Part shown: piece by piece, positions 1 through 64,000 of the stretch
Layout of the letters: each line of letters begins with the position of its first letter
Position numbering within the stretch: position 1 is the stretch's first letter
NCBI GenBank assembly: GCA_913774955.1
Contig: CAJYKV010000003.1
Span: 1-64,000 of the forward strand
DNA length: 64,000 nucleotides
Direction of reading: 5' to 3'
DNA from: an uncultured Acidovorax sp.
Lineage (GTDB): Bacteria; Pseudomonadota; Gammaproteobacteria; Burkholderiales; Burkholderiaceae_C
The notes under the pieces: model-generated
Seen by the model: the letters and a program-made list of their open reading frames with translations, nothing else
Database searches by the model: none
Told to the model about the DNA's origin: nothing
Translations under genes and position numbers: made by a program

Positions 1-197
1 ACCGCCTCCCAGGGCGGCAGATCATTGGGCAGCATCCGCCAAGGAGCCCCCGCGCGCACCAGCCAGCGCAGGGCATTGAAGACTTCGCGCAGATCGTGTT
101 CGCGCTGAGGAGCGCGCTGGTCCATCAGGGTCAGGTAGGGCGCAGCGAAGCTCCATTCCTCATCGCTCACGTCTGTTGGGTAGGGCTTGCGGGGCAT
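1..197 (-). CDS. IS5-family transposase, N-terminal part (cut by window edge)
   Basis: Reading leftward from the ATG at 195-197, 65 codons run off the window edge. The protein begins MPRKPYPTDVSDEEW and continues with an LRWLVRAGAPWRMLP segment, the N-terminal DUF4096-type region typical of IS5/IS1182-like DDE transposases. The DDE catalytic residues would lie outside the window, so neither completeness nor activity can be judged. It marks an insertion sequence next to the AAA ATPase gene; no terminal inverted repeat could be picked out between 198 and 250. Confidence 0.75.
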   Translation of the reverse strand, partial: MPRKPYPTDVSDEEWSFAAPYLTLMDQRAPQREHDLREVFNALRWLVRAGAPWRMLPNDLPPWEA

Positions 198-250
198 CTG
201 CAAACTCTACCCTCGCCTTCGCGCTCACGGAGCAAAGTTCATAACACGCT

Positions 251-1453
251 CTAGACATTCGGTACCGCCCCCAGGTGCCCCATCGTCCACAAGCGCGAAA
301 GCGGGTAATCGCTATTCAGCGCCTTCAACTCTGGTGTCGGCTTCAGCCTTCGAACCACGGTGTGTCCGTTGCTGTCTCGGTCCACGGCGAACAGACGAAC
401 TTCGTCATTGTCCAGATCCAGTCCGTCAAGCACAGCAGGGTTGTGAGCTGTAAACATTAGCTGCCGGCTGTGGCCAACTTTGTCGTTGGCAACCGACGGC
501 ACCCGAGTCAACCAGCCTGCCAGCCGCGTCGTCAACGCGGTGACCAGCCGCGGATTCAACGCTTGGTCCAGATTGTCGATGGCGATCACCGCAGGGCTGC
601 GCGGCGACAGGCACAGTGCGGCGGTAAACAGTACATACAGTACACCCTCGCTGGCATCAAAAGCCGTTAGTTCGTTACGGCTGGTGGCCATAAAACGATC
701 GGTGAACTTTAAGACTTCTTGGCTGCGTGCCACTGATGGGGATAGCAGCGCCTGCACGCTGCGCGAGGTCCCGACATCCGCAGCCCAATCGACCAGGCGA
801 AGAAGGTCATCCAGTAAATCACCTTGGGATTCCTCAGCGAAACGTTTCAAGTCGGATATCGCTTCGGCCAGTCGTCCTCCGGATAAACCCAGTGGTTCGC
901 GTGTCTGTTGGTCAGGCAGGATGCCGCGCAAAGTGGGGGTGTTGGGGCAGTAGATCGCGTATTGCTGCAGTTGTTGCAACATCAAAGCCGCCGGGCTTTC
1001 AGGAGGCAACTCTACCAACCTGAGCGCTGCGAGACCAGCCTTCGGATTGAGATTGATTTTGTTGCGGACCCCGTCGGTCAGAATGGTTTTCTGACCATCT
1101 GTCAGCGTCTCGGTCTTGAACGACCAAGCTGGGTCTGGGGACTCCAGCGGGTTCAATAAACTGACCTTGTAAGTTGCGCCACTCTGCGCTACAGCTTCCA
1201 GACCAATGTGCGGCAGACTACGAAAGTCATGGAAAGACGATTTGAATAGTCGAGGCAAGCCAGGGCGCACGCCACGACGCTGCAGGGCCTCGTCGTCCAC
1301 AGCGCCATTGGCTGCGGCCCCCAGAACGCCCAGGGCCTCCAGCACGTTGCTCTTGCCTACGCCGTTTGCACCAATGAAGCAGTTCACCACACCTAGCTCT
1401 ATATCGAGTTCAGTGATGGACTTGAAGCCGCGAATCTTCAGTTTCCGGATCAT
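251..1453 (-). CDS. AAA family ATPase (RecF/SMC-like)
   Basis: 400 residues from the ATG at 1453, chosen over an upstream in-frame start at 1489 because an AGAAGAA ribosome site sits just before it and the family starts with MIRKLKIRGFKSI. Walker A is GANGVGKSN near residue 30; a Walker B-like VIAIDNLDQALNPR lies in the last third, followed by a switch-type TAHNP motif. This is the architecture of the AAA_21/AAA_15 ATPases related to RecF and OLD proteins. No nuclease partner is next to it, so a role in DNA repair or defence is only possible. It is alone, between an IS fragment and a catabolic operon. Confidence 0.75.
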   Translation of the reverse strand: MIRKLKIRGFKSITELDIELGVVNCFIGANGVGKSNVLEALGVLGAAANGAVDDEALQRRGVRPGLPRLFKSSFHDFRSLPHIGLEAVAQSGATYKVSLLNPLESPDPAWSFKTETLTDGQKTILTDGVRNKINLNPKAGLAALRLVELPPESPAALMLQQLQQYAIYCPNTPTLRGILPDQQTREPLGLSGGRLAEAISDLKRFAEESQGDLLDDLLRLVDWAADVGTSRSVQALLSPSVARSQEVLKFTDRFMATSRNELTAFDASEGVLYVLFTAALCLSPRSPAVIAIDNLDQALNPRLVTALTTRLAGWLTRVPSVANDKVGHSRQLMFTAHNPAVLDGLDLDNDEVRLFAVDRDSNGHTVVRRLKPTPELKALNSDYPLSRLWTMGHLGAVPNV

Positions 1454-1736
1454 TCTTCTTCTCCAGTGATGGCTCGCGACGGAGGGCAACGAGCACTCGC
1501 TTAAAACGGCGGACCTCAGCGTCCAACAGCGAATTCCCTATTGAGCACCACCTGGAGCTACCGCTCCGTTAGCCTGAAGTCGATGTCTTCTGCGCATGCC
1601 CGAAAGGTTGGCGATATTGTCGCAGCGCTTGATGGCGCTCGACGGCTAGCTCGGTTGAAGCTCTATAACAATGACTCTGAGGAACATCCGTGCAGCCGCG
1701 GCTGAAGTTAGGCAGGGAGCGCGATGGTGTCCGGGC
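1454..1736. other. intergenic region, no gene seen
   Basis: About 280 bases between the ATPase start and the 3' end of the M20 amidohydrolase gene. No ORF with plausible start, ribosome site or family resemblance, no RNA gene and no clear terminator hairpin was seen. Confidence 0.5.
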
Positions 1737-2936
1737 TCACCGCAAAAACCGCTCCGCCAGCTGGCACCAGAAGGCCGCCCCATAGGGCAGGATGCCGTCG
1801 TTGAAGTCGTACCGCGGGTTGTGCAGGCCGCGCCCGCCCTCCGCGGGGCCGTTGCCGATGCGCACCAGCGCGCCCGGGCAGCGCTGCAGCATGTACGCGA
1901 AATCCTCGCTGCCCATGAGCCGTGGGAACTCCGCATCCACGGCCTCCGGCCCGACCAGGTCGATGGCCACCTGCGCCGCGAGATCGACGGACGCGGCATC
2001 GTTCACCACCACCGGGTAGCCTTCCACGTAGTCGATCTCGGCCCGGCAGCCGTGCGCCTCCGCCGTGCCCGTGACGAGCGCGGTGATGCGTTCCTTGAGC
2101 AGCGTACGCACTTCCGTGGAGAACGACCGGACGCTGATGCCGATCTCCGCCTCCGCGGGGATGACGTTGAGCGCATCCCCGGCCCGCAGGCGCCCGACCG
2201 TGACGACGGCGGATTCCGAAGGGTCCACGTTGCGGGCCACCACGGTTTGCAGGCCCATGACGATCGCCGAGGCAGCGACCACCGGGTCCACGGCCAGATG
2301 CGGCCGGGCCGCATGCCCGCCGAGGCCGTGCACCTGGATGAACACCCGGTCCCCCGCCGCCATGAACGGCCCCTTGCGCACGAGGAAACGCCCCGGGGGC
2401 ATGCCCGGGTGGTTGTGCATCGCGTACACCGCGTCGCACGGAAACCGCTCGAACAATCCGTCCTCGACCATCGCCTTGCCGCCGCTGTCGAAGCCGCGCT
2501 CCTCGGCGGGCTGGAAGATCAGGTGCAGCGTGCCGGAGAAGGGGCGGTGCCGCGCCAGGTACTTCGCGGCGCCCAGCAGCATGGTCATGTGCCCGTCGTG
2601 GCCGCAGGCATGCATCAGACCGGGAACGCAGCTCGCATGCGCAGCGCCCGTCGCTTCCTGGATCGGCAAGGCATCCATGTCCGCCCGGATGCCCAGCGTC
2701 TTCGTGCCGTCGCCGTGGCGCAGGCGGCCGACCAGGCCGGTGCCGCCGATGCCCCGGGAGACTTCAAAGCCCCACTCGCCGAGCTTGCCCGCGATGAAGT
2801 CGGACGTTGCGTGCTCCCCGAACGCGAGCTCGGGGTGCTGGTGCAGGTGGCGTCGCACGGCGACCATCTCCTGCTCGTAGGGCAGCAGCTGGTCGATGCG
2901 CGTGTAGGCGCGGGTGGGGGCTGAGGGATGGGTCAT
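1737..2936 (-). CDS. M20 family amidohydrolase (hippurate/N-acyl-amino-acid hydrolase type)
   Basis: 399 residues from the ATG at 2936, which overlaps the stop of the upstream Bug gene as ATGA; an in-frame start 120 bases earlier lies inside that gene. Family landmarks are RRHLHQHPEL near residue 28, GIRADMDALPI, the metal-binding MHACGHDGH, PAEERGFDSGG and MGSEDFAYM near the C terminus. Such enzymes hydrolyse N-acyl or N-benzoyl amino acids using a dinuclear metal site in the cytoplasm. Co-translation with a periplasmic binding protein suggests uptake and hydrolysis of a common amide or carboxylate substrate, which the sequence does not identify. Confidence 0.9.
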   Translation of the reverse strand: MTHPSAPTRAYTRIDQLLPYEQEMVAVRRHLHQHPELAFGEHATSDFIAGKLGEWGFEVSRGIGGTGLVGRLRHGDGTKTLGIRADMDALPIQEATGAAHASCVPGLMHACGHDGHMTMLLGAAKYLARHRPFSGTLHLIFQPAEERGFDSGGKAMVEDGLFERFPCDAVYAMHNHPGMPPGRFLVRKGPFMAAGDRVFIQVHGLGGHAARPHLAVDPVVAASAIVMGLQTVVARNVDPSESAVVTVGRLRAGDALNVIPAEAEIGISVRSFSTEVRTLLKERITALVTGTAEAHGCRAEIDYVEGYPVVVNDAASVDLAAQVAIDLVGPEAVDAEFPRLMGSEDFAYMLQRCPGALVRIGNGPAEGGRGLHNPRYDFNDGILPYGAAFWCQLAERFLR

Positions 2937-3931
2937 TCGAGCACGATGTGGTTGGCCTTGGCGATCCGCTGGTAGAACTGGATGCGCTCGGCGATCTCTG
3001 CCCGGTAGGCCTGCGGCGTCACGTCCTCCGGCACCATCATGCCCTTGTCTTCCCACACGGGGCGGGTGGCCGGGTCCTGCAGCACCCGGCGCATGGCCTG
3101 GTAGAGCTTCTGGACGATGGCGTCCGGGGTTTTGGCGGGTGCCGCCAGGCCCGTCCAGGAAGTCAGGTTCAGATCCGGCAGCTTCAGTTCCGCGAAGGTC
3201 GGCACATCGGGAAGCTGGGGAATCCGCTGCGGAGAGGCCACGGCCAGGGCGCGCAGTTTGCCGGCACGGATGTTCGGAAGGTTGGACGACAGGTTGTTCC
3301 AGGTGACCTGCACCTGCCCGGCGATGAGGTCGGTCACCGCCACACCGGCGCCGCGGTAGGGAATGTGCGTCATCGGCATCTTCGCCTGGCTCTTCAAAAG
3401 CTCCATGCTCAGATGGGAGACCGACCCGGTGCCGGCGCTCGCGTAGTTCAGCGCGCCCGGATGGGCCTGGGCGTATTTCACGAGGTCGGCGAACGAGCGC
3501 ACCGGCAGGTCGGCATTCACCAGCAGCACGTTGGCGAGGCGGTCGATCAGCGTGATGGGCGCGAAGTCCTTCACCGCGTCGTAGGGCAGGCTGGGGTTCA
3601 CGGCCGGGTTGACCACGTGCGTGCTCTGCGACGTCACGATCAGCGTGTAGCCGTCGGGCTTGGCCCTGGCGACGTAGACGGAGCCCATCGTGCCGCCGGC
3701 GCCGCCCTTGTTGTCCACGATGACCGGAACGCCCAGCTCGCGGCTCAGGCGGTCGGCCATCAGCCGGCCCGAGTTGTCGACCGATCCACCCGGAGCGAAC
3801 GGCACCACGAGGGTGACGGGCTTGTTCGGATAGGGGGTGGATTGCGCCCGTGCGAACGACAGCGGCGCCATGCTCCCCGCTGCGGTCGCTGCTGCGGCCA
3901 TGCCCATGAAGTCGCGTCTTTTGATCTGCAT
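2933..3931 (-). CDS. Bug-family (TctC) periplasmic solute-binding protein
   Basis: 332 residues starting MQIKRRDFMGMAAAA, which carries a twin-arginine-like signal followed by a hydrophobic stretch and an A-R-A-Q cleavage region. The mature part has PNKPVTLVVPFAPGGSVD and SVYVARAKPDGYTL, the hallmarks of the Bug family, very numerous in Comamonadaceae and Burkholderiales. These bind carboxylates and similar small molecules in the periplasm, usually for tripartite tricarboxylate transporters; no membrane subunits are nearby. It forms an operon with the amidohydrolase and is divergent from the LysR gene at 4030. Confidence 0.92.
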   Translation of the reverse strand: MQIKRRDFMGMAAAATAAGSMAPLSFARAQSTPYPNKPVTLVVPFAPGGSVDNSGRLMADRLSRELGVPVIVDNKGGAGGTMGSVYVARAKPDGYTLIVTSQSTHVVNPAVNPSLPYDAVKDFAPITLIDRLANVLLVNADLPVRSFADLVKYAQAHPGALNYASAGTGSVSHLSMELLKSQAKMPMTHIPYRGAGVAVTDLIAGQVQVTWNNLSSNLPNIRAGKLRALAVASPQRIPQLPDVPTFAELKLPDLNLTSWTGLAAPAKTPDAIVQKLYQAMRRVLQDPATRPVWEDKGMMVPEDVTPQAYRAEIAERIQFYQRIAKANHIVLE

Positions 3932-4029
3932 GTGGTACCTCGGTGAAGAAGCCGCGAGATTAAGAAAACCGGGCGCCGGCAACAAACGACAAATACGCCC
4001 TGGGTGTTGACATGGTGTAATCACCCGCC
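3932..4029. promoter_or_regulatory. divergent promoter region with LysR-type operator candidate
   Basis: This gap separates the Bug gene from a divergent LysR gene. An inverted repeat GGGTG (4002-4006) and CACCC (4022-4026) flanks a TTGACA-containing segment just before the regulator start, the kind of T-N11-A dyad LysR proteins bind. Autoregulation plus control of the amidohydrolase operon is inferred from layout. Confidence 0.5.
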
Positions 4030-4974
4030 ATGAAGATCCATTCTCCGTCGCTGGTGGAGCTGCATGCGTTCCTGGCCGTCTGCCGGCACGGCAGTTTCCG
4101 CCGCGCGGCCGATGCTCTGTGCGTGACCCCCGCCGCCGTGAGCCGCGCGGTGCAGCGACTGGAAGAGCATCTTGCCGGCGAACGGCTCTTCGAGCGCTAT
4201 GCGACGGGTGTCACGCTGACGGCGCGGGGAACGCAGCTGCGCCGGCTCACGGAGCGGCATGTGCTCGCGCTGGAATCGGCCGCCGAAGCCATGGGGCGCT
4301 CGGCCCTGCCGCAGCGGGTACGGCTGAGCGTGATCCCCACGCTGAGCATCCAGTGGCTCATGCCACGGATGCCCGCGTTCAGGGCCGAGCACCCGGGCAT
4401 CGAGATCGAGCTGCGCCAGTTCAAGCACGACGAGGACTTCACGCGCGACGACGTCGACCTGTGGATCGAAGTGAAGCGGCCCCAGCGGCGATGGCCCGCG
4501 CACATCCGGGCGCGCTACCTGATCGGACGCGAGTTCATCGCGGTGTGCGCGCCGGGCCTGCGGCAGAAGTACCGCACGCCGCAGGCCCTGCAGTCCGCCA
4601 CCCTGCTGCACCACACCAACTTTCCCGACAACTGGGAGCGCTGGTTCGCCCGGGCGGGCGCGCCGTGCACGCCGCGGCTCGGGCCGGGGTTCGATCTGAC
4701 GATGCACCTGATCATCGCGGCGAAGGCCGGGATGGGCGTCGCCGTCGTGCCCGCTTGCCTGGTGGAGCGCGAGCTGTCGGTGGGGGAGCTGGTGATGCCG
4801 TTCGACATCGATGTCTCCTGCGGACGTGGCTACTTCGTTTGCTCGCGGCGCGACGGGCCGCCGTTTCCGGCGCTGGAAACCTTCGCGGGATGGCTGGAGG
4901 GGCAGGCGGGGCCGGGGCGACCGCACGATGCGGACAGGCTGCACCCTGCGGCCCCCGACCGGACATCGCACTGA
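4030..4974 (+). CDS. LysR family transcriptional regulator
   Basis: 314 residues. The N terminus, HAFLAVCRHGSFRRAADAL followed by AAVSRAVQRLEEHL, is the LysR winged helix-turn-helix; the rest is an effector domain of the GcvA-like type with VRLSVIPTLSIQWLMPR and a WERWFARAG segment. Being divergent from the Bug/amidohydrolase pair, it most likely regulates that operon in response to its substrate. The last 30 residues are charged and proline-rich and may be a tail. Confidence 0.92.
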   Translation: MKIHSPSLVELHAFLAVCRHGSFRRAADALCVTPAAVSRAVQRLEEHLAGERLFERYATGVTLTARGTQLRRLTERHVLALESAAEAMGRSALPQRVRLSVIPTLSIQWLMPRMPAFRAEHPGIEIELRQFKHDEDFTRDDVDLWIEVKRPQRRWPAHIRARYLIGREFIAVCAPGLRQKYRTPQALQSATLLHHTNFPDNWERWFARAGAPCTPRLGPGFDLTMHLIIAAKAGMGVAVVPACLVERELSVGELVMPFDIDVSCGRGYFVCSRRDGPPFPALETFAGWLEGQAGPGRPHDADRLHPAAPDRTSH

Positions 4975-5065
4975 GCCCACGTCGGTGCATCGGCCTACAG
5001 CGGTGCCCCCGCGGGCCACTTACTCTCGAAGCTCGTCCATGTCATCAACGAGACCAGGAGTGAAT

Positions 5066-5284
5066 ATGCAGCCATCCGCAGGCAAGCCAGACCTTGTGAA
5101 CCTTGAAGATCCGGATTCCGTCGCGCGCTGGGTCAAGGAATTGAACACGACCGAAAGCCAGCTGCGGGATGCCGTGGCCGAGGTGGGCACGAAGGCGGCC
5201 GACGTCGAAATGCACCTCAAGGGCGCGCGCAGCTCCACCAACGAGGACCGCATGCAGCAGGCACCCTCCGCCGGGGATCGGTAA
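5066..5284 (+). CDS. DUF3606 protein
   Basis: 72 residues with an AGGAG site at 5056-5060 before the ATG at 5066. A longer reading from 4811 in the same frame overlaps the LysR gene and is not credible. VNLEDPDSVARWVKEL, then LRDAVAEVGTKAADVEMHL, fits the small cytoplasmic DUF3606 family, whose function is unknown. It stands alone downstream of the LysR gene. Confidence 0.8.
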   Translation: MQPSAGKPDLVNLEDPDSVARWVKELNTTESQLRDAVAEVGTKAADVEMHLKGARSSTNEDRMQQAPSAGDR

Positions 5285-5364
5285 CCCACGGTCCGATCGA
5301 TCGCGCCGCGAACGCTGGCCTGCGCCGCTGGCCCGCCACGCTTCGCTGGCGCCGGGCGCCGCCT

Positions 5365-6921
5365 ATGAACGGCGGTCAAGCGCCGTCGGTGCCCGGTATC
5401 TTCATTTCCGCCGCCATGTCCTCAGCCGCCGAGATCCGGGACAGGAATCTCTCCAACGCGCACACCGGTTTCGCCGTGCTGGCCGCCGCCATCAGCATCC
5501 TTTCGCTGGTGGGGTGGCTTGCCAATGAGCGGTCCCTTACAAGTCTCGCGCCGGGCCGTCCGCCCCTGTCCATCATGACGGCCGTCATGGTGCTGTTCGG
5601 TGTGGCAGCCGTGCTGGCGTCTCCGCTGAAAGGCGCGCGGTCGTGGGTCTTCGGTGTGCTGGTCGTGGCGGGCGGCGCTGCCGTCCTGCTGGTCCGGGCC
5701 GGGGCGTGGGCGGCAGGTGTTTCCCTGCCGCCGGAAATCTGGTCGGCCCCTCTGACGGGCGTGCTGCTGGTGTTGAGCGGCAGCTCATCGGCCATGATCG
5801 GCCGGCGGTATTTCGCGCAAGGCCAATTGGTCGCTTTCGGGCTTCTCTTGGTGTCGGTGCTGCTGGGGCTCGGGCATATGGCGCCGGACAGCCTCCTCTA
5901 CCGCTACCTGCCGGGGACCGGGGTGTCGATCCCCACGAGCATCTGCTTCTTCTCGCTGGCGATCAGCGGTCTGCTGGCTTGCCGGCACAGCGGCATTGCC
6001 GCGTCGCTGTCCTCGGAAGGGGCGACGGGCAGGCCGGGCCTGAAGATGCTGTTGACGGGCGCGGCGTGCATCCTGGTGGCCAGTACCGCGGTGCTGGAAA
6101 GCCTGCGTGCCGGCGTCATCGATGCAGAAACCGCCCTGTTGCTCCTCTGCTGGTCTGCGCTGGCCGCGCTGGGTGGGACGCTCTGGGCCATGGCGGTCGC
6201 CGCCGACCGGGCCGAGCAGGCGATGGAAGATTCCAACCTCGAGAAAGACCGGCTGCGCCAGACCTTCGCGGCCGCCGTGACGCACGACCTGAGAAACCCC
6301 CTGCAGACGGCCACGCTGGCTGCCAATCTGCTGGCGAAGTTGAGCGACGACCCGAAATTCACCGGCCCGCTGGCACGGCTGCACCGCAGCCACAAGCGTC
6401 TGGACCGCATGCTCAGGGCATCGCTCGACAGTCTTTCGCTGGAGAGCGGAAGAGACATCGTGATGCACCGCTCCCCGGTGGATTTGCGCGGCATCGTCGA
6501 AGAGGTGGTGAGCGAGAACTCGGCCGTTCTCGAAGAGCGGGTGAGCGTGAAGGGGCACGGAGCCGGCGAGTGGGACGCCGACGCCCTGTTCCGGGTGGTG
6601 GAGAACCTGCTGCTCAATGCCCGCAAATACGGCAGCGAAAGCACCGTCATCGAGTGCTCCCTCCAGCGTTCGGCAACGCACGTCCGGTTGTGCGTCCGGA
6701 ACGCCGGCACCCCGATCCCGGAAGGCGACTGGGAGCGGATTTTCGAGCCTTTCACGCGGGGCCAGAACCACCAGGGCCGGGTGGGGTGGGGCGTCGGTCT
6801 CGCCTTTTCCCGGTTGGTGGCCGAGAAGCACCAGGGCACCTTGAAGGTGCTGCGCTCCGACGCGCAGGGCACCGTCTTCGAACTGGCGCTGCCGGCGAAA
6901 TCCCCCGACACCCCGGCATAG
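5365..6921 (+). CDS. membrane sensor histidine kinase, orphan
   Basis: 518 residues; an internal ATG at 5416 is an alternative start, neither having a strong ribosome site. About eight hydrophobic helices fill the first 290 residues. A HisKA box FAAAVTHDLRNPLQTATL carries the phospho-acceptor His near residue 308, followed by the N box VENLLLNARKYG and G boxes in VGWGVGLAFSR. The membrane domain resembles no extracellular sensor I know and probably senses within the bilayer. No response regulator is adjacent, so its partner is elsewhere. Confidence 0.88.
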   Translation: MNGGQAPSVPGIFISAAMSSAAEIRDRNLSNAHTGFAVLAAAISILSLVGWLANERSLTSLAPGRPPLSIMTAVMVLFGVAAVLASPLKGARSWVFGVLVVAGGAAVLLVRAGAWAAGVSLPPEIWSAPLTGVLLVLSGSSSAMIGRRYFAQGQLVAFGLLLVSVLLGLGHMAPDSLLYRYLPGTGVSIPTSICFFSLAISGLLACRHSGIAASLSSEGATGRPGLKMLLTGAACILVASTAVLESLRAGVIDAETALLLLCWSALAALGGTLWAMAVAADRAEQAMEDSNLEKDRLRQTFAAAVTHDLRNPLQTATLAANLLAKLSDDPKFTGPLARLHRSHKRLDRMLRASLDSLSLESGRDIVMHRSPVDLRGIVEEVVSENSAVLEERVSVKGHGAGEWDADALFRVVENLLLNARKYGSESTVIECSLQRSATHVRLCVRNAGTPIPEGDWERIFEPFTRGQNHQGRVGWGVGLAFSRLVAEKHQGTLKVLRSDAQGTVFELALPAKSPDTPA

Positions 6922-6975
6922 CGCGCGCCCGCCGGCGGGTTGACGTCGCGCGTTAAATGGAACATCATAAGTTAC

Positions 6976-7419
6976 ATGAAACGCGACAGCCGCCTCTCGT
7001 CGGTCCTCCACGCCCTGCTGCACATGGCGGAGCAGGAAGGGCGCATGACGTCCGACGCCCTGGCCCGGTGCCTGGGCACCAACCCCGTCGTCGTCCGGCG
7101 CACCATGGGATTCCTGCGCGACGCCGGCATCGTCCAGTCCGAGCGAGGCCACGCCGGTGGATGGCGCATCCAGGCCGACCTGCGCACGGTCACGCTGCGT
7201 CAGCTGCACGAGGCGCTCGGCGAGCCGGCGATGTTCGCCATCGGCAACCGCCATGAGGCGCCCGAGTGCCTGGTCGAGCAATCGGTGAATGCCGCGCTCG
7301 AAGGCGCGTTCGCCGAGGCCGAGGCGTTGCTGCTCCAGCGTTTCTCCGAAATCACCCTGGCCGACCTTGCCGCCGACTTCGCGCGCCGGCATGCGGCCGT
7401 CCAACGCACAAGGAACTGA
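6976..7419 (+). CDS. Rrf2 family transcriptional regulator
   Basis: 147 residues from the ATG at 6976 (MKRDSRLSSVLHALLHM). The winged-helix region MTSDALARCLGTNPVVVRR and RGHAGGW is typical of Rrf2 proteins. The C-terminal half has one Cys (in EAPECLVEQSVN) rather than the three-Cys cluster of IscR/NsrR, so it is more likely a YwnA-like redox or thiol sensor than an Fe-S protein. It lies two bases before the flavoprotein gene and probably controls it. Confidence 0.88.
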   Translation: MKRDSRLSSVLHALLHMAEQEGRMTSDALARCLGTNPVVVRRTMGFLRDAGIVQSERGHAGGWRIQADLRTVTLRQLHEALGEPAMFAIGNRHEAPECLVEQSVNAALEGAFAEAEALLLQRFSEITLADLAADFARRHAAVQRTRN

Positions 7420-7421
7420 GC

Positions 7422-8321
7422 ATGCAGCACGACGTCATCGTCATCGGCGGAAGTTATTCGGGCATGGCCGCGGCCCTGCAACTGGTCCGGGCGCGGCGTG
7501 CCGTGCGGGTGATCGACGCGGGCGAACGCCGCAACCGCTTCGCCAGCCATTCGCATGGCTTTCTCGGCCAGGACGGCGTGCCACCGGGCGAGATCGCTCT
7601 GCAGGCGCGCCGCCAGCTGGAGGCCTATCCCACGCTGACGTGGCACGACGGGCGGGTCCACGCGATCACGGGGCAGTGGGACGCCTTCGAGGTCATGACG
7701 GCCGACGGCGTCTCGCACGCCGCGCGCCGCATTCTGTTCGCCAGCGGCGTGGCCGACCAGCTTCCCGCCGTACCGGGCTTGGCCGAGCGCTGGGGGCAGT
7801 CGGTTTTCCATTGCCCGTACTGCCATGGCTATGAGCTGAACCAGGGGCGCATCGGCATCGTCGGCAGCAGCCCGCTGTCGCTCCACCAGGCCGAACTGCT
7901 CACCGAATGGGGCGAAGTGACGCTGCTCGTCAATGGCGCCGTGGAGGTGAGCCCCGAGACCCGCGCGAAGCTGGAGCGCCGGGGCGTGGCGATCGAGCTG
8001 GCGCCCATCGACCGGATCTCAGGCCATGCCGACGTCATGCTGGCCGATGGGCGGCAGCTGTCCTTCGCGGGCCTGTTCGCGGCGCCACGCACGTCTCCAT
8101 CGAATGGCCTGGCCGAGGGCATGGGTTGCGCGCTGGAGGAGACGCCCATGGGCATCCAGCTCCGCACCGATGCGGAGAACAAGACCTCGGTGGCCGGGGT
8201 GTTCGCCTGCGGCGACGTGGCGCGCGTGCCCCATTCGGTGTCGCTGGCGGTGGGCAGCGGGGCCATGGCGGGGGCCCAGGTTCACCGCTCGCTGGTCTGG
8301 CCGGAGACGTTCACGGCCTGA
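7422..8321 (+). CDS. thioredoxin-reductase-like NAD(P)/FAD oxidoreductase
   Basis: 299 residues from the ATG at 7422, directly after the Rrf2 stop. The FAD Rossmann motif VIVIGGSYSGMAAALQL is at the N terminus; FHCPYCHGYEL near residue 135 gives a CxxC redox pair as in thioredoxin reductases; GVFACGDVARVPHSV near the C terminus is the second FAD-contact motif. Pairing with an Rrf2 regulator is a recurrent arrangement for small thiol or disulfide reductases. Its 3' end overlaps the convergent quinone reductase gene by 11 bases. Confidence 0.9.
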   Translation: MQHDVIVIGGSYSGMAAALQLVRARRAVRVIDAGERRNRFASHSHGFLGQDGVPPGEIALQARRQLEAYPTLTWHDGRVHAITGQWDAFEVMTADGVSHAARRILFASGVADQLPAVPGLAERWGQSVFHCPYCHGYELNQGRIGIVGSSPLSLHQAELLTEWGEVTLLVNGAVEVSPETRAKLERRGVAIELAPIDRISGHADVMLADGRQLSFAGLFAAPRTSPSNGLAEGMGCALEETPMGIQLRTDAENKTSVAGVFACGDVARVPHSVSLAVGSGAMAGAQVHRSLVWPETFTA

Positions 8322-8922
8322 CGCCCTCCGTGGCGTGCTCTGCGAACGCGTTGCGGCCCAGTTCGCGCGCCGTGGCGATGTGGGACACAGCGCTCGCGCC
8401 GTCGATGCCGTACAGGATGTGGGAAGTCACCACCGTGGCGCCGCAGTAGCCGAAGATGCCGTGGTCGATCTGCGTGCGCAACGCCGTGTCGTAGCCATGC
8501 CGCGCATACGTTCCCTCGTCGGCGGCGCCGATCCCGACCAGGTGGACGGCAAGGCGCCCGAGCCGTTTCTCGATGGCGCCGTCCGGGGTTTCCGAGTACG
8601 CCCAGCCGTTGGAGAACACGCGGTCGATCCAGCCCTTGAGCTGTCCGGGAAACGACCACCAGTAGACCGGGTAGACGAGCACCAGCGCGCCTGCGCGGTC
8701 GATGCGCTCCTGCTCGCGCAGCACGTCGGGCGGAGCGGACGCCTTCTGAAAAAACGTGGCCCGGTCCGCTAGATTGAAGGCGGGCTGGAACCCTTCCGCC
8801 GCGATGTCCGCCAGCTCGGTGGTGTGCTGGCCGAGCGCTTCGACGCCCTCGGCGAACGAGCGCGCGACCGCGTGGGTGAGCGACTGGGGGTCGGGGTGGC
8901 TGACGACGACGAGGGCATGCAT
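8311..8922 (-). CDS. flavodoxin-fold NAD(P)H:quinone oxidoreductase
   Basis: 203 residues beginning MHALVVVSHPDPQSLTHAV, then ALVLVYPVYWWSFPGQLKGW and a GTYARHGYD segment: the Flavodoxin_2 (NQO1/MdaB/KefF-like) family, which carries out two-electron reduction of quinones with FMN or FAD. It is divergent from the TetR gene at 8995 and is its likely target. It converges on and overlaps the flavoprotein gene, placing two redox enzymes with two regulators side by side. Confidence 0.88.
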   Translation of the reverse strand: MHALVVVSHPDPQSLTHAVARSFAEGVEALGQHTTELADIAAEGFQPAFNLADRATFFQKASAPPDVLREQERIDRAGALVLVYPVYWWSFPGQLKGWIDRVFSNGWAYSETPDGAIEKRLGRLAVHLVGIGAADEGTYARHGYDTALRTQIDHGIFGYCGATVVTSHILYGIDGASAVSHIATARELGRNAFAEHATEGVRP

Positions 8923-8994
8923 GGCAACTCCTTGAGGTGGGCTTAAACTACCATTCGTATATTAGCACCGTAAATTACTTTTGGTAGGTTATCC
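8923..8994. promoter_or_regulatory. divergent TetR operator candidate
   Basis: An AT-rich 72-base gap between the quinone reductase and the TetR gene. CTACCA at 8948-8953 is mirrored by TGGTAG at 8982-8987, within a larger imperfect dyad; this is a good candidate binding site for the adjacent TetR protein. Confidence 0.55.
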
Positions 8995-9603
8995 ATGTCA
9001 AGCCATCCGAAGCAGCCGGACGCGGGCCGGACGATCCAGCGGCGCCTGTCCAAAGAGGCCCGGCAGCGCCAGCTGCTGGACGTCGCGTGGTCCATCGTCC
9101 GCAGCGAAGGCGGCGATGCGCTCACGCTGGGCCATCTGGCCGAGCGTGCGGGCGTGACGAAGCCCGTCGTCTACGACCATTTCGGGACGCGCAACGGGTT
9201 GCTCGCGGCGCTCTACGAGGAGTACGACGGCCGGCAGCACGCGCTGCTGGACGAGGCGCTCGCCGCCTGCGCCAGGACACTTCCCGCGGTCGCCAAGGTC
9301 ATCGCCGCGAGCTATGTCGACTGCGTCATGACCATGGGCCGGGAGATGCCGGGCGTGAGCGCGGCGCTGACGGGCTCCCCCGAGCTGGAGGCCCTGAAGA
9401 AGGCGCATGAAGCCCTGTTCCTGGACAAGTGCCGCCATGCGCTCGAGCCCTTCGCGAAGAAGCCTCTGCAGCCGGCCGCCATGCGCGCCGTGCTGGGGGT
9501 GGCCGAGGCGGTGTCTTTCGCGGCGCTGGCGGGGGAGGTGGACCCCGTGGACGCGGAGAACGAGATCTACGACGCGATTCAGCGGATCGTGCGCAGGGGC
9601 TGA
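8995..9603 (+). CDS. TetR family transcriptional regulator
   Basis: 202 residues. The DNA-binding region RQRQLLDVAWSIVRSEGG and AERAGVTKPVVYDHFGTRN near residues 20-65 is a standard TetR helix-turn-helix, with a variable ligand-binding C-terminal domain. Divergent from the quinone oxidoreductase gene, which it probably represses until a quinone- or aromatic-type inducer is present. Confidence 0.92.
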   Translation: MSSHPKQPDAGRTIQRRLSKEARQRQLLDVAWSIVRSEGGDALTLGHLAERAGVTKPVVYDHFGTRNGLLAALYEEYDGRQHALLDEALAACARTLPAVAKVIAASYVDCVMTMGREMPGVSAALTGSPELEALKKAHEALFLDKCRHALEPFAKKPLQPAAMRAVLGVAEAVSFAALAGEVDPVDAENEIYDAIQRIVRRG

Positions 9604-9613
9604 GGCAACTCCG

Positions 9614-10237
9614 TCACGGGGCCTCGGGGCGTTGAGCGGCCGCGTCCCATACCTGCATGACCCCGGTCACTGCGCTGTCCAGGGCGGCCGAGGTCACACC
9701 ATCCCGTGCCAGGGTGGACAGGCCCACCAGGAAGCTCCCGAACACCATCGCCAGCGAGCGCACATCGGTGCCGGCGGGCAGCTCGCCCGACTGCACCGCA
9801 CGCTCGACACAGGCGGCGATGCCCTTGCGGGTACGGGCGCGTGCCTTGGCCAGCAGTTCCTGCACGTGGGTATGTTCCGGCGAACAGACGGCCGCTGACA
9901 AGACCATCAGGCACCCCTTGGGGTGGCCGCGTTCGCTCTGCATCCTGGCGGAGCGGCGCAGGGTGAGTTCGATGGCCTCGCGTGCGGGAACGCTGTCGTC
10001 CCACAGGCTTTCCTCCACGCGCCCGTGCGTGGCCAGGTAGTGCGCCACGACCTCCTTGAAAAGTTCCTCCTTGGAGCCGAACGCCGCGTAGAAGCTGGGC
10101 GCCGTGATGCCGCCGCCGATGCCGGCCTTGAGCTGGGCGAGCGAGGTGGACTCGTAGCCATGCTCCCAGAAGATGTGCATGGCCTGGTGGATGGCCTCGT
10201 CACGGTCGAAGCTGCGGGGGCGACCCATTTGCGCCAC
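9614..10237 (-). CDS. TetR/AcrR family regulator of the MFS exporter
   Basis: 207 residues. MGRPRSFDRDEAIHQAMHIF and TAPSFYAAFGSKEELF give the TetR N-terminal domain; the C-terminal domain contains RGHPKGCLMVL, as in AcrR-type regulators with a C-terminal GCLMV segment. It is divergent from the MFS gene at 10342 and most likely represses it. It converges on the TetR gene at 8995 with ten bases between the stops. Confidence 0.92.
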   Translation of the reverse strand: MAQMGRPRSFDRDEAIHQAMHIFWEHGYESTSLAQLKAGIGGGITAPSFYAAFGSKEELFKEVVAHYLATHGRVEESLWDDSVPAREAIELTLRRSARMQSERGHPKGCLMVLSAAVCSPEHTHVQELLAKARARTRKGIAACVERAVQSGELPAGTDVRSLAMVFGSFLVGLSTLARDGVTSAALDSAVTGVMQVWDAAAQRPEAP

Positions 10238-10341
10238 GGGAATCTCCTTTCAGGATGGATAAATACTAGTCGATACAAAAGTCGTTGACAAGGGGCGGCG
10301 GGCATCGCTACATTTGTACCGATTGATATGAAAGTAGTGCG
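10238..10341 (+). promoter_or_regulatory. MFS promoter and TetR operator region
   Basis: A sigma70-like promoter for the MFS gene is visible: TTGACA at 10285-10290, an 18-base spacer and TACATT at 10309-10314. TACAAA (10274-10279) and TTTGTA (10313-10318) form a dyad flanking the promoter, a plausible repressor site. Confidence 0.5.
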
Positions 10342-11577
10342 ATGACTGAAACGACCTTGTCCCCCCGCAAGAGGCCGCCGACCTCTGCCGACGCCGAGCG
10401 GCTGCCGATCGCGGCGCTGCTGGCACTGGCCATGACCGGCTTCATCTGCATCGTGACCGAGACCCTGCCCGCCGGCCTGTTGCCGCAGATCGGCGAAGGG
10501 CTGCGCGTGTCCCAATCGCTCGCGGGGCAGATGGTCACGGCGTACGCCCTGGGGTCGCTGCTGGCGGCCATTCCCCTCACCATCGCGACGCGCGGCTGGC
10601 GGCGCCGCAACGTGCTGCTGCTGACCATCGTGGGTTTTCTGGTCTTCAACTCCGTCACCGCGCTGTCGTCGAACTACGGGCTGACGCTGGTGTCCCGCTT
10701 CTTCGCCGGCACGGCCGCGGGGCTGGCCTGGAGCCTGCTCGCGGGCTACGCGCGCCGCATGGTCGCGCCGCACCAGCAGGGGCGGGCCATGGCTATCGCC
10801 ATGGTGGGAACGCCCGTCGCGCTCTCGCTGGGCGTGCCGCTGGGAACCTGGCTGGGTGCTTTTGCCGGCTGGCGCACGGCGTTCGGGATCATGTCGCTGC
10901 TGACGCTGGCGCTGATCGTCTGGGTGCAGGTGAAGGTGCCCGACTACCCGGGTCAGTCGGGCCGCGATCCGCTGCCGCTGCGCCGGGTGTTCACCACGCC
11001 GGGCGTGCGCCCCGTCCTGGGCGTCGTGATCGCCTGGATGCTGGCCCACAACATCCTCTACACCTACGTGGCACCGTTCGTGGCTCCGGCCGGGTTGGCG
11101 GCCCACGTGGACAAGGTCCTGCTGCTGTTCGGGCTCGCCGCGCTGGCGAGCATCGGGATCGCCGGGCGGTGGGTCGATCGCCGGCTGCGCTCGGGTGTCC
11201 TGATCAGCCTTGCCGCGTTCGCCCTGACCGCGCTGGCGCTCGGCCTGTGGACGGCTTCGCCCCAGGTCGTCTACGCAGGCGTCGCGGTCTGGGGGCTGAC
11301 GTTCGGCGGCGCGGCCACTTTCCTGCAGACGGCCCTGGCCGATACCGCGGGCGATGGCGCCGACGTGGCCCTGTCGATGAACGTGGTGGCCTGGAACGGT
11401 GCGATCGCCGGAGGGGGACTGTTGGGGGGCGTCCTGCTGGAAACAACGGGCGTGGCTTCTCTTCCCTGGGCGGTGCTGGCGTTGCTGTGCGTCGGCTGGC
11501 TGGTGGCCTGGTCGGCCCGCGCGCGGGGATTTCCTGCAGGCCCTCGGGCATCCAGCGGTGTGGTGGCGGGGCATTGA
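10342..11577 (+). CDS. MFS transporter (DHA1-type efflux)
   Basis: 411 residues with about twelve membrane helices. The segment FICIVTETLPAGLLPQIGEG near residue 35 and a GYARRMVAPHQQGRAMAIA loop are typical of the DHA1 sugar/drug efflux group (SotB/YdhP/AraJ-like). Controlled by the divergent TetR gene, it is probably an inducible exporter of an unknown toxic or signalling compound. Confidence 0.9.
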   Translation: MTETTLSPRKRPPTSADAERLPIAALLALAMTGFICIVTETLPAGLLPQIGEGLRVSQSLAGQMVTAYALGSLLAAIPLTIATRGWRRRNVLLLTIVGFLVFNSVTALSSNYGLTLVSRFFAGTAAGLAWSLLAGYARRMVAPHQQGRAMAIAMVGTPVALSLGVPLGTWLGAFAGWRTAFGIMSLLTLALIVWVQVKVPDYPGQSGRDPLPLRRVFTTPGVRPVLGVVIAWMLAHNILYTYVAPFVAPAGLAAHVDKVLLLFGLAALASIGIAGRWVDRRLRSGVLISLAAFALTALALGLWTASPQVVYAGVAVWGLTFGGAATFLQTALADTAGDGADVALSMNVVAWNGAIAGGGLLGGVLLETTGVASLPWAVLALLCVGWLVAWSARARGFPAGPRASSGVVAGH

Positions 11578-11700
11578 TGCGCTCTCGGTGGAGCGCAGGG
11601 CGGCATGGCGCCGCGGCCGTCGGCGGACACTGACGCCCGTGGCCTCGCCTGCCTGGCACAGCCCGTGTCCTAAAATTGCGCTCCCGAGGAAAGAACCGGC

Positions 11701-12684
11701 ATGGCCACCGCCATGGAAAGGCTTTCATTCTTGCAACCAAGCGTGGCGAAGATGAGCAAGCCTTTTGTTTCGCTGTGTCCTGAGGTGACACGCTCCGATG
11801 CCCTCGCGTTGATGCACTGGCTGGAGGACGACGCGGTCGTCCGCTACCTGAGCGACTCGCGGGACGTGTCCCGCACCATCGAGCGCGCGATCGATCGGGT
11901 GCACATGCCCATCCTTACGCACTTGTTCAACCAGGGTGGACGGTTCTTCATGGCCTATGACCGGCACGACCGGCCGGTCGGGTTCGTCCGCCTCGTGCCG
12001 TCCGGGCCGGACTGCGAGATGGTGCTCGTGATCGGGGACCGCGAGAACTGGGGCCGCCGGCTGGGTGGCAGCGCGATTGCCGAGGGGATGAAGCGGGCCT
12101 TCTTCGACCTGCGGGCCGAGAGGCTCATCGCCAAAATCCACACGGAGAACACCCGTTCGCTGAACGCATTCCTGCGCTGTGGCTTCGAGCCCGAGAGCGA
12201 AACGCCGACAACACTGCACTCCTTTTCCGTGACCGCGGAGCGCTACCTGAAGCTCCTGCGCGACCGAACCCTCGGCGGGCGCGGCGACATCCACATCCCC
12301 GAGATCGACAAGGCGCGGCTCATGGAACTGCTGTTCGTGCAGGAACAGGGCAACATGGCCATGGCCATGGCCGTGGTGGAACTGGAGCACGAACTCGAGC
12401 GCGCCATCGTCGTCGAGCCCCAGCGGGTGGCGCGCAATGTCGTCACGATGAACTCACGGGCGCTGGTGCGCCTGGATGAGGTGCCGGTCGAGGTGGCCCT
12501 GGTCTATCCCGGCGACGCGGACGAAAGCGCGGGAAAGCTGTCGGTGTGCTCCGACGTCGGCGCCGCGATTTTGGGTTTCCGGGAGGGCGACTGCGTGGAT
12601 TGGCGGGTGGATGGCCGAACGCGCCGCATCCGTGTCGAGAGGGTGGTGTACCAGCCGGAGGCGGCGGGGGATTTCCACCTGTAG
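11701..12684 (+). CDS. GNAT acetyltransferase fused to a GreA/Rnk-like domain
   Basis: 327 residues; GAGGAAAG lies 8 bases before the ATG. Residues about 25-180 are a GNAT fold (FFMAYDRHDRPVGFVRL, then a degenerate acetyl-CoA loop NWGRRLGGSAIAEGM and HTENTRSLNAFLRCGFE). From about residue 205 a second domain follows: LMELLFVQEQ, VTMNSRALVRL, and VALVYPGDADESAGKLSVCS with AAILGFREGD, the C-terminal FKBP-like domain of GreA/GreB and the nucleoside diphosphate kinase regulator Rnk. The Rnk-like part implies contact with RNA polymerase; the acetyl acceptor is unknown. The two-domain order looks deliberate, with no frameshift. Confidence 0.85.
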   Translation: MATAMERLSFLQPSVAKMSKPFVSLCPEVTRSDALALMHWLEDDAVVRYLSDSRDVSRTIERAIDRVHMPILTHLFNQGGRFFMAYDRHDRPVGFVRLVPSGPDCEMVLVIGDRENWGRRLGGSAIAEGMKRAFFDLRAERLIAKIHTENTRSLNAFLRCGFEPESETPTTLHSFSVTAERYLKLLRDRTLGGRGDIHIPEIDKARLMELLFVQEQGNMAMAMAVVELEHELERAIVVEPQRVARNVVTMNSRALVRLDEVPVEVALVYPGDADESAGKLSVCSDVGAAILGFREGDCVDWRVDGRTRRIRVERVVYQPEAAGDFHL

Positions 12685-12726
12685 GCGCCGCCGGGATTGT
12701 TTCGGCATCACCGGTACAGTGGCGCC

Positions 12727-13137
12727 ATGTCCAAAGCACCCCTTATCACCGGTCTCGACCATGTTGTGCTCACGGTAGCGAGCATCCCGCGCACCATCGC
12801 TTTCTACAGGCAGGTTCTCGGCTTCGAATCCCGGGAGTTCAAGCCCGGCAGGTATGCGCTGCATTTCGGACGGCAGAAGATCAATCTGCATGAGGTAGGT
12901 ACGGTGGTGGACCCGAACGTACGCCATGCCACTCCGGGCTCGGCCGACCTGTGCTTTTTGACCGAATCGCCGCTCGATGAGGTCATTGCCCATTTGACCC
13001 ATGTCGGGGTGGGCATCGTGGAAGGCCCGGTGAACGCCACGGGTGCCCGCGCCCGGTTGCGGTCGATCTACTTCTACGACCCCGATGAGAACTTGATCGA
13101 GGTGGCCAACGAGGTCGCCGATCGCGTGGTGAGGTAG
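12727..13137 (+). CDS. VOC family protein (glyoxalase/dioxygenase fold)
   Basis: 136 residues from the ATG at 12727. ITGLDHVVLTVASIPRTIAF at the N terminus and YFYDPDENLIEVAN at the C terminus mark the vicinal-oxygen-chelate fold with metal-binding His and Glu. It resembles the virulence-protein/GLOD5-like subgroup. The substrate is not predictable. It may be cotranscribed with the GNAT fusion gene 42 bases upstream. Confidence 0.88.
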   Translation: MSKAPLITGLDHVVLTVASIPRTIAFYRQVLGFESREFKPGRYALHFGRQKINLHEVGTVVDPNVRHATPGSADLCFLTESPLDEVIAHLTHVGVGIVEGPVNATGARARLRSIYFYDPDENLIEVANEVADRVVR

Positions 13138-13214
13138 GGAAGGTCTGCGGCGAACAAAGTCCCCGCGTTGCGGCGCCGGGGCGCGCCGCGCGCGAGGGCC
13201 TGTTCAGCGTCGCC

Positions 13215-14267
13215 TCAATTCGGGAAGGCGACCCCGACCAGCGGGCTGCGCAGGCTGGCCGCGTTGCGCGCCGACAGGGTATAGGTGCTGCCGTCGTCGA
13301 TAGAGAGGTCGCTCACGAAGAAGAAGCCCTGCGCGGCACGCTGGTTCATGGCGGCGAGCTTCTGGTCCCCCGGCTGCTGCAGATTGACGGCGCTCAGGTC
13401 GTATTCGACGGGGCCGTTCTGCGCCGAGCTCTTCTCGAAAACCTGCCCGATGGCGCCACCCTGCAGCGAGAACGCACCCAGGTAGAAGCGGCCCTGCGCG
13501 CCCTGTTCGTTCAGCCGCTGGCGCAACGCTTCGCCGCTGGCCATGCCGCCGGAGCCGGTCACGGGAATCACGGTGTACGAATAGGTGGTGGCGCTGGAGT
13601 CCCTGGCGTAGAGGTTGAAGCTGTCCTGGCCCGCGCCGATCGGGCCGACCAGCCGGTAGCCCATGGCGCCCTCGGCGTTCAGCTGGGCCTGGAAGGCATC
13701 GCTGCTCAGGCTGCCGGAAATGGCCTGCCGCTCGTAGGCATAGGTGGCGCCGCGCGCCGCGTCGCGCACCGTGAGCAGGCTGATGCCCGGGCCGTCGGCC
13801 GACAGGTACGGCCCCTTGAAGGCGAAGCCGCGCGCGCCCTGCTGGTTGAGCTGGGCCACCAGCCCGTCGCCCGAATTGGCCTGCGCCACCGTCTCATAGG
13901 TCAGCCGCGAGCTGGTGTGCGCGGTGTCGGTCACATAGAAGTCTGTCTGCACGCCACCGCCCGTCACCATGGCCGACAGGTAGGCATAGCCGCGCGAGCC
14001 CTGGTCGTTCATGGCGGCCAGCAGCGCAGCGCCGGAGGCAGCGGGCTGGGCGATGTACTGGCCGGTGACCTGGGGCGAAGGAGTGCCACCACCGCCATTG
14101 CCACCCCCACCGTTGCCGCCGCCATTGCCGCCGCCGTCCACGCCTCCACCTCCACCGCCCCCGCCCGTGCCGCCCCCGAAGGCGTCTCCTCCTCCTCCGC
14201 CGCAGGCGGCCAGGCAGGCGGTCAGGGCAAGGGCCGCGGCGCGGCGGGTCATGGCGAGAGCATTCAT
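13215..14267 (-). CDS. repeat-containing lipoprotein with poly-glycine linker
   Basis: 350 residues from the ATG at 14267. The signal peptide MNALAMTRRAAALALTACL ends in a LAAC lipobox. A glycine/asparagine-rich linker of about 40 residues leads to five diverged repeats of about 55 residues, each with a core like LVAQLNQQGARGFAF: LLAAMNDQGSRGYAY, LVAQLNQQGARGFAF, FQAQLNAEGAMGYRL, LRQRLNEQGAQGRFY and KLAAMNQRAAQGFFF. It is predicted to be anchored in the outer or inner membrane with the repeats displayed. I do not recognise a functional family. It converges on the VOC gene. Confidence 0.75.
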   Translation of the reverse strand: MNALAMTRRAAALALTACLAACGGGGGDAFGGGTGGGGGGGGVDGGGNGGGNGGGGNGGGGTPSPQVTGQYIAQPAASGAALLAAMNDQGSRGYAYLSAMVTGGGVQTDFYVTDTAHTSSRLTYETVAQANSGDGLVAQLNQQGARGFAFKGPYLSADGPGISLLTVRDAARGATYAYERQAISGSLSSDAFQAQLNAEGAMGYRLVGPIGAGQDSFNLYARDSSATTYSYTVIPVTGSGGMASGEALRQRLNEQGAQGRFYLGAFSLQGGAIGQVFEKSSAQNGPVEYDLSAVNLQQPGDQKLAAMNQRAAQGFFFVSDLSIDDGSTYTLSARNAASLRSPLVGVAFPN

Positions 14268-14688
14268 GGAAATCCTTGGGTTACTGAGTGAGGGGGTATC
14301 GGCGGCAGACCGTCCTGTGGCATCGTTCGTCGCAACGCACCGAACAGCATCGGGCCGCACGCCGAGGGCAGAGGAAAATTATTGGCGCCAAGGCCGAGCG
14401 GCACTCACCCCACCCAAGCATGGTTTTTGTTTCACGCTGTAGCCCGGCGGATTCGGCGCGGGTCCTGCCGCAGGCTTGAAAATCCCGGAAGACCGGCATT
14501 CGAGCCCGCTGGCGCCTACATTCGCTGACACCTTCCGCTCGTTGCCTGCGCCATGTCATGGCACGGCGGTCGAAGGTTGCCGCTTGCGGGGCGGCTTTTG
14601 ACAAGTCATCTCGAGCCCCTGCGACCGCCGTGCGATGCAGTGCGAAGGTGGATCAGTGGGATGAACGAAAACGCTATGGAGAACGCGA
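14268..14688. other. divergent intergenic region, no gene seen
   Basis: About 420 bases between the lipoprotein and the SnoaL-like gene. ORFs here lack ribosome sites and family resemblance. Promoters for both flanking genes presumably lie here, but no convincing -35/-10 pair or RNA gene was recognised. Confidence 0.45.
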
Positions 14689-15078
14689 TTGCGCGCCACA
14701 AACACCCAAGACTTCTACCTCGCATACATCGCTTGTCTCAATGCGCAGGACTGGTCCCGGCTGGGCGACTTCGTTCAGGCCGACGTGCGCCACAACGACC
14801 GCCCACTCGGTCTGGCGGGCTATCGGGCGATGCTCGAAAACGACTTCGCCAGGATTCCGGACCTGCGCTATGAAGTGGAGTTGCTGGTCGCCGATGTGCA
14901 CTGCGTGGGAAGCCGGCTCAGGTTCAACTGCTCGCCGCAAGGCGAGTTCCTGGGGCTGCCCGTGAACGGCAGGAGGGTCGTGTTCTCGGAGAACGTGTTC
15001 TACGAACTCCGCGATGGCAAGATCGCCCGGGTCTGGTCCGTCATCGACAAGTCGGCAATCGAAGCGCAACTGGGCTGA
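14689..15078 (+). CDS. SnoaL-like / ester cyclase fold protein (NTF2-like)
   Basis: 129 residues using a TTG start, with GGAG at 14678-14681; no ATG is available in frame. TQDFYLAYIACLNAQDWSRL at the start, YRAMLENDFARIPDLRYEV and FYELRDGKIARVWSVIDK at the end are typical of SnoaL-like polyketide cyclase/NTF2-fold proteins. The family includes enzymes and binding proteins, so the reaction is unknown. It is the last chromosomal gene before phage remnants begin, six bases downstream. Confidence 0.8.
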   Translation: MRATNTQDFYLAYIACLNAQDWSRLGDFVQADVRHNDRPLGLAGYRAMLENDFARIPDLRYEVELLVADVHCVGSRLRFNCSPQGEFLGLPVNGRRVVFSENVFYELRDGKIARVWSVIDKSAIEAQLG

Positions 15079-15083
15079 GCTGG

Positions 15084-15185
15084 AGCGGTGCCCTGGCCGC
15101 AGCGCGCTCCGAGCAGGGCCGCATCCGAGGCGGCGTTCCGATGAAGGACAACCACGTCCTGCGAAAGCGCCGGCTGCACGGATAA
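15084..15185 (+). pseudogene. D: remnant of P2-type late control gene D, internally deleted 3' end
   Basis: In one frame 15090-15185 reads ALAAARSEQGRI followed by RGGVPMKDNHVLRKRRLHG and a stop. The intact prophage protein D (44087-45136) contains ALAAARAEQGRI and ends RGGVPKKRNHVLRKRRLHG, but with about 67 residues between them. This is therefore the scar of another P2-like prophage whose D gene lost its 5' part and an internal segment. Sixteen of the last eighteen residues match. Confidence 0.85.
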
Positions 15186-15238
15186 TCGTATGTACAAAAA
15201 GTCTTGCTCACGAGACATATCGTACATACAATAAGTAC
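15186..15238 (+). promoter_or_regulatory. brnTA promoter/operator candidate
   Basis: GTATGTAC at 15188-15195 is the exact reverse complement of GTACATAC at 15222-15229, with a further GTAC at 15235-15238 just before the toxin start. The dyad brackets the likely promoter and fits autorepression by the BrnA antitoxin or the BrnT-BrnA complex. Confidence 0.6.
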
Positions 15239-15508
15239 ATGGAAATCGAGTTCGATACCGGAAAGGATGAGGTGAACATCGCCAAGCACGGCGTCTCCCT
15301 CGCCTTGGCCAGCAGCATCGAATGGAGCGATGTCCTGTGCGTGCCCGACAGCAGGCGTGATTACGGCGAAGTGCGAGAAATCGGGTTCGCTGTCATCGAC
15401 CGTCGGTTGTACGTGGTGGTGTTCGTGCAGCGCGGCGAGGTGATGCGCATCATCAGCCTGCGCAAGGCCAACAGCCGAGAGGTGAAGCTGTATGACGAAG
15501 CGATCTAA
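15239..15508 (+). CDS. brnT: BrnT family toxin
   Basis: 89 residues starting MEIEFDTGKDEVNIAKHGVS, with the conserved DxxKxxxNxxKHG-like opening, then YGEVREIGFAVIDRRLYVVV and MRIISLRKANSREVKLYD near the C terminus. BrnT is a RelE-fold ribonuclease that stops translation. Its 3' end overlaps the antitoxin start by 17 bases, the usual BrnT-BrnA coupling. The pair lies immediately after a phage gene D remnant, the same location where the intact prophage carries cargo. Confidence 0.93.
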   Translation: MEIEFDTGKDEVNIAKHGVSLALASSIEWSDVLCVPDSRRDYGEVREIGFAVIDRRLYVVVFVQRGEVMRIISLRKANSREVKLYDEAI

Positions 15509-15788
15509 GAACCTGGGCCTGATCGTGCCCACCGCTGCGGAAGATGCCGCCATTGCTGCGGGCATCGCGCAGGATCAAGACACGGAGGAAATCACCGCGG
15601 CTGAAATGGCCGCCATGAAGCCACTGCGCCGCATGGGTCGGCCTCCAGTGGAGCGTCCCAAGGTGCCTGTGACGGTGCGCGTGGATGCCGATGTGCTCGA
15701 GGCCATCAAGGAAACCGGCCCGGGCTGGCAAACCCGGGTCAATGACCTGTTGCGCGACGGAGTGCGGCGCGGGAAGCTGGCGGCCTGA
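15492..15788 (+). CDS. brnA: BrnA family antitoxin
   Basis: 98 residues: a variable N-terminal half (with EEITAAEMAAMKPLR) that wraps the toxin, then VTVRVDADVLEAIKETGPGW and QTRVNDLLRDGV, a ribbon-helix-helix DNA-binding domain. It neutralises BrnT and represses the operon, probably at the dyad at 15188-15229. Intact in length and frame. Confidence 0.93.
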   Translation: MTKRSKNLGLIVPTAAEDAAIAAGIAQDQDTEEITAAEMAAMKPLRRMGRPPVERPKVPVTVRVDADVLEAIKETGPGWQTRVNDLLRDGVRRGKLAA

Positions 15789-15827
15789 CACTGGACGATC
15801 GGGCAATGTGCATGCATCCGTGGGAAT

Positions 15828-16301
15828 GCGGCCCCTGCCGGCACGACTTTGGCCAACGTGGACGCCGACCTGCAAAAGGCGATGGAACTGCTGACCGCAG
15901 CGAAGGGCGGGCTGCGCGATGCGGTGCGGGTTCCGTCGCCCGAGGCTGCGGGGACGATGGCTGCCATGCGCGGCACAGGCGGCGCACTAGCCTATCCAGA
16001 CATTGGCCCGAATGGCGGCCAGATCATGAAGATCCCGGCGATCACCAGCGAATCTGCAGCCGGGTATCTCGGGCTGCTGGATCAACGCGGCTTGCTGGTC
16101 AACTCTGATGCGCGCACGACCATCGCACTCAGCCACAACACCACGTTGCAGATGACGGATGCGCCGACCACCGCGCCCGCCGCCCCCATCGAGCTGGTGA
16201 GCATGTTCACCACCGAGAGCGTTGCGTTCAAGGCGGTGCTGTACCGTGGCTGGCAGCCCCGTGCAGGCGCAGGTGCGTACATCGCAGGAGGCATCTGGTG
16301 A
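15828..16301 (+). pseudogene. 5'-truncated phage major capsid protein (HK97 type)
   Basis: The frame is open from 15789 but has no proper start; recognisable sequence begins at about 15849 with NVDADLQKAMELLTAAKGGL. It ends with SHNTTLQMTDAPT and FTTESVAFKAVLYRGWQ, as in the C-terminal third of HK97-fold capsid proteins of tailed phages. Roughly half the gene is missing. It belongs to a phage type different from P2, whose capsid (25274) is unrelated in sequence, so at least two dead phages contributed to this zone. Confidence 0.6.
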
Positions 16302-16435
16302 ACCGCAAGGAAGTCGAAGCCATTCTCGATAGCGTGGTGACCGTCCTACGGCCGCTGAAGCAAGAACTGGCTGAGCTGCGGGAGCGCATCGATACCATGG
16401 AGGTCGCGCCGCTCAAGTTCATGGGCGAGCACTAG
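16298..16435 (+). CDS. small hypothetical phage-remnant protein
   Basis: 45 residues from a GTG overlapping the capsid stop (GTGA). It reads VNRKEVEAILDSVVTVLRP followed by a charged helix ELAELRERIDTMEV, a short coiled-coil-like protein. In tailed phages a small gene in this position is common, but I do not recognise its function. It may simply be left over from the same dead phage. Confidence 0.45.
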   Translation: MNRKEVEAILDSVVTVLRPLKQELAELRERIDTMEVAPLKFMGEH

Positions 16436-16566
16436 CCCGGCAGGCTGTACGCGAAGAATGCGCTGGTAACCTGCCAGCCGGGCGCCTGGATGGCGAAGCG
16501 CACCACTCAGCAAACACCGGGCGATGGTGATGCGTGGCAAGACTGCGGCGCACCGGAGGCAGCACC

Positions 16567-16758
16567 GTGAAGACGGCCGACGAGCTACGGGCGTGGATGG
16601 CCGAGGAGCGGGCCAGGGCGCGCGACAAGCTGCTGGCCGAGGGTGTGCCTGCGGCCGTCGTGGACGGCCTACTCAGTGAGGCGCGGGCGATACATGAGGC
16701 GCAGGCTGACTGCGCCGCTTGCATGGTTGGTGAAGCGCCGAAAGTGCAGGTCCACTGA
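16567..16758 (+). CDS. small hypothetical protein
   Basis: 63 residues from a GTG at 16567 (an upstream ATG at 16534 is in frame). It is mostly helical (ADELRAWMAEERARARDKL) and ends with a short CAAC motif. Not recognised. It sits in the phage-remnant zone and may or may not be expressed. Confidence 0.35.
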   Translation: MKTADELRAWMAEERARARDKLLAEGVPAAVVDGLLSEARAIHEAQADCAACMVGEAPKVQVH

Positions 16759-17157
16759 TGAGAGCCACCGTGAGGACCGTGCGCAGACAGCTCGCTCGCT
16801 GGGCTTGCGCTACTTTGCGGTGACCAGCGCCGGCCGCGAGACGTTCGTCGTGAGCCGAGGTTGCCAAGCGCTCCACCGCGCTGACGACTTGGAGGAGTCG
16901 CGGTGCTTGTTGATGGCATGGGGCAGCCATGTAGCGCGGCAGGGTCAGGACGGCAGGCGCTGACCGGCGCAACCAGACGGCCAGGGGCGGCGGCCCGAGG
17001 AAAAGAGCAAGCTCCCGGGAACCGACCTGTTCCCCTCGTGCAGCTAAACGTCCAGAAAAAAAGGTAAAACTTGTTAGGATTTTGTCGTAACAGTGTGCAG
17101 GCCCACCATTGGTGGTGATTTGCTCGAGGCTATATTTTTTGTGTGCGAGGGATTTAC
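16759..17157. other. gap with probable promoter for the MltR-like gene
   Basis: About 400 bases without a convincing gene. Near its end the DNA turns AT-rich; CCACC (17103-17107) and GGTGG (17111-17115) form a short dyad, and a TATATT-like -10 appears about 25 bases before the ATG at 17158. The first two thirds look like degraded phage sequence. Confidence 0.4.
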
Positions 17158-17763
17158 ATGAACGTCAAAAAAGGCTACATCAAGCCACCCGCTAACCCCC
17201 ATGGCGAGCCGCTTATTGACGGGCTCAATAGCGTATTCGAATCGCTGCACGAGCACGATGAGCGGGGGCTCGTGCTTACGCTTGCAGCGTTAGCCGAAGA
17301 TTCCTTGGGCGTATTATTAATCAATTATTTACGCGAGGAGAAGCAGGCAAAAGAGTTGGTTGAGGGGTTTAATGCGCCTTTGGGGACATTTTCGTCCCGA
17401 ATCAAGGCGGCTTTTTCGTTGGGATTGTTGATCAAAGATTCTTACGACACCCTTGAAGTGCTTCGAAAAATCAGGAATGAATTTGCGCACAATTGGACTG
17501 GAGTGTCCCTCGATCGTCAAGATATAGATATCAGAATTCGTCAGTTGACCCCTTCAATATCGGAGAGATTTTCGGCAGAAGGCCACGCGCAGTTGGATTG
17601 GGGGCTGCGTGAGCGTTTTCAGGAGAAAATGTTCGACGTGATTTCCGGCGTCCGTCTAAGCGCTAAGGCCATCCAACGTGCAAATATAAAAGTTCCATTG
17701 GTGGCGCAGGAGCGACATCCGATTCGAATGGATTTGGTAGAGGTCGATTCGTTTAAGAAATGA
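17158..17763 (+). CDS. MltR/DUF4145-like protein
   Basis: 201 residues from the ATG at 17158 (an upstream start at 17143 is possible). FSSRIKAAFSLGLLIKDSYD followed by LEVLRKIRNEFAHNW matches the helical core of mannitol-operon-repressor-like (MltR) proteins, which lack DNA-binding domains and act through partner proteins. No mannitol genes are near. The gene is clearly AT-richer than its neighbours and lies between phage debris and the prophage, so it is probably transferred cargo; many such proteins near phages are suspected defence or regulatory factors. Confidence 0.65.
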   Translation: MNVKKGYIKPPANPHGEPLIDGLNSVFESLHEHDERGLVLTLAALAEDSLGVLLINYLREEKQAKELVEGFNAPLGTFSSRIKAAFSLGLLIKDSYDTLEVLRKIRNEFAHNWTGVSLDRQDIDIRIRQLTPSISERFSAEGHAQLDWGLRERFQEKMFDVISGVRLSAKAIQRANIKVPLVAQERHPIRMDLVEVDSFKK

Positions 17764-17927
17764 AAGGGGCTGAAGCCCGGAATGTCAGTACTCTATGTCC
17801 CCGGCGCTCGCTTTCTCTGCGTCGTGACCTTTTGTAGGACGAGCGTAAGAACCACAAACTCTATGCATGGTCCCGCCAACACATTCAGGAAATGACTTAC
17901 AGCGTGGTGCTGAGCTGCTAAAGAGTT

Positions 17928-18683
17928 CTAAAGCGATTTCAGGGTGCATTGCGCACCGGGTAAAGTCCTCCGAGGAAGAAGTCCATCACCGGAGATATAC
18001 GCGCTCACATGGCCTTTTAGTTGAGTGACCGCAGTTTCATAGACCGTAAAACGATATTTATTGCTGCGCCACTCTTTGTCACGGCTCTGAGCGGCCACTT
18101 GGACATGGTATTCACCCCGTTCCCAACTGAAACATTTGTCAAACTCATTCTTGGCTTGATCCCAGATTTCTGGAGGAGTCAAAGGCGGAAAATCGGCTTG
18201 GGGGTTCGTTGCTCTCGCTCCTTCTTCAATATTTCTGAAATGCGTTTGCAGCGAACTTATGAATGAGTTAAGACGATGTTCGTCTGACTCTGTCACCCTT
18301 TCGGCGCAATTGGTTAAGTGGGCCCACTCCGAACCAGCAGAGACGCTGAACGGGAATAGTGCCAAATGGCTTTCGGAGTTAACGTATTGAAAGTAACCAA
18401 CAGCCGGCATTGTAATTAGTGCACCGCTCGGGCGGGTGACATCAAGTCTCAGCTTCGTCACGCGAACCGACCTTGCTCCGGTGTTTCTGATCGACAAATA
18501 GGCTTGGCAGTTCGGATGGCCGAGGAAGTGGCTGATGGTGAAGCGCTCATCAAGCTCTATGACCAGTCTGCCAGGACGCCACCATGTAACGACGGGGGGC
18601 AGCTGGGAGAGGATCAGAGATAGGCCCGCAAGCAGGACCGTCCAAACATTGGTGTCCGTGTACCAAACATCTACAGGCATCAC
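17928..18683 (-). CDS. membrane-anchored hypothetical protein
   Basis: 251 residues. One hydrophobic segment near the start (VWTVLLAGLSLILSQLPPVV) anchors a soluble domain with beta-rich character (FLGHPNCQAYLSIRNTGARS, RVTKLRLDVTRPSG). The composition is less GC-rich than the surrounding chromosome. I do not recognise the family. It reads towards the MltR-like gene and ends 75 bases upstream of the left attachment site, so it belongs to the island flank, not to the prophage. Confidence 0.6.
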   Translation of the reverse strand: MMPVDVWYTDTNVWTVLLAGLSLILSQLPPVVTWWRPGRLVIELDERFTISHFLGHPNCQAYLSIRNTGARSVRVTKLRLDVTRPSGALITMPAVGYFQYVNSESHLALFPFSVSAGSEWAHLTNCAERVTESDEHRLNSFISSLQTHFRNIEEGARATNPQADFPPLTPPEIWDQAKNEFDKCFSWERGEYHVQVAAQSRDKEWRSNKYRFTVYETAVTQLKGHVSAYISGDGLLPRRTLPGAQCTLKSL

Positions 18684-18719
18684 AAGCCTCCCGTCTTTGA
18701 TGGGTGGATTGATGGGTAA

Positions 18720-18742
18720 AACAAAAAACGCCCCGAAAGGCG
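18720..18742 (-). terminator. rho-independent terminator, leftward, outside the prophage
   Basis: On the minus strand a CGCC/GGCG stem with a TTTCGG-type loop is followed by a run of T residues. Together with the adjacent 15-bp att copy it resembles the terminator downstream of tRNA-Ser at 57828-57851, so it is probably the original tRNA terminator that the prophage separated from its gene. Confidence 0.6.
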
Positions 18743-18758
18743 CTTGTTTGTTGGTGTG

Positions 18759-18773
18759 CTGGCGGAGACTGTG
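18759..18773. repeat. attL core, 15-bp direct repeat
   Basis: CTGGCGGAGACTGTG, identical to 57866-57880 at the tRNA-Ser 3' end. Similarity also extends leftward through an equivalent terminator and a GCGCTTGTT tract, but with mismatches, so the exact crossover lies within the 15 bases. Confidence 0.85.
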
Positions 18774-19373
18774 TCATCCGCAGGCCTAGCAAATACGCGC
18801 CACAGAGCGCGATTAGGCTTCACTGTAGGCCATACCGTGGGCCATCAAAATTAGGCGCCTCCACGGGCCAGGAAAGGGCCTTGCCGAGCCTTCAGCGGCA
18901 GGGAGAACGCGGGCATCTGGCAACGCGTCAGATTCCGACGAAACCCGACACCGAAAGCCACCCCCAAAACGCCCGCGGGCCCGCGCCGGGCCTCGCCGGG
19001 CGTTGTGCCGGCACCACCGACGAAATCGACACATCAAGCGAGCGGGCGCGGCGGGGTCTCGACCGCGCGCCGAGGGTCAAACCCGCCCATACGAGGCAGG
19101 CGTAGGAGGGGGCCGGGGCAGGCGTATGGGGGTGCGCGAAGGCCCCCAGGAGGGCCGTAGAGCGACGAGCGGAGGCAAGGCAGGGGCCGAAGGGGTGCAC
19201 GATCGTTGGAGGCCCTGGCGGGACGTGCCGGCCGAGGGCCACGGGGCGCGTCCTCAATCGAAAGCGCTTGCGTCACTCCGGAAACCGGAGTAATAATGCA
19301 GCCATGGCGGTCGCAGTGACCACCAACACCCACCGGCGGTGCATAGCCGGCAAATCCTCTTAGGAGTCGAACC
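18774..19373. other. GC-rich gene-free segment; possible packaging (cos) region
   Basis: About 600 bases between attL and the first prophage gene, extremely GC-rich at 18930-19260, with no ORF I can support. In P2 the cos site lies just before gene Q at the end of the late block, and this is the corresponding position. On the minus strand GGCGAGGC at 18990-18997 equals the first eight bases of the P2 cos overhang, but the match stops there. The assignment is an inference from position. Confidence 0.35.
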
Positions 19374-19589
19374 ATGCGCCAATACGCCGTATACCAACCC
19401 GTCGCCGGGGGCACCGCGTTTTTCAACCCTCTGCACTTCGCTATCCCGGCCGTTGGCGATGTGGTGCATGAGCACAGCGTCCTTCTGGTCGGGACGCTGC
19501 ATGAGGCGGAAGAAAAGGTGGCCGCCATAAACGCCGCACTCCCGCAGATGCCGACGTTCGGCGAGTTGCTCGGCGATGCCGCAGTTTGA
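19374..19589 (+). CDS. small hypothetical protein upstream of the AcrVA2-like gene
   Basis: 71 residues, with an AGGAG site ahead of the ATG. It begins MRQYAVYQPVAGGTAFFNPL and has a helix HEAEEKVAAINAALPQM. No family is recognised. It overlaps the start of the next gene by 14 bases, so the two are translated together, and it could be a further host-interaction protein of the same operon. Confidence 0.6.
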   Translation: MRQYAVYQPVAGGTAFFNPLHFAIPAVGDVVHEHSVLLVGTLHEAEEKVAAINAALPQMPTFGELLGDAAV

Positions 19590-20625
19590 TCGACACGTCC
19601 ACCGGGCCCGCACTCACCTGCAGGCCCTGTCCGCCCGCTACACGCATGCGTGGCAATACTGCGAGCGATTCAGGGAGAACGCGGACTGGCCCGAGTGGTG
19701 TTTTCTGCCGATGCCCGGTTGGGCCGCTGCTCAGGCAGCATGCGTCGGGCGGCACCCATCGCGAACGGCGCTTGATTCGAGCGCCGTGCTCGACACGGCA
19801 AAGCTGGCAGCCCTGGGCGCGTGGCGCATGACGCAGGGTATCTACCGTTTCGATGCTGGCGTCTATTCAGCCGTGGCGGAAACGCCGATGGAACGAGACA
19901 TCCCGGCTGATGTGCTCACACGTATGCCGGAGTGGTGCATCTACGTGGAAACCCCAGGGCATCGCTATCGGGGATTGGATGTGGCGGGCGCCTGGGTGCA
20001 CCTTGACCATGGGACGCGCACGGGCCAGACCAAGCTGCGCCTGCTGGTCGACACAGGCCCAGGTCTGGAAGATCTGATCCCGTTGGGCGCGCCACTGGTG
20101 GGCACGCTCCAGCGCTCTATAGACGAGGCTGTGACGTTATCAGCGCTGCAGCTCGGGCATCACGGGCAGGCCATGCCGGACATCAGGCGCGAGGGGGCCG
20201 AGATCGTGAGCACTCTTGGGCCTATCGTCTCCCTCGTGCTCTACGTCTGCAGCGCCGGGGCGGAAATCACGCAGCGAGGCAAGCCACTGCGGCCGGGCAA
20301 TCCGGAACCGCAGCGCACCCGACGGCATGGCACCAAGCTGTTCCCCGCGGCCGGCCCGCGCGAGTGGGATGTGGGTGTGCGCATGGGCGCGGCATTGCGC
20401 GCGGCGTACGCCGCCGAATCAGGCGAAGGCCGTGAACACCAGGGACCGCGAGGGCACATCCGGCGTGCGCATTGGCACGGATTCCGGACAGGGGCGCTCA
20501 AGCGCGAAGACGGCTCCGCGATCGCTGCAGCTGATCGACCGCTCGAAGTCCGGTGGATGCCGCCCATACCAGTCAATCTGCCCGACGTGGACAGCCTGCC
20601 GGCTACTGTGAGGCCCGTGAAATGA
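19576..20625 (+). CDS. AcrVA2-family anti-CRISPR candidate
   Basis: 349 residues. The landmarks match Moraxella AcrVA2 in order: a CFLPMP segment near residue 42, LGAWRMTQGIYRFD near 80, MPEWCIYVET near 117, LVLYVCSAGAEITQRGKPL past the middle, and HIRRAHWHGF near 294 followed by EVRWMPPIPVN at the end. AcrVA2 blocks Cas12a production by recognising the nascent Cas12a N terminus and triggering loss of its mRNA. Homologues occur in bacteria without Cas12a, so the target here is uncertain. It overlaps the following helix-turn-helix gene by ATGA. Confidence 0.8.
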   Translation: MPQFDRHVHRARTHLQALSARYTHAWQYCERFRENADWPEWCFLPMPGWAAAQAACVGRHPSRTALDSSAVLDTAKLAALGAWRMTQGIYRFDAGVYSAVAETPMERDIPADVLTRMPEWCIYVETPGHRYRGLDVAGAWVHLDHGTRTGQTKLRLLVDTGPGLEDLIPLGAPLVGTLQRSIDEAVTLSALQLGHHGQAMPDIRREGAEIVSTLGPIVSLVLYVCSAGAEITQRGKPLRPGNPEPQRTRRHGTKLFPAAGPREWDVGVRMGAALRAAYAAESGEGREHQGPRGHIRRAHWHGFRTGALKREDGSAIAAADRPLEVRWMPPIPVNLPDVDSLPATVRPVK

Positions 20626-20843
20626 CGTCTACAGAACTCCGGGCCTGGCAGGAAAGCATGGGCTACAGCTACGCGCAGGCCTGCGCCGAGCTGGGCGTGG
20701 GCAGCTCCACTTACGCGGACATGCTTTCCGGGGCCGCGAAGATCAACCGGCGCACGGCGCTCGCGTGCTCTGCGCTCTCCGCCGGGCTCGGCGAGTGGGC
20801 ACCGATAGCGGCCGAAGAGGACACGCCGAGCGAGCAGGGATAG
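20622..20843 (+). CDS. helix-turn-helix regulator, Aca-like
   Basis: 73 residues. ELRAWQESMGYSYAQACAEL followed by GVGSSTYADMLSGAAKINRR is a compact Cro/XRE-type helix-turn-helix occupying nearly the whole protein. It begins inside the stop codon of the AcrVA2-like gene (ATGA overlap). Small HTH genes directly downstream of anti-CRISPR genes are often Aca proteins that repress the acr operon after infection; that role is inferred here. No dyad was pinned down upstream of 19374. Confidence 0.75.
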   Translation: MTSTELRAWQESMGYSYAQACAELGVGSSTYADMLSGAAKINRRTALACSALSAGLGEWAPIAAEEDTPSEQG

Positions 20844-20849
20844 CAGGCG

Positions 20850-21290
20850 TCAGAGCCTGCCGGTGTAACGGGCCCGAAGCCATCCATCCAGGGGAATCAA
20901 CGCCGCGCGCGTGGCTTCGGCGGTCGGGCCGCACAGCCAATCCTGAGGCCAGCACTGCAGGCGCCCGGCATCCCACTGCTTCCCGCGCAGCAGGTACACC
21001 CCATCCCGCTCTGCGACACCCGCCGCGCCGATCCGAAACAGCGGGAATGTCAGGGCGTCCTGGCCCGTCTGGTCGCTCGACAGATTGGCGCTCCACTCCT
21101 GAGTGCCTGTGGTCTGGCAGATGAGCCACCCCGCGCACGCATGGTGCTCCCACACCAGCGCGGCCGGCATGTAGACGCCGCAGAAGCGCAGCTGCGCAAC
21201 GTGACAGCGCCAAGCGGTAGCCGCGGTGTCGGCCAGCCGGGCGGCGCTGCCGGGCGCGGAGTCGGATCGGAGGATGGCAGGCGGTTCCAT
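20850..21290 (-). CDS. hypothetical phage protein downstream of portal gene
   Basis: 146 residues from the ATG at 21290 (MEPPAILRSDSAPGSAARL). Longer readings overlap low-quality sequence. It contains several Trp and Cys residues (WRCHVAQLRFCGVYM, ACAGWLICQTTG) and a WPQDWLCGP segment. Not recognised. As the last gene of the leftward P-Q transcript it is probably expressed late; it converges on the Aca-like gene seven bases away. Confidence 0.55.
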   Translation of the reverse strand: MEPPAILRSDSAPGSAARLADTAATAWRCHVAQLRFCGVYMPAALVWEHHACAGWLICQTTGTQEWSANLSSDQTGQDALTFPLFRIGAAGVAERDGVYLLRGKQWDAGRLQCWPQDWLCGPTAEATRAALIPLDGWLRARYTGRL

Positions 21291-21336
21291 GCCCGCAGGG
21301 TAGCGCGCCCGCCAGGGCGGGCACGCAGGATGGGGT

Positions 21337-22416
21337 CTACGCGGCCTGGGCGGCCTGCAGCAGGTACGGCCGGAACCGGCACACCTCCTGCCCTGCCCAG
21401 GTGTTGATCGCGTGTGCCATGGCCGCCTGCAGCGGCTCGATTTCGTTCCGCGCAAAGACCGTCGCCGCTTTCTCCACGTCGCCGAAGCCGCCCACGTTGT
21501 TGGGCAGCATGCCCATCAGCTGCGGCGGCACGCGGTGGGCCGCCAGCACGTCATCGCGGGTGGTGTTCTTGATGTTCAGAAAGTCATCCTTCGCCGCCAC
21601 CTCGCTGATGGGGATCAGCTGGATGCCTTCCTTCTTCCCGCCTGGCGCGTAGTAGAAGAGATTCCGGAAGTTCCCTGCGCCCTTCGTCTTCGTGAGCTGC
21701 TCGCGCATCTTGTCGATGTCGCCCTGGGACTGCGCCGCATCCGTCACGTACAAGATGAAGCCCGCGTGCGAGCCGTTGTTGTAGTACCGGCGACGGAACA
21801 GCGTCGCCGACTCATTGAGCATGGCGGACTGCAACGCGCCCAGGTACGGCGGCAGGCCGTACACCTCCTGATGGATGTCCTGCTCGCGCAGCTGCAGCAC
21901 CTCGCCGCGTGGGAATTCATGCGGGCTCTGCAGGTCCGTGACGAAGAAGAAGCGGTCCAGATCGATGCCGCGGCGCACGTACTTGCCCAGCGCGTGCCGC
22001 AACTCCAGCAAGCCACCGAGGGCGTTCCGCCGCCGCTCCAGGTACGCATTGCCCAGCACAAGGAAATCCAGCGCGAAGCCGCGGAAGGCCGCTGCGCTAA
22101 GCCACTGCGAGGGCTCCAGCGTGCTGGCCAGCACGTTGCATTTGAAGCGCAGCGCCGATTCATGGTGCGCGCCGACGCGCAGCAGCCGCGCGAGGGCGGC
22201 AAGGGACACGGGCGGCTCGTACCACTCGCCCGACTGCATGCACTCCGCGTACTCCAGCAGCGCCGACCGGCCACCAATGACGGGCTCGGGCTCGCCCAGG
22301 TCGAACGTGAAGGACTGAGCCTGTGGAGTTGCGGACGTGGCCGGCGCAGGCGGCGCGGCTGCAGGTGCGTGGAAGGTATTCGGGGCGGACCGGCGTTGTC
22401 GTTTCGTCATGGTCAT
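21337..22416 (-). CDS. Q: phage portal protein (P2 gpQ)
   Basis: 359 residues; the ATG overlaps the terminase stop (ATGA). ALARLLRVGAHHESALRFKC, RRRYYNNGSHAGFILYVTD and NNVGGFGDVEKAATVFARNE are typical of the P2/PBSX portal family. Twelve copies form the ring at one capsid vertex through which DNA is packaged and ejected. P2 capsid proteins are trimmed by the O protease, and the N-terminal proline/alanine-rich part here may be processed. Confidence 0.95.
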   Translation of the reverse strand: MTMTKRQRRSAPNTFHAPAAAPPAPATSATPQAQSFTFDLGEPEPVIGGRSALLEYAECMQSGEWYEPPVSLAALARLLRVGAHHESALRFKCNVLASTLEPSQWLSAAAFRGFALDFLVLGNAYLERRRNALGGLLELRHALGKYVRRGIDLDRFFFVTDLQSPHEFPRGEVLQLREQDIHQEVYGLPPYLGALQSAMLNESATLFRRRYYNNGSHAGFILYVTDAAQSQGDIDKMREQLTKTKGAGNFRNLFYYAPGGKKEGIQLIPISEVAAKDDFLNIKNTTRDDVLAAHRVPPQLMGMLPNNVGGFGDVEKAATVFARNEIEPLQAAMAHAINTWAGQEVCRFRPYLLQAAQAA

Positions 22417-24251
22417 TCGGAGATTTCAAGGAAGGATTGGCCCTGCACGTTGGCCAGGCCGGTGCCCACGTCGATCGGCTCGTTCGACAGCGCATTCATG
22501 CAGGCCCATGCCAGGTCGGCATGCCCCGCGTCTTCGCTGCGGCCCGCGGCATAGGTCACGCTGCGACCGCTCGCCGTCAGCTCGCGCTTGATGGCCATGA
22601 AGCTCACGGCCAAGTCGCGGTTCCCGGCGTCGAACTGCAGCCGGCCGGCGTTGATGACTTGCTGCGCCTTGAGCACCAGCATGGTCTTGCTCTCGACGCT
22701 GTAATTGATGCCGCGCGCGGCCGGAAAGAACTTCTGGACCAGCTGGAAGACGCCCTGGCCGATGCCGGTGGTGTCCACCGTGATCGCGGCGACGTTGTAG
22801 CGGGCGGTGATGGCCTTGATGGCCTTCGCCTGGGCCTCGAAGTCGTGGCCCTTGAACTGCTCCGTGTGCAGCACACGCAGCGGGCCGCCCGGCATAGCAG
22901 GCGGTGCCACCACCACGAGACCGGCGCTGTCGCCCTTGTGCGAGGGGTCATAGCCGACCCACACCGGCGCCCATCCAAAGGGGCGTTCGCTGAACGGCTT
23001 GAAGTCGCTCCACAGGCCCCAGCTGTCGACCATGCAAGGCTGCAGCGAAGCCAGCGGAAACACAGAGTGCGAGTCATCCAGAAACTCGCACATGAACAGA
23101 TTGGAAAACTCGGAGTCCGAGCGCTCCTCGCGCACTTCATCCAGATCGATCAGGTTGCAGCCGCCCGCGAGCGCATCGATGACTGTGACGATGTGCCGCC
23201 ACATGCGATCCTCGCCGGTGAAGCCACCCGCCAGCCTGCCGTGGGTAATGTCCACCTCGATCTTGCTTTTCTTCTTGACGCGCTCGCCGCTCCAGAACTT
23301 ATAGGCCGGGTGCTGGATGCTGCTGGGCGTGCTGAAGTAGGTTCTCCGCCACTTCTTGTGCGTGGCCATGCCGCTGGCCACCGAGTTGAGCAGCTCGAAG
23401 TCCTGCGCCCAGAAGAATTCGTCGAAGTAAAAATTACCGTGGTAGCCCTGAGCCGTGCGCGCATTGCTCCCGAGGAAGTACAGCTCCGCGCCGTTGGCCA
23501 GAACGATGGGATCGCCCTTCAATTCGACGCCCAGCACTTGGAAGACGAATGCGCGGATGTACTGTCGGAAGAGATACGCCTGTGCCTTGCTGGCGGAGAG
23601 GAAAATCTGATTCCGGCCCGTCTCCAGCGCGTCGATGAGCGCTTCACGGGCGAAATACCACGTGGCCCCGATCTGGCGGCTCTTGAGGATGGCGCGCGTG
23701 CGCTGATCTTTCTCCTCCCACCACACCCGCTGATAGTCGTAGAGCGACCCGAGGAACGCGTCTTTGAGTTTCTGCACCTGCTCGGGCGATAGAAAGTTCT
23801 TCACCGGCGGCTTCTTCGGGTTCGCGTTGCGCGACGCGATCGCGGGATTCAGATCCACCTCGCGCCCTGTCTGCTGGTACTTGCCAATGCGCGCAAGCCG
23901 CTCCAGCTGACGACCCAGCAAGTCGATTTCCTTGTAGTCGCCGCCCGTCTTGCAGTCCTTCGCGATCAACGTGGCCAGGCGAACTTCCAGTGCGCCTTCG
24001 ACGCGCTGCGCGGGCGATGCCTCGGCCCATTTCTCCGCCTTGTGCCAGCCGTGCAGGGTGGCGCGTGGAACGCCGAGGTGCTCCGAGATGTGCGTGAGTT
24101 TCCAGCCGCTCCAGAACAGCGTGCGCGCGTCACGGCGTTTGCTCGCGCCGCCGTCGATGGAGTCGGCGAGCTGGGTGGCCGCGCTCGCGCTGGGCCGCTT
24201 CCTCGGGCGGCGTGGGGCACTGGTGGTGGGCGTGGCTGCTGCTTCGGTCAT
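22413..24251 (-). CDS. P: terminase large subunit, ATPase (P2 gpP)
   Basis: 612 residues from the ATG at 24251; the 22 residues upstream in the open frame are unlikely. An N-terminal helix-turn-helix (ISEHLGVPRATLHGWHK) is followed by the ATPase with KSRQIGATWYFAREAL as a Walker A-like motif, FYFDEFFWAQDFE as Walker B, and a C-terminal nuclease-like domain with VGYDPSHKGDSAGLVV. It works with gpM to cut and package DNA at cos. First gene of the leftward late transcript. Confidence 0.95.
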   Translation of the reverse strand: MTEAAATPTTSAPRRPRKRPSASAATQLADSIDGGASKRRDARTLFWSGWKLTHISEHLGVPRATLHGWHKAEKWAEASPAQRVEGALEVRLATLIAKDCKTGGDYKEIDLLGRQLERLARIGKYQQTGREVDLNPAIASRNANPKKPPVKNFLSPEQVQKLKDAFLGSLYDYQRVWWEEKDQRTRAILKSRQIGATWYFAREALIDALETGRNQIFLSASKAQAYLFRQYIRAFVFQVLGVELKGDPIVLANGAELYFLGSNARTAQGYHGNFYFDEFFWAQDFELLNSVASGMATHKKWRRTYFSTPSSIQHPAYKFWSGERVKKKSKIEVDITHGRLAGGFTGEDRMWRHIVTVIDALAGGCNLIDLDEVREERSDSEFSNLFMCEFLDDSHSVFPLASLQPCMVDSWGLWSDFKPFSERPFGWAPVWVGYDPSHKGDSAGLVVVAPPAMPGGPLRVLHTEQFKGHDFEAQAKAIKAITARYNVAAITVDTTGIGQGVFQLVQKFFPAARGINYSVESKTMLVLKAQQVINAGRLQFDAGNRDLAVSFMAIKRELTASGRSVTYAAGRSEDAGHADLAWACMNALSNEPIDVGTGLANVQGQSFLEISE

Positions 24252-24393
24252 GCCTGGGCAGTGTGTTTCGCGCGCGCGCGGAAAGCACGCGCGGCGAAGT
24301 GTGCTTCGCCCCCCCACAGCGCGCGCAAATTGCGCCGCACGGCCCAGGTGCGGAACATAGGCAACAGATCAACTTCATCGCACCGAGCCGCAC
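24252..24393. promoter_or_regulatory. divergent late promoters P(P)/P(O), Ogr-type
   Basis: TGT (24300-24302) and ACA (24316-24318) form the dyad expected for Ogr/Delta activators, here with 13 bases between the half-sites. CCCACAG begins at 24313 and an ACAT-type -10 lies 42 bases downstream at 24355, as at the two other late promoters. The dyad is symmetric, so it can also drive P leftward. Confidence 0.6.
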
Positions 24394-25215
24394 ATGCCCA
24401 GCAAATTCTTCCGCGTGGCAACCGAGGGGGCCACCACCGACGGCCGCGAAATCCAGCGCAGCTGGATCGAGCAGATGGCCAAGAACTACAAGCCTGCGAC
24501 GTACAGCGCCCGCGTGTGGCTGGAGCACATCCGCGGCGTCACCGCGGACAGCGCCTTCGCCGCGCTGGGCGACGTGCTGGCGCTGGAGGCGCGCACGGTG
24601 GAAGACGGCAAGCTCGCTCTCTTCGCCCAGATCGAGGCGCTCCCTTCCCTCGTCGCCATGAACAAGGCGAAGCAGAAGCTGTTTTCCAGCATCGAGGTGG
24701 ACCCGAACTTCGCGAAGACCGGCGAGGCCTACATGACGGGCCTGGCCGTCACCGACAGCCCGGCCAGCCTGGGCACCGAGGTGCTCAAGTTCGCCGCGGG
24801 CAACCCCACCGGCAACCCCTTCGCGGGCAAGAAGCACAGCGAAGGCGCGCTGTTCTCGGCAGCCGTCGAAACGGACCTGGGCCTGGAAGGCGAAGCGGAA
24901 AGCATCGCGTCGGGCCTGCTGTCGAAGTTCACCGACATGCTGGGCGAGCTGCGCACCGCCATCGTCCCGAAGCCGGCGCCTGCGCCGACGCCCGAGAAGC
25001 CCGAGGCCTTCGCTGCGCGGGCACTCGAAGTGCTCGGCGCCGCCGATGCTGCCATCCAGCAGCAGGGCCGCGAACTGGCAGCAGAGCGTGCCGCCCGCGA
25101 GAAGCTGCAGGGCGAGTTTTCGGCGCTGACGGAAAAGCTCAGTCGCCAGGACGGCAACCCGTCGCAGCGGCCCAGCGCCACGGGAACGGACGCATCCATG
25201 AAGGCCGATTGCTGA
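24394..25215 (+). CDS. O: capsid scaffolding protein/protease (P2 gpO)
   Basis: 273 residues starting MPSKFFRVATEGATTDGREI. YSARVWLEHIRGVTADSAF is typical of the N-terminal protease domain; the C-terminal half is a charged, helical scaffold (REKLQGEFSALTEKLSRQD). gpO directs assembly of the capsid from gpN and cleaves itself and other head proteins. Divergent from P, followed by N. Confidence 0.93.
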   Translation: MPSKFFRVATEGATTDGREIQRSWIEQMAKNYKPATYSARVWLEHIRGVTADSAFAALGDVLALEARTVEDGKLALFAQIEALPSLVAMNKAKQKLFSSIEVDPNFAKTGEAYMTGLAVTDSPASLGTEVLKFAAGNPTGNPFAGKKHSEGALFSAAVETDLGLEGEAESIASGLLSKFTDMLGELRTAIVPKPAPAPTPEKPEAFAARALEVLGAADAAIQQQGRELAAERAAREKLQGEFSALTEKLSRQDGNPSQRPSATGTDASMKADC

Positions 25216-25273
25216 CGGATCGACCGCGGAACCAGCACCACATCGCACCACGCACCACAGATCAAGGAAGACC

Positions 25274-26284
25274 ATGAACAACGCAACTCGCGTCCTGCTC
25301 AATGCCTACATGGCGGATCAGGCGACCCTCAACGGCGTGCCCAGCGTGGCGCAGAAATTCGCCGTCGCACCCACGATCCAGCAGCGGCTGGAAAGCCGCA
25401 TCCAGGAGAACAGCGACTTCCTCAAGTCCATCAACATCGTGCCCGTCGATGAGATGCAGGGCGAGAAGCTGGGCCTGGGCACCGATGGCCCGGTGGCAAG
25501 CCGCACCGACACCAACCAGAAGGACCGTGAAACGCGCGACGTGGCGGCACTGGATGGCCGCGGGTACGAGTGCAAGAAGACCGACTACGACACGCACGTC
25601 AAGTACGCGAAGCTCGACATGTGGGCGAAGTTCCCCGACTTCCAGCTGCGCCTGGCCCGCGCCATCCAGCGGCAATGCGCGCTCGATCGCATCATGATCG
25701 GCTTCAACGGCGTTCAGGCCGCAGCCAACACCAATCGCCAAACGGCGCCGCTGCTGCAGGATGTGAACAAGGGCTGGCTGCAGAACCTGCGCGATCAGGC
25801 TGCCGCGCGGGTCATGGCATCCGGCAAGACCGCGGGCAAGGTGGCGGTGGGCGCAAACGGCGACTACAAGACGCTCGACGGCCTCGTTTACGACGCCTAC
25901 AAATCGCTGCTGGACCCCTGGCATGCGGAGGCAGGCGACATCGTGGCAATCGTGGGCCGCGGGCTGATGCACGACAAGCTGTTCCCGCTGGTCGATGGCC
26001 AGAAGGCGCCGACCGAGGTGCTGGCCGCCGACATCGTTCGCAGCCAGATGCGCCTGGGGAGCCTGCCGGCGATCACGGTGCCCTACGTACCGGAGCACTC
26101 CGTGCTCATCACCAGCCTGGACAACCTTTCCATCTACTACCAGGCCGGCGCGCGCCGCCGTGCCGTCATCGACAACCCGAAGCGCGACCGCATCGAAACC
26201 TTCGAAAGCAGCAATGACGCCTTCGTGATCGAAGACCTCGGCAAGGCCTGTCTGGTCGAAAACATCGAGATCGTGGCGGCCTAA
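25274..26284 (+). CDS. N: major capsid protein (P2 gpN)
   Basis: 336 residues beginning MNNATRVLLNAYMADQATLN. AVAPTIQQRLESRIQENSDF, KETRDVAALDGRGY-like beta segments and RRAVIDNPKRDRIETFESSN near the C terminus are characteristic of the P2-family capsid protein, a HK97 fold. Full length for the family. The N-terminal 30 residues are usually removed by gpO. Confidence 0.95.
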   Translation: MNNATRVLLNAYMADQATLNGVPSVAQKFAVAPTIQQRLESRIQENSDFLKSINIVPVDEMQGEKLGLGTDGPVASRTDTNQKDRETRDVAALDGRGYECKKTDYDTHVKYAKLDMWAKFPDFQLRLARAIQRQCALDRIMIGFNGVQAAANTNRQTAPLLQDVNKGWLQNLRDQAAARVMASGKTAGKVAVGANGDYKTLDGLVYDAYKSLLDPWHAEAGDIVAIVGRGLMHDKLFPLVDGQKAPTEVLAADIVRSQMRLGSLPAITVPYVPEHSVLITSLDNLSIYYQAGARRRAVIDNPKRDRIETFESSNDAFVIEDLGKACLVENIEIVAA

Positions 26285-26300
26285 GCCACAGCACCACCGG

Positions 26301-26341
26301 CCGCAAATAGCCGCTCTAAAAAAAGGGGCCGCTATTTGCGG
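26301..26341. terminator. perfect 11-bp hairpin between N and M
   Basis: CCGCAAATAGC at 26301-26311 pairs exactly with GCTATTTGCGG at 26331-26341; the loop carries seven A residues. A strong stem after the capsid gene may attenuate transcription or protect the abundant N mRNA 3' end. The left arm with its flanks (17 bases, 26300-26316) recurs at 48161-48177. Confidence 0.6.
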
Positions 26342-26372
26342 GCAGCAGCCCGCCACATCCGAAGGAACCGAC

Positions 26373-27083
26373 ATGCGACAGACCCCGGCACAGCGCCACC
26401 GAATGCACCACCTCGCCCTGCAGCAGGCCGCGCTGGCCGAGGCCTCGAACGTCCATGGACAGACCGTGGGCACCGCCTACGAACTGCAGCTGGCGCAGCT
26501 GCACCAGCACCGGCTGGCCCTGAAAGAAATGCACAGCGTGGAACGCAAGATCGAAGCGAAGCGCGCGATGCTGCTGGACTACGACACCTATCTGGACGGC
26601 GTGCTCGAAGCGCGGCCGGGCACGCAGGACGATGTGCTGGCCACGGTGCTGGTGTGGCACATCGACGCGGGCAACTACGAACGCGGCCTGCAGCTCGCCG
26701 ACTACGCCATGGCCAGCGGCATCAAGCCGCCGGACCAATACAACCGGAACCTGCCCACCATCGTGCAGGACGAAATCGCCGAAGCGATCCTGGCGGGCAA
26801 GAAGCAGGGGCCGGCGGCGATCCTCCTGGCCGCCCAGGCCATTGCCCTGACCGAGGCGGCAGACACGCCCGATCAGGCGAAGAGCAAGCTGTACAAGGCG
26901 GCCGGCTGGGCCGTGCTGGGCAAGACCGGCACGCACGACGTGGACATGAAAACGCGCCCCCTCAAGACGTGCAAGGAAGCGCTGCCGCTGCTGCAGCGCG
27001 CCATGGAGCTGGACCCCCGGGCCGGCGTGAAAAAAGACATCGAGCGGCTGGACCGTCGCCTGGCAGGAAAAGACCAGGAATAG
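26373..27083 (+). CDS. M: terminase small/endonuclease subunit (P2 gpM)
   Basis: 236 residues with MRQTPAQRHRMHHLALQQAA at the start, LLDYDTYLDGVLEARPGTQD, WHIDAGNYERGLQLADYAM and a final KKDIERLDRRLAGK. These are typical of P2 gpM, the terminase subunit that, with gpP, cuts at cos. Late gene, between N and L. Confidence 0.93.
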   Translation: MRQTPAQRHRMHHLALQQAALAEASNVHGQTVGTAYELQLAQLHQHRLALKEMHSVERKIEAKRAMLLDYDTYLDGVLEARPGTQDDVLATVLVWHIDAGNYERGLQLADYAMASGIKPPDQYNRNLPTIVQDEIAEAILAGKKQGPAAILLAAQAIALTEAADTPDQAKSKLYKAAGWAVLGKTGTHDVDMKTRPLKTCKEALPLLQRAMELDPRAGVKKDIERLDRRLAGKDQE

Positions 27084-27195
27084 GCCCAGCCGCTGCAAAC
27101 CGAGCGTACCCCCGCACCGTGGCGGCCCCAGGGCCAAGGCATGCATGCATCGCCGCAGGCCCTGGGCCACCGCCACACCTATTCGAGAAACAGCT

Positions 27196-27678
27196 ATGTC
27201 CTTCGTCGCCACCGCCAATCCCCCCGCCCGCGGTGCAGAACCGGCCGTGGCCAACGATGGATGGTTCCCCGACATCGAGCGCGAGCAGCTGCGCAAAGAC
27301 ATCCGTCTGGACGGCACCGCGACCGTTGAACGCCTCGCGATCGCGGTGGAAGCTGCCATGGCTTCCGTGAATGCAGAGCTGCAGGAGTGGGCCGCGGAGC
27401 AACGCGCGGCCGGCCACGCCAAGCTCGCCGACGTGCCCGCCCCGCAGGTCGGCGGAAAGAGCATCAAGGTGATGCAGTACCGCAACGCCATCTATTGGTA
27501 CGTGCAGGCGGCGCTGGCCGAGGCCTACCGCGACATGGACACGCTGCCCCAGGGCGACGGCAAGGGCGCCCGCGTGCAGGCGGCACTGGATGGCCGCGTG
27601 GAAGGCTTCCAGCAGCAGCTGCGCTGGGCCATCGCGGACGTACAGAGCCGGTCCCGCGTCATCGCGGCGCTGCTGTGA
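27196..27678 (+). CDS. L: head completion protein (P2 gpL)
   Basis: 160 residues from the ATG at 27196 (MSFVATANPPARGAEPAVAN). PDIEREQLRKDIRLDGTATV and YWYVQAALAEAYRDMDTLPQ are P2 gpL landmarks. It stabilises the filled head and forms the connector for tail joining. Its stop overlaps the X start (TGATG). Confidence 0.93.
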   Translation: MSFVATANPPARGAEPAVANDGWFPDIEREQLRKDIRLDGTATVERLAIAVEAAMASVNAELQEWAAEQRAAGHAKLADVPAPQVGGKSIKVMQYRNAIYWYVQAALAEAYRDMDTLPQGDGKGARVQAALDGRVEGFQQQLRWAIADVQSRSRVIAALL

Positions 27679-27896
27679 TGGCCGCGCGCGACGGCATCAC
27701 CGTGCGGGCCGCCGCACACGACACGCTCGACGCGCTCGCGTGGCGCCGGCTCGGCACCACGGCCGGCCACGTCGAAGCCACCCTGGCCGCAAATCCCGGG
27801 CTGGCCCGATCGGCGGCCGACCTCTCCGAGGGCCAGGCGGTACGCCTCGTCCAAGCACCCGAGCCTGCCCGGGCGATGGTGCACCTGTGGGATTAA
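27678..27896 (+). CDS. X: tail protein X (P2 gpX, LysM-like)
   Basis: 72 residues. The sequence TLDALAWRRLGTTAGHVEAT with an NPGLARSAADL segment is the small LysM-like tail protein X of P2 phages, needed for tail completion and perhaps contact with peptidoglycan. Overlaps the L stop codon. Confidence 0.9.
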   Translation: MAARDGITVRAAAHDTLDALAWRRLGTTAGHVEATLAANPGLARSAADLSEGQAVRLVQAPEPARAMVHLWD

Positions 27897-27901
27897 CGAC
27901 C

Positions 27902-28108
27902 ATGAGCGAAAAGATGCTGAAAGACATTGCAGGCGAGGCAGTAAAGGCTTCGCCCCCCATTGCCGTGGTGGGAACGTCCATCGCGGCTGACTGGACCATC
28001 AACCACACCGTGGCGGCGCTCACCATCGTCTATCTGCTGCTGCAGATCGCGTGGTTGATCTGGCGCTGGCTCCGCGCCGCACGCGGCGGCACCATCGTGG
28101 AGGAATGA
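27902..28108 (+). CDS. holin
   Basis: 68 residues with two hydrophobic stretches (SPPIAVVGTSIAADWTI and AALTIVYLLLQIAWLIW) and a charged tail RAARGGTIVEE. It fits class II holins of P2-like phages, which open the inner membrane. The gene lies immediately before the endolysin, overlapping it by the ATGATG junction. Confidence 0.85.
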   Translation: MSEKMLKDIAGEAVKASPPIAVVGTSIAADWTINHTVAALTIVYLLLQIAWLIWRWLRAARGGTIVEE

Positions 28109-28647
28109 TGGAACAGGCGAAGCAATCAGCGCTGCGCGTGGCGGTCGCGGCCCTCACCCTGTCGGCCGCGGGCTTCGGCGCGTGGCAGGCCAATGAGGGT
28201 TTCAGCGCCACGCCCATCATCCCTGTGGCGGGCGACGTGCCGACCATCGGGCACGGTTCCACCCGCTACGAAGACGGCACGCCCGTGCGCATGAGCGATC
28301 CACCGATTTCGCGCCAGCGCGCGGCGGCGCTCGCCCGCAACCTCGCGCGGGAAGACGAACGCAGGTTCGTCGCGTCCCTGCCGGGCGTCACCCTCTACCC
28401 GGGCGAATTCGACATCTACATGGATTTCGTCGGCCAGTACGGAATCGGCAACTGGCGCAAGCCAGGAAGCCCGCGCACATCCCTGCTGCGGGGCGACTAC
28501 GTGCGAGCCTGTGGCGATCTGCTGCAGTGGCGCTTCCAAGCCGGCCGCGACTGCCGCGAGCCGCGCAATTGGGGCCCGACTGGATGCCGCGGCGTGTGGC
28601 TGCGCCAGCTGCGCCGGCACGACGCCTGCATGGAGATGCAGCAGTGA
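28108..28647 (+). CDS. endolysin, T4-type lysozyme (GH24), SAR type
   Basis: 179 residues from the ATG at 28108, four bases after GGAGG; the ATG at 28105 is too close. The catalytic triad is visible in NEGFSATPI (Glu), then AGDVPTIGHGST (Asp and Thr). The N-terminal stretch LRVAVAALTLSAAGFGAWQA is weakly hydrophobic and Ala/Gly-rich, as in signal-anchor-release endolysins that are exported before activation. It degrades peptidoglycan at the end of infection. Confidence 0.93.
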   Translation: MEQAKQSALRVAVAALTLSAAGFGAWQANEGFSATPIIPVAGDVPTIGHGSTRYEDGTPVRMSDPPISRQRAAALARNLAREDERRFVASLPGVTLYPGEFDIYMDFVGQYGIGNWRKPGSPRTSLLRGDYVRACGDLLQWRFQAGRDCREPRNWGPTGCRGVWLRQLRRHDACMEMQQ

Positions 28648-29180
28648 TCGGCGCGATCAAGGGCTACGCCTGGCAGCTGGCCGCCCTCGGCCTCGCCGGT
28701 CTGCTGCTGTGGCAGACGCTGCGGCTGGCCGACGCGGAGGTGGACGCCGCCCACGCCCACGCCGATCTGCAGACCGAACGCGCCGCGGCCGACCGCACCG
28801 CGCGAGAACAATCCGAACGCCTCCGCAGGCTGGAAGGAACCCACCGTGAAGAACTCAACACCTCGCGCGCCAAGGGCGCGGCGGACCTGGCCGGCGCTCG
28901 CGCTGATGCTGACGCTGCCCTCGCTGCTCGCGACCGGCTGCGCAGCGACCTCGCCGCCTTCATCGTCGCCCATCGTGAAGCCACCCAAAATAGAGCCGCT
29001 GCCGGAAGCTGCCCGGCAGACACCGGCGCCCTCGATCTGCTCGCCGACCTGCAGCGCAGCGCTGACGATCGAGCGGGAGCGCTGGCGGCAATCGCTGACG
29101 ATGCCCGCGCCCGCGGCAAGGGCTGCGAGCGCGAGCACGACAGCGCCCGCAAGATGATCGACGCGGCCCGGAGCGAGTAG
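28644..29180 (+). CDS. Rz: i-spanin Rz-like protein
   Basis: 178 residues with a GTG start overlapping the endolysin stop. One N-terminal membrane helix (LAALGLAGLLLWQTLRLA) is followed by a long coiled coil rich in Ala, Arg, Asp and Glu. This is the inner-membrane spanin subunit that, with Rz1, disrupts the outer membrane. The Rz1 gene is nested inside it in another frame. Confidence 0.88.
   Translation: MIGAIKGYAWQLAALGLAGLLLWQTLRLADAEVDAAHAHADLQTERAAADRTAREQSERLRRLEGTHREELNTSRAKGAADLAGARADADAALAARDRLRSDLAAFIVAHREATQNRAAAGSCPADTGALDLLADLQRSADDRAGALAAIADDARARGKGCEREHDSARKMIDAARSE
28846..29157 (+). CDS. Rz1: o-spanin Rz1-like lipoprotein, nested in Rz
   Basis: 103 residues in a different frame entirely inside Rz. 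The signal sequence MKNSTPRAPRARRTWPALAL ends in a LLATGC lipobox near residue 32, and the mature N terminus is proline/serine-rich (SPPSSSPIVKPPK), as in outer-membrane spanin lipoproteins. The complete nesting is a known arrangement for Rz/Rz1. The C-terminal part is longer than usual, so the tail could be partly non-functional. Confidence 0.85.
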   Translation: MKNSTPRAPRARRTWPALALMLTLPSLLATGCAATSPPSSSPIVKPPKIEPLPEAARQTPAPSICSPTCSAALTIERERWRQSLTMPAPAARAASASTTAPAR

Positions 29181-29182
29181 CC

Positions 29183-29692
29183 ATGTGGAAGCTGGCCAGC
29201 CTGCGCCGCGTGATCGAGGCCGCCGTCCCCGACCTGGCGCGCGACCCGGAACGCCTCATCGTCATGGCCGCCGAGGGCGCCGCCGTGTCCACCCTCGCCG
29301 GTGGCCTGTCCTTCGTCTACCAGTACACCGCGGCCATCACGGTGCTGGACTACACCGGCCACACCGATGCTCTCTTCGTGCCCATCCTCGCGTGGGCCCG
29401 CGTCCATCAGTCCGAACTGCTCGACAACCCGACGGGCCGCCGCATCGAATTCGACGTGGACCACCTCAACACCGCAGCGGTGGACATCGGCATCCGCGTG
29501 CCGCTCACCGAACGCGCCATCGTCAAGGCGGACGCGAACCACGAAACGCGGTTCAACGTCAGCCACCCGCCCGAGCCCTGCCACCCGGGCGGGCAGTGCC
29601 TGCCAGAGCATTGGGAGCTGTGGTTGAAGGACGAGAAGCTGGCGGAATGGGACATCCCCCTGCCGGAGGAGAAAGCGCGCTTCGCGCTGTAG
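29183..29692 (+). CDS. R: tail completion protein (P2 gpR)
   Basis: 169 residues. RRVIEAAVPDLARDPERLIV, FVYQYTAAITVLDYTGH and WELWLKDEKLAEWDIPLPE are typical of P2 gpR. With gpS it completes the tail tube end and allows joining to the head. Confidence 0.93.
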   Translation: MWKLASLRRVIEAAVPDLARDPERLIVMAAEGAAVSTLAGGLSFVYQYTAAITVLDYTGHTDALFVPILAWARVHQSELLDNPTGRRIEFDVDHLNTAAVDIGIRVPLTERAIVKADANHETRFNVSHPPEPCHPGGQCLPEHWELWLKDEKLAEWDIPLPEEKARFAL

Positions 29693-29695
29693 CCC

Positions 29696-30169
29696 ATGGC
29701 CGACCTCTCCGCCCTCGAAACCTGGGCCGGCGATCTGCTGGCCAAGCTGGAGCCCGTGCAGCGCCGCCGCCTGCTGGTGGACGTGGCGCGCCGGCTGCGC
29801 ACCGCCAACGCACAGCGCATGCGCGCGCAGCAAGACCCGGCGGGCCAGGCCTGGGAGCCGCGCAAGCCGCCGGGCCCGGCCCTGCGCAGCCGCCGCGAAC
29901 GCATCCGCCAGGCCGCGAAGCAGCGGCAACCCATGATGGCTAAGCTGCGCCAGGCGAAGAACCTCAAGGCAAAGAGCGAAGGCGGCGCCGCCGCCGTCGT
30001 GGAGTTCGCCGGCCGTGCCGAGCGCATAGCCCGCGTCCACCATTTCGGCGAATCGGACGCGGTGAAGCCCGGCGGCCCGCGCTACCAATACCCGGCCCGG
30101 CCGCTGCTCGGCATCACCGAGGCCGACCTGCAGACCGTGCGCGACGTGGTGCTGCGGCACCTCGCATAG
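29696..30169 (+). CDS. S: tail completion/virion morphogenesis protein (P2 gpS)
   Basis: 157 residues. RRLLVDVARRLRTANAQRMR, QDPAGQAWEPRKPP and RVHHFGESDAVKPGG with PARPLLGITEADL match gpS of P2-like phages. It determines tail length completion with gpR and immediately follows it. Confidence 0.93.
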   Translation: MADLSALETWAGDLLAKLEPVQRRRLLVDVARRLRTANAQRMRAQQDPAGQAWEPRKPPGPALRSRRERIRQAAKQRQPMMAKLRQAKNLKAKSEGGAAAVVEFAGRAERIARVHHFGESDAVKPGGPRYQYPARPLLGITEADLQTVRDVVLRHLA

Positions 30170-30177
30170 CGCGGAAA

Positions 30178-30243
30178 TGTGACTCTTCCACCCACAGCAG
30201 GCCCTGCTGGCTTCCGCGCGCGCGCGGCAGCAACATCCAGGGC
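30178..30243 (+). promoter_or_regulatory. late promoter P(V), Ogr-type
   Basis: TGT (30178-30180) and ACA (30194-30196) 13 bases apart; CCCACAG starts at 30191 and an ACAT -10 is at 30233-30236, 42 bases on. The following CAGCAGGCCCTGCTGGC is a near-perfect dyad also present before FI. Drives V-W-J-I and tail-fibre genes. Confidence 0.6.
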
Positions 30244-30840
30244 ATGCATTACGACACGCCCCAGCAAGACAGCCCGCAGGAAACCATCCGCCGGCTAGAA
30301 AACCTCGCGCGTGTCGGCACCGTCACTGAGGTGCGGCACTCGGGCCGCCCGCGCTGCCGCGTGCGGCTGGGCGACAACACCACCGACTGGCTCCCCTGGA
30401 TCGCCGGCCGCGCCGCCGGCAACCGCGGCAGCTGCTGGTGGCCGCCCGAGCCCGGCGAGCAATGCGTGGTGCTCGCTCCCGGCGGCGACCTCGCGCAGGG
30501 CGTCGTCATGCTCGGCACGTACAGCGACGCCATGCCGGCCCCCGCCGACGAGGCCGGCGTCAACCGCACGCAGTGGACGGCCGACGCCTTCGCCGAGTAC
30601 CGCCGCGAGCAGCTGACCATCCGCACGGAACGCGCCATCGTGCTGGAGGCCGGCGACAGCTGCCGCATCGCCATGGGCCCCGACGGCATTACCCTGCAGG
30701 TGGCCGGTGCCGTGCTGCACATCGGCCCGGACGGCATCACCAGCACCGTGGACATTCGCGCGGAGGGCATCAGCGCTGTGCACCACGTGCATGGCGGCGT
30801 GCGCCGCGGCGCCGACCCCACGCAGGAGCCGATGCGATGA
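30244..30840 (+). CDS. V: baseplate spike protein (P2 gpV)
   Basis: 198 residues. TVTEVRHSGRPRCRVRLGDN with TDWLPWIAGRAAGN is the OB-fold N-terminal domain, followed by a repetitive beta-helix region (ITLQVAGAVLHIGPDGITS) and HHVHGGVRRG near the end; the His residues resemble the iron-binding tip. Trimeric membrane-piercing tip of the contractile tail. Confidence 0.94.
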   Translation: MHYDTPQQDSPQETIRRLENLARVGTVTEVRHSGRPRCRVRLGDNTTDWLPWIAGRAAGNRGSCWWPPEPGEQCVVLAPGGDLAQGVVMLGTYSDAMPAPADEAGVNRTQWTADAFAEYRREQLTIRTERAIVLEAGDSCRIAMGPDGITLQVAGAVLHIGPDGITSTVDIRAEGISAVHHVHGGVRRGADPTQEPMR

Positions 30841-31202
30841 TGGACCGCAACACCGGCGGGCGCCTGACCGCCATGCAGCACCTGCAGCAGAGCATCGCCA
30901 CCATCCTGGCCACGCCCATCGGCAGCCGCGTGATGCGTCGCGAGTTCGGCAGCCTCGTGCCCGCCCTCATCGACAAACCGCTCAACGCCGACACGCAAAC
31001 GCGCGTGTTCGCCGCCAGCGCCTCGGCCCTCATGCGGTGGGAACCGCGCCTGCGCATCGACAAGATGGAGCTGCAGCGCGACGCGGAACGCCCCGGCCGC
31101 GCGCACCTGCACATCACCGGCAGCTACGTGAGCAGCTACGGGCGCGACCCGGCACCCATCGCACTGTCCGTGCCGCTCACCGGCCAGGGGGCGCGCGCAT
31201 GA
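30837..31202 (+). CDS. W: baseplate wedge protein (P2 gpW, gp25-like)
   Basis: 121 residues starting MMDRNTGGRLTAMQHLQQSI in the ATGA overlap with V. RVMRREFGSLVPALIDKPLN is the conserved core of gp25-like wedge proteins, which initiate sheath assembly on the baseplate. Confidence 0.94.
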   Translation: MMDRNTGGRLTAMQHLQQSIATILATPIGSRVMRREFGSLVPALIDKPLNADTQTRVFAASASALMRWEPRLRIDKMELQRDAERPGRAHLHITGSYVSSYGRDPAPIALSVPLTGQGARA

Positions 31203-32050
31203 TCGACTTGCAGGCCCTGCCCGCGCCCAGCGTGGTGGAGGAACTCTCCTACGAAGCGATCCTGGCCGCCGGCAAAGCCGACTTCGCCGAGCGCATCCGC
31301 CCGCACCTGCCGGCTGTGGATGACATCCTCGCGCTGGAGTCCGACCCGGTGGTGACGCTGCTGGAGTCGCACGCGTTCCGCGAGCTGCTGATTCGCGCCC
31401 GCATCAACGACGCCGCCCGGGCCCACCTGCTGGCGTTCGCGACCGGCTCCGACCTCGACCAGCTCGCCGCCCTGTTCGGCGTGGAGCGCATGGCCGGGGA
31501 AGCTGATGACCGCCTGCGCGAGCGCCTGCAGCGCCGCATCGCCGCCCTCGGCGCCCAGGGCACCGCCGAGCACTACGAATACCACGCCATGTCAGCCTCG
31601 CCGCTGGTGCGCACCGCCCGCGCCAGCCAGGCCGAGCCCGGCGCCGTGGTGCTGATGCTGTGGATCTCCGACCAGGCGCAGGCCGAGGCGGCACGCGTCG
31701 CCGTGGTGCAGGCGATCGCCGCGCGCGGCGTGCGCATCCTTGGCGTGCCGGTGGATGTGCAGGTGGCCGTGCCCCGCGCGATCGACATCACCGCGCGCAT
31801 CGTGCGCACCCGCAGCGCGCCGGCCGACCTGTTGCCGCAGCTGCGCGCGCGGCTGGCCGCCGCCGTCGAGGGCATCGACGCGCTGGCCGGCAGCGTCGCG
31901 CGCTCCTACATCACCACCGTGCTCCACGTCAGCGGGGTGCACGCGGTCGAATACCCGGACCCGACCACGCCCGCCGAACTCACGCCGCTCGCCGTGGGCG
32001 AGTTCCCGGCCCTCGGCACCGTGCAGCTCATCGACGGGGGCATGGCGTAA
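31199..32050 (+). CDS. J: baseplate assembly protein (P2 gpJ)
   Basis: 283 residues. VEELSYEAILAAGKADFAER, ESHAFRELLIRARINDAARA and ATGSDLDQLAALFGVERM are diagnostic for gpJ (T4 gp6-like wedge). ATG overlaps the W stop and its stop overlaps the I start, so V-W-J-I is a tightly coupled block. Confidence 0.95.
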   Translation: MIDLQALPAPSVVEELSYEAILAAGKADFAERIRPHLPAVDDILALESDPVVTLLESHAFRELLIRARINDAARAHLLAFATGSDLDQLAALFGVERMAGEADDRLRERLQRRIAALGAQGTAEHYEYHAMSASPLVRTARASQAEPGAVVLMLWISDQAQAEAARVAVVQAIAARGVRILGVPVDVQVAVPRAIDITARIVRTRSAPADLLPQLRARLAAAVEGIDALAGSVARSYITTVLHVSGVHAVEYPDPTTPAELTPLAVGEFPALGTVQLIDGGMA

Positions 32051-32982
32051 TGACTGTGCCGCGCACCGTCCTGCCCTCGGGCTCCACCACGCTGGAAGTG
32101 GTGTTGGACACCACGTTTCCGCGTGGATGGGGCGCGCTCGCCGACGCCGCCGAGCCGGCTGCCACCGGCCGCAACTCGGCCATGCGCCCGTGGCTGGCCC
32201 AGCAGTGGCAGGTGGCGCAGTTCGCGCCGTATTTCGACACCGTGGACGCGCTGCTCGAAGAGGCTGTGCCCTGGCTCATGGAGCGAGGCACTGCGGCCGG
32301 CGCCGAGCGCGCCCTGCGCTGGATCGGCTTCGCCGCCGCGCGCGTCGAAGAGGACGGCCCCTACCTCCACATCCACCCGGGGCGCCTGCCCACGCCCGAG
32401 GCCGTGCGCCAGATCGTGCATGTGGTCCGCGCATCCATGCCCGCCCATGTCGCGCTGTATCGCATCGTGCACGGCCTCGACCTGCGGCCCGTAGTGCTCG
32501 ACGTGGGCCCACCGCTGGACACGGGCCTGCTCGATGGCTACTCCGGCGTGTTCGACCCTGAGCACGGCGTGGTGCTGTCCTTCGGCCGCAACCGCGTCGC
32601 GACTACCACAGCGCCAATGCAGGCTGCACCAGCAGGCCGGCGCACGAACCGGCGCATGGACATATCGCGCTACGACGATCAGCCGGTACTGGACACCTGG
32701 CGCCTCGACTCGCGGCTGCTTCAGGTCGTGGCGGGCGGCCTGCGGAAGCAACGATCGAACACCACCAGCGCGCCGCCGCTGGGTGCCGGCACGTTCCGGC
32801 GCAAGCCCGTGCGCAGCGCGGTCGCACCGGCCGCGCTCACGGTGGCACCCACCGCCGCAGCTCGCCGCCTGCGCGTGTCGCTGGCGCCTGTGCCGGTCAG
32901 CCCGCCGCGGCGTTGGGGCGGCCCGTGGGGCGGCCCGTGGCGCAGCCCCATCTACTTCATCAACCGATTCCGGAAGGATTGA
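32050..32982 (+). CDS. I: tail protein I (P2 gpI), with basic C-terminal extension
   Basis: 310 residues. The gpI family region covers roughly residues 30-185 (RPWLAQQWQVAQFAPYFDTV, IGFAAARVEEDGPYLHIHPG, ASMPAHVALYRIVHGLDLRP). The remaining 120 residues are rich in Arg, Ala and Pro (RRWGGPWGGPWRSP) and lengthen the protein beyond the 170-200 residues usual for gpI. The tail may contact the unusual fibre proteins encoded next. Confidence 0.9.
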   Translation: MTVPRTVLPSGSTTLEVVLDTTFPRGWGALADAAEPAATGRNSAMRPWLAQQWQVAQFAPYFDTVDALLEEAVPWLMERGTAAGAERALRWIGFAAARVEEDGPYLHIHPGRLPTPEAVRQIVHVVRASMPAHVALYRIVHGLDLRPVVLDVGPPLDTGLLDGYSGVFDPEHGVVLSFGRNRVATTTAPMQAAPAGRRTNRRMDISRYDDQPVLDTWRLDSRLLQVVAGGLRKQRSNTTSAPPLGAGTFRRKPVRSAVAPAALTVAPTAAARRLRVSLAPVPVSPPRRWGGPWGGPWRSPIYFINRFRKD

Positions 32983-32985
32983 CCC

Positions 32986-33477
32986 ATGGCCGTTTTGCAG
33001 GACGCCGGGCGTATCAAGGTCGCCCGCCTCGTCGCCACCCAGCCCATCTACCTTGCCTGGGGCCGCGGGCGTCCGGCGTGGGACGCGGCGGGCCCTGAGC
33101 CCGAGAACACCACCCACACGGGCCTTATCAGCGAAATCGGCCGGATCATCGCCACGTCGGTCCAGTTCGTCGTGCCCGACGATGCGGGAGCCATCGAAAT
33201 GCCCGGCGGCAATCGCTACGCCCTCAGTGCGGTGCCCACACAGTGGCTCTACGTGAGCTGGGATTTCCGGTATGACGACGCGGCCGGCGAAACCGTGCGG
33301 GAGCTGGGCGTCTTCCTCGGCGGCACCGTCGCCGCGGGCCTCCCCGCGGGCCAGCGCTACTTCCCGGCGGAACAGGTCACATCGCCCGGTGACCTCTACA
33401 CGCTGGAGCACCTGGCCGAGCCGTTCAAGCGCGTCGGCAACACCCTGGAAGGCCAGGGCTTCGTCCTTCCGTTCTGA
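32986..33477 (+). CDS. phage tail/baseplate-associated protein
   Basis: 163 residues, three bases after I. VQFVVPDDAGAIEMPGGNRY and LYVSWDFRYDDAAGETVREL with LGVFLGGTVA are recognisable from tail operons of Burkholderia and Acidovorax P2-like phages, where the gene precedes the DUF4815 protein. A structural role at the baseplate or fibre base is inferred; the family has no assigned function. Confidence 0.7.
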   Translation: MAVLQDAGRIKVARLVATQPIYLAWGRGRPAWDAAGPEPENTTHTGLISEIGRIIATSVQFVVPDDAGAIEMPGGNRYALSAVPTQWLYVSWDFRYDDAAGETVRELGVFLGGTVAAGLPAGQRYFPAEQVTSPGDLYTLEHLAEPFKRVGNTLEGQGFVLPF

Positions 33478-33486
33478 CCTCGCACT

Positions 33487-36400
33487 ATGACCATCTACAA
33501 CTATTTCGACGAGACGAAGAACCACGACTCCGTGCTGTTCGAAGCGGACCGCGTAATTCAGTCGCGGGAGCTGATCGATGCGCAGGAGATTCTGGCCCAC
33601 CGGATCAAGGGCATCGCCGACGGCATCTATGCGAACGGCGACGTGGTGCGCGATGCGCGCCTGACGGTCAACCCACAGACCGGGGAGGCCGTGGCGGAAA
33701 GCGGAGCCATCTACCTGCAGGGCGCCGTGCGCGGCATCCCGCCGGCCTCGTTTGTAATCCCGGTGCAGGGCAATGTGGCCGTGGGTGTGTACCTCCGCAG
33801 CCGCCTCGTCACGGCGGCGGAAGACCCATCGCTGCTCAACCCTGCCAAGGGCACCCCGAGCTACAAGAAGCCCGGCGCCGCGCGCCGCGTCGTCAGCACC
33901 GCCTGGGGGTTCCAGGGCGACGGCCAGCCCGGCACATTCTTCGGCGTGTACGTGGTGGAGGATGGCGTGCTGCGCGCGAAGGCCGCGCCCCCGCACCTCT
34001 CCGCCATCACCCGCGCGATCGAGGATTACGACGTCGCCAGCACCGGCGGCGGCTCCTACATCGTGGAGGGCCTGCAGGTGGCCATGGCGCCCGATCTGCC
34101 CACAGGCGAACAGGTCTACACCGTCGCCGAGGGCGCCGCCCGCGTCGCCGGCCGCAGCCGCATCTTCCAGGCAGGCCGCCGCCTCGTCACCCTGGCCACG
34201 CCCGAGCTGTTCGCGGTGGACAGCGAACCGCACCTGTCCACCACGGAAGGCCCGCAGCGCATCGACATCGGCCGGCCCCCGTGCAAGGGCGTGCCGGAAT
34301 TCCGCATCACAGCACGCCGCACCGTCACGATCGTGCACGGCGGCTTCGCGGGCGTGGCCGACGTGCTCCCCGATGCCAGCGTGATTTCGATCGAGGGCGT
34401 GAAGCAGGGCGGCACCAACTTCGCGAAGGACGCGGACTACCGCCTCACCGCCGGGCAAGTGGACTGGAGCCCGCAGGGCGCAGAGCCTGCGCCCGGTTCG
34501 TCCTACCAAGTGACGTACCTCTATATCAAGCGCGCCGAGGCCACGGCCGCCGACTCGCGCGGCGCCACCGTCGAGGGCGCGATCAAGGATTCCACCATCC
34601 TCGTGAGCTACCAGCAGCAGCTGCGCCGCGTGGACCGACTCTGCATCAACCGGGAGGGCGCCTTCGAATGGCTGCGAGGCGTCTCCAGTGCCTGGACACC
34701 CACGCCGCCGCAGGTGCCGGACGACATGCTGGCGCTTGCCAGCGTCTTCCAGACCTGGGACGGTACACGCCAGGTGGTTAGCGACGGCGTGAAGATCCAA
34801 TCTCCGCACCGCATCGCTCTGCAGGAACAGCGCATGGACGCCGTGATGATCGACCTGGCGGAACTGCGCTTGGCCACCAGCGCGCAGGGCATGGACTCGG
34901 GCATCAAGAAAGGCCTGATCGCCGATCCGTTCTTGACCGACCGCCAGCGCGATGCCGGCATCGCGCAGACAGCCGCGATCGTGAACGGCGCGCTGCAGCT
35001 GCCCATCACTACCACCGTGCACCAGCTCGGCACGGCCCTGCCCGAGCGCATGGCCATCGAGCACTCCCACCGCGTGGTGCTGGAACAGACGTGGCGCACC
35101 GGCTCGCGGCTGGTGAACCCCTACATGGCATTCGACCCCGTGCCGGCGGCCATCGCGCTGGTGCCCAACGTGGACCGCTGGACCGTCGTAGATACGACTT
35201 GGAAATCAGCCATCACCGAACGGCTGTACACCGGCGCCGGTACAGAAGCCACGCTTACGGCCACTGCATCCGCCGTCCGCGTGTTGTCCGAAGAGTCGCG
35301 CCCCATCGAATACCTGCGCACCATCGCCGTGCGATTCGACATCGAGGGATGGGGACCGGGCGAGCTGCTGCAGTCCATCACTTTCGACGGCATCGCCGTG
35401 GGTGCTGAGCCGATCGCAGGTGGCGCCCTGCGAGGCGACGCCACCGGCAAACTGTCTGGCACCTTCACCGTGCCGGAGAAGGTCACGGCGGGCGCGAAGG
35501 CCGTGGTGTTCCGCGGCGCCCTCGGCAGCCGGGGTTCGCAGACCTTCTACGGACAGGGCACCAACGTGCTGCGCTCGCAGCAAAACGTCGTCACGGAAAC
35601 CTACGCGCGATGGAGCCTCACCGTGATTTCGGTGGATGGCGTGCGCTACACGGACCGCACGCCCGCCTACTCGCCGGCAGCCACGGCCGGTGGCGCCGTA
35701 TGGGGGCCATCGAGCAGCGGCACTACCGCGCCGCAGAACACCTCGGCCTGTGCTAAGTGGCTGTACGAGGGGTATTTCGATCCATCAGCGCAGTCCTTCG
35801 TGCTGGACGAAGACACGCAGTGCAGCGGCGTGCGCCTGCTCTTCACCGCCGCCGGCGGCCCGGTCACTGTGCAGATTCGCGAGGCGTCCGGCGGGGTGCC
35901 GGCGACCGCCGTGGTGGCCGAAGCCCGCGTGCCCAAGGAAAACATCCAGATCGACGCGCCCACCACCATCACGTGGACCCCTGCGCTGCTGCTGGCGGGC
36001 CGGGAATACTGCATCGTCACGCTGTGCGATGACGCGCAGACCGCCATCGCAGTGGCCGAGCTGGGCAAGCAAGACCCCCAGCGCGGGTACGTCGTCGCCC
36101 AGCCGTACCAGGTGGGCGTGTTCTCTACCTCGTCCAACAACAACGCCTGGACTGTCCACCAGGACGTGGACCAGTGGTTCCAGCTGCTGGCAGCGAGCTA
36201 TACCGCCGCCGAGCGCGTCGTAGACCTCGGAACCGCCGACGTGGTGGCCGCCACCGACCTGATGGTGCTAGGTTTCGCCGAACGCCCCTCCGCCGCGTCG
36301 GGCGTGGTGTTCGAGGTGGAATTCCCGGAGGCTATGAAGAGCGAGGTGGTGCGCCTCAACGACGGGCAAATCGTGTGGCTCGCCGCACCGTTCACCGGCC

Positions 36401-36789
36401 GGCTCAAGGTGCGCGCGCGCATCACCGGGGACGCACGGCTCGCCGCCGTGCTGCAGAACGGCGTGCAGCTCATCGCCGGCCACATCGAGGAAACAGCCAC
36501 CTATGTATCGCGCACCGTGGCCGCCACCGGAGCGAGCCGCCTGCGCGTGGTCTATGAAGGGGACATCCCCGGCGGCGCTTCGGTGCAGGTGCACGCCCAG
36601 GCCGCCTACGACGGCGCGCCCTGGGTGCTGGTGCCCTACCTCTCCGCGTCCACCAACACGAAGGGCGTGCGGGAAATCACCTGCGAACTGTCCGCGCTGC
36701 AGGCCGCCGCCGTGCGCGTGCGGCTCACGCTCACCGGCAGTACCACCGCCCGGCCCTACGTGCGCAATCTGCGCGGCGCTACCCTCTGA
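33487..36789 (+). CDS. DUF4815 phage tail protein (large fibre/baseplate protein)
   Basis: 1100 residues. The opening, YNYFDETKNHDSVLFEADRV followed by IQSRELIDAQEILAHRIKGI, is the DUF4815 domain found in tail proteins of myoviruses; a GDVVRDARLTVNPQTGEA segment follows. Later residues are beta-rich (VTVQIREASGGVPATAVV), suggesting a fibrous or adhesin-like body. It replaces P2 gpH as the main tail-fibre-type protein. No collagen-like or intramolecular chaperone domain was seen. Confidence 0.8.
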   Translation: MTIYNYFDETKNHDSVLFEADRVIQSRELIDAQEILAHRIKGIADGIYANGDVVRDARLTVNPQTGEAVAESGAIYLQGAVRGIPPASFVIPVQGNVAVGVYLRSRLVTAAEDPSLLNPAKGTPSYKKPGAARRVVSTAWGFQGDGQPGTFFGVYVVEDGVLRAKAAPPHLSAITRAIEDYDVASTGGGSYIVEGLQVAMAPDLPTGEQVYTVAEGAARVAGRSRIFQAGRRLVTLATPELFAVDSEPHLSTTEGPQRIDIGRPPCKGVPEFRITARRTVTIVHGGFAGVADVLPDASVISIEGVKQGGTNFAKDADYRLTAGQVDWSPQGAEPAPGSSYQVTYLYIKRAEATAADSRGATVEGAIKDSTILVSYQQQLRRVDRLCINREGAFEWLRGVSSAWTPTPPQVPDDMLALASVFQTWDGTRQVVSDGVKIQSPHRIALQEQRMDAVMIDLAELRLATSAQGMDSGIKKGLIADPFLTDRQRDAGIAQTAAIVNGALQLPITTTVHQLGTALPERMAIEHSHRVVLEQTWRTGSRLVNPYMAFDPVPAAIALVPNVDRWTVVDTTWKSAITERLYTGAGTEATLTATASAVRVLSEESRPIEYLRTIAVRFDIEGWGPGELLQSITFDGIAVGAEPIAGGALRGDATGKLSGTFTVPEKVTAGAKAVVFRGALGSRGSQTFYGQGTNVLRSQQNVVTETYARWSLTVISVDGVRYTDRTPAYSPAATAGGAVWGPSSSGTTAPQNTSACAKWLYEGYFDPSAQSFVLDEDTQCSGVRLLFTAAGGPVTVQIREASGGVPATAVVAEARVPKENIQIDAPTTITWTPALLLAGREYCIVTLCDDAQTAIAVAELGKQDPQRGYVVAQPYQVGVFSTSSNNNAWTVHQDVDQWFQLLAASYTAAERVVDLGTADVVAATDLMVLGFAERPSAASGVVFEVEFPEAMKSEVVRLNDGQIVWLAAPFTGRLKVRARITGDARLAAVLQNGVQLIAGHIEETATYVSRTVAATGASRLRVVYEGDIPGGASVQVHAQAAYDGAPWVLVPYLSASTNTKGVREITCELSALQAAAVRVRLTLTGSTTARPYVRNLRGATL

Positions 36790-36801
36790 AAGCCATAGCC
36801 G

Positions 36802-37263
36802 ATGCCACAGACCATCAAGGGCCAGCCCATTGACGAAAGGACAGCGGCGCTACAGCTGCCGCTGCCACATCTGAGCAACTGGCAGGACGACGACGTGCCC
36901 CGGCTGCGGACGGCCCTCGACCTTATCGACGCGGCCATGCAGCTGCTCGGCCTGGACATGGACACGCGCGATGAAGCGCTCGCCAGCCGCGCGCAGCGGT
37001 TGGAAGACCGCGCCGCACTGCTCGAATACGGCGCTGCCCGGCCCAGCGCCGTTGCCTACAGCTATGACGCGCAGGGCCGCGTGGCCGCCATCACCCAGAC
37101 CATGGGCGGTGCCGCGCGCACCACCACCCTGACCTATGACCTCCAGGGCCGTGTGGCCACCGCCGCCTACCCGGTCGCAGGTGGCGCCACGCGCACCGAC
37201 ACCTACAACTACGACGCCGCCGGCCGCGTGGGCAGCGTCACATCCGTGGAAGCTAAACCATGA
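36802..37263 (+). CDS. YD-repeat-containing tail-operon protein
   Basis: 153 residues. The first half is helical (TALDLIDAAMQLLGLDMDTR). The second half has three RHS/YD-like repeats: AYSYDAQGRVAAIT, TYDLQGRVATAAYP and YNYDAAGRVGSVTS. YD repeats usually occur in very large RHS toxins and tail adhesins; three repeats in a small phage protein may form a short beta-strip at a fibre or cap. Overlaps the next gene by ATGA. Confidence 0.7.
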   Translation: MPQTIKGQPIDERTAALQLPLPHLSNWQDDDVPRLRTALDLIDAAMQLLGLDMDTRDEALASRAQRLEDRAALLEYGAARPSAVAYSYDAQGRVAAITQTMGGAARTTTLTYDLQGRVATAAYPVAGGATRTDTYNYDAAGRVGSVTSVEAKP

Positions 37264-38111
37264 ACCTTGACCCCGTCATCCTCGCCGAGCTGCAGCGCGG
37301 CGGGCCCGCCATGTGGGCGAGCGGGCGCACCTACCCAGCCGGTGCCGAGGTACGCAGTCCAACGAACCTGCAGCGCTACGTGCGCATCGCCGCCGGCAGC
37401 GGCACCACCGACCCCAGCGCCGACAGCGCGAACTGGCTGCTGTGGTCAAAGCGCGTGGAAGATGCCATTGCGACCGTCAGCACCAGCGTTACGCAGCTGG
37501 CGGCCAGGGTGGACACGCTCGGCAAGCTGTGGGCGACTGGCGCCGTGATCGACCAGGGGGCGCTCGTCATCAGCCCGGCCGACAGGGAAACGTACCGCCG
37601 CACCTCGGCCACGGGTGCGGCTGCGACAGATCCCGCAGACGACACCGCCAACTACGCCGCGGTCAGCTACTCGCGTGTGACGGCATTGCCAAATCCCGGC
37701 GCCACCTACGCAATTCCCACCGCCGACCAGGTGCGCGGCGTGGCCAAGACCGCACAGGTAAACGTCGCGGCGGGTGCCAGAACGCTCGTGCTGTCCGTGT
37801 CGGGCCGGGGCCAACTGCTGCATGTCGGAGCCTTCCGAGACGCGCCCAGCGCGGACCGTGGCGCCCGCATCGAAATCCAGATTGACGGCAGGAAGGTCTA
37901 CGAGTGGGAGGGCTACGGATCGTCTCCGCACTACACGACCCACCACGGGAGCGTCAATCGCATTGCGGCCGGCGACTTCGTGACGCTCATGGCCACCCAC
38001 GGCAGCCCGGCGGCGTTTCGCCGTTCGCTTGCCGTGTATCTGACGCCGACCTATGCCGACTGGGCGGCAAGTGCAAATTTCGTGGGCTACGCGGTCCGCA
38101 TGGAGGCGTGA
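37260..38111 (+). CDS. tail fibre/receptor-binding-type protein
   Basis: 283 residues. MWASGRTYPAGAEVRSP with DPSADSANWLLW (residues about 19-62) resembles a carbohydrate-binding CBM5/12-like module; a second similar half-module follows (TDPADDTANYAAV). The C-terminal domain, GRGQLLHVGAFRDAP and beyond, is beta-rich and likely the tip. Receptor binding is inferred from position and module type. Confidence 0.65.
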   Translation: MNLDPVILAELQRGGPAMWASGRTYPAGAEVRSPTNLQRYVRIAAGSGTTDPSADSANWLLWSKRVEDAIATVSTSVTQLAARVDTLGKLWATGAVIDQGALVISPADRETYRRTSATGAAATDPADDTANYAAVSYSRVTALPNPGATYAIPTADQVRGVAKTAQVNVAAGARTLVLSVSGRGQLLHVGAFRDAPSADRGARIEIQIDGRKVYEWEGYGSSPHYTTHHGSVNRIAAGDFVTLMATHGSPAAFRRSLAVYLTPTYADWAASANFVGYAVRMEA

Positions 38112-38112
38112 A

Positions 38113-38436
38113 ATGGACGACAGAATGATCGAAACCACCATCGGCGGAGCGACTGTGCGTGTGTTCCCCGAACTGCCCGTAAACCCATCCGCCCCGCCGC
38201 GACGCATCAGCGTGGGCGCGTTCTTCGATCGCTTCGGCGCTGCGAAGTGGGCCATCCTTGCAGACGAGTCCGCCCAGGTGCGCGCAGTGGTGCGGGACGC
38301 CAGCGTGCGGCAGTGGATCGACCTCGCCAACCCGGATTTGCCGGCGGGCCTCGCCATCATCCACGCCGCGGGTCACGCCATTGACGCCGACGCCATCGTG
38401 AACAGTACCGTGCTCGACTCGGAGCGGCCGGCATAG
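38113..38436 (+). CDS. small tail-operon protein, fibre-associated
   Basis: 107 residues from the ATG at 38113. VGAFFDRFGAAKWAILADES and QWIDLANPDLPAGLAIIHAA are helical. It is the last gene before a terminator and follows the fibre-type gene by one base, the position where P2-like phages often encode fibre assembly proteins. The family is not recognised. Confidence 0.6.
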   Translation: MDDRMIETTIGGATVRVFPELPVNPSAPPRRISVGAFFDRFGAAKWAILADESAQVRAVVRDASVRQWIDLANPDLPAGLAIIHAAGHAIDADAIVNSTVLDSERPA

Positions 38437-38461
38437 CGCCAAGCCCTACACTCCGCACCAC

Positions 38462-38500
38462 AAGCCCGCCGGCGCCCACGCCGCGCGGGCTTTCCTTTTT
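38462..38500 (+). terminator. rho-independent terminator after tail-fibre genes
   Basis: AAGCCCGC (38462-38469) pairs with GCGGGCTT (38485-38492), with GC-rich inner pairing, followed by TTTCCTTTTT. It ends the V-to-fibre transcript just before the FI promoter. Confidence 0.8.
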
Positions 38501-38512
38501 CTCCCCGCGCCG

Positions 38513-38587
38513 CCCACAGCAGCACCTGCTGGCCTTCGCGCGAGCCCGGCGGCACATTGGAGCCATCACGTTCCAAGGGCTCCACCA
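38513..38587 (+). promoter_or_regulatory. late promoter P(F), Ogr-type
   Basis: CCCACAG starts at 38513 and an ACAT -10 lies 41 bases further at 38554. CAGCAGCACCTGCTGGC and a TTCGCGCG tract repeat the layout before V. The distal TGT half-site is not evident. Drives FI-FII-E-T-U-D. Confidence 0.6.
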
Positions 38588-39784
38588 ATGGCCATCGCAG
38601 ATTTCCACCACGGCGTGCGCGTCACCGAAGTGACCGAGGGCACCAACACCCTGCGCCTCGTTTCCACCGCCATCATCGGGCTGGTCGCCACTGCCAGCGA
38701 CGCCGACGCCGCCGCCTTCCCGCTGAACAAGCCGGTGCTGTTCACCTCCATCGCCAAGGCCCAGGCCAAGGCCGGCACGAAGGGCACGCTGGCCACCGCC
38801 CTGGCGGCCATCGCCGACCAGGCGCGCCCCGTGCTGGTCATCGTGCGCGTAGCGGATGGCGTCGGCGCCACCGAGCTGGAGAAGGAGGCGGACCAGACCA
38901 GCAAGGTGGTGGGCGACTACGTGGGCGGCACGCGCACCGGCATCCAGGCCCTGCTGGCCGCGGAACAGCAACTTGGCGTCAAGCCGCGCATCCTGGGCGC
39001 GCCCGGCCTCGACAACAAGCCCGTGGCCGAAGCCCTGACCGCCGTGGCCGAAAACCTGCGGGCCATGGCCTACGTGTACGCCCACGGCGCCGAGGACGTG
39101 AGCGAAGCACTGGCCTACGCCGAAGGCTTCGGCAAGCGCGAAACCATGGTGCTCTGGCCCAACTTCACGCAGTGGAGCACCGCCGAAAAGAAGGTGGTGG
39201 AAGTGCCGGCCGTGGCCCACGCTCTGGGCCTGCGCGCTGCCATCGACCAGACGCAAGGCTGGCACAAGAGCCTTTCGAACGTCCCCGTGAACGGCCCTAC
39301 CGGCATCAGCAAAGACGTCTTCTTCGACCTGCAGAACCCCGCCAGCGATGCAACGCTGCTCAACGACGGGCACGTCACCACGTTGATCCGCAAAAACGGC
39401 TTCCGCTTCTGGGGCAACCGCACGTGCAGCGCGATCGAGCAGTTTTCCTTCGAAACGGCAACGCGCACGGCGCACGTGCTCGCCGACACCATGGCGGAGG
39501 GCCACTTCGAATTCATCGACAAGCCGCTGACGCCCGCGCTGGTGAAAGACATCCTCGAAGGCATCAATGCGCGCTTTCGCTCGCTCAAGGCCGGCGGCTA
39601 CATCCTCGAGGGCCGGGCCTGGATCGACTTCGAAGTGAACACCACGGAGAGCCTCAAGTCCGGAAAACTCACCATCGACTACGACTACACGCCGCTGCCG
39701 CCGCTGGAAGACCTGGGCTTCGTGCAGCGCATCACCGACCGCTACTACGCCGATTGGGCCGTCCGCGTCGCCGCCGGCAACTGA
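38588..39784 (+). CDS. FI: major tail sheath protein (P2 gpFI)
   Basis: 398 residues starting MAIADFHHGVRVTEVTEGTN. GAPGLDNKPVAEALTAVAEN, GFRFWGNRTCSAIEQFSFET and YDYTPLPPLEDLGFVQRITD are typical of FI, the contractile sheath protein. Full length. Confidence 0.96.
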   Translation: MAIADFHHGVRVTEVTEGTNTLRLVSTAIIGLVATASDADAAAFPLNKPVLFTSIAKAQAKAGTKGTLATALAAIADQARPVLVIVRVADGVGATELEKEADQTSKVVGDYVGGTRTGIQALLAAEQQLGVKPRILGAPGLDNKPVAEALTAVAENLRAMAYVYAHGAEDVSEALAYAEGFGKRETMVLWPNFTQWSTAEKKVVEVPAVAHALGLRAAIDQTQGWHKSLSNVPVNGPTGISKDVFFDLQNPASDATLLNDGHVTTLIRKNGFRFWGNRTCSAIEQFSFETATRTAHVLADTMAEGHFEFIDKPLTPALVKDILEGINARFRSLKAGGYILEGRAWIDFEVNTTESLKSGKLTIDYDYTPLPPLEDLGFVQRITDRYYADWAVRVAAGN

Positions 39785-39820
39785 GCCCGGACCCCCTGAC
39801 CACACACGAAGGAAAAAGCC

Positions 39821-40330
39821 ATGGGACTGCCCCGCGTCTTGAAGAATTTCGCCGTGTTCGGCGACGGCAACAACTACCGGGGCGAGGTGCCGGAAGTGAA
39901 GCTGCCCACCCTCTCGCGCAAGCTGGAGGAATACCGCTCCGGCGGCATGAACGGCCCGGTGGGCCTCGACTTCGGCCAGGAAAAGATGGAAGCCGAAATC
40001 AAGGCCGCCGGCTGGATCAAGGGCATGGCCGACAAGTGGGGGGCGCGCACGCACGACGCGTCCCAGCTGCGCTTCGTCGGTGGCATCCAGGCCGACGACG
40101 ATGGCGCCGTGATCCCCGTCGAAGTGGTCATGCGTGGCCGCCTGCAGGAGATCGACCCGGGCACCGCCAAGGCCGGCGACAACACCGAACGCACGTACAA
40201 GTTCCACCTGTCCTACTACAAAGAAGTGGTGGACGGCCGCGTGGAAATCGAGATCGACCTCGTGAACATGGTGGAAGTCGTCAACGGCGTGGACAACCTC
40301 GCCGCCATGCGCGCCGCGCTGGGCATCTGA
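39821..40330 (+). CDS. FII: major tail tube protein (P2 gpFII)
   Basis: 169 residues: MGLPRVLKNFAVFGDGNNYR, KLPTLSRKLEEYRSGGMNGP and FHLSYYKEVVDGRVEIEIDL identify the inner tail tube protein. It stacks inside the sheath. Confidence 0.96.
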   Translation: MGLPRVLKNFAVFGDGNNYRGEVPEVKLPTLSRKLEEYRSGGMNGPVGLDFGQEKMEAEIKAAGWIKGMADKWGARTHDASQLRFVGGIQADDDGAVIPVEVVMRGRLQEIDPGTAKAGDNTERTYKFHLSYYKEVVDGRVEIEIDLVNMVEVVNGVDNLAAMRAALGI

Positions 40331-40428
40331 CCCGGCCGCCAGTTTTTCCAGCAGCGGACGGGCGGTAAGCGCAACTCACCACGATGCCCGCCCGCTGCGC
40401 TTTCTCACCAGCACCACTTCGCAACGTC

Positions 40429-40773
40429 ATGACCACCGAAAAGACCACCGCCACTGCAGCCCAGGCCGACCAGACGGCCACGGGCCGACCCACTGTGCCC
40501 GTACCGCTGCAGACGCCCATCGTGCGCAACGGTCAGACCATCGACACGCTGCACCTCATGCGTCCACGAACGGGCGATCTGCGTGGTGTGCTCCTGCTGG
40601 AACTGGCGCAGATGAAGGTGGACGCGGTAGCCATGGTGCTGCCGCGCATCACATTCCCGACCATCATCAAGGCGGAAGTGGAAGCGCTCGACCCCGCCGA
40701 CCTCATGGCCTGCGCCGTGGAGGTGGCCGCTTTTTTGGCGCCGAAGGCGCTCTTGGAATCCCTGAACGCGTAG
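40429..40773 (+). CDS. E: tail assembly protein (P2 gpE)
   Basis: 114 residues from the ATG at 40429 (an upstream in-frame start at 40384 is less likely). VRNGQTIDTLHLMRPRTGDL and ALDPADLMACAVEVAAFL are characteristic of gpE. The gene contains a slippery T TTT TTG at 40731-40737 by which some ribosomes shift -1 into E' (see 40429-40913). gpE and the fusion act as tape-measure chaperones. Confidence 0.93.
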   Translation: MTTEKTTATAAQADQTATGRPTVPVPLQTPIVRNGQTIDTLHLMRPRTGDLRGVLLLELAQMKVDAVAMVLPRITFPTIIKAEVEALDPADLMACAVEVAAFLAPKALLESLNA

Positions 40774-40913
40774 AGGCCGCCATGGCCGATGTGGCCATCC
40801 TGCTGCACTGGCCGCCGGCAGCCATGGACACCATGCCACTGGCCGAACTGATGCACTGGCGGCAGCTCGCCGTGGACCGGCACAACGCCATGCACGCGCA
40901 GCCCGCCCGATAG
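40429..40913 (+). CDS. E': gpE+E' fusion made by -1 frameshift
   Basis: The heptamer T TTT TTG at 40731-40737 is in the E reading frame. After a -1 slip, translation resumes at GGC (40737-40739) and runs without stop through the separate E' ORF (40782-40913), giving about 161 residues. E' itself reads MADVAILLHWPPAAMDTMPL and AELMHWRQLAVDRHNAM, the GpE' family. P2 makes E+E' the same way from the same heptamer. Confidence 0.88.
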
Positions 40914-40925
40914 GCACCCCGAACC

Positions 40926-43559
40926 ATGAACCAGAAACTACGGCTCGAAGTCCTGATGGTGGCCATGGACCGGGTGACGGCACCGCTCAAGCGCGTGCTG
41001 GGCGGCGCCAACTCCACCGCGCGCGGGGTGAAAGACCTCCGCGACAAGCTCAAGGCGCTGGGCGACCAGCAGGCCGCGGTGGGCAACGTGCAGAAGCACG
41101 CGGCCGAATACGCGCGTCTTACCAACCAGCTAAAGATCCACACCGCGGTGCTGGACGGCATGCGCCAGAGCGGCACCGCCACCGCCGCCAACGTCAAGCG
41201 CCAGGAAGCCGCGGTGCGGCGGCTGAGCGAAGCCCTGGAGCAGCAGCGCACCGCAGCCGGCAAGGCACGCATGGCGCTCAACGCGCTGGGCGTGGGCGGA
41301 AGCATCGGTGCGGCGCAGGACCGGCTGCGCGCCGGCATCGAGCAGACCAATGCGGCCCTCGACCGGCAGAAGCAGCGCCTGGTCAGCCTCAACGCAGCGC
41401 AGCGCCGGGCAGGCCAGCTCGCAGCCCGCGGCGCTGCCGTCAGTGCCACCGGCGCCGGGATGTTCTACGGCGGCGCGCGCGCGAGCCAGGCCGGCATGGG
41501 CGTGATGGGGCAGGCGCGCCACGCAGCAACGGAGGAAATGCGCATCAAGGCCCTGGGCCTGGGAAATGAAGAGTCGGGCAAGGCCATCGCGTTCGCGAAA
41601 GCCTTCCAGTCCTACGGCACCAGCCGCCTCGACAACCTGGAGCTGATGCGCGACGCGGTAACGGTGTTCAACGACCGCCACCACGCCGAAGAGGCCATGC
41701 CCATCCTGGCCAAGATGAAGTTCGCCAACGAAGCAGCCTTCGGCGGAGAGCACGGCGCCGACAACGCCCGCAAGTTCATGGACATGATGAAGGTCATCGA
41801 AATGCGCGGCGGGGCGAACAACAAAGAGGACTTCGAGCGCAACGCGAACATGGTGCAGCAGGTCATCACGGCGACGGGTGGCCGCGTCGGCGCGGCGGAC
41901 TGGATGCACGTCATCCAGCGCGGCAAGCTCGCCGCCAAGGGCTTCGACGAAAAGGAATTCTTCTACCGCCTCGAACCCCTTGTGCAGGAAATGGGCGGCG
42001 ACGCCGTGGGCACCGGCCTCACGGCGGCGTACCAGAACCTCTACCAGGGCCGCACCACGAAGCGTGCCGCGCAGAACCTGGAGAAATACGGCCTCATCGG
42101 TGATTTCTCGAAGGTCAAGCACGACAAGGTGGGTCAAACGTCCCAGCTCAACCCCGGGGCGCTCAAGGGCGCGGACATTTTCCGGCGCAGCCAGTTCGAA
42201 TGGATGGAAAAGGTGCTCATCCCCGCGCTGCGCGCCAAGGGCGTGGCAGAGGGCCAGGAAACGCTGGACGCGATCGGCAGCATCTTTTCCAACACCAACG
42301 GGGGTGCGTTGATGGCCACCATGTACCAGCAGCGCGCCATGGTGCAGAAGAGCTACGAACTCAATTCGAAGGCGGCCAACATCGACCAGCTGCACGGGCT
42401 CGCACAGGACACGCCGGGCGGCAAAGAAATCGACCTCAAGAAGCGGCGCGATGACCTCTTCGCCGAAATGTCGAGCGCCGCGCTACCCATGTACGTGGAG
42501 CTGCTGGAAACGGTCACGAAGCTGACGCGCGCAATAGGCGAATTCGCGAGCCGACATCCCGGGCTGACGAAGGCCATGGTGTACACGGTCGGCGGGGCGG
42601 CGCTGCTGGCAACCGCTGTCGGCGCCATTGCCATTCCCATCGGCATCATCATGCTCAAGGGCGCGGCGCTGCGCCTGCTGCTCGCGCGGCTGGGAGTGCA
42701 GTTCACCTTCACGGGCGCCGCCGGGGCCATCCTTGGCCGTGTGTGGGGGTGGCTGGGCGTGGTGTTCTCGAAGCTGCCCGGCCTCATCGGTGGCGCGTTC
42801 TCCATCCTGCGCGCTGGCGCGGGAATGGTGCTCACCGGGTTGCGCCTGCTCGCCGGGTTCTTCGTCGCCAATCCGATCGTGGCGGGAGCCCTGGCCATCG
42901 GCACGGCGGCTTTCCTCATCTGGCAGAACTGGGACATGGTGAAGGGGTGGCTGCTCGCCATCTGGGACCGCCTGTCCGCAGGCGTGTCCGCATGGTGGGC
43001 GGAAACTTCCGCAGGTGCTGCAGCGCTGTGGGCCGACCTAGTGGCCCTGAAAGATCGCTTCATCACTGCTGGCGCCGATCTGATGGATGGCCTGGCCAGC
43101 GGCATCACCAGCAGGCTGGCGGCTGTGCGCGATGCCATCAGCACCGTGGCCGGAGACTGCATCGACTGGTTCAAAGAGCGGCTGGGCATCCACAGCCCGA
43201 GCCGCGTTTTCCTGGAGCTGGGAACCTACGTCGGCGAAGGCGCAGCGCTCGGCATCGAACAGGGCTCCGCCAAGGTGCGCGCGGCCGCGCTCGGCATCGC
43301 AGCCGCCGCGGTGGTGCCCATGGCCATGCCAGCGGCAGCGGCCGGGCCTGCCATAGCGCCGTATGCCGCCGCGCGTCCGGCCGGCATGGCAGCGCCGGCA
43401 GCGGGCGGCGTGGCGCCTCGCAGCACCATCCAAGTGACGATCAACGCGGCCCCGGGCATGGACCCACAGGCCATCGCCCGCGCCGTGTCGGCAGAGCTGG
43501 ACCGGCGCGAGCGCGACGCCGCGAGCCGCCGCTACAGCCGCATGGACGACATCGACTGA
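40926..43559 (+). CDS. T: tail tape measure protein (P2 gpT)
   Basis: 877 residues. Coiled-coil N terminus (DLRDKLKALGDQQAAVGNVQ), a TP901-like region (AKAFQSYGTSRLDNLELMRD, YQNLYQGRTTKRAAQNL), membrane-like hydrophobic helices near residues 540-690, and DCIDWFKERLGIHSPSRVF near 745, the usual C-terminal motif. Sets tail length and is ejected ahead of DNA. Confidence 0.95.
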   Translation: MNQKLRLEVLMVAMDRVTAPLKRVLGGANSTARGVKDLRDKLKALGDQQAAVGNVQKHAAEYARLTNQLKIHTAVLDGMRQSGTATAANVKRQEAAVRRLSEALEQQRTAAGKARMALNALGVGGSIGAAQDRLRAGIEQTNAALDRQKQRLVSLNAAQRRAGQLAARGAAVSATGAGMFYGGARASQAGMGVMGQARHAATEEMRIKALGLGNEESGKAIAFAKAFQSYGTSRLDNLELMRDAVTVFNDRHHAEEAMPILAKMKFANEAAFGGEHGADNARKFMDMMKVIEMRGGANNKEDFERNANMVQQVITATGGRVGAADWMHVIQRGKLAAKGFDEKEFFYRLEPLVQEMGGDAVGTGLTAAYQNLYQGRTTKRAAQNLEKYGLIGDFSKVKHDKVGQTSQLNPGALKGADIFRRSQFEWMEKVLIPALRAKGVAEGQETLDAIGSIFSNTNGGALMATMYQQRAMVQKSYELNSKAANIDQLHGLAQDTPGGKEIDLKKRRDDLFAEMSSAALPMYVELLETVTKLTRAIGEFASRHPGLTKAMVYTVGGAALLATAVGAIAIPIGIIMLKGAALRLLLARLGVQFTFTGAAGAILGRVWGWLGVVFSKLPGLIGGAFSILRAGAGMVLTGLRLLAGFFVANPIVAGALAIGTAAFLIWQNWDMVKGWLLAIWDRLSAGVSAWWAETSAGAAALWADLVALKDRFITAGADLMDGLASGITSRLAAVRDAISTVAGDCIDWFKERLGIHSPSRVFLELGTYVGEGAALGIEQGSAKVRAAALGIAAAAVVPMAMPAAAAGPAIAPYAAARPAGMAAPAAGGVAPRSTIQVTINAAPGMDPQAIARAVSAELDRRERDAASRRYSRMDDID

Positions 43560-43583
43560 CCCCACCACGAAAGGACGCGGCAC

Positions 43584-44090
43584 ATGCTCGCAGCACTCGG
43601 GCAATTCGTCTTCGCCCTCGACACCATCGCCTTCCAAGAGCTGCGCCGCAGCACCTCCTGGCGGCATCCCAGCAACAGCCGGGTGGGCGCCATGCCGGCG
43701 CGCCAGTACATCGGGCCAGGCGATGACACCATCACGCTCACCGGCCTGCAGGCGCCGGAGTTCATGGGCGACCGCCGCGCCCTCGACCGCCTACGCGAAA
43801 TGGCCGACCGCGGCGCGGCCTACGCGCTGGTCAACGGCGCAGGCGAAGCCTTCGGCGCCTGGGTCATCGAGAGCCTGGAAGAAACCGGCAGCATCTTCGT
43901 GCGTGAGGGCGTCGCGCGGCGCATTGAATTCAGCATCCAGCTCGCCCGCGTGGAAGACGAACTGGCCGACCCGGCCGGGGGCACAGACGGCGGCGAAGAC
44001 TGGGGCGATTGGTGGGAAGGCGACGAGTGGGATTGGTGGGCCGACAGCGAAGGCGCCGAAGCTGGTGGACAGGGGGACGACGCACCATGA
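43584..44090 (+). CDS. U: tail protein U (P2 gpU)
   Basis: 168 residues. MLAALGQFVFALDTIAFQEL, RVGAMPARQYIGPGDDTITL and AYALVNGAGEAFGAWVIESL are gpU landmarks. The acidic, Trp/Gly-rich C terminus (GDWWEGDEWDWW) is longer than in P2. ATGA overlap with D. Confidence 0.94.
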   Translation: MLAALGQFVFALDTIAFQELRRSTSWRHPSNSRVGAMPARQYIGPGDDTITLTGLQAPEFMGDRRALDRLREMADRGAAYALVNGAGEAFGAWVIESLEETGSIFVREGVARRIEFSIQLARVEDELADPAGGTDGGEDWGDWWEGDEWDWWADSEGAEAGGQGDDAP

Positions 44091-45136
44091 CCGAAAGCAC
44101 CGCCGTCTACCGCCAGGTGCGCTACACCCTCATCGTCAACGGAAAGGACGTTTCCCAGGCCGTGCGACCCCGCCTCAAGCGCCTGCGCCTGCGCGAGAGC
44201 CGCGGCGAGAAAGCCGACCAGCTGGATATCGAGCTGGACGACTCCCGCGGCGATCTGGCATTGCCACCCGTGGGCGCCGTCATCGCCCTGCAGCTCGGCT
44301 ACGCGCACACCGGCATGGTGGACAAGGGCACGTTCACGGTGGACGAGATCGAGCACAGCGGCGCGCCGGACTCCGTTTCCCTTCGCTGCCGCTCCGCCGA
44401 GCTGCGCAGCACCTTGCGCCAGCGGGCCAGCCAGTCATGGCACGGCGCCACGCTCGGCACCATCGTGCGAGACATCGCAGCGCGGAACAAGCTCACCGCC
44501 AAAGTGGACGAGGCGCTGGCCGCCCTCGTCGTGCAGCACATCGACCAGACCAACGAATCGGACGTGCACTTCCTCACACGCCTCGGCCGCCAGCACGATG
44601 CCGTGGCCACGGTCAAAAAAGGCCGGCTCGTGTTCCTCCCCCTGGGCAGCACCAACAACGCCGCAGGGAAGGAAATCGAGCCCCTCACCATCACCCGCAG
44701 CAAGGGCGACCGCCACCGCTACCACGCCGCGGCGCGCGACAGCTACACCGGCGTGCGCGCCTACTGGCACGACGCGGGCAGCGCCAGCAAGCGCGCCGCG
44801 ATCGCGGGCGAGGAAGGGAACATGAAAACGCTGCGGGACAGCTACGCCACCGAGGCCGACGCCCTGGCCGCTGCGCGCGCGGAGCAAGGCCGCATCCTGC
44901 GCGGCGGGGCCACGTTCGAACTGCAGCTGGCCATCGGCCAGCCCGCCCTGGCACCGCAAACGCCCGTCTACGTTGAGGGCTGGAAAGAAGAGATCGACGG
45001 CACCGATTGGCTATGCAAGACCGTCGAGCACTTTATCGAGGGCGAAGGCTTGGCCACGCGGCTGGAAATGGAGCGCCGCGGCGGAGTGCCGAAGAAGAGA
45101 AATCATGTGCTGAGAAAACGCCGATTGCACGGCTGA
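44087..45136 (+). CDS. D: late control protein / tail hub (P2 gpD)
   Basis: 349 residues from the ATG at 44087. VNGKDVSQAVRPRLKRLRLR, EKADQLDIELDDSRGDLALP and VQHIDQTNESDVHFLTRLGR are typical of gpD, the tail hub (T4 gp27-like) under the spike. The C-terminal end RGGVPKKRNHVLRKRRLHG is nearly identical to the remnant at 15129-15185. D is the last late gene; cargo genes begin 13 bases downstream on the other strand. Confidence 0.95.
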   Translation: MTESTAVYRQVRYTLIVNGKDVSQAVRPRLKRLRLRESRGEKADQLDIELDDSRGDLALPPVGAVIALQLGYAHTGMVDKGTFTVDEIEHSGAPDSVSLRCRSAELRSTLRQRASQSWHGATLGTIVRDIAARNKLTAKVDEALAALVVQHIDQTNESDVHFLTRLGRQHDAVATVKKGRLVFLPLGSTNNAAGKEIEPLTITRSKGDRHRYHAAARDSYTGVRAYWHDAGSASKRAAIAGEEGNMKTLRDSYATEADALAAARAEQGRILRGGATFELQLAIGQPALAPQTPVYVEGWKEEIDGTDWLCKTVEHFIEGEGLATRLEMERRGGVPKKRNHVLRKRRLHG

Positions 45137-45149
45137 TTTGTAGCACCGC

Positions 45150-46055
45150 TCACCCAATTGCGCGTACGAAATCAAAGGATGTAAGTCCGTCGTCCTGCCG
45201 TTCCACGTTTTTGACGACAGCAAGACGCATACCCTCTACTTTTAGCGCAGCGACATCATTCATCCGCTCCGAAGTATCCCATTCACATATCTTTGAAATC
45301 TCGTTTCCGGCCAAAGTCAAAGAAACCCTTCCTATATCAATTTTCTGAGGGGTCGAGCTGGAAAAATATAGGGATTCCGAAGAGCCTCGAAAAATCACGT
45401 TATTCGTTGGCCCGTAATCTAGGGATAGAGCGTTATTGGTCAAAAGTCCGGCAGAGCTAAGCTCCATAATTCTCAAGAACTTCAGCCCCTTAGAATCCCA
45501 AAAAGGACGAGCAAGATTAGTGCAAAACGGATAAACCGATTCGCCATCAGTCGATCGGAAAGAGTGTTTGCAAAGGGTGTTAAATAGCTCAGCCTCTTGT
45601 TTGCTGAGATTCTTCAGAACGCTAAGTGTCCTGACGGAAAATGATCCCGGATGCTTCACCTCTCCAGCCAGAATTTTGGACCAAATAGACTGTACCTCCT
45701 GATCGCCAATATCCTGGCATTCTGAAAAAAACCGGCTAGCCCAATCTGGATCAACGGGGTCAGCAGTCACCGATTCCAAACCAATTAACTGCTGTGCAGC
45801 TTGGCCGACGATGGAATCGACGTTGGATTGCTGTCGCTCTTCTGTGTACTGCCGTCGGGCCTGCGCTCGCAAAGCTATATCCGTAATATCCTGGTGATTG
45901 GCAGCCTCAATAAGGCGTGCTTCGGCCTCTGCGTGTGCCCTTCGACGTATACCGGTCGGCTCATATATACGACCACAACCCGCTGCTACTACTTCAATTA
46001 GTTTACTCACAGGCTGCGACAGAGCCTGCGCCGCTGCAACGATATCGAAATTCAT
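45150..46055 (-). CDS. DUF2806 protein, prophage cargo
   Basis: 301 residues. DPDWASRFFSECQDIGDQEV followed by QSIWSKILAGEVKHPGSFSV and RTLSVLKNLSKQEAELF is the DUF2806 signature. The N-terminal part is helical (RRRAHAEAEARLIEAANHQD). The gene is strikingly AT-richer than the phage structural genes and is transcribed against them. Function is unknown; position at a P2 cargo site and composition suggest a recently acquired lysogenic-conversion or phage-defence gene. Confidence 0.75.
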   Translation of the reverse strand: MNFDIVAAAQALSQPVSKLIEVVAAGCGRIYEPTGIRRRAHAEAEARLIEAANHQDITDIALRAQARRQYTEERQQSNVDSIVGQAAQQLIGLESVTADPVDPDWASRFFSECQDIGDQEVQSIWSKILAGEVKHPGSFSVRTLSVLKNLSKQEAELFNTLCKHSFRSTDGESVYPFCTNLARPFWDSKGLKFLRIMELSSAGLLTNNALSLDYGPTNNVIFRGSSESLYFSSSTPQKIDIGRVSLTLAGNEISKICEWDTSERMNDVAALKVEGMRLAVVKNVERQDDGLTSFDFVRAIG

Positions 46056-46182
46056 TTCCCAACCCTATTAAAAATTGAGTTTTTTAGGAGCTTCAATAAT
46101 AGGCCAAAGAGTGCAAAAAACTTTTGCATCAGCACGATGCATGATCTACGCTCATTTCAGCCAGCTACCAACCGAACAGCCC

Positions 46183-46626
46183 TCATGGAACCTTGCAGTG
46201 CCCTGGGCCGTTCATAAGGTAATTCGCGCTCTTGGTAGCCGGGAGCCACAGCTTTCCTCGGCGCGTAACACGGAAGGTGGTCCAGATCGGGCATTGAGCC
46301 TTCACGCGCTCGTTAGGCTCAGTCGTCGTGAACAGGTAGCTCACGTCACCACGCCGCAGCGTTCCCCCGCTCTGCTGGACATCATCGGTGGAAAAGCGAG
46401 ACACCATGGCGAACTTCACGTCCATGTTGAGGCGTAGCAGCCTCTCTGCCAGGGTGCTGTCTTCTGGAGTGGTGGTAGGGATACTTTCCAGAATGGCCGC
46501 GATCTCCTTGGCATCCGAGCGCGTGCCTTCGACTACGGCAGGCGCCTTTCCTGCGGCGTGAACGGAAAAACAGAGCGTGAGCGCGGCGGCCAGCAATGGC
46601 TGGTTGAGGCGACGAAAAAATTGCAT
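46183..46626 (-). CDS. secreted hypothetical protein, prophage cargo
   Basis: 147 residues with a clear signal peptide (RRLNQPLLAAALTLCFSVHA, cleavage after AHA/AAG region). The mature part contains two Cys (KAQCPIWTTFRV and GPGHCKVP), which could form a disulfide in the periplasm. No family recognised. It lies between the DUF2806 gene and the repressor, in the same direction, so it can be expressed in the lysogen, for example as an exclusion or fitness factor. Confidence 0.65.
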   Translation of the reverse strand: MQFFRRLNQPLLAAALTLCFSVHAAGKAPAVVEGTRSDAKEIAAILESIPTTTPEDSTLAERLLRLNMDVKFAMVSRFSTDDVQQSGGTLRRGDVSYLFTTTEPNERVKAQCPIWTTFRVTRRGKLWLPATKSANYLMNGPGHCKVP

Positions 46627-46644
46627 GTGTGGCTCGCTTTGATT

Positions 46645-47313
46645 TCAGAATCGTCGTCCATTCCAGCCGAAGACCACGCGCCCGCAGATACGCACAGGCT
46701 GCGATCCATCCAGCACTTCTACCGTCCGCACGTTCGGGTTATCGCTTGTGATTTCGTGCCGCCCATCCAGCAGCCGAGAAACGCGCTTGATGTACAGCTG
46801 CCCGTTGGCCTGCAGGACGTACACGCCGCTCACATCGGCCACCGTGTAGTCCGTGTCCACGATGGCGAAATCGCCCGAGCGCAGCGTGTCACCCATGGAG
46901 TCGCCGTAGGCGTGCACCAGCTGCAACGCCTCGGGCCGGCTGCGCGGCAGATTCACGGAAAGCCAGTGACGCGAGACGGGCACACGGCCGAGGATGACGT
47001 CTTCCGGGGTGAGGTCGTTGCCCGGGCCCATGCTGCCGGTGGCGCTGAGCAGCGGCAATGAAATGGCGTCCTCGTCGTCTGCCGGAGGAGGCGTCGGGCC
47101 CGTAAGCGAGCGAGAGCCCGTGAGCAGATAGGACACGTCCACCCCCGCATCCGCGACCTTCAACAGGTAGTCGGAAGACGGGGAGCGTTCTCCCTTTTCG
47201 TACGTGTGCTGCGCCAACTTCTTCACCCCCCCGGCCTCCGCCAAAGCCGCCTGAGACAGGCCAATGCGTTCGCGCTCTTCCCTCAGTCGTGCTGAAAAAT
47301 TATTTGATTGCAT
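46645..47313 (-). CDS. prophage repressor, XRE + S24 peptidase (CI/LexA-like)
   Basis: 222 residues from the ATG at 47313. RLREERERIGLSQAALAEAG and VKKLAQHTYEKGERSPSSDY form the N-terminal helix-turn-helix. The C-terminal S24 domain has the catalytic Ser in AYGDSMGDTLRSGD (near residue 137) and Lys in GQLYIKRVSRL (near 174). A RecA-triggered self-cleavage, and hence SOS induction of the prophage, is expected for this family. It is divergent from the early genes and probably binds the dyads at 47331-47394. Confidence 0.93.
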   Translation of the reverse strand: MQSNNFSARLREERERIGLSQAALAEAGGVKKLAQHTYEKGERSPSSDYLLKVADAGVDVSYLLTGSRSLTGPTPPPADDEDAISLPLLSATGSMGPGNDLTPEDVILGRVPVSRHWLSVNLPRSRPEALQLVHAYGDSMGDTLRSGDFAIVDTDYTVADVSGVYVLQANGQLYIKRVSRLLDGRHEITSDNPNVRTVEVLDGSQPVRICGRVVFGWNGRRF

Positions 47314-47425
47314 AACAAGTCGCTTGACAGGTATGCGAATGCATACAACAATGCGGCGCAAGTCATCTAAACATTACGCCATCTAACAAGATGGTACACG
47401 CGCCACTTCTGGCAGGAGAACGCCC
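47314..47425 (+). promoter_or_regulatory. early promoter with operator dyads
   Basis: TTGACA (47324-47329) and AACAAT (47347-47352) form a rightward promoter with a 17-base spacer. The spacer is occupied by GTATGC-GAAT-GCATAC (47331-47346), a perfect dyad. A different perfect dyad, CCATCT-AACA-AGATGG, follows at 47379-47394 in the leader. The first is the best repressor operator candidate; the second may bind another regulator. Confidence 0.7.
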
Positions 47426-47653
47426 ATGGCCTACGACAATCCAGAGCACCGTCGAAACGTCCGCCACACAGTGCGCTTTAAGGCGGCTGACGACGCGCTG
47501 ATTGCCGTGCTGGCCGACCGCTTGGGCATGCAGAAGGCCACGCTCATTGAGAACATGGCGATCCGGCAGGCCGAAGCAGAGCTGCAGGCCTTGTGCGCCG
47601 CGCCCGGCGCGGCCCAGCGCGGCACCGCGTCCGGCATTTCCGCCAACCGCTGA
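47426..47653 (+). CDS. small early regulator, ribbon-helix-helix-like
   Basis: 75 residues, ribosome site GGAG before the ATG. RHTVRFKAADDALIAVLADR and LGMQKATLIENMAIRQAEAE resemble a ribbon-helix-helix DNA-binding protein. First gene of the early operon, where P2 has cox; a role as lytic/lysogenic switch partner is inferred from position only. Confidence 0.6.
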   Translation: MAYDNPEHRRNVRHTVRFKAADDALIAVLADRLGMQKATLIENMAIRQAEAELQALCAAPGAAQRGTASGISANR

Positions 47654-47670
47654 CGCGAAAGCCATGCGCA

Positions 47671-47898
47671 ATGCGGACGAAAGAACGAACGGTGGAAGTC
47701 TCCGCCGAACTGCAGGAGCGGCTGGAAGCGCTCAGGCAGGCATACGGCATGCCGAGCACCACGGCAGTGCTGGAGCGGCTCATTAGCGCCGCAATCGATG
47801 ACACCGTTTACCGGATGACGGGCATCCGGCCAGGCCCAAAACTGGCCATCGACAACACGCAGGCGCCAGAGGGGCGCGAAGGGGGCCAGCATGGCTAA
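47671..47898 (+). CDS. small early protein, ribbon-helix-helix-like
   Basis: 75 residues. ERTVEVSAELQERLEALRQA and YGMPSTTAVLERLISAAIDD again suggest a CopG-type fold. The stop overlaps the next start by 8 bases. Function not known. Confidence 0.6.
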   Translation: MRTKERTVEVSAELQERLEALRQAYGMPSTTAVLERLISAAIDDTVYRMTGIRPGPKLAIDNTQAPEGREGGQHG

Positions 47899-48157
47899 AG
47901 AGCAGAGTTTTCAGGCCCTCGTGGCCGCCAACCGCCGCGCGGGCAACCTCCAGCCGCCCGAAGAGAACGCACCCCGGAAGACCATGGTGCTTTCCGGCAT
48001 GCGCCTGTGGCCTGAAGAGTACGAAGAAGCCCGCGCCATGGCCGCCGCTGACGAACGCAGCACCGCAAGTTTCTTGCGCCGCGTGTACCTGCTCGGCATG
48101 GCCGCATACCGCGAAGAGCACAAGCCGGCCGAAGCGCAGAGCCAGCTGCCGCAGTAG
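47891..48157 (+). CDS. small early protein, helical
   Basis: 88 residues. MVLSGMRLWPEEYEEARAMA with ADERSTASFLRRVYLLGMAA is the third consecutive ribbon-helix-helix-like small protein. The three may have arisen by duplication and divergence. Not assigned to a known function. Confidence 0.55.
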   Translation: MAKEQSFQALVAANRRAGNLQPPEENAPRKTMVLSGMRLWPEEYEEARAMAAADERSTASFLRRVYLLGMAAYREEHKPAEAQSQLPQ

Positions 48158-48160
48158 CAC

Positions 48161-48177
48161 GCCGCAAATAGCCGCTC
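48161..48177. repeat. 17-bp repeat shared with the N-M hairpin
   Basis: GCCGCAAATAGCCGCTC is identical to 26300-26316. Here it is followed by a second GCCGCTCAA unit but no long inverted partner. It sits just ahead of ogr. Confidence 0.6.
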
Positions 48178-48318
48178 AAGAGCCGCTCAAAAGCACCAAA
48201 AAACACACCGGGGGTACGGGCCGTGATGCAACCAGAAACCAGCGCCGCGCGCGATGCGGCAGGCGCGCGACAGCGCACAAGCCATCAGGGCCGTAAGCTG
48301 AAAAACGAGGGCACGCGC

Positions 48319-48630
48319 ATGGCGTGCCCCCACTGCGATGCGCAGGCAGAAATCCGCACCAGTCGGGTGGTCAGCAAGACGATGCGCGAGCTGATCTACG
48401 CCTGCACGAATGCCGAGTGCGGCCACACCTTCGTCGCCGCCACCGAAGTGCTGCGCACCCTGAGCCCGAGCGCCACGCCAGACCCCACCGTCAACATCCC
48501 GCTGTCCTCGCATGTGAACCGCGACATGGTGCGCATCGTCCTCGACCACGCCGCCGAATCGGCCCACCAGCCGCAGTACACCGCGCCAACCACAGGCGAC
48601 CTCTTCGCCGGGCCCCGCGGCACGTCGTAG
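48319..48630 (+). CDS. ogr: Ogr/Delta-like late gene activator
   Basis: 103 residues from the ATG at 48319, which follows GAGGG and starts MACPHCDAQAEIRTSRVV; an open frame upstream to 48223 would add 32 residues not seen in the family. CPHC and CTNAECGHTF supply the four Cys zinc-binding site. Ogr activates P2 late promoters with RNA polymerase alpha; the three late promoter regions here are its expected targets. Unlike P2, ogr is in the early operon and not next to D. Confidence 0.92.
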   Translation: MACPHCDAQAEIRTSRVVSKTMRELIYACTNAECGHTFVAATEVLRTLSPSATPDPTVNIPLSSHVNRDMVRIVLDHAAESAHQPQYTAPTTGDLFAGPRGTS

Positions 48631-48644
48631 CGCGCTGCTTCCGA

Positions 48645-48663
48645 GCCGCTGAATAGCAGCGGC
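48645..48663. repeat. hairpin after ogr
   Basis: GCCGCT (48645-48650) pairs with AGCGGC (48658-48663) around a GAATAGC loop. There is no T-run, so termination is uncertain. Confidence 0.4.
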
Positions 48664-48747
48664 CACCCATCACCACCACCCCACTGATTTGCATGGCGGA
48701 AACGCCTGCAGGGATTCGTCTTGCCCGAAGAAACCGGAGGTATCGCC

Positions 48748-49182
48748 ATGTCTTCACGTAGCACCGCCCGCCGCGCTGCCGGCGGCACAGCGCCCACGCT
48801 GGCCGAGCAGGCCTTGCAGGCCGAAGAGGACCGGCACGCCTGCCGCCTTGCGGCCATCGCGCGCATGGACGCCCGCCTGCGAATGTTCGACGCCTTCATG
48901 CCGGCCGTCCGCGCCGCCGGCATCAACGTACATGCCCAGGAAATCAACTGCTGGGGCGCCAGCGCCCATAGCGTCCTCTACGTAGGCGGCCCCGTTCTGG
49001 ACCCGCGACGCAATGCCGTCCTGGAAAAGGTCTTGCGCGAACAGGGCATGGAAGAAATCGAGCGCACGCCATGCCCGACCGGCGCCTACACGGTGAAGCT
49101 GAAAAAAGGCCGACTCACTGTGTCCATCACGGTGGAAGCCCACCGCCTGCCCCGCATGCAGGAGGGCAAGGCATGCGTGTGA
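48748..49182 (+). CDS. hypothetical early phage protein
   Basis: 144 residues, GGAGG at 48736-48740. LAEQALQAEEDRHACRLAAI is a charged helix, and VLEKVLREQGMEEIERTPCP with YTVKLKKGRLTVSI forms a small alpha-beta domain. Not recognised. First of a run of tightly overlapping genes leading to A. Confidence 0.6.
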   Translation: MSSRSTARRAAGGTAPTLAEQALQAEEDRHACRLAAIARMDARLRMFDAFMPAVRAAGINVHAQEINCWGASAHSVLYVGGPVLDPRRNAVLEKVLREQGMEEIERTPCPTGAYTVKLKKGRLTVSITVEAHRLPRMQEGKACV

Positions 49183-49325
49183 TTGCTGCTCGCGTGGCGG
49201 TGCTGGCCTGCGCCCTGGCGGCCCTCGGCGCCAGCACGCACAGCACCCCCGTCTTCTGGCTGGCCAGCGCCTTCGGCGTCGTGGCAGCCGGCGCCATGGC
49301 TTCCGCCCTGTGGGGTGCGCGATGA
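49173..49325 (+). CDS. tiny membrane protein
   Basis: 50 residues almost entirely hydrophobic: VIAARVAVLACALAALGAST and FWLASAFGVVAAGAMASALW give two helices. Overlaps both neighbours by a few bases (ATGA with the next). Possibly a superinfection-exclusion or lysis-modulating peptide; function unknown. Confidence 0.55.
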   Translation: MRVIAARVAVLACALAALGASTHSTPVFWLASAFGVVAAGAMASALWGAR

Positions 49326-49477
49326 GCGTCTACGCCATGACCTACCGCACGGCCGAGGGCCTGCGCATGCAGCCCGTGCAGGCGCCCGACATGGCCGCCG
49401 CGTGGGAGCGGGCATTCGACCTGTGCCAGCAGCTCGACGTGCGCGGCTTCGGCCTTCGCCGCCTGGGTGGTGCATGA
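49322..49477 (+). CDS. small hypothetical protein
   Basis: 51 residues: MSVYAMTYRTAEGLRMQPVQ, then PDMAAAWERAFDLCQQLD. Compact beta-beta-alpha layout. ATGA overlaps on both sides indicate translational coupling. Function unknown. Confidence 0.55.
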   Translation: MSVYAMTYRTAEGLRMQPVQAPDMAAAWERAFDLCQQLDVRGFGLRRLGGA

Positions 49478-49803
49478 GCGACCAGCCCAAGCCCGAGCCG
49501 AGCAGCACCGTGAAGGATGACGAATTGGCCCGCCTCATGACGCTGCGCGACGAGTTCGTTTCGCTGGCCACCCGCGGCCGGTTCAACGACTCCGCCTCAC
49601 GCGAATGGCGCCGCCTGCCGATGAACTGGCGTATGGCGCTGCTGCTGATTGCCGGCCTCGGCCTCGACGTGGACAACCTCGCCGACCTGGCCGAACGCGA
49701 CTGGCTCGAAATGCCGCCGCCCGAGCGCGATGAGCTGCGCGGCGTCGTCCGCTCCGCCAAGAAGCATTTGGGCGCCCTCGTCGCCCTGGCCGCGAAGGTC
49801 TAG
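49474..49803 (+). CDS. hypothetical protein upstream of replication gene A
   Basis: 109 residues: DDELARLMTLRDEFVSLATR, REWRRLPMNWRMALLLIAGL, then a helical end. Found in the position of P2 gene B (a DnaB-loading helper), but the resemblance is not strong enough to call it B. Starts within the previous stop (ATGA) and ends three bases before A. Confidence 0.6.
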   Translation: MSDQPKPEPSSTVKDDELARLMTLRDEFVSLATRGRFNDSASREWRRLPMNWRMALLLIAGLGLDVDNLADLAERDWLEMPPPERDELRGVVRSAKKHLGALVALAAKV

Positions 49804-49806
49804 GCC

Positions 49807-51759
49807 ATGGCCCGCATCCCGCGTAAACCGCCCATCGCCAGCCTCGCCCAGTGGGAGCGCGAGAAGCCCACCATGCATGCCGCGCACGGCCACATGGAAC
49901 GGGTCATCAAGTGCGCGCCCGCCAGCTGGCAGGCCGCCGTCCGCTCGCGCTTCGCGCCGCAGGCAGCGCCGGCCGCGCCGCAGTCGGCGGAAGAGTATCT
50001 GGCGAGCCCTCCGGATTGGGCGCTGGCGTGGGACTTGATGCAGTCCATCGCCGACTTCGAAGACGCCTATGGCGCCGCATCGCTCTGGAACCTGCCGGAC
50101 GCCGACATCTGCGCGATGGCCAAGAAGCTGGCCGCCGAGGCCGAAGAACTCGACGCCCTGGCCATCGGGCGCGGCGACGATCTGGCCGCCCGTGTGGATT
50201 CCATCCGCATGCTGGTGCGCTGCGCCGGCATCACCGAGGACAAGCCCATTCAGGGCCTGCCCGCCATCCTGCGCGCGCAGGATGCCGCGTGGTGGCGCCG
50301 CCGCCTCCGCGTGCACGTTGCGCGCGTCGTGGAAGCTGGAGCCGTTGGCCTGGGCCTCGTGCACAAGGCCGCGGGCGGCTACATCAGCGGCGACGGCCTG
50401 CTGCGCCGGGAAGCGCAGATCAAGCGCAACGCCGAAGCCCTGGGCCGCACGCTCTATCGCAATGAGGCCGGCCAGGTCTACACGCTGCGCGACCTCGCCG
50501 AGCTGGGCACCGCCAACCCGATCATCCGCGGCGGCGAGCTGATGACGCGCATCCGCGGCGCCGAGGAATATGCGGACTCGCGCGGCCACGTCGGCCTGTT
50601 CGTGACGCTTACGCTGCCCAGCCGCTACCACGCGATGAAGCTGGGCAGCGGCGGCCGGCCGTTCCCCAACCGCAACCACGACGGCAGCACCCCGCGTGAT
50701 GGCCAGCTGTGGCTGCGCGACATGTGGGGCAAGACCCGCGCCGCCCTGGCACGCCGCGGCGTGCGCCTGTACGGCCTGCGCGTCGCAGAGCCGCACCACG
50801 ACGCGACGCCCCACTGGCATGCCCTCATTTGGGCCGAAGACGAGGCCGGCGCGCAGGCGATCGAGGAACGCATTCGTCACTACTGGCTGAGCGACGACGG
50901 CGGCGAGCGCGGCGCGGTGGCCAACCGCGTCAACATCAAGCGCATGACGGCGGGCGGCGCGGCCGGCTACGTCGCCAAGTACATCGCCAAGAGCGTCGGC
51001 CATCTCGCCCTCGCCGAGCACCGCGACGTGGTGGACGGCCAGCAAATCAGCCTGGACTTCGGCGCGGACGCCAAGCCGGGAAGGCCCGACGTGAAGGAAA
51101 CCGGCGTGGGCTTCCGCCGCGTGGACGCATGGGCGGCCACCTGGGGCATCCGCCAATTCCAGACCATCGGCATGCCGTCCGTCACCGTCTGGCGTGAGCT
51201 GCGCCGCGTGACGCCCGATCAGCTGGAACTGTTCGCGCGCGAGGGCGACCGGGCCACGGTCCGCGCCTTCCACGCGTGCCACCGCCGCGGCGACATTCGG
51301 GCGGACTGGCGCATCTTCATGGAGTCGATGGGCGGCCACGCCCTGCGCCGCGACCGCTGGCACCTGCGCACCGCGCACCGCACGCCGCAAGAAGGCCAGG
51401 TCAACAAATACGCCGAGCCCATCACCGTGGGCCGCATCGTCGGCCTGCAGGCCCAGCAGGGCCGCATGTGCGGCCGGTGGCTGGTGTCGCGCCGCATCGT
51501 CTGGTCCCCGGTGGTCGGCGAGGCCGTGGCCGAGCATGCGGCCGATGCAGCACAGCCGGCGCCGGCCGAGGCCCCGGCACGCGCGGCTCTGCCGCGCGCT
51601 TGGTCTGGTTTCAATAACTGTACGGCCCGCATCACGCACGAGCTTTCCCGGGCCGCTTTCGGCCGCGGAGAACACGAAATGAGCGATTGGGCGACCCCCG
51701 AAGTCGTCCAGCAGTTCCGGGCCATGCGCGCCGCGCCCACCTTCGCGAGGTGGGATTGA
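49807..51759 (+). CDS. A: replication initiation endonuclease (P2 gpA)
   Basis: 650 residues. Rolling-circle initiator motifs are in order: VTLTLPSRYH near residue 266 (motif 1), PHWHALIW with the metal-binding HxH near 336 (motif 2), and YVAKYIAK with two Tyr at about 388 and 392 (motif 3), the P2/phiX A-protein arrangement. It nicks the phage origin, which in P2 lies inside its own gene. The conserved C-terminal segment SGFNNCT is present near residue 600. Confidence 0.95.
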   Translation: MARIPRKPPIASLAQWEREKPTMHAAHGHMERVIKCAPASWQAAVRSRFAPQAAPAAPQSAEEYLASPPDWALAWDLMQSIADFEDAYGAASLWNLPDADICAMAKKLAAEAEELDALAIGRGDDLAARVDSIRMLVRCAGITEDKPIQGLPAILRAQDAAWWRRRLRVHVARVVEAGAVGLGLVHKAAGGYISGDGLLRREAQIKRNAEALGRTLYRNEAGQVYTLRDLAELGTANPIIRGGELMTRIRGAEEYADSRGHVGLFVTLTLPSRYHAMKLGSGGRPFPNRNHDGSTPRDGQLWLRDMWGKTRAALARRGVRLYGLRVAEPHHDATPHWHALIWAEDEAGAQAIEERIRHYWLSDDGGERGAVANRVNIKRMTAGGAAGYVAKYIAKSVGHLALAEHRDVVDGQQISLDFGADAKPGRPDVKETGVGFRRVDAWAATWGIRQFQTIGMPSVTVWRELRRVTPDQLELFAREGDRATVRAFHACHRRGDIRADWRIFMESMGGHALRRDRWHLRTAHRTPQEGQVNKYAEPITVGRIVGLQAQQGRMCGRWLVSRRIVWSPVVGEAVAEHAADAAQPAPAEAPARAALPRAWSGFNNCTARITHELSRAAFGRGEHEMSDWATPEVVQQFRAMRAAPTFARWD

Positions 51760-52043
51760 TGAAAAAACAGGCAACCACCCGGACCACCGCCAGCCAGGCG
51801 CGCCGCGGCATGGGCGCGGAGGGCGAAAAGCTCACGCCGCTGCGCTCGATGGTGCTGCAGGCCGCCCGCCGCCGCTGCGACGACGTGGGCGACGGGCCCG
51901 AGGCCCGCGCCGCCATGAAGGCCGACGTGCTGGCCACGCCGCCCGAGCTGCTCGCCGATCTGCTCACCGCCCTCACCACCCTGCGCTACACGCGCTCGGA
52001 CCTCATCCCGACCACCACCACCGAAAGGAGCGCCACCCCATGA
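51759..52043 (+). CDS. small hypothetical protein downstream of A
   Basis: 94 residues: KLTPLRSMVLQAARRRCDDV followed by a helix ELLADLLTALTTLR. ATG overlaps the A stop region. Function unknown. Confidence 0.55.
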   Translation: MKKQATTRTTASQARRGMGAEGEKLTPLRSMVLQAARRRCDDVGDGPEARAAMKADVLATPPELLADLLTALTTLRYTRSDLIPTTTTERSATP

Positions 52044-52261
52044 CCGCCACCCGAACCGAACCGCGCGTGCACTGCTTCAAGCGCCGCGTCGATGGCGACT
52101 ACGTGCCATCCAGCGGCACCACGCCCAACCACCTGCGCGCGGTGTTCGACGCCGAGCGCCAGCGCCTGGCCCAAGCCGCGAAGCCGGCGCGCCGCCGCCG
52201 CCGGGCCGAGCCGGCACCGGCCGACCACCCCCACCAGGCCCAGTTGCAGCTGGTCGCGTGA
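52040..52261 (+). CDS. small basic hypothetical protein
   Basis: 73 residues with an RRRRR-type cluster and MTATRTEPRVHCFKRRVDGD at the start. Overlaps both neighbours by about 4 bases. Possibly nucleic-acid binding by its charge only. Confidence 0.5.
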   Translation: MTATRTEPRVHCFKRRVDGDYVPSSGTTPNHLRAVFDAERQRLAQAAKPARRRRRAEPAPADHPHQAQLQLVA

Positions 52262-52467
52262 TGACCGCATCCGCACACGCGCCCACCACGCCGCCGATCT
52301 GCGAGCTGTGCCGGCACGGCTGGAGCGACGGGGAGCGCGTGATGTGCCTCTGCGCGCCGTTGGTGCAGCGCCACGGCGTGCAGCCGGTGCGCTGGATGCG
52401 CGACCGCGCAGACGCATGCGGCGCCGCGGCGGCGCATCGCGAACTGCAGCCATTCGTCCTTCACTGA
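52261..52467 (+). CDS. small Cys-rich protein, possible zinc ribbon
   Basis: 68 residues. CELCRHGW and VMCLCAPL give two CxxC/CxC pairs near residues 14 and 29, followed by DACGAAAAHRELQPF. The arrangement could bind zinc. Starts on the TGATG overlap. Confidence 0.55.
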   Translation: MTASAHAPTTPPICELCRHGWSDGERVMCLCAPLVQRHGVQPVRWMRDRADACGAAAAHRELQPFVLH

Positions 52468-52494
52468 TTCCCACCACCCACCGAGAGAGCAACC

Positions 52495-52773
52495 ATGAAC
52501 CAGAACCCCGCCAGCCGCTACGTGGAGAAGCACCACGCCAAGCACAACCCGGTGCCGCCGGCACCGCAACCCGTCCCGCACGTCCAGGCCCTGCACAGCT
52601 ACCGCGTGCACCTCGTGCCCGATTCCGTCCACCCCGACGACGTGGAAGACCTCGCGGACGAAGGCCTGCTGCCCACGATCCGCGTCAAGGCCGCCAACGC
52701 CGAACAGGCCCAGCACCGTGCGCACCTCGTGAGCGGCAAAGCCGTGCTGCGCGCCGACCGCGTGGAGGCCTGA
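52495..52773 (+). CDS. small hypothetical protein
   Basis: 92 residues: ASRYVEKHHAKHNPVPPAPQ, then YRVHLVPDSVHPDDVEDLAD and TIRVKAANAEQAQHRAHLVS, an alpha-beta domain. Function unknown; part of the accessory run between A and the methylase. Confidence 0.55.
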   Translation: MNQNPASRYVEKHHAKHNPVPPAPQPVPHVQALHSYRVHLVPDSVHPDDVEDLADEGLLPTIRVKAANAEQAQHRAHLVSGKAVLRADRVEA

Positions 52774-52776
52774 ACC

Positions 52777-53022
52777 ATGGCCATCAAGAGCAAGCCCGCT
52801 GCCCTGGGCCATCCAGTGGGCGCCGAGAAATGGGCGCAGATCCGCGCCGCGGAGCGCGTGAGCTACAGCGGCCCCTACGGCGTCGCGCAGCCGCCGCAGA
52901 TGTCGTGGAAAACGGGCGGCCCCTACACATGCCCGGAGCTGCACCACCGCAGCCAGGCCGACCGGTACCCCAGCGTCATTGCCGGCCGCCGTGTCATGAG
53001 GGGGAGCCGCGATGCAGGCTGA
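52777..53022 (+). CDS. small hypothetical protein
   Basis: 81 residues, PVGAEKWAQIRAAERVSYSG and CPELHHRSQADRYPSVIAGR. Its end overlaps the methyltransferase start by 11 bases. Function unknown. Confidence 0.5.
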   Translation: MAIKSKPAALGHPVGAEKWAQIRAAERVSYSGPYGVAQPPQMSWKTGGPYTCPELHHRSQADRYPSVIAGRRVMRGSRDAG

Positions 53023-53818
53023 TGCGCAGCCGCCCGCATGGCAGCTGATGCAGGGCGAAAGCATCGCGCTGCTGGGCCGCATGGTCGACGGCAGCGTCGA
53101 TGCCGTCATCACCGATCCGCCCTACAGCAGCGGCGGATTCACCCGGGACGACAAGAGCAAGGCGCCGGAACTGAAGTATCAACAGACCGGCCTTGAGGAC
53201 AAGTACCCCACCTTCGGCGGCGACTCTCGAGACCAGCGTAGCTACCTCGCATGGTGCGCGCTGTGGATCACCGAATGCGTGCGAGTACTTAAGCCTGGCG
53301 GCTACTTCATGGCGTTCACAGACTGGCGGCAGCTGCCCGTGCTGAGCGACGCAGTGCAGGCGGGCGGCGTTTACTGGCGCGGCGTGGTGGCATGGAACAA
53401 GGGGCGCGGCTCCCGCGCTCCGCACAAGGGCTACTTCCGCCACCAGTGCGAGTACGTCGTATGGGGTACCAAGGGGCCAGCCCTGCAGTTGAGCCACGAC
53501 GGGCCATTCGATGGATGCATCCATGCGCCGGTGCGCCAGGACGACAAGCACCACATGACGGGCAAGCCGACAGCGCTCATGTGCGAGCTGGTCAGGCCGG
53601 TGGCACCGGGCGGCTTGATCCTCGATCCGTTCGCCGGCAGCGGCACCACTGGCGTGGCGGCGGTGATGACGGGGCGCCGATTCATCGGCATCGAGCGGGA
53701 AGCGGCCTACGCCGAAATCTCCCGCACGCGACTGCGCGAGGCCGAACTGCAGACAGCGCTGATGGGCGCCTTCAGCAGCCCTTCGCCACAAGAGCAAACC
53801 ACCATCCAAGGAACTTGA
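53012..53818 (+). CDS. DNA methyltransferase, DPPY type (N6-adenine or N4-cytosine)
   Basis: 268 residues. The catalytic motif IV AVITDPPYSSGG is at residues about 32-43 and the SAM-binding motif I DPFAGSGTTGVAA near 205, the order of the beta class. KPGGYFMAFTDWRQLP and HMTGKPTALMCELV complete the fold. DPPY favours adenine-N6. No restriction partner is present, so it probably protects phage DNA or regulates it. The recognition sequence is unknown. Confidence 0.93.
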   Translation: MQADAQPPAWQLMQGESIALLGRMVDGSVDAVITDPPYSSGGFTRDDKSKAPELKYQQTGLEDKYPTFGGDSRDQRSYLAWCALWITECVRVLKPGGYFMAFTDWRQLPVLSDAVQAGGVYWRGVVAWNKGRGSRAPHKGYFRHQCEYVVWGTKGPALQLSHDGPFDGCIHAPVRQDDKHHMTGKPTALMCELVRPVAPGGLILDPFAGSGTTGVAAVMTGRRFIGIEREAAYAEISRTRLREAELQTALMGAFSSPSPQEQTTIQGT

Positions 53819-53820
53819 GC

Positions 53821-54507
53821 ATGCAACGCATCTACATCGCGGGCCCGATGACGGGCATCCCGGAACTGAACTTCCCAGCCTTCCACGCCGCCGCCGCCGC
53901 GCTGCGTGCCGAAGGCCACCACGTCGAGAACCCGGCAGAAATCAACGCCGATCCCGCGGCGCAGTGGCTGGACTGCATGCGCATGGACATCGCCCGGCTG
54001 GTCACGTGCGATGCCGTCTACATGCTGCCCGGCTGGCAGAACTCGCGCGGGGCCCTCGTGGAACACACGCTGGCCACCGGCCTGGGCCTGCAGGTGCTGC
54101 TCGCCAGGCAACCGCAGGACCGGGCCCGCCGTCGCACGGTGGCCCGGTGCGACTGCAGGAGCTACGAAGTAGCGGTGCCGGGGTGGACGCTGGCATGCGG
54201 CGCCGTGCTGCATCGCTCGCCGTTGGCCGGAGAAAAATACCGCCAGTTCAGCGACGACGCATGGGCCGTCACCGACGCGGTATCCGGCGCACGGATGGCA
54301 TCCGGCAGCAGCATGGCCGAGGCCGTGCGTGCCTATCGCGAGCGCGCCAAGATGTACGGCGACGCGTGGGCCCAGGTCGTGGCGGACCGCCGGAAAAAGT
54401 ACCTCGAAGACAAGGCCCAGCGTCCGGCGCGCAAACGCGCGGCGAAGCGCAAGCGCCCGGCCGTGGCCGCCCGCGCGCAGCCCACCGCCTCGGGAAAGGT
54501 GGCGTGA
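53821..54507 (+). CDS. DUF4406 protein with basic tail
   Basis: 228 residues. MQRIYIAGPMTGIPELNFPA and CDAVYMLPGWQNSRGALVEH (residues 1-85) match DUF4406, related to nucleoside 2-deoxyribosyltransferases. A middle domain follows (CDCRSYEVAVPGWTLACGAV), and the last 35 residues are very basic (RKRAAKRKRP). The fusion of a nucleotide-type fold with a DNA-binding-like tail, between two methylases, suggests nucleotide or DNA modification. Confidence 0.75.
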   Translation: MQRIYIAGPMTGIPELNFPAFHAAAAALRAEGHHVENPAEINADPAAQWLDCMRMDIARLVTCDAVYMLPGWQNSRGALVEHTLATGLGLQVLLARQPQDRARRRTVARCDCRSYEVAVPGWTLACGAVLHRSPLAGEKYRQFSDDAWAVTDAVSGARMASGSSMAEAVRAYRERAKMYGDAWAQVVADRRKKYLEDKAQRPARKRAAKRKRPAVAARAQPTASGKVA

Positions 54508-54508
54508 T

Positions 54509-55873
54509 GTGGCTCTACATTCCATCGAACTCTGCGCCGGCGTCGGCATGCTCGGCGAAGGCGTCCGCGCCGGATTCGAGCTACTCGGCATCGAGCACCG
54601 CACCGTTTGCTACGTGGAGCGGGAAGCTCCTGCAGCCGCTCAAATTGCCGCGCTTATGGAAGCGGGAGCCCTTGATTCGGCGCCTATCTGGTCTGACCTG
54701 CTCACCTTCGACGGCGCAGCGTGGCGCGGATGCGTGGATTTCCTCGTTGCGGGCTCCCCGTGCCAGGACATCAGCATCGCCGGCCGCCGCGCAGGCCTGG
54801 ATGGAAAGCGCTCCGGGCTCTTCTTCGACATCCTCGACATCGCCGACGATTGCGACGCGACAGGCCTCTTTCTGGAGAACGTCAGCGCCATCGCTACTGC
54901 CACCGCCACCGCTGTGGACGAAGCCGAAGGAACGCTCGAAGAACGCGCCGCCGCCCGCGTCCTGGGAGAACTGACCGATCGCGGGTGGGACGCGGAATGG
55001 ATCGCTCTTTCCGCGTCCGACGTGGGCGCCAGCCACGGGCGCGCACGCTGGTTCTGCCTCGCATGGCGGCGCGTGGCCGACACCAGACACCGGGCACGAG
55101 CGCACGAATCGCTCGGCATCGCCGGGGGCGGCCGACCGGCCCACCATTGCGCTGGCAGCGAAGCTGTGGGCCAGTCCCACCGCGCACGACGGCCGGCGCC
55201 CGGGTGCGGACTTGGCATCAACGCAGGGCGCGAACCTGAACAGGGATGCGGCCATGTGGATGACGCCCAGCGTGTCGAACAGCCAGGGCAACGAATACAC
55301 GCGCGATCGAGGCATGCCGGGACAGGAGCGGCTGACGCTGACGGGCCAGGCACAGAAGTGGCCGACGCCTCGCGCGAGCATGGCGAGCTGCGGCCGGGAC
55401 AGCGACCAGGCGGGGCGACCAGGGCTCAAGGATGCGACCGAGCAGTGGCCAACCCCGACAGCATCGGACTGCGAGCAGGCGGGGGGAGCGAAGTGCATTG
55501 CGACGGGCAAGCGAGGCCACAGCTTGAACTCCATGGCGGGCGAGTGGCCCACGCCAGCGAGCCGGGATTACCGCACGCCGAACAGCGAGGCCAGCCAAGC
55601 CAGCCGCAACCACACGGGCGGCGAGCAGCTGCCGAACTACGTGGAACACCACTTTTCGCACCCGGTCCTCTCGACCCTCGATGGCCGGGAGTTATCGCCC
55701 ACCGCCCGGACCTTGCCCCGGCGGTTGAACCCGGCGTTCGGATGCTGGCTGATGGGATGGCCTATCTGGTGGACGAATCCCGCGCTCACCAGCTGCGCCA
55801 AGTCGGAAATGGAGTCGTACCGCTGCAGGCTGCAGTGGCACTTGTCGAACTTGTGCGGCGTGCCGCAGCTTGA
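54509..55873 (+). CDS. C5-cytosine DNA methyltransferase
   Basis: 454 residues from a GTG at 54509, directly after the DUF4406 stop. Motif I ELCAGVGMLGEG (residues about 7-18), motif IV GSPCQDIS with the catalytic Cys85, motif VI LENV near 123, an SHGRARWF motif VIII near 175, and QVGNGVVPLQAAVAL (motif X) near 431. Between VIII and X lie about 200 residues of low-complexity VADT/VADA/VANP/VAHA segments rather than a normal target-recognition domain. The same DNA carries WPTP repeats in another frame (see 55212-55889). Confidence 0.8.
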   Translation: MALHSIELCAGVGMLGEGVRAGFELLGIEHRTVCYVEREAPAAAQIAALMEAGALDSAPIWSDLLTFDGAAWRGCVDFLVAGSPCQDISIAGRRAGLDGKRSGLFFDILDIADDCDATGLFLENVSAIATATATAVDEAEGTLEERAAARVLGELTDRGWDAEWIALSASDVGASHGRARWFCLAWRRVADTRHRARAHESLGIAGGGRPAHHCAGSEAVGQSHRARRPAPGCGLGINAGREPEQGCGHVDDAQRVEQPGQRIHARSRHAGTGAADADGPGTEVADASREHGELRPGQRPGGATRAQGCDRAVANPDSIGLRAGGGSEVHCDGQARPQLELHGGRVAHASEPGLPHAEQRGQPSQPQPHGRRAAAELRGTPLFAPGPLDPRWPGVIAHRPDLAPAVEPGVRMLADGMAYLVDESRAHQLRQVGNGVVPLQAAVALVELVRRAAA

Positions 55874-55889
55874 AGGAAATCCGCTGTGA
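55212..55889 (+). CDS. alternative-frame ORF with WPTP repeats overlapping the C5 methylase
   Basis: The frame is open from before 55071 and has a TTG start at 55212. It reads MWMTPS, KWPTPRAS, QWPTPTAS and EWPTPASR at 87-102 base intervals, then LNPAFGCWLMGWPIWW, which is typical of the C-terminal part of phage cytosine methylases. Its stop overlaps the next gene start as GTGA, which argues that this frame is read at its end. It could be reached by independent initiation or by a shift from the methylase frame. Confidence 0.45.
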   Translation: MASTQGANLNRDAAMWMTPSVSNSQGNEYTRDRGMPGQERLTLTGQAQKWPTPRASMASCGRDSDQAGRPGLKDATEQWPTPTASDCEQAGGAKCIATGKRGHSLNSMAGEWPTPASRDYRTPNSEASQASRNHTGGEQLPNYVEHHFSHPVLSTLDGRELSPTARTLPRRLNPAFGCWLMGWPIWWTNPALTSCAKSEMESYRCRLQWHLSNLCGVPQLEGNPL

Positions 55890-56272
55890 CTGCACCCCAA
55901 GTGTTCGCGTTGGCCAAGTCCGCCGGCATCGACCCCAATCCGCTCTACCGGCAGGGTATGTCCCGCGTCGGGTGTATGCCCTGCATCAACGTGAACAAGG
56001 CGGAACTGCGGCAGATCGCGGTGCGCTTCCCAGAGCATCCTGAGCGCATCAGCGAATGGGAGCGCATCGTGGGCATGTGCTCGAAACGCGGCTATTCCAC
56101 CTTCATGACCGATGCCCACGCCGCGCCAGACCGCCGCCAGGTGTTCGCCGATCTCAACGTCTGGGCCCGCATCGAGTGGGCGAAGACCACGCGCGGAGGC
56201 CGCCAGTTCGACCTGCTGGCAACGCTGGACGAACCCACCTCCTGCAGCTCGGCATACGGGCTGTGCGAATGA
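55886..56272 (+). CDS. truncated PAPS-reductase-like protein (C-terminal part)
   Basis: 128 residues from a GTG. APQVFALAKSAGIDPNPLYR with QGMSRVGCMPCINVNK and FPEHPERISEWERIVGM is the C-terminal half of phage-type phosphoadenosine phosphosulfate reductase-family proteins. The N-terminal ATP-pyrophosphatase loop (SGGKDS) is absent, so it cannot act alone as the full enzyme. It starts in the GTGA overlap with the WPTP frame. Either a decayed gene or a stand-alone module. Confidence 0.7.
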   Translation: MTAPQVFALAKSAGIDPNPLYRQGMSRVGCMPCINVNKAELRQIAVRFPEHPERISEWERIVGMCSKRGYSTFMTDAHAAPDRRQVFADLNVWARIEWAKTTRGGRQFDLLATLDEPTSCSSAYGLCE

Positions 56273-56505
56273 CCGCCATGCGCATCACACTTTCGAAAGA
56301 ACAGCTCCTAGAAGAGCTGGACATCGTAGAAAACACCCTGCGTGCGCTGATCGACAAGCGCGCGTTCCCCCACCCTCGCAAGATCGGCCCGACGAAAATC
56401 CGCTGGCTGGTTGCCGAGGTGGTGGAATGGCTGCAGGCCCAGCCGAAGGCCTGGACCAACTTGGCGCCCGGTCAGGACGACGAGGCCGGCGCCGGCAACG
56501 CGTAG
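56269..56505 (+). CDS. AlpA/excisionase-like winged-helix protein
   Basis: 78 residues: ITLSKEQLLEELDIVENTLR, FPHPRKIGPTKIRWLVAEVV and EWLQAQPKAW form the MerR-type winged helix of AlpA and phage excisionases. Its 3' end overlaps the integrase 3' end (convergent). A directionality factor for integrase is inferred. Confidence 0.8.
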   Translation: MTAMRITLSKEQLLEELDIVENTLRALIDKRAFPHPRKIGPTKIRWLVAEVVEWLQAQPKAWTNLAPGQDDEAGAGNA

Positions 56506-57677
56506 TCGGCCCACTCCTGCATGATGACGGTCCGCTTTTCCAGCATGTCGCCGCGCCGGTACGCGGCTTCCGTCTTAGTGTCGATCGCGTGCGCGAGGCA
56601 CAGCTCGATGGCGTCGCGCGGATGGCTGGTCATTTCGCCCGCCCAATCCCGGAACGTCGATCGGAAGCCGTGCGGCACGGCTTCGAATTCGTGCCGGCGC
56701 ATGAGCTGGGTCAGCGCCATGTCCGACAGCGGCCCGCGCCTGTTGGACGGAAACACATAGTCCACATCGGGCAGCCGCGGCTGGGCCTTGAGCAGCGCCA
56801 CAGCCTGCCGCGAAAGCGGCACGCGGTGTTCCTTCTTCCCCTTCATCCGCTCCGGCGGTACGACCCACAGCGCGCCGTCCAGGTCGATTTCCGACCAGGT
56901 TGCGCCCCGCACCTCGCCCGACCGCGCCGCGGTCAGCACCAGGAAGCACAGCGCCCGCGCGCTCTGCCCCTCGATCGCGGCAATCTGCTGGTACACGGCA
57001 GGCAGATCGGCGACGTCCACGGCGGGGTGGTGCTTCACGGGCGCCACCTTCGACGGGTCGGCCAGGATGTGTTCCAGCTGTCCGCGCCATCGCGCTGGGT
57101 TCGTGCCCGTGCGGTAGCCATGGGCGGTCGCCCAGTCCAGAATCTGTTCGATGCGGCCGCGCAGGCGGGTCGCGGTTTCCGTCTTCACCTTCCAGATCGG
57201 TGCCAGCGCGCGCAGCACCCGCGCTTGATCAATCTCCGAAACGGGGACGTGGCCGAAGTGGGGTGAAGCGTAGGTGGCAAGGGTGCTGCGCCACTGTTGG
57301 GTGTGCTTGAGACTGCGCCATGTCGATTCGTGCTCGCGGATGTACTCGGCGGCGGCCTCATCGAAGGGCACCCGCTGGGCCGCGGCAAGACGCACCGTCT
57401 CGCGCTCGGCCTCACGCATTACGAGCGGATCTTTTCCCGAGTCGCGCAGCTTGAGCGCGGCCCTGGCGTCATCGCGGGCCGCGGCGAGCGAAACGCCGGG
57501 GTAGCTGCCCAAACCCATGCGCCGGCGGGCACGGGCGAAAACGTACCGCAGAACCCAAGAGCGAGAGCCGCCCTCGATCCGGAGATACAGCCCGCTCGCG
57601 CCGCCCACGGCATGCGATCCCTCCGCTTTGAGCCGTGACACTTCCAACGCGGTCAGTTCGCGCGCACGCTTCGGCAT
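56472..57677 (-). CDS. int: tyrosine integrase (DUF4102 type)
   Basis: 401 residues from the ATG at 57677 (MPKRARELTALEVSRLKAEG); the 22 residues upstream in frame are not family-like. N-terminal DUF4102 arm-binding domain with GASGLYLRIEGGSRSWVLRY, a core-binding region, and the catalytic R (AARSGEVRGA), HxxR (PHGFRSTFRDW), H (LAHAI) and Y (AAYRRGD) residues near 250, 335, 355 and 372. P4-like integrases of this type use tRNA 3' ends; the gene points away from the adjacent tRNA-Ser. Confidence 0.95.
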   Translation of the reverse strand: MPKRARELTALEVSRLKAEGSHAVGGASGLYLRIEGGSRSWVLRYVFARARRRMGLGSYPGVSLAAARDDARAALKLRDSGKDPLVMREAERETVRLAAAQRVPFDEAAAEYIREHESTWRSLKHTQQWRSTLATYASPHFGHVPVSEIDQARVLRALAPIWKVKTETATRLRGRIEQILDWATAHGYRTGTNPARWRGQLEHILADPSKVAPVKHHPAVDVADLPAVYQQIAAIEGQSARALCFLVLTAARSGEVRGATWSEIDLDGALWVVPPERMKGKKEHRVPLSRQAVALLKAQPRLPDVDYVFPSNRRGPLSDMALTQLMRRHEFEAVPHGFRSTFRDWAGEMTSHPRDAIELCLAHAIDTKTEAAYRRGDMLEKRTVIMQEWADYALPAPASSS

Positions 57678-57827
57678 CAGCGGTTTCCGTAGGCCATACA
57701 GTAGGCCAAAAAAATTTGGATTGCGCGTGATAAGCGGCTGCATGGCCGCTGCATAAATACTGTATATAACACCATGAAATCAAGCGTAACACGTTGATAT
57801 TTCACGGTCAATGCCACCTCCGGCGCG
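57678..57827. promoter_or_regulatory. integrase upstream region with repeats
   Basis: AT-rich upstream of int. GTAGGCCATACA and GTAGGCCAAAAA are direct repeats near 57690-57710; GCGGC-TGCATG-GCCGC forms a dyad near 57735-57750. They may be integrase or excisionase arm sites. Confidence 0.4.
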
Positions 57828-57851
57828 AAAAAAAACGCCCTGACGAGGGCG
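57828..57851 (-). terminator. terminator downstream of tRNA-Ser (phage-borne)
   Basis: On the minus strand CGCCCT (57846-57851) pairs with AGGGCG (57836-57841) and is followed by eight T residues. It ends the tRNA transcript and replaces the original terminator now at 18720. Confidence 0.85.
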
Positions 57852-57865
57852 CTTGTTCGCTGGGT

Positions 57866-57880
57866 CTGGCGGAGACTGTG
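57866..57880. repeat. attR core, 15-bp direct repeat in tRNA-Ser
   Basis: CTGGCGGAGACTGTG, identical to 18759-18773; it includes the CCA end and acceptor stem of the tRNA, which the phage sequence restores. Confidence 0.88.
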
Positions 57881-57954
57881 AGATTCGAACTCACGGACGG
57901 TTGCCCGTCGGCAGTTTTCAAGACTGCTGGTTTAAACCGCTCACCCAAGTCTCC
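57867..57954 (-). tRNA. tRNA-Ser (anticodon TGA)
   Basis: On the minus strand: acceptor GGAGACT pairing with AGTCTCC, discriminator G and encoded CCA; anticodon stem GCAGT/ACTGC with loop CTTGAAA, anticodon TGA; long variable arm (CGACGGGCAACCGTCC region) as in class II tRNAs; GTTCGAATC T loop. 88 bases with CCA. It is the integration site of the prophage. Confidence 0.97.
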
Positions 57955-57996
57955 GCAGGCTGCAGGGTTCGCATTCTAGCCGCGCGGGGCGGTCGT

Positions 57997-58680
57997 TCAA
58001 TCCCGCCCCGCCTGCAGCAACCCTTTCTTCTCGATGAACCCGATCACCCCGTCCAGCCCCTGCTGCATCTTGAGGTTGGTCATCACGAACGGCTTGCTGC
58101 CGCGCATGCGGCGCGTGTCGGCCTCCATCACGTCAAGATTCGCGCCCACGTGCGGGGCGAGGTCGGTCTTGTTGATGACGAAGAGGTCGCTCTTGGTGAT
58201 GCCGGGGCCGCCCTTGCGGGGGATTTTCTCGCCGGCGGCGACGTCGATGACGTAGATGGTGAGGTCGCTCAATTCGGGGCTGAAGGTGGCGGCCAGGTTG
58301 TCGCCGCCGCTTTCGACGAAGACGATGTCCGCGTCCGGGAACTGCGCGAGCATGCGGTCGATGGCTTCGAGGTTGATGGAGCAGTCTTCGCGGATGGCGG
58401 TGTGGGGGCAGCCGCCGGTTTCCACACCCATGATGCGTTCGGCGGGCAGGGCGCCGCTGACGGTGAGCAGGCGCTGGTCTTCCTTGGTGTAGATGTCGTT
58501 GGTGATGGCGACGAGGTCGTATTTGTCGCGCAGCGCCTTGCAGAGCATTTCCAGGATGGTGGTCTTGCCGGAGCCGACGGGGCCGCCGATGCCGATGCGC
58601 AGCGGGGGCAGGGGCTTGGTGCGGTTCGGGACGTGGTGCAGGGGCGAGGTGTTGGTGTGGGCGGTCGGGGTCGTGTTCAT
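57997..58680 (-). CDS. ureG: urease accessory GTPase UreG
   Basis: 227 residues from the ATG at 58680. P-loop [15 protein letters not shown] near residue 25, [11 protein letters not shown], the metal-binding [16 protein letters not shown] and a final [16 protein letters not shown]. UreG supplies GTP hydrolysis and delivers nickel to urease with UreF, UreD/H and UreE. Last gene of the operon. Confidence 0.97.
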
Positions 58681-58690
58681 GTTCGTGCGG

Positions 58691-59488
58691 TCATGAGCGG
58701 AAGAGGCGGGAGTACTGCGTTTCGTGGCGGGCGGAGAGCACGGCCAGCATGGGGGAGAAGGCCTGGCGCTCCGCGTCGCCCAACTGCATGGCATGGGCCA
58801 CGGCGCCGGGGATGGCGGCGGCGAGCCGCGCGAGGATGCGCTGGCCGGCGCTCTGGCCCAGGGGCACGGCCTTGATGGCGGCCTGGACCATGTTCTCGGC
58901 CCAGCCGAAGGCGCAGGCGAGCAGCACGTCTTCGGCGCGCGCCTGGGTGCGTGCGGCGGCGAGGGCGAAGGCCACGGGGTAGGTGGGCGGCAGGGCGGCG
59001 AGCCGGGCGACGTCGGCCAATGCCTCGGGATCGCCGGCGTGCTGGTTGCGCAGCCAGTCGCCGAGGGAGCGGCCCATCTGTTCGGTCTGCAGGCGCAGTT
59101 CGCTGGTTTCGCGGGTGTGCAGCACCCAGTCGTTGAGGGCGCGCACGCGCTCCGCATCGCCCGCGCGCCAGGCGGCGAGGGCCTGGTGGACGACGGCGAG
59201 GTCGCCGCGGGCCTGGGTGAACATGAGCTGTTCTTGCAGCCAGGCGGCGGCTGCGGCTTCGGTGGTGACGCCCGCGCATTCGACGGCGATCTCCAGGCCC
59301 TCGGAGTACGAGAAGCCGCCCACGGGCAGGGCGGGCGAGGCGAGCCAGATGAGCTGCAGCAGGCTGGCTGCGGGCAGGGCCTGGGGCATCGGTGCCGGAC
59401 TTGGCGCCGGCGCGGGTGCCGGTGCTGGCGTCGGGAGCGCGTCGGCTGCGGCTGGGGCGGCGGGAAAAGTGTCGATCACGGGCGCCAT
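58691..59488 (-). CDS. ureF: urease accessory protein UreF
   Basis: 265 residues. An extra N-terminal Pro/Ala-rich segment (residues 1-40) precedes [20 protein letters not shown] and [27 protein letters not shown]-type start and a C-terminal [16 protein letters not shown] are typical. It bridges UreD/UreH and UreG in nickel insertion. Confidence 0.96.
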
Positions 59489-59496
59489 GCGCGCTT

Positions 59497-60153
59497 TCAG
59501 CGGGCGAGGGAATGCGGATGGGCGTGGCCGTGGTCCTGGCCATGGTCGTGGTGGTGGCCGCAGTCGTGGTCGTGGCTGTGCTCTTGGTCGCAGGCTTCGG
59601 TGGCGTCGGTGTGATCATGTCCGTGGTCCTGCCCGTGGCCGTGATGCGGATGGTCATGGCCGTGTTCGTGCCCATGACCGTGGCCATGACCATGCCCACC
59701 CGCCGCGTACGCGCCGCCTTCGGGCTCGAACGGTGCCTGCTGCGCGGTGACGATGAGGTGCATGGCGCGCAGCATGTCGGCGAGCACGTGGTCGGGCTCG
59801 ATCTGCAGGTGGTCGGGTCGCAGCTCGATCGGCACGTGGCGGTTGCCGAGGTGGTAGGCGGCGCGGATGAGGTCGAAGGGTGTGCCGTGCTGCGGGCAGT
59901 GGGTGATGCGCAGCACGGCCTGGGGCGCGGCGACCACGCGGACCATGCTGCCGTCCTCGGCCACCAGCACGTCGCCGCCGCGCACGACGGTGCCGCGGGG
60001 CAGGAAGACGCCCAGTTCGCGTCCGGTGGAGTCGGTGGCGGCGAAGCGGCTTTTCTGGCGCACGTCCCAGTCGAGTTCGACGGTGGCGGCACGCTTGAGC
60101 AATACGGGCGCGAGGCCGTGGCCCTGGGGAAGGAGTTTGTTGGCGGTCAGCAT
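59497..60153 (-). CDS. ureE: urease nickel chaperone UreE, with long His-rich tail
   Basis: 218 residues. The core domain includes [20 protein letters not shown], the nickel-site segment [20 protein letters not shown] and [20 protein letters not shown]. The last 65 residues carry about 30 His with Asp, Gly and Gln, longer than in many UreE proteins, and can store several nickel ions. Confidence 0.96.
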
Positions 60154-60253
60154 GTCGGGGTCCTGGGCGGCGAAAGCGCCATTCTGCGGCTTTGCGGCGC
60201 TCGCTGGGCGCGCGCGGCCGGACGGGGGGGCTGCGCGCAGGGGATCGTCAGGG

Positions 60254-60754
60254 TCAGAGCGCGCGCGTCATGAAATGGCTGGCCGGATCGAGCGTGTAGT
60301 TGCCGAACGGCGCGCAGTCTTCGAAGCCGTGGCGTGCATAGAGCGTTCGCGCGGGCGCGAAGAAGGGCTGGCTGCCCGTCTCCAGGCTGATGCGCGTGTG
60401 GCCCGCGGTGCGTGCCGCGTCGAGCACGTGCACCAGCATGCGGGCGGCGATGCCCTGGCCGCGCAGGTCGGCGGCGGTGCGCATCGATTTGAGTTCCGCG
60501 TGCCCGGCATCCAGCCGCTTGAGCGCCGCGGTGCCGGCCAAGTGGTCGCCGTCCGGCGTGTCCACCCAGGCGCTCCAGAAGCGGATCTCCGGGCGGCGCA
60601 GGCCGTCCAGGTCGAGCGCGTGCACGCTTTCGGGCGGCGAGATGCGGCGCATGTCGGCCAGGTGCTCCTGCAGGAAGGTGGCGATGCGCGGGTCGCTCAG
60701 GTCGTCCAGGCGGATGCGCAGGGTAGCCGGTGCGGTGCGGGGTAGGGCGTTCAT
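60254..60754 (-). CDS. GNAT family N-acetyltransferase in the urease operon
   Basis: 166 residues. LKSMRTAADLRGQGIAARML is the acetyl-CoA loop, TRISLETGSQPFFAPARTLY and ARHGFEDCAPFGNYTLDPAS give the GNAT C-terminal part, the latter as in PhnO/MnaT-type proteins. It is inserted between ureC and ureE and cotranscribed, but a role in urease is unproven. Confidence 0.9.
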   Translation of the reverse strand: MNALPRTAPATLRIRLDDLSDPRIATFLQEHLADMRRISPPESVHALDLDGLRRPEIRFWSAWVDTPDGDHLAGTAALKRLDAGHAELKSMRTAADLRGQGIAARMLVHVLDAARTAGHTRISLETGSQPFFAPARTLYARHGFEDCAPFGNYTLDPASHFMTRAL

Positions 60755-60766
60755 CGGAGGGCGGGC

Positions 60767-62485
<1,719 letters not shown>

Positions 62486-62544
62486 GGTGCTGTCTTGCCT
62501 TTCTGGGGGCGTGGCGTCTGTGGGAAGAGGCGCGGCAGGGGTTG

Positions 62545-62892
62545 TCAGGGCTGCGGCAGGCCGGAGGCGGCTTCTGCCGACGGCGCGTCCAGCGGGCCCT
62601 GCGTGTCGCCGCGGAAGCCGTACACGGTGCGGCCGCCGGCGTAGTCCACCAGTTCGACGGTGCGCTGCTGGCCGGGCTCGAAGCGCACGGCGGTGCCCGA
62701 GGTGATGTTCAGCCGCATGCCGTGGGCGGCGGCGCGGTCGAAATCGAGCGCGCCGTTGGTTTCGGCGAAGTGGTAGTGCGAGCCGACCTGGATGGGACGG
62801 TCGGCGCTGTTGCGCACCACCAGGGTGAGGGTGCGCCGGCAGGGGTTGAGGAGGTGCTCGCCGTCATCGATCAGCAGTTCGCCCGGAATCAT
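62545..62892 (-). CDS. ureB: urease subunit beta
   Basis: 115 residues beginning [20 protein letters not shown], with [20 protein letters not shown] in the middle. Full length for the separate beta subunit of non-Helicobacter ureases. Confidence 0.97.
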
Positions 62893-62912
62893 GGTGCGCT
62901 CCTGGACGGCGT

Positions 62913-63506
62913 TCAGGCCAGGCCGCCCAGCAGGGCGATGCCGAACAGGCCGACGGCGGCGCCGGCCGCGCGCGGCAGCCAGCGGTTGCCGTCGCGCAGC
63001 GCGACGCCCAGGCCGATGCCTCCGGCGTGGAGGGCCAGAGTGGCGGCCAGCATGCCGGACAGGGTGGCCAAGGCATCGCCGTCGCCGGCCAGTTCCTGGC
63101 CGTGCGCGGCGCCATGGAAGATGGCGAAGACGCCGACCAGCGCCGCGGCGGCAGGCGCGGGCAGGCGGCGCTGCGTGGCCACCAGCAGGCCCAGCACCAG
63201 CAGCGAAGCGGCGATCATCGGCTCCACTGCGGGCAGCGAAAGGCCCGCGAGGCCCGCGAGCGCGCCCACGAGCAGCATGCCGGCGAAGCCCAGGGGCGCT
63301 GCCAGCAGCTCTCGGCGGCTGCGCGCCGCCAGGGCGCTCCAGAGGCCCACGGCCACCATCGCGGCCAGGTGGTCCAGGCCGGTGAGCGGGTGCAGGAACC
63401 CGGCGGTGAAGCCGTGGTGGTGGCCGGCGTCGGCGCCGGTATGGGCCAGCGCCGGCAGCGCGGCGGCGGCCAGCAGGACGGCGAGGAAGGGACGGGCAAT
63501 GCGCAT
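62913..63506 (-). CDS. ureJ: UreJ/HupE nickel-related membrane protein
   Basis: 197 residues: signal-like N terminus, then [20 protein letters not shown] with [18 protein letters not shown], the HupE/UreJ signature, and about six helices. Proteins of this family are thought to move nickel across the inner membrane. Placed between ureA and ureB, a layout common in Burkholderiales. Confidence 0.95.
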
Positions 63507-63546
63507 GGTGGTGCTCCGGGCAGGGACGGGGGAGGGGCAGGCCGCG

Positions 63547-63849
63547 TCAGGCGATGGGCTGGTGGACCGTGACGAGCTTGGTGCCGTCGGGGAAGGTGGC
63601 TTCCACCTGGATGTCGGAGATCATCTCTGGCACGCCGTCCATCACGTCGTCGCGCGTGAGCACTTCGCGGCCTTCGCTCATGAGCTGGGCCACGGTCTTG
63701 CCGTCGCGCGCGCCCTCCAGCACGGCCGCGGAGATCAGCGCCACCGCCTCCGGGTAGTTGAGCTTGAGGCCGCGCGCCTTGCGGCGTTCTGCCAGCAGCG
63801 CGGCGGTGAAGAGGAGGAGCTTGTCTTTTTCCCGGGGGGTCAGTTCCAT
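63547..63849 (-). CDS. ureA: urease subunit gamma
   Basis: 100 residues: [40 protein letters not shown] and VTVHQPIA at the C terminus. First structural gene of the operon in this window; ureD is probably upstream beyond the edge. Confidence 0.98.
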
Positions 63850-64000
63850 GGAGGGGTTCCGTCGGTGGCCTCAACTGGGCGGCATCGTAAAGCAGGAAAC
63901 CTGCCAGCGGACGGGCGCGGATCGCGACGGAGGTGCAGGTGGCATGAATGCTGCACCGCCAGGGGGTGCATCCATCCCACGTTCCCGCCACCGGCTCCCC
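63850..64000. other. upstream region of ureA, no gene seen
   Basis: The last 151 bases hold no supportable gene. They may contain the ureA leader or the end of an upstream urease gene whose start is outside the window. Confidence 0.4.

Follow-up and report, generated by a model that had tools for sequence, protein, structure and literature searches.

The DNA analyzed here, a stretch of 64,000 nucleotides that we refer to as the window, carries three overlapping genes on the forward strand at the edge of a prophage. The first gene (19374-19589) encodes a protein of 71 residues, which matched no Pfam family and has a homolog in locus L016 (E 3e-6); by eye, locus L210 carries a close copy of the L016 gene. 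The second gene (19576-20625) encodes a protein of 349 residues that homology, profile comparison and fold place in a family with AcrVA2 and FinQ. The third gene (20622-20843) encodes a helix-turn-helix (HTH) protein of 73 residues, a candidate Aca-like regulator that belongs to a cluster of seven HTH proteins. The sequence ATGA at 20622-20625 is the overlap of the second and third genes. An earlier note on this DNA had described this layout, including an HTH gene that adjoins in the manner of acr-aca operons, and both observations were confirmed by the ATGA overlap and the seven-member cluster.

Position in a P2-like prophage

The attL core (18759-18773, CTGGCGGAGACTGTG) is a 15-bp repeat of the 3' end of tRNA-Ser, and its exact partner, the attR core, is located at 57866-57880 in the tRNA-Ser (57867-57954). 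The prophage integrase adjoins it on the reverse strand (56472-57743; phrog_1, E 2e-48). The att repeats, the tRNA-Ser and the integrase delimit a prophage of approximately 39 kb, in which portal, terminase, scaffold, P2-family capsid, gpD and gpA-like proteins were all found. These features bear out the proposed location beside attL of a P2-like prophage. The operon begins approximately 0.6 kb inside attL and has the portal gene on its other side. Relatives of the second gene occupy similar edge positions: the gene of Moraxella phage Mcat4 is near attL, that of Lactobacillus phage JCL1032 is near attP and the integrase, and that of a Pasteurella Peduoviridae phage adjoins the integrase.

Other accessory genes were observed in the window. 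To the left of attL, positions 15014-16301 contain a gene for a BrnT-type toxin (PF04365, E 6.5e-20), one for an antitoxin (phrog_4692) and a phage-like fragment (phrog_6538). A DNA methyltransferase gene, possibly protective, is located near the integrase end of the prophage (53012-53818; phrog_67, E 5.7e-69).

The AcrVA2/FinQ family and its neighboring genes

The 349-residue protein matched AcrVA2 in a phmmer search (E 1.4e-18) and in a profile search (E 1.4e-65), and it has the AcrVA2 fold. Its identity to Moraxella AcrVA2 (PDB 7CI1, 7CI2) is 22%, and the range for AcrVA2 and its Moraxella phage homolog is 22-24%. The membership in the AcrVA2 family that had been read from the sequence alone thus holds in both the profile and the structure comparison proposed as checks. 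The protein is also related to FinQ of IncI plasmids, which inhibits the fertility of F (33% identity across 76% of the window protein, E 8e-24). FinQ is a fertility-inhibition factor that was sequenced in 1989, according to a reference in PMC8744291. By itself, FinQ matched the solved AcrVA2 (E 3.8e-17) and, in a pairwise comparison, the Mcat4 homolog (E 4e-18), and the kinship of FinQ and AcrVA2 is therefore independent of the window. Judged by these matches, FinQ is a member of the AcrVA2 family. No paper naming both proteins was found in the literature searched, the scope of which did not extend to bioRxiv and most subscription papers.

Relatives were detected by tblastn in 52 of 50,697 phage records and in 697 of 72,556 plasmid records, and 613 of these 697 were on plasmids typed as conjugative. 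Among the best 60 of the 697 plasmid records, 37 carry the FinQ annotation (fertility-inhibition protein, IncI-type plasmids). We took the best 80 of 117 relatives from each of two alignment scans; with other sources, the full set comprised 199 loci and 164 distinct proteins. In a tree, the window protein pairs with that of locus L006, from the same genus (72% identity, support 100), inside a set of 10 rows that includes a Pectobacterium plasmid (support 96). FinQ and the AcrVA2 homologs group on long branches with a support of only 33. At the E-values used, the protein fell into no family of Pfam, NCBIfam or PADLOC, and the search with PF18501 was uninformative since it gave zero matches anywhere.

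Several relatives occur in settings of their own. On a Thioflavicoccus plasmid (L034, 538-4014), brxL of a BREX locus, a small gene and an AcrVA2-like gene follow on the same strand, which shows that the family can travel with a defense system. Two close FinQ relatives (L037 and L106) are each preceded by a DUF2913-type gene, and in L037, a Salmonella plasmid, the gene is flanked by filamentous-haemagglutinin-type genes in a two-partner secretion locus. In Erwinia phage RisingSun (H51/H52), a member of the AcrVA2 family bears the annotation putative mycothiosynthase, a name that is probably wrong.

An open reading frame of at least 45 codons, beginning at most 60 nt from the stop codon of the AcrVA2-like gene, was present in 110 of 164 loci (by a heuristic choice of ORF). 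The commonest Pfam families among these 110 were HTH families, with raw counts of 9 for HTH_31 and 7 for HTH_3. In the cluster to which the window HTH protein belongs, genes start 1 to 14 nt before the end of the preceding stop codon. The idea of an Aca-like regulator held as far as the HTH neighbor is concerned, but not as a recognized Aca2: the window protein gave no match to PF08965 (Aca2_YdiL). Such Aca2/YdiL genes adjoin relatives, with PF08965 matches upstream of AcrVA2-like genes in L187 (E 1e-14) and in the P2-like Pasteurella phage locus L031 (E 3.2e-18). In the latter (phage vB_PmuM_CFP3, L031:1881-3235), the Aca2/YdiL gene is directly upstream of the AcrVA2-like gene and beside the integrase of this P2-like phage. 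A 2019 survey gave 0% as the share of AcrVA2 homologs in RefSeq with a neighboring Aca (PMC6739104).

Small operons with an HTH gene beside an acr gene are known as acr-aca operons, an example being acrIF8-aca2. The window operon is like them in its size, in the overlap of the HTH gene with the acr gene and in a palindrome within its candidate promoter. It differs in that its HTH protein is outside the Aca2 family and its leader RNA is of another type.

Candidate promoter, palindrome and leader

A candidate promoter was recognized by eye on the forward strand upstream of the first gene (19268-19297), with a -35 element TTGCGT (19268-19273), an 18-bp spacer and a -10 element AATAAT (19292-19297). 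A generic promoter scan of the window did not call it; the position of the -10 element is common to other loci that carry the leader described below. Inside the spacer is a candidate operator, ACTCCGG-aaa-CCGGAGT (19275-19291), which occurs in perfect form nowhere else in the window. The palindrome beside the -10 element (ACTCCGGaaaCCGGAGT) has counterparts at a similar place in other leader loci, with differing sequences. Perfect inverted repeats with arms of at least 5 were found 70 to 30 nt upstream of the leader core in 22 of 30 leader copies, compared with 6.6 in shuffled sequences (maximum 14 of 300) and 9.5 elsewhere in the same loci (maximum 16 of 300). In 18 of these 22 copies, the repeat ends beside the -10 element, 30-41 nt before the core. 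A -10-like hexamer matching at 5 or 6 of 6 positions was present 24-39 nt upstream of the core in 13 of 30 copies (control 0.4, maximum 4 of 500).

HTH genes are more frequent where the leader is present: they were found in 6 of 16 leader-bearing AcrVA2-like loci and in 8 of 140 others (Fisher p 8e-4, kinship ignored; 156 loci, with L007-L014 left out). The other 10 of the 16, including the closest relative L006, had no HTH match at E<1e-5 in the sequence examined (for L006, 1.5 kb on each side). Palindromes with arms of at least 6 occurred in 7 of 8 HTH-bearing leader loci versus 3 of 16 others (p 0.002; 0.007 with 4 of 17), a link that is only suggestive because the threshold was picked post hoc and L120 counts against it. 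The HTH match of L120 was below the threshold in the count (E 1.2e-4) and reached 6.4e-7 in its own scan.

Between the candidate promoter and the first gene is a leader with three elements, all on the forward strand: a hairpin, P0 (19309-19321, GGTCG-cag-TGACC); a core (19327-19350) with the pairing of an H-type pseudoknot, in which CACC (19327-19330) faces GGTG (19338-19341) and CCGGC (19333-19337) faces GCCGG (19346-19350); and a Shine-Dalgarno hairpin, CTC...GGAG (19357-19366). The order CACC-nn-CCGGC-GGTG-nnnn-GCCGG, CTC...GGAG, start codon is common to other loci. Compact H-type pseudoknots close to the Shine-Dalgarno sequence are known from the T4 gene 32 leader and the preQ1 and SAM-II riboswitches; the window leader is likewise compact and close to the Shine-Dalgarno sequence, and it matched nothing in Rfam at the thresholds applied. 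The best hit in 501 bases had an E-value of 3.6 and 13.3 of 43 bits, and eight loci gave only a tRNA.

The leader appears to fold as RNA. In 22 distinct cores, 97.9% of 195 cells are paired, and four pairs (eight cells) show changes on both sides, a number reached by 1 of 500 shuffles; none of 500 shuffles reached the covariation score. Pairing falls to 28-63% when the pseudoknot is slid by 1 to 3 columns. The CACC:GGTG pairing was outside the search model. A first alignment of 14 sequences, most of them obtained via the exact core, had zero covariation because its stems hardly vary. The P0 stem scored at least 5 (a wobble counting half) in 21 of 29 copies with differing sequences, against a mean of 3.5 in shuffles (maximum 8 of 300) and 5.5 elsewhere (maximum 11). 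Single-sequence folding was unremarkable in seven of eight copies (z -0.64 for the window). An ORF begins at the modeled start codon in all 29 copies taken as genuine, a count to be read with the facts that the model includes the ATG and that weak or leader-unlike matches had been excluded beforehand. By eye, the first genes after the leaders are mostly unrelated, and those of the window, L016 and L210 share a family. The leader counts are not fully independent, because copies share ancestry (L016 and L210; the pairs within L047 and G069).

A covariance model of the leader found, at E<1e-6, 20 copies in 16 distinct AcrVA2-like loci (82 and 80 sources searched), in each of which the leader is upstream of the AcrVA2-like gene on the same strand. 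The copy in L006 (E 5.7e-8) is from a congener, G013. In 15 of 19 further sources, the model gave zero matches at E up to 1. The leader is therefore not a mark of the whole family, since the FinQ, Moraxella, Lactobacillus, Leptospira, Pasteurella, Erwinia and Shewanella loci are among those without a match, phage and plasmid loci alike. The remaining 4 of the 19 sources gave L247, L248, L238 and L013 (E 0.14). A blastn search with the leader returned 0 records in the phage collection. In plasmids, it returned 8 and 3 records (E 0.1-0.5), which were short, came from unrelated organisms and were taken as chance.

The leader was also used without reference to the protein. Strong matches (E about 1e-9 or better) occurred in 3 of 299 genomes of the bacterial family: the window's own genome, G069 and G571. 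G069 was already known to have an AcrVA2-like gene, and G571 was reached from the leader alone. Both leader copies in G571 lie approximately 0.75 kb upstream of AcrVA2-like genes. This search used stricter filters, and G013 does not appear in its results, either because that genome was outside the sample or because the search missed it. Weaker matches in G026, G570 and G618 (E 5e-4 to 9e-4) were set aside; none has an AcrVA2-like gene, and by eye those of G026 (L226) and G618 (L228) look coding and that of G570 (L227) is not clear. The two loci of G571, L247 and L248, are near-identical and located approximately 59 kb apart on contig 1, at about 1996-1998 kb and at about 2055-2057 kb; the AcrVA2-like gene is open in one of them and split into two frames in the other.

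The exact core occurred in 13 viral contigs, 7 with an AcrVA2-like gene and 6 without one in the sequence examined. One of the latter, L212, is not leader-like and was dropped from the leader set because a start codon is absent at the usual distance. Neither of two exact core variants gave a match in the viral contigs. A looser core, with stem positions free, gave 20 stretches and 8 new contigs. Of these 8, only L238 has a Shine-Dalgarno sequence and a start codon at the usual distance; it has a new compensated pair, CCGCC:GGCGG, and the part examined yielded no AcrVA2-like gene at E 1e-3 (one match of 0.0014 on the opposite strand).

A second leader-like type (CCGGCGGAACCCGG or similar, a Shine-Dalgarno hairpin and a start codon) was observed in the AcrVA2-like loci L046, L127, L129, L131, L135, L139, L141 and L251-L253, the first seven of which are weak matches to the leader model. 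A search with its pattern (CCGGCGGAACCCGG...TCTC) gave five matches; the three with a Shine-Dalgarno sequence and start codon are all on contigs with AcrVA2-like genes, an association that is less independent because the pattern itself was read from AcrVA2-like loci.

The leader may represent a separate class of regulatory RNA. It could instead be no more than a signal in the DNA, or a strong but generic leader for ribosome binding in one group of elements, with no bearing on the control of AcrVA2-like genes. It does precede many unrelated small genes, is present twice in several elements, and has three invariant pairs among the nine of its core (two more depart by unpaired cells only). However, the compensatory changes, the adjacent hairpin of variable sequence and the link to AcrVA2-like loci that emerged from searches made independently of the protein make us regard this explanation as rather unlikely.

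Possible targets and mode of action

In the review PMC13131331, AcrVA2 is reported to recognize the nascent N-terminal LSKT of Cas12a and thereby bring about decay of Cas12a mRNA. FinQ is described as causing Rho-independent termination of tra transcription at multiple sites (PMC8744291). The effects of both can be viewed as loss of a chosen message, and one mechanism may underlie both; we offer this as a hypothesis because the described action of FinQ is at transcription termination and not at mRNA decay. The suggestion of a translation-coupled silencing activity, which had been raised beside that of another Cas protein as target, stands as a possible alternative. A scan of 33 F transfer proteins for LSKT-like targets (motif [LIVMF][ST][KR][ST] in residues 1-40) gave one match, trbB, which is at chance level (0.35 expected; 31% of draws as high) and was discarded as evidence.

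With about even confidence, we read the locus as an accessory operon at the attL edge, whose AcrVA2/FinQ-family protein silences a rival's message under the control of the HTH protein and the leader. The constraint on the family protein and the lack of Cas12a in the 50 carrier genomes are counted in favor of this reading. The low identity to AcrVA2, the chance-level result for F transfer proteins, the leader loci with no HTH match, the invariant core pairs, the unremarkable single-sequence folding and the family members with no leader match count against it. By analogy with AcrVA2, the 349-residue protein would most likely bind the emerging N-terminal peptide of one chosen target on the ribosome, and the target's mRNA would be lost; by analogy with FinQ, transcription of the target might be shortened. 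In either case, a rival function, from a defense gene or a gene of a competing mobile element, would not be made. The HTH product probably represses the promoter at the palindrome, the leader (about 19305-19373) probably controls access of ribosomes to the first gene, and the overlaps would couple translation of the second and third genes. We take the operon to be an autoregulated counter-defense or inter-element weapon.

A rival reading is that the protein acts like FinQ and silences genes that serve the transfer or maintenance of competing plasmids and integrative elements, and not a defense system. FinQ is a family member, the plasmid records with relatives are mostly typed as conjugative, and L006 is in a different context, by eye near a secretion-type ATPase gene. 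Yet the phage records with relatives include large lytic-type Erwinia phages, which would gain little from blocking conjugation, and the plasmid count is probably inflated by near-identical enterobacterial plasmids. The settings also differ: FinQ precedes trbA among the transfer genes of a conjugative plasmid and its locus lacks a leader match, whereas the window gene is at a prophage attL, outside a plasmid transfer region, and has the leader. We consider this reading possible but on the unlikely side.

Somewhat less probable is an anti-CRISPR that silences a cas gene of a non-Cas12a system of the genus through the nascent N-terminus of that gene's product. Cas1 was found in 12 of 17 genomes of the genus and in 30 of 50 genomes with an AcrVA2-like locus (a raw rate, in carriers only), Aca2-type regulators adjoin two relatives, and the attL-side position resembles that of the Mcat4 gene. 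However, Cas1 was not found in the window's own genome. Of the anti-CRISPR assignment made from the sequence, the kinship stood and the function stays putative: Cas12a and Cas1 were looked for in the same genome, and neither was found. The AcrVA2-family name is safe; the anti-CRISPR name is not.

A genuine Cas12a inhibitor like Moraxella AcrVA2, as homology and fold would suggest, is very improbable, in keeping with the earlier doubt about this target, because Cas12a was found in none of the 17 genus genomes (own genome included) and none of the 50 carriers (part of 74 selected loci, from the 80 best relatives), with a model that works, since it matched in 1 of 369 genomes of the class. The window operon further differs from the Mcat4 locus, which has no leader match, in having its own HTH partner and leader.

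Returning to the silencing of rival messages, we propose more tentatively, and with somewhat less than even confidence, that AcrVA2 and FinQ are two known representatives of a single wide family, whose members silence messages by way of the nascent peptide and are aimed by mobile elements at chosen rival genes. Part of this family (16 of 156 loci, mainly in Proteobacteria) would be under an undescribed class of pseudoknot leader and under palindromic operators, each diverging along with its HTH repressor, and the leader could be used to find new members.

The kinship with FinQ, the conserved leader and the operator-like palindrome extend what had been noted for this DNA. The family occurs widely, in 697 plasmid and 52 phage records, and is unlinked from Cas12a in the 50 genomes tested, and the leader provides a second handle, independent of the protein, for finding such operons. 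Should one mechanism underlie FinQ and AcrVA2, a fertility-inhibition factor of 1989 and a recent mRNA-destroying anti-CRISPR would explain each other, and the target of FinQ in the F tra operon would become directly testable.
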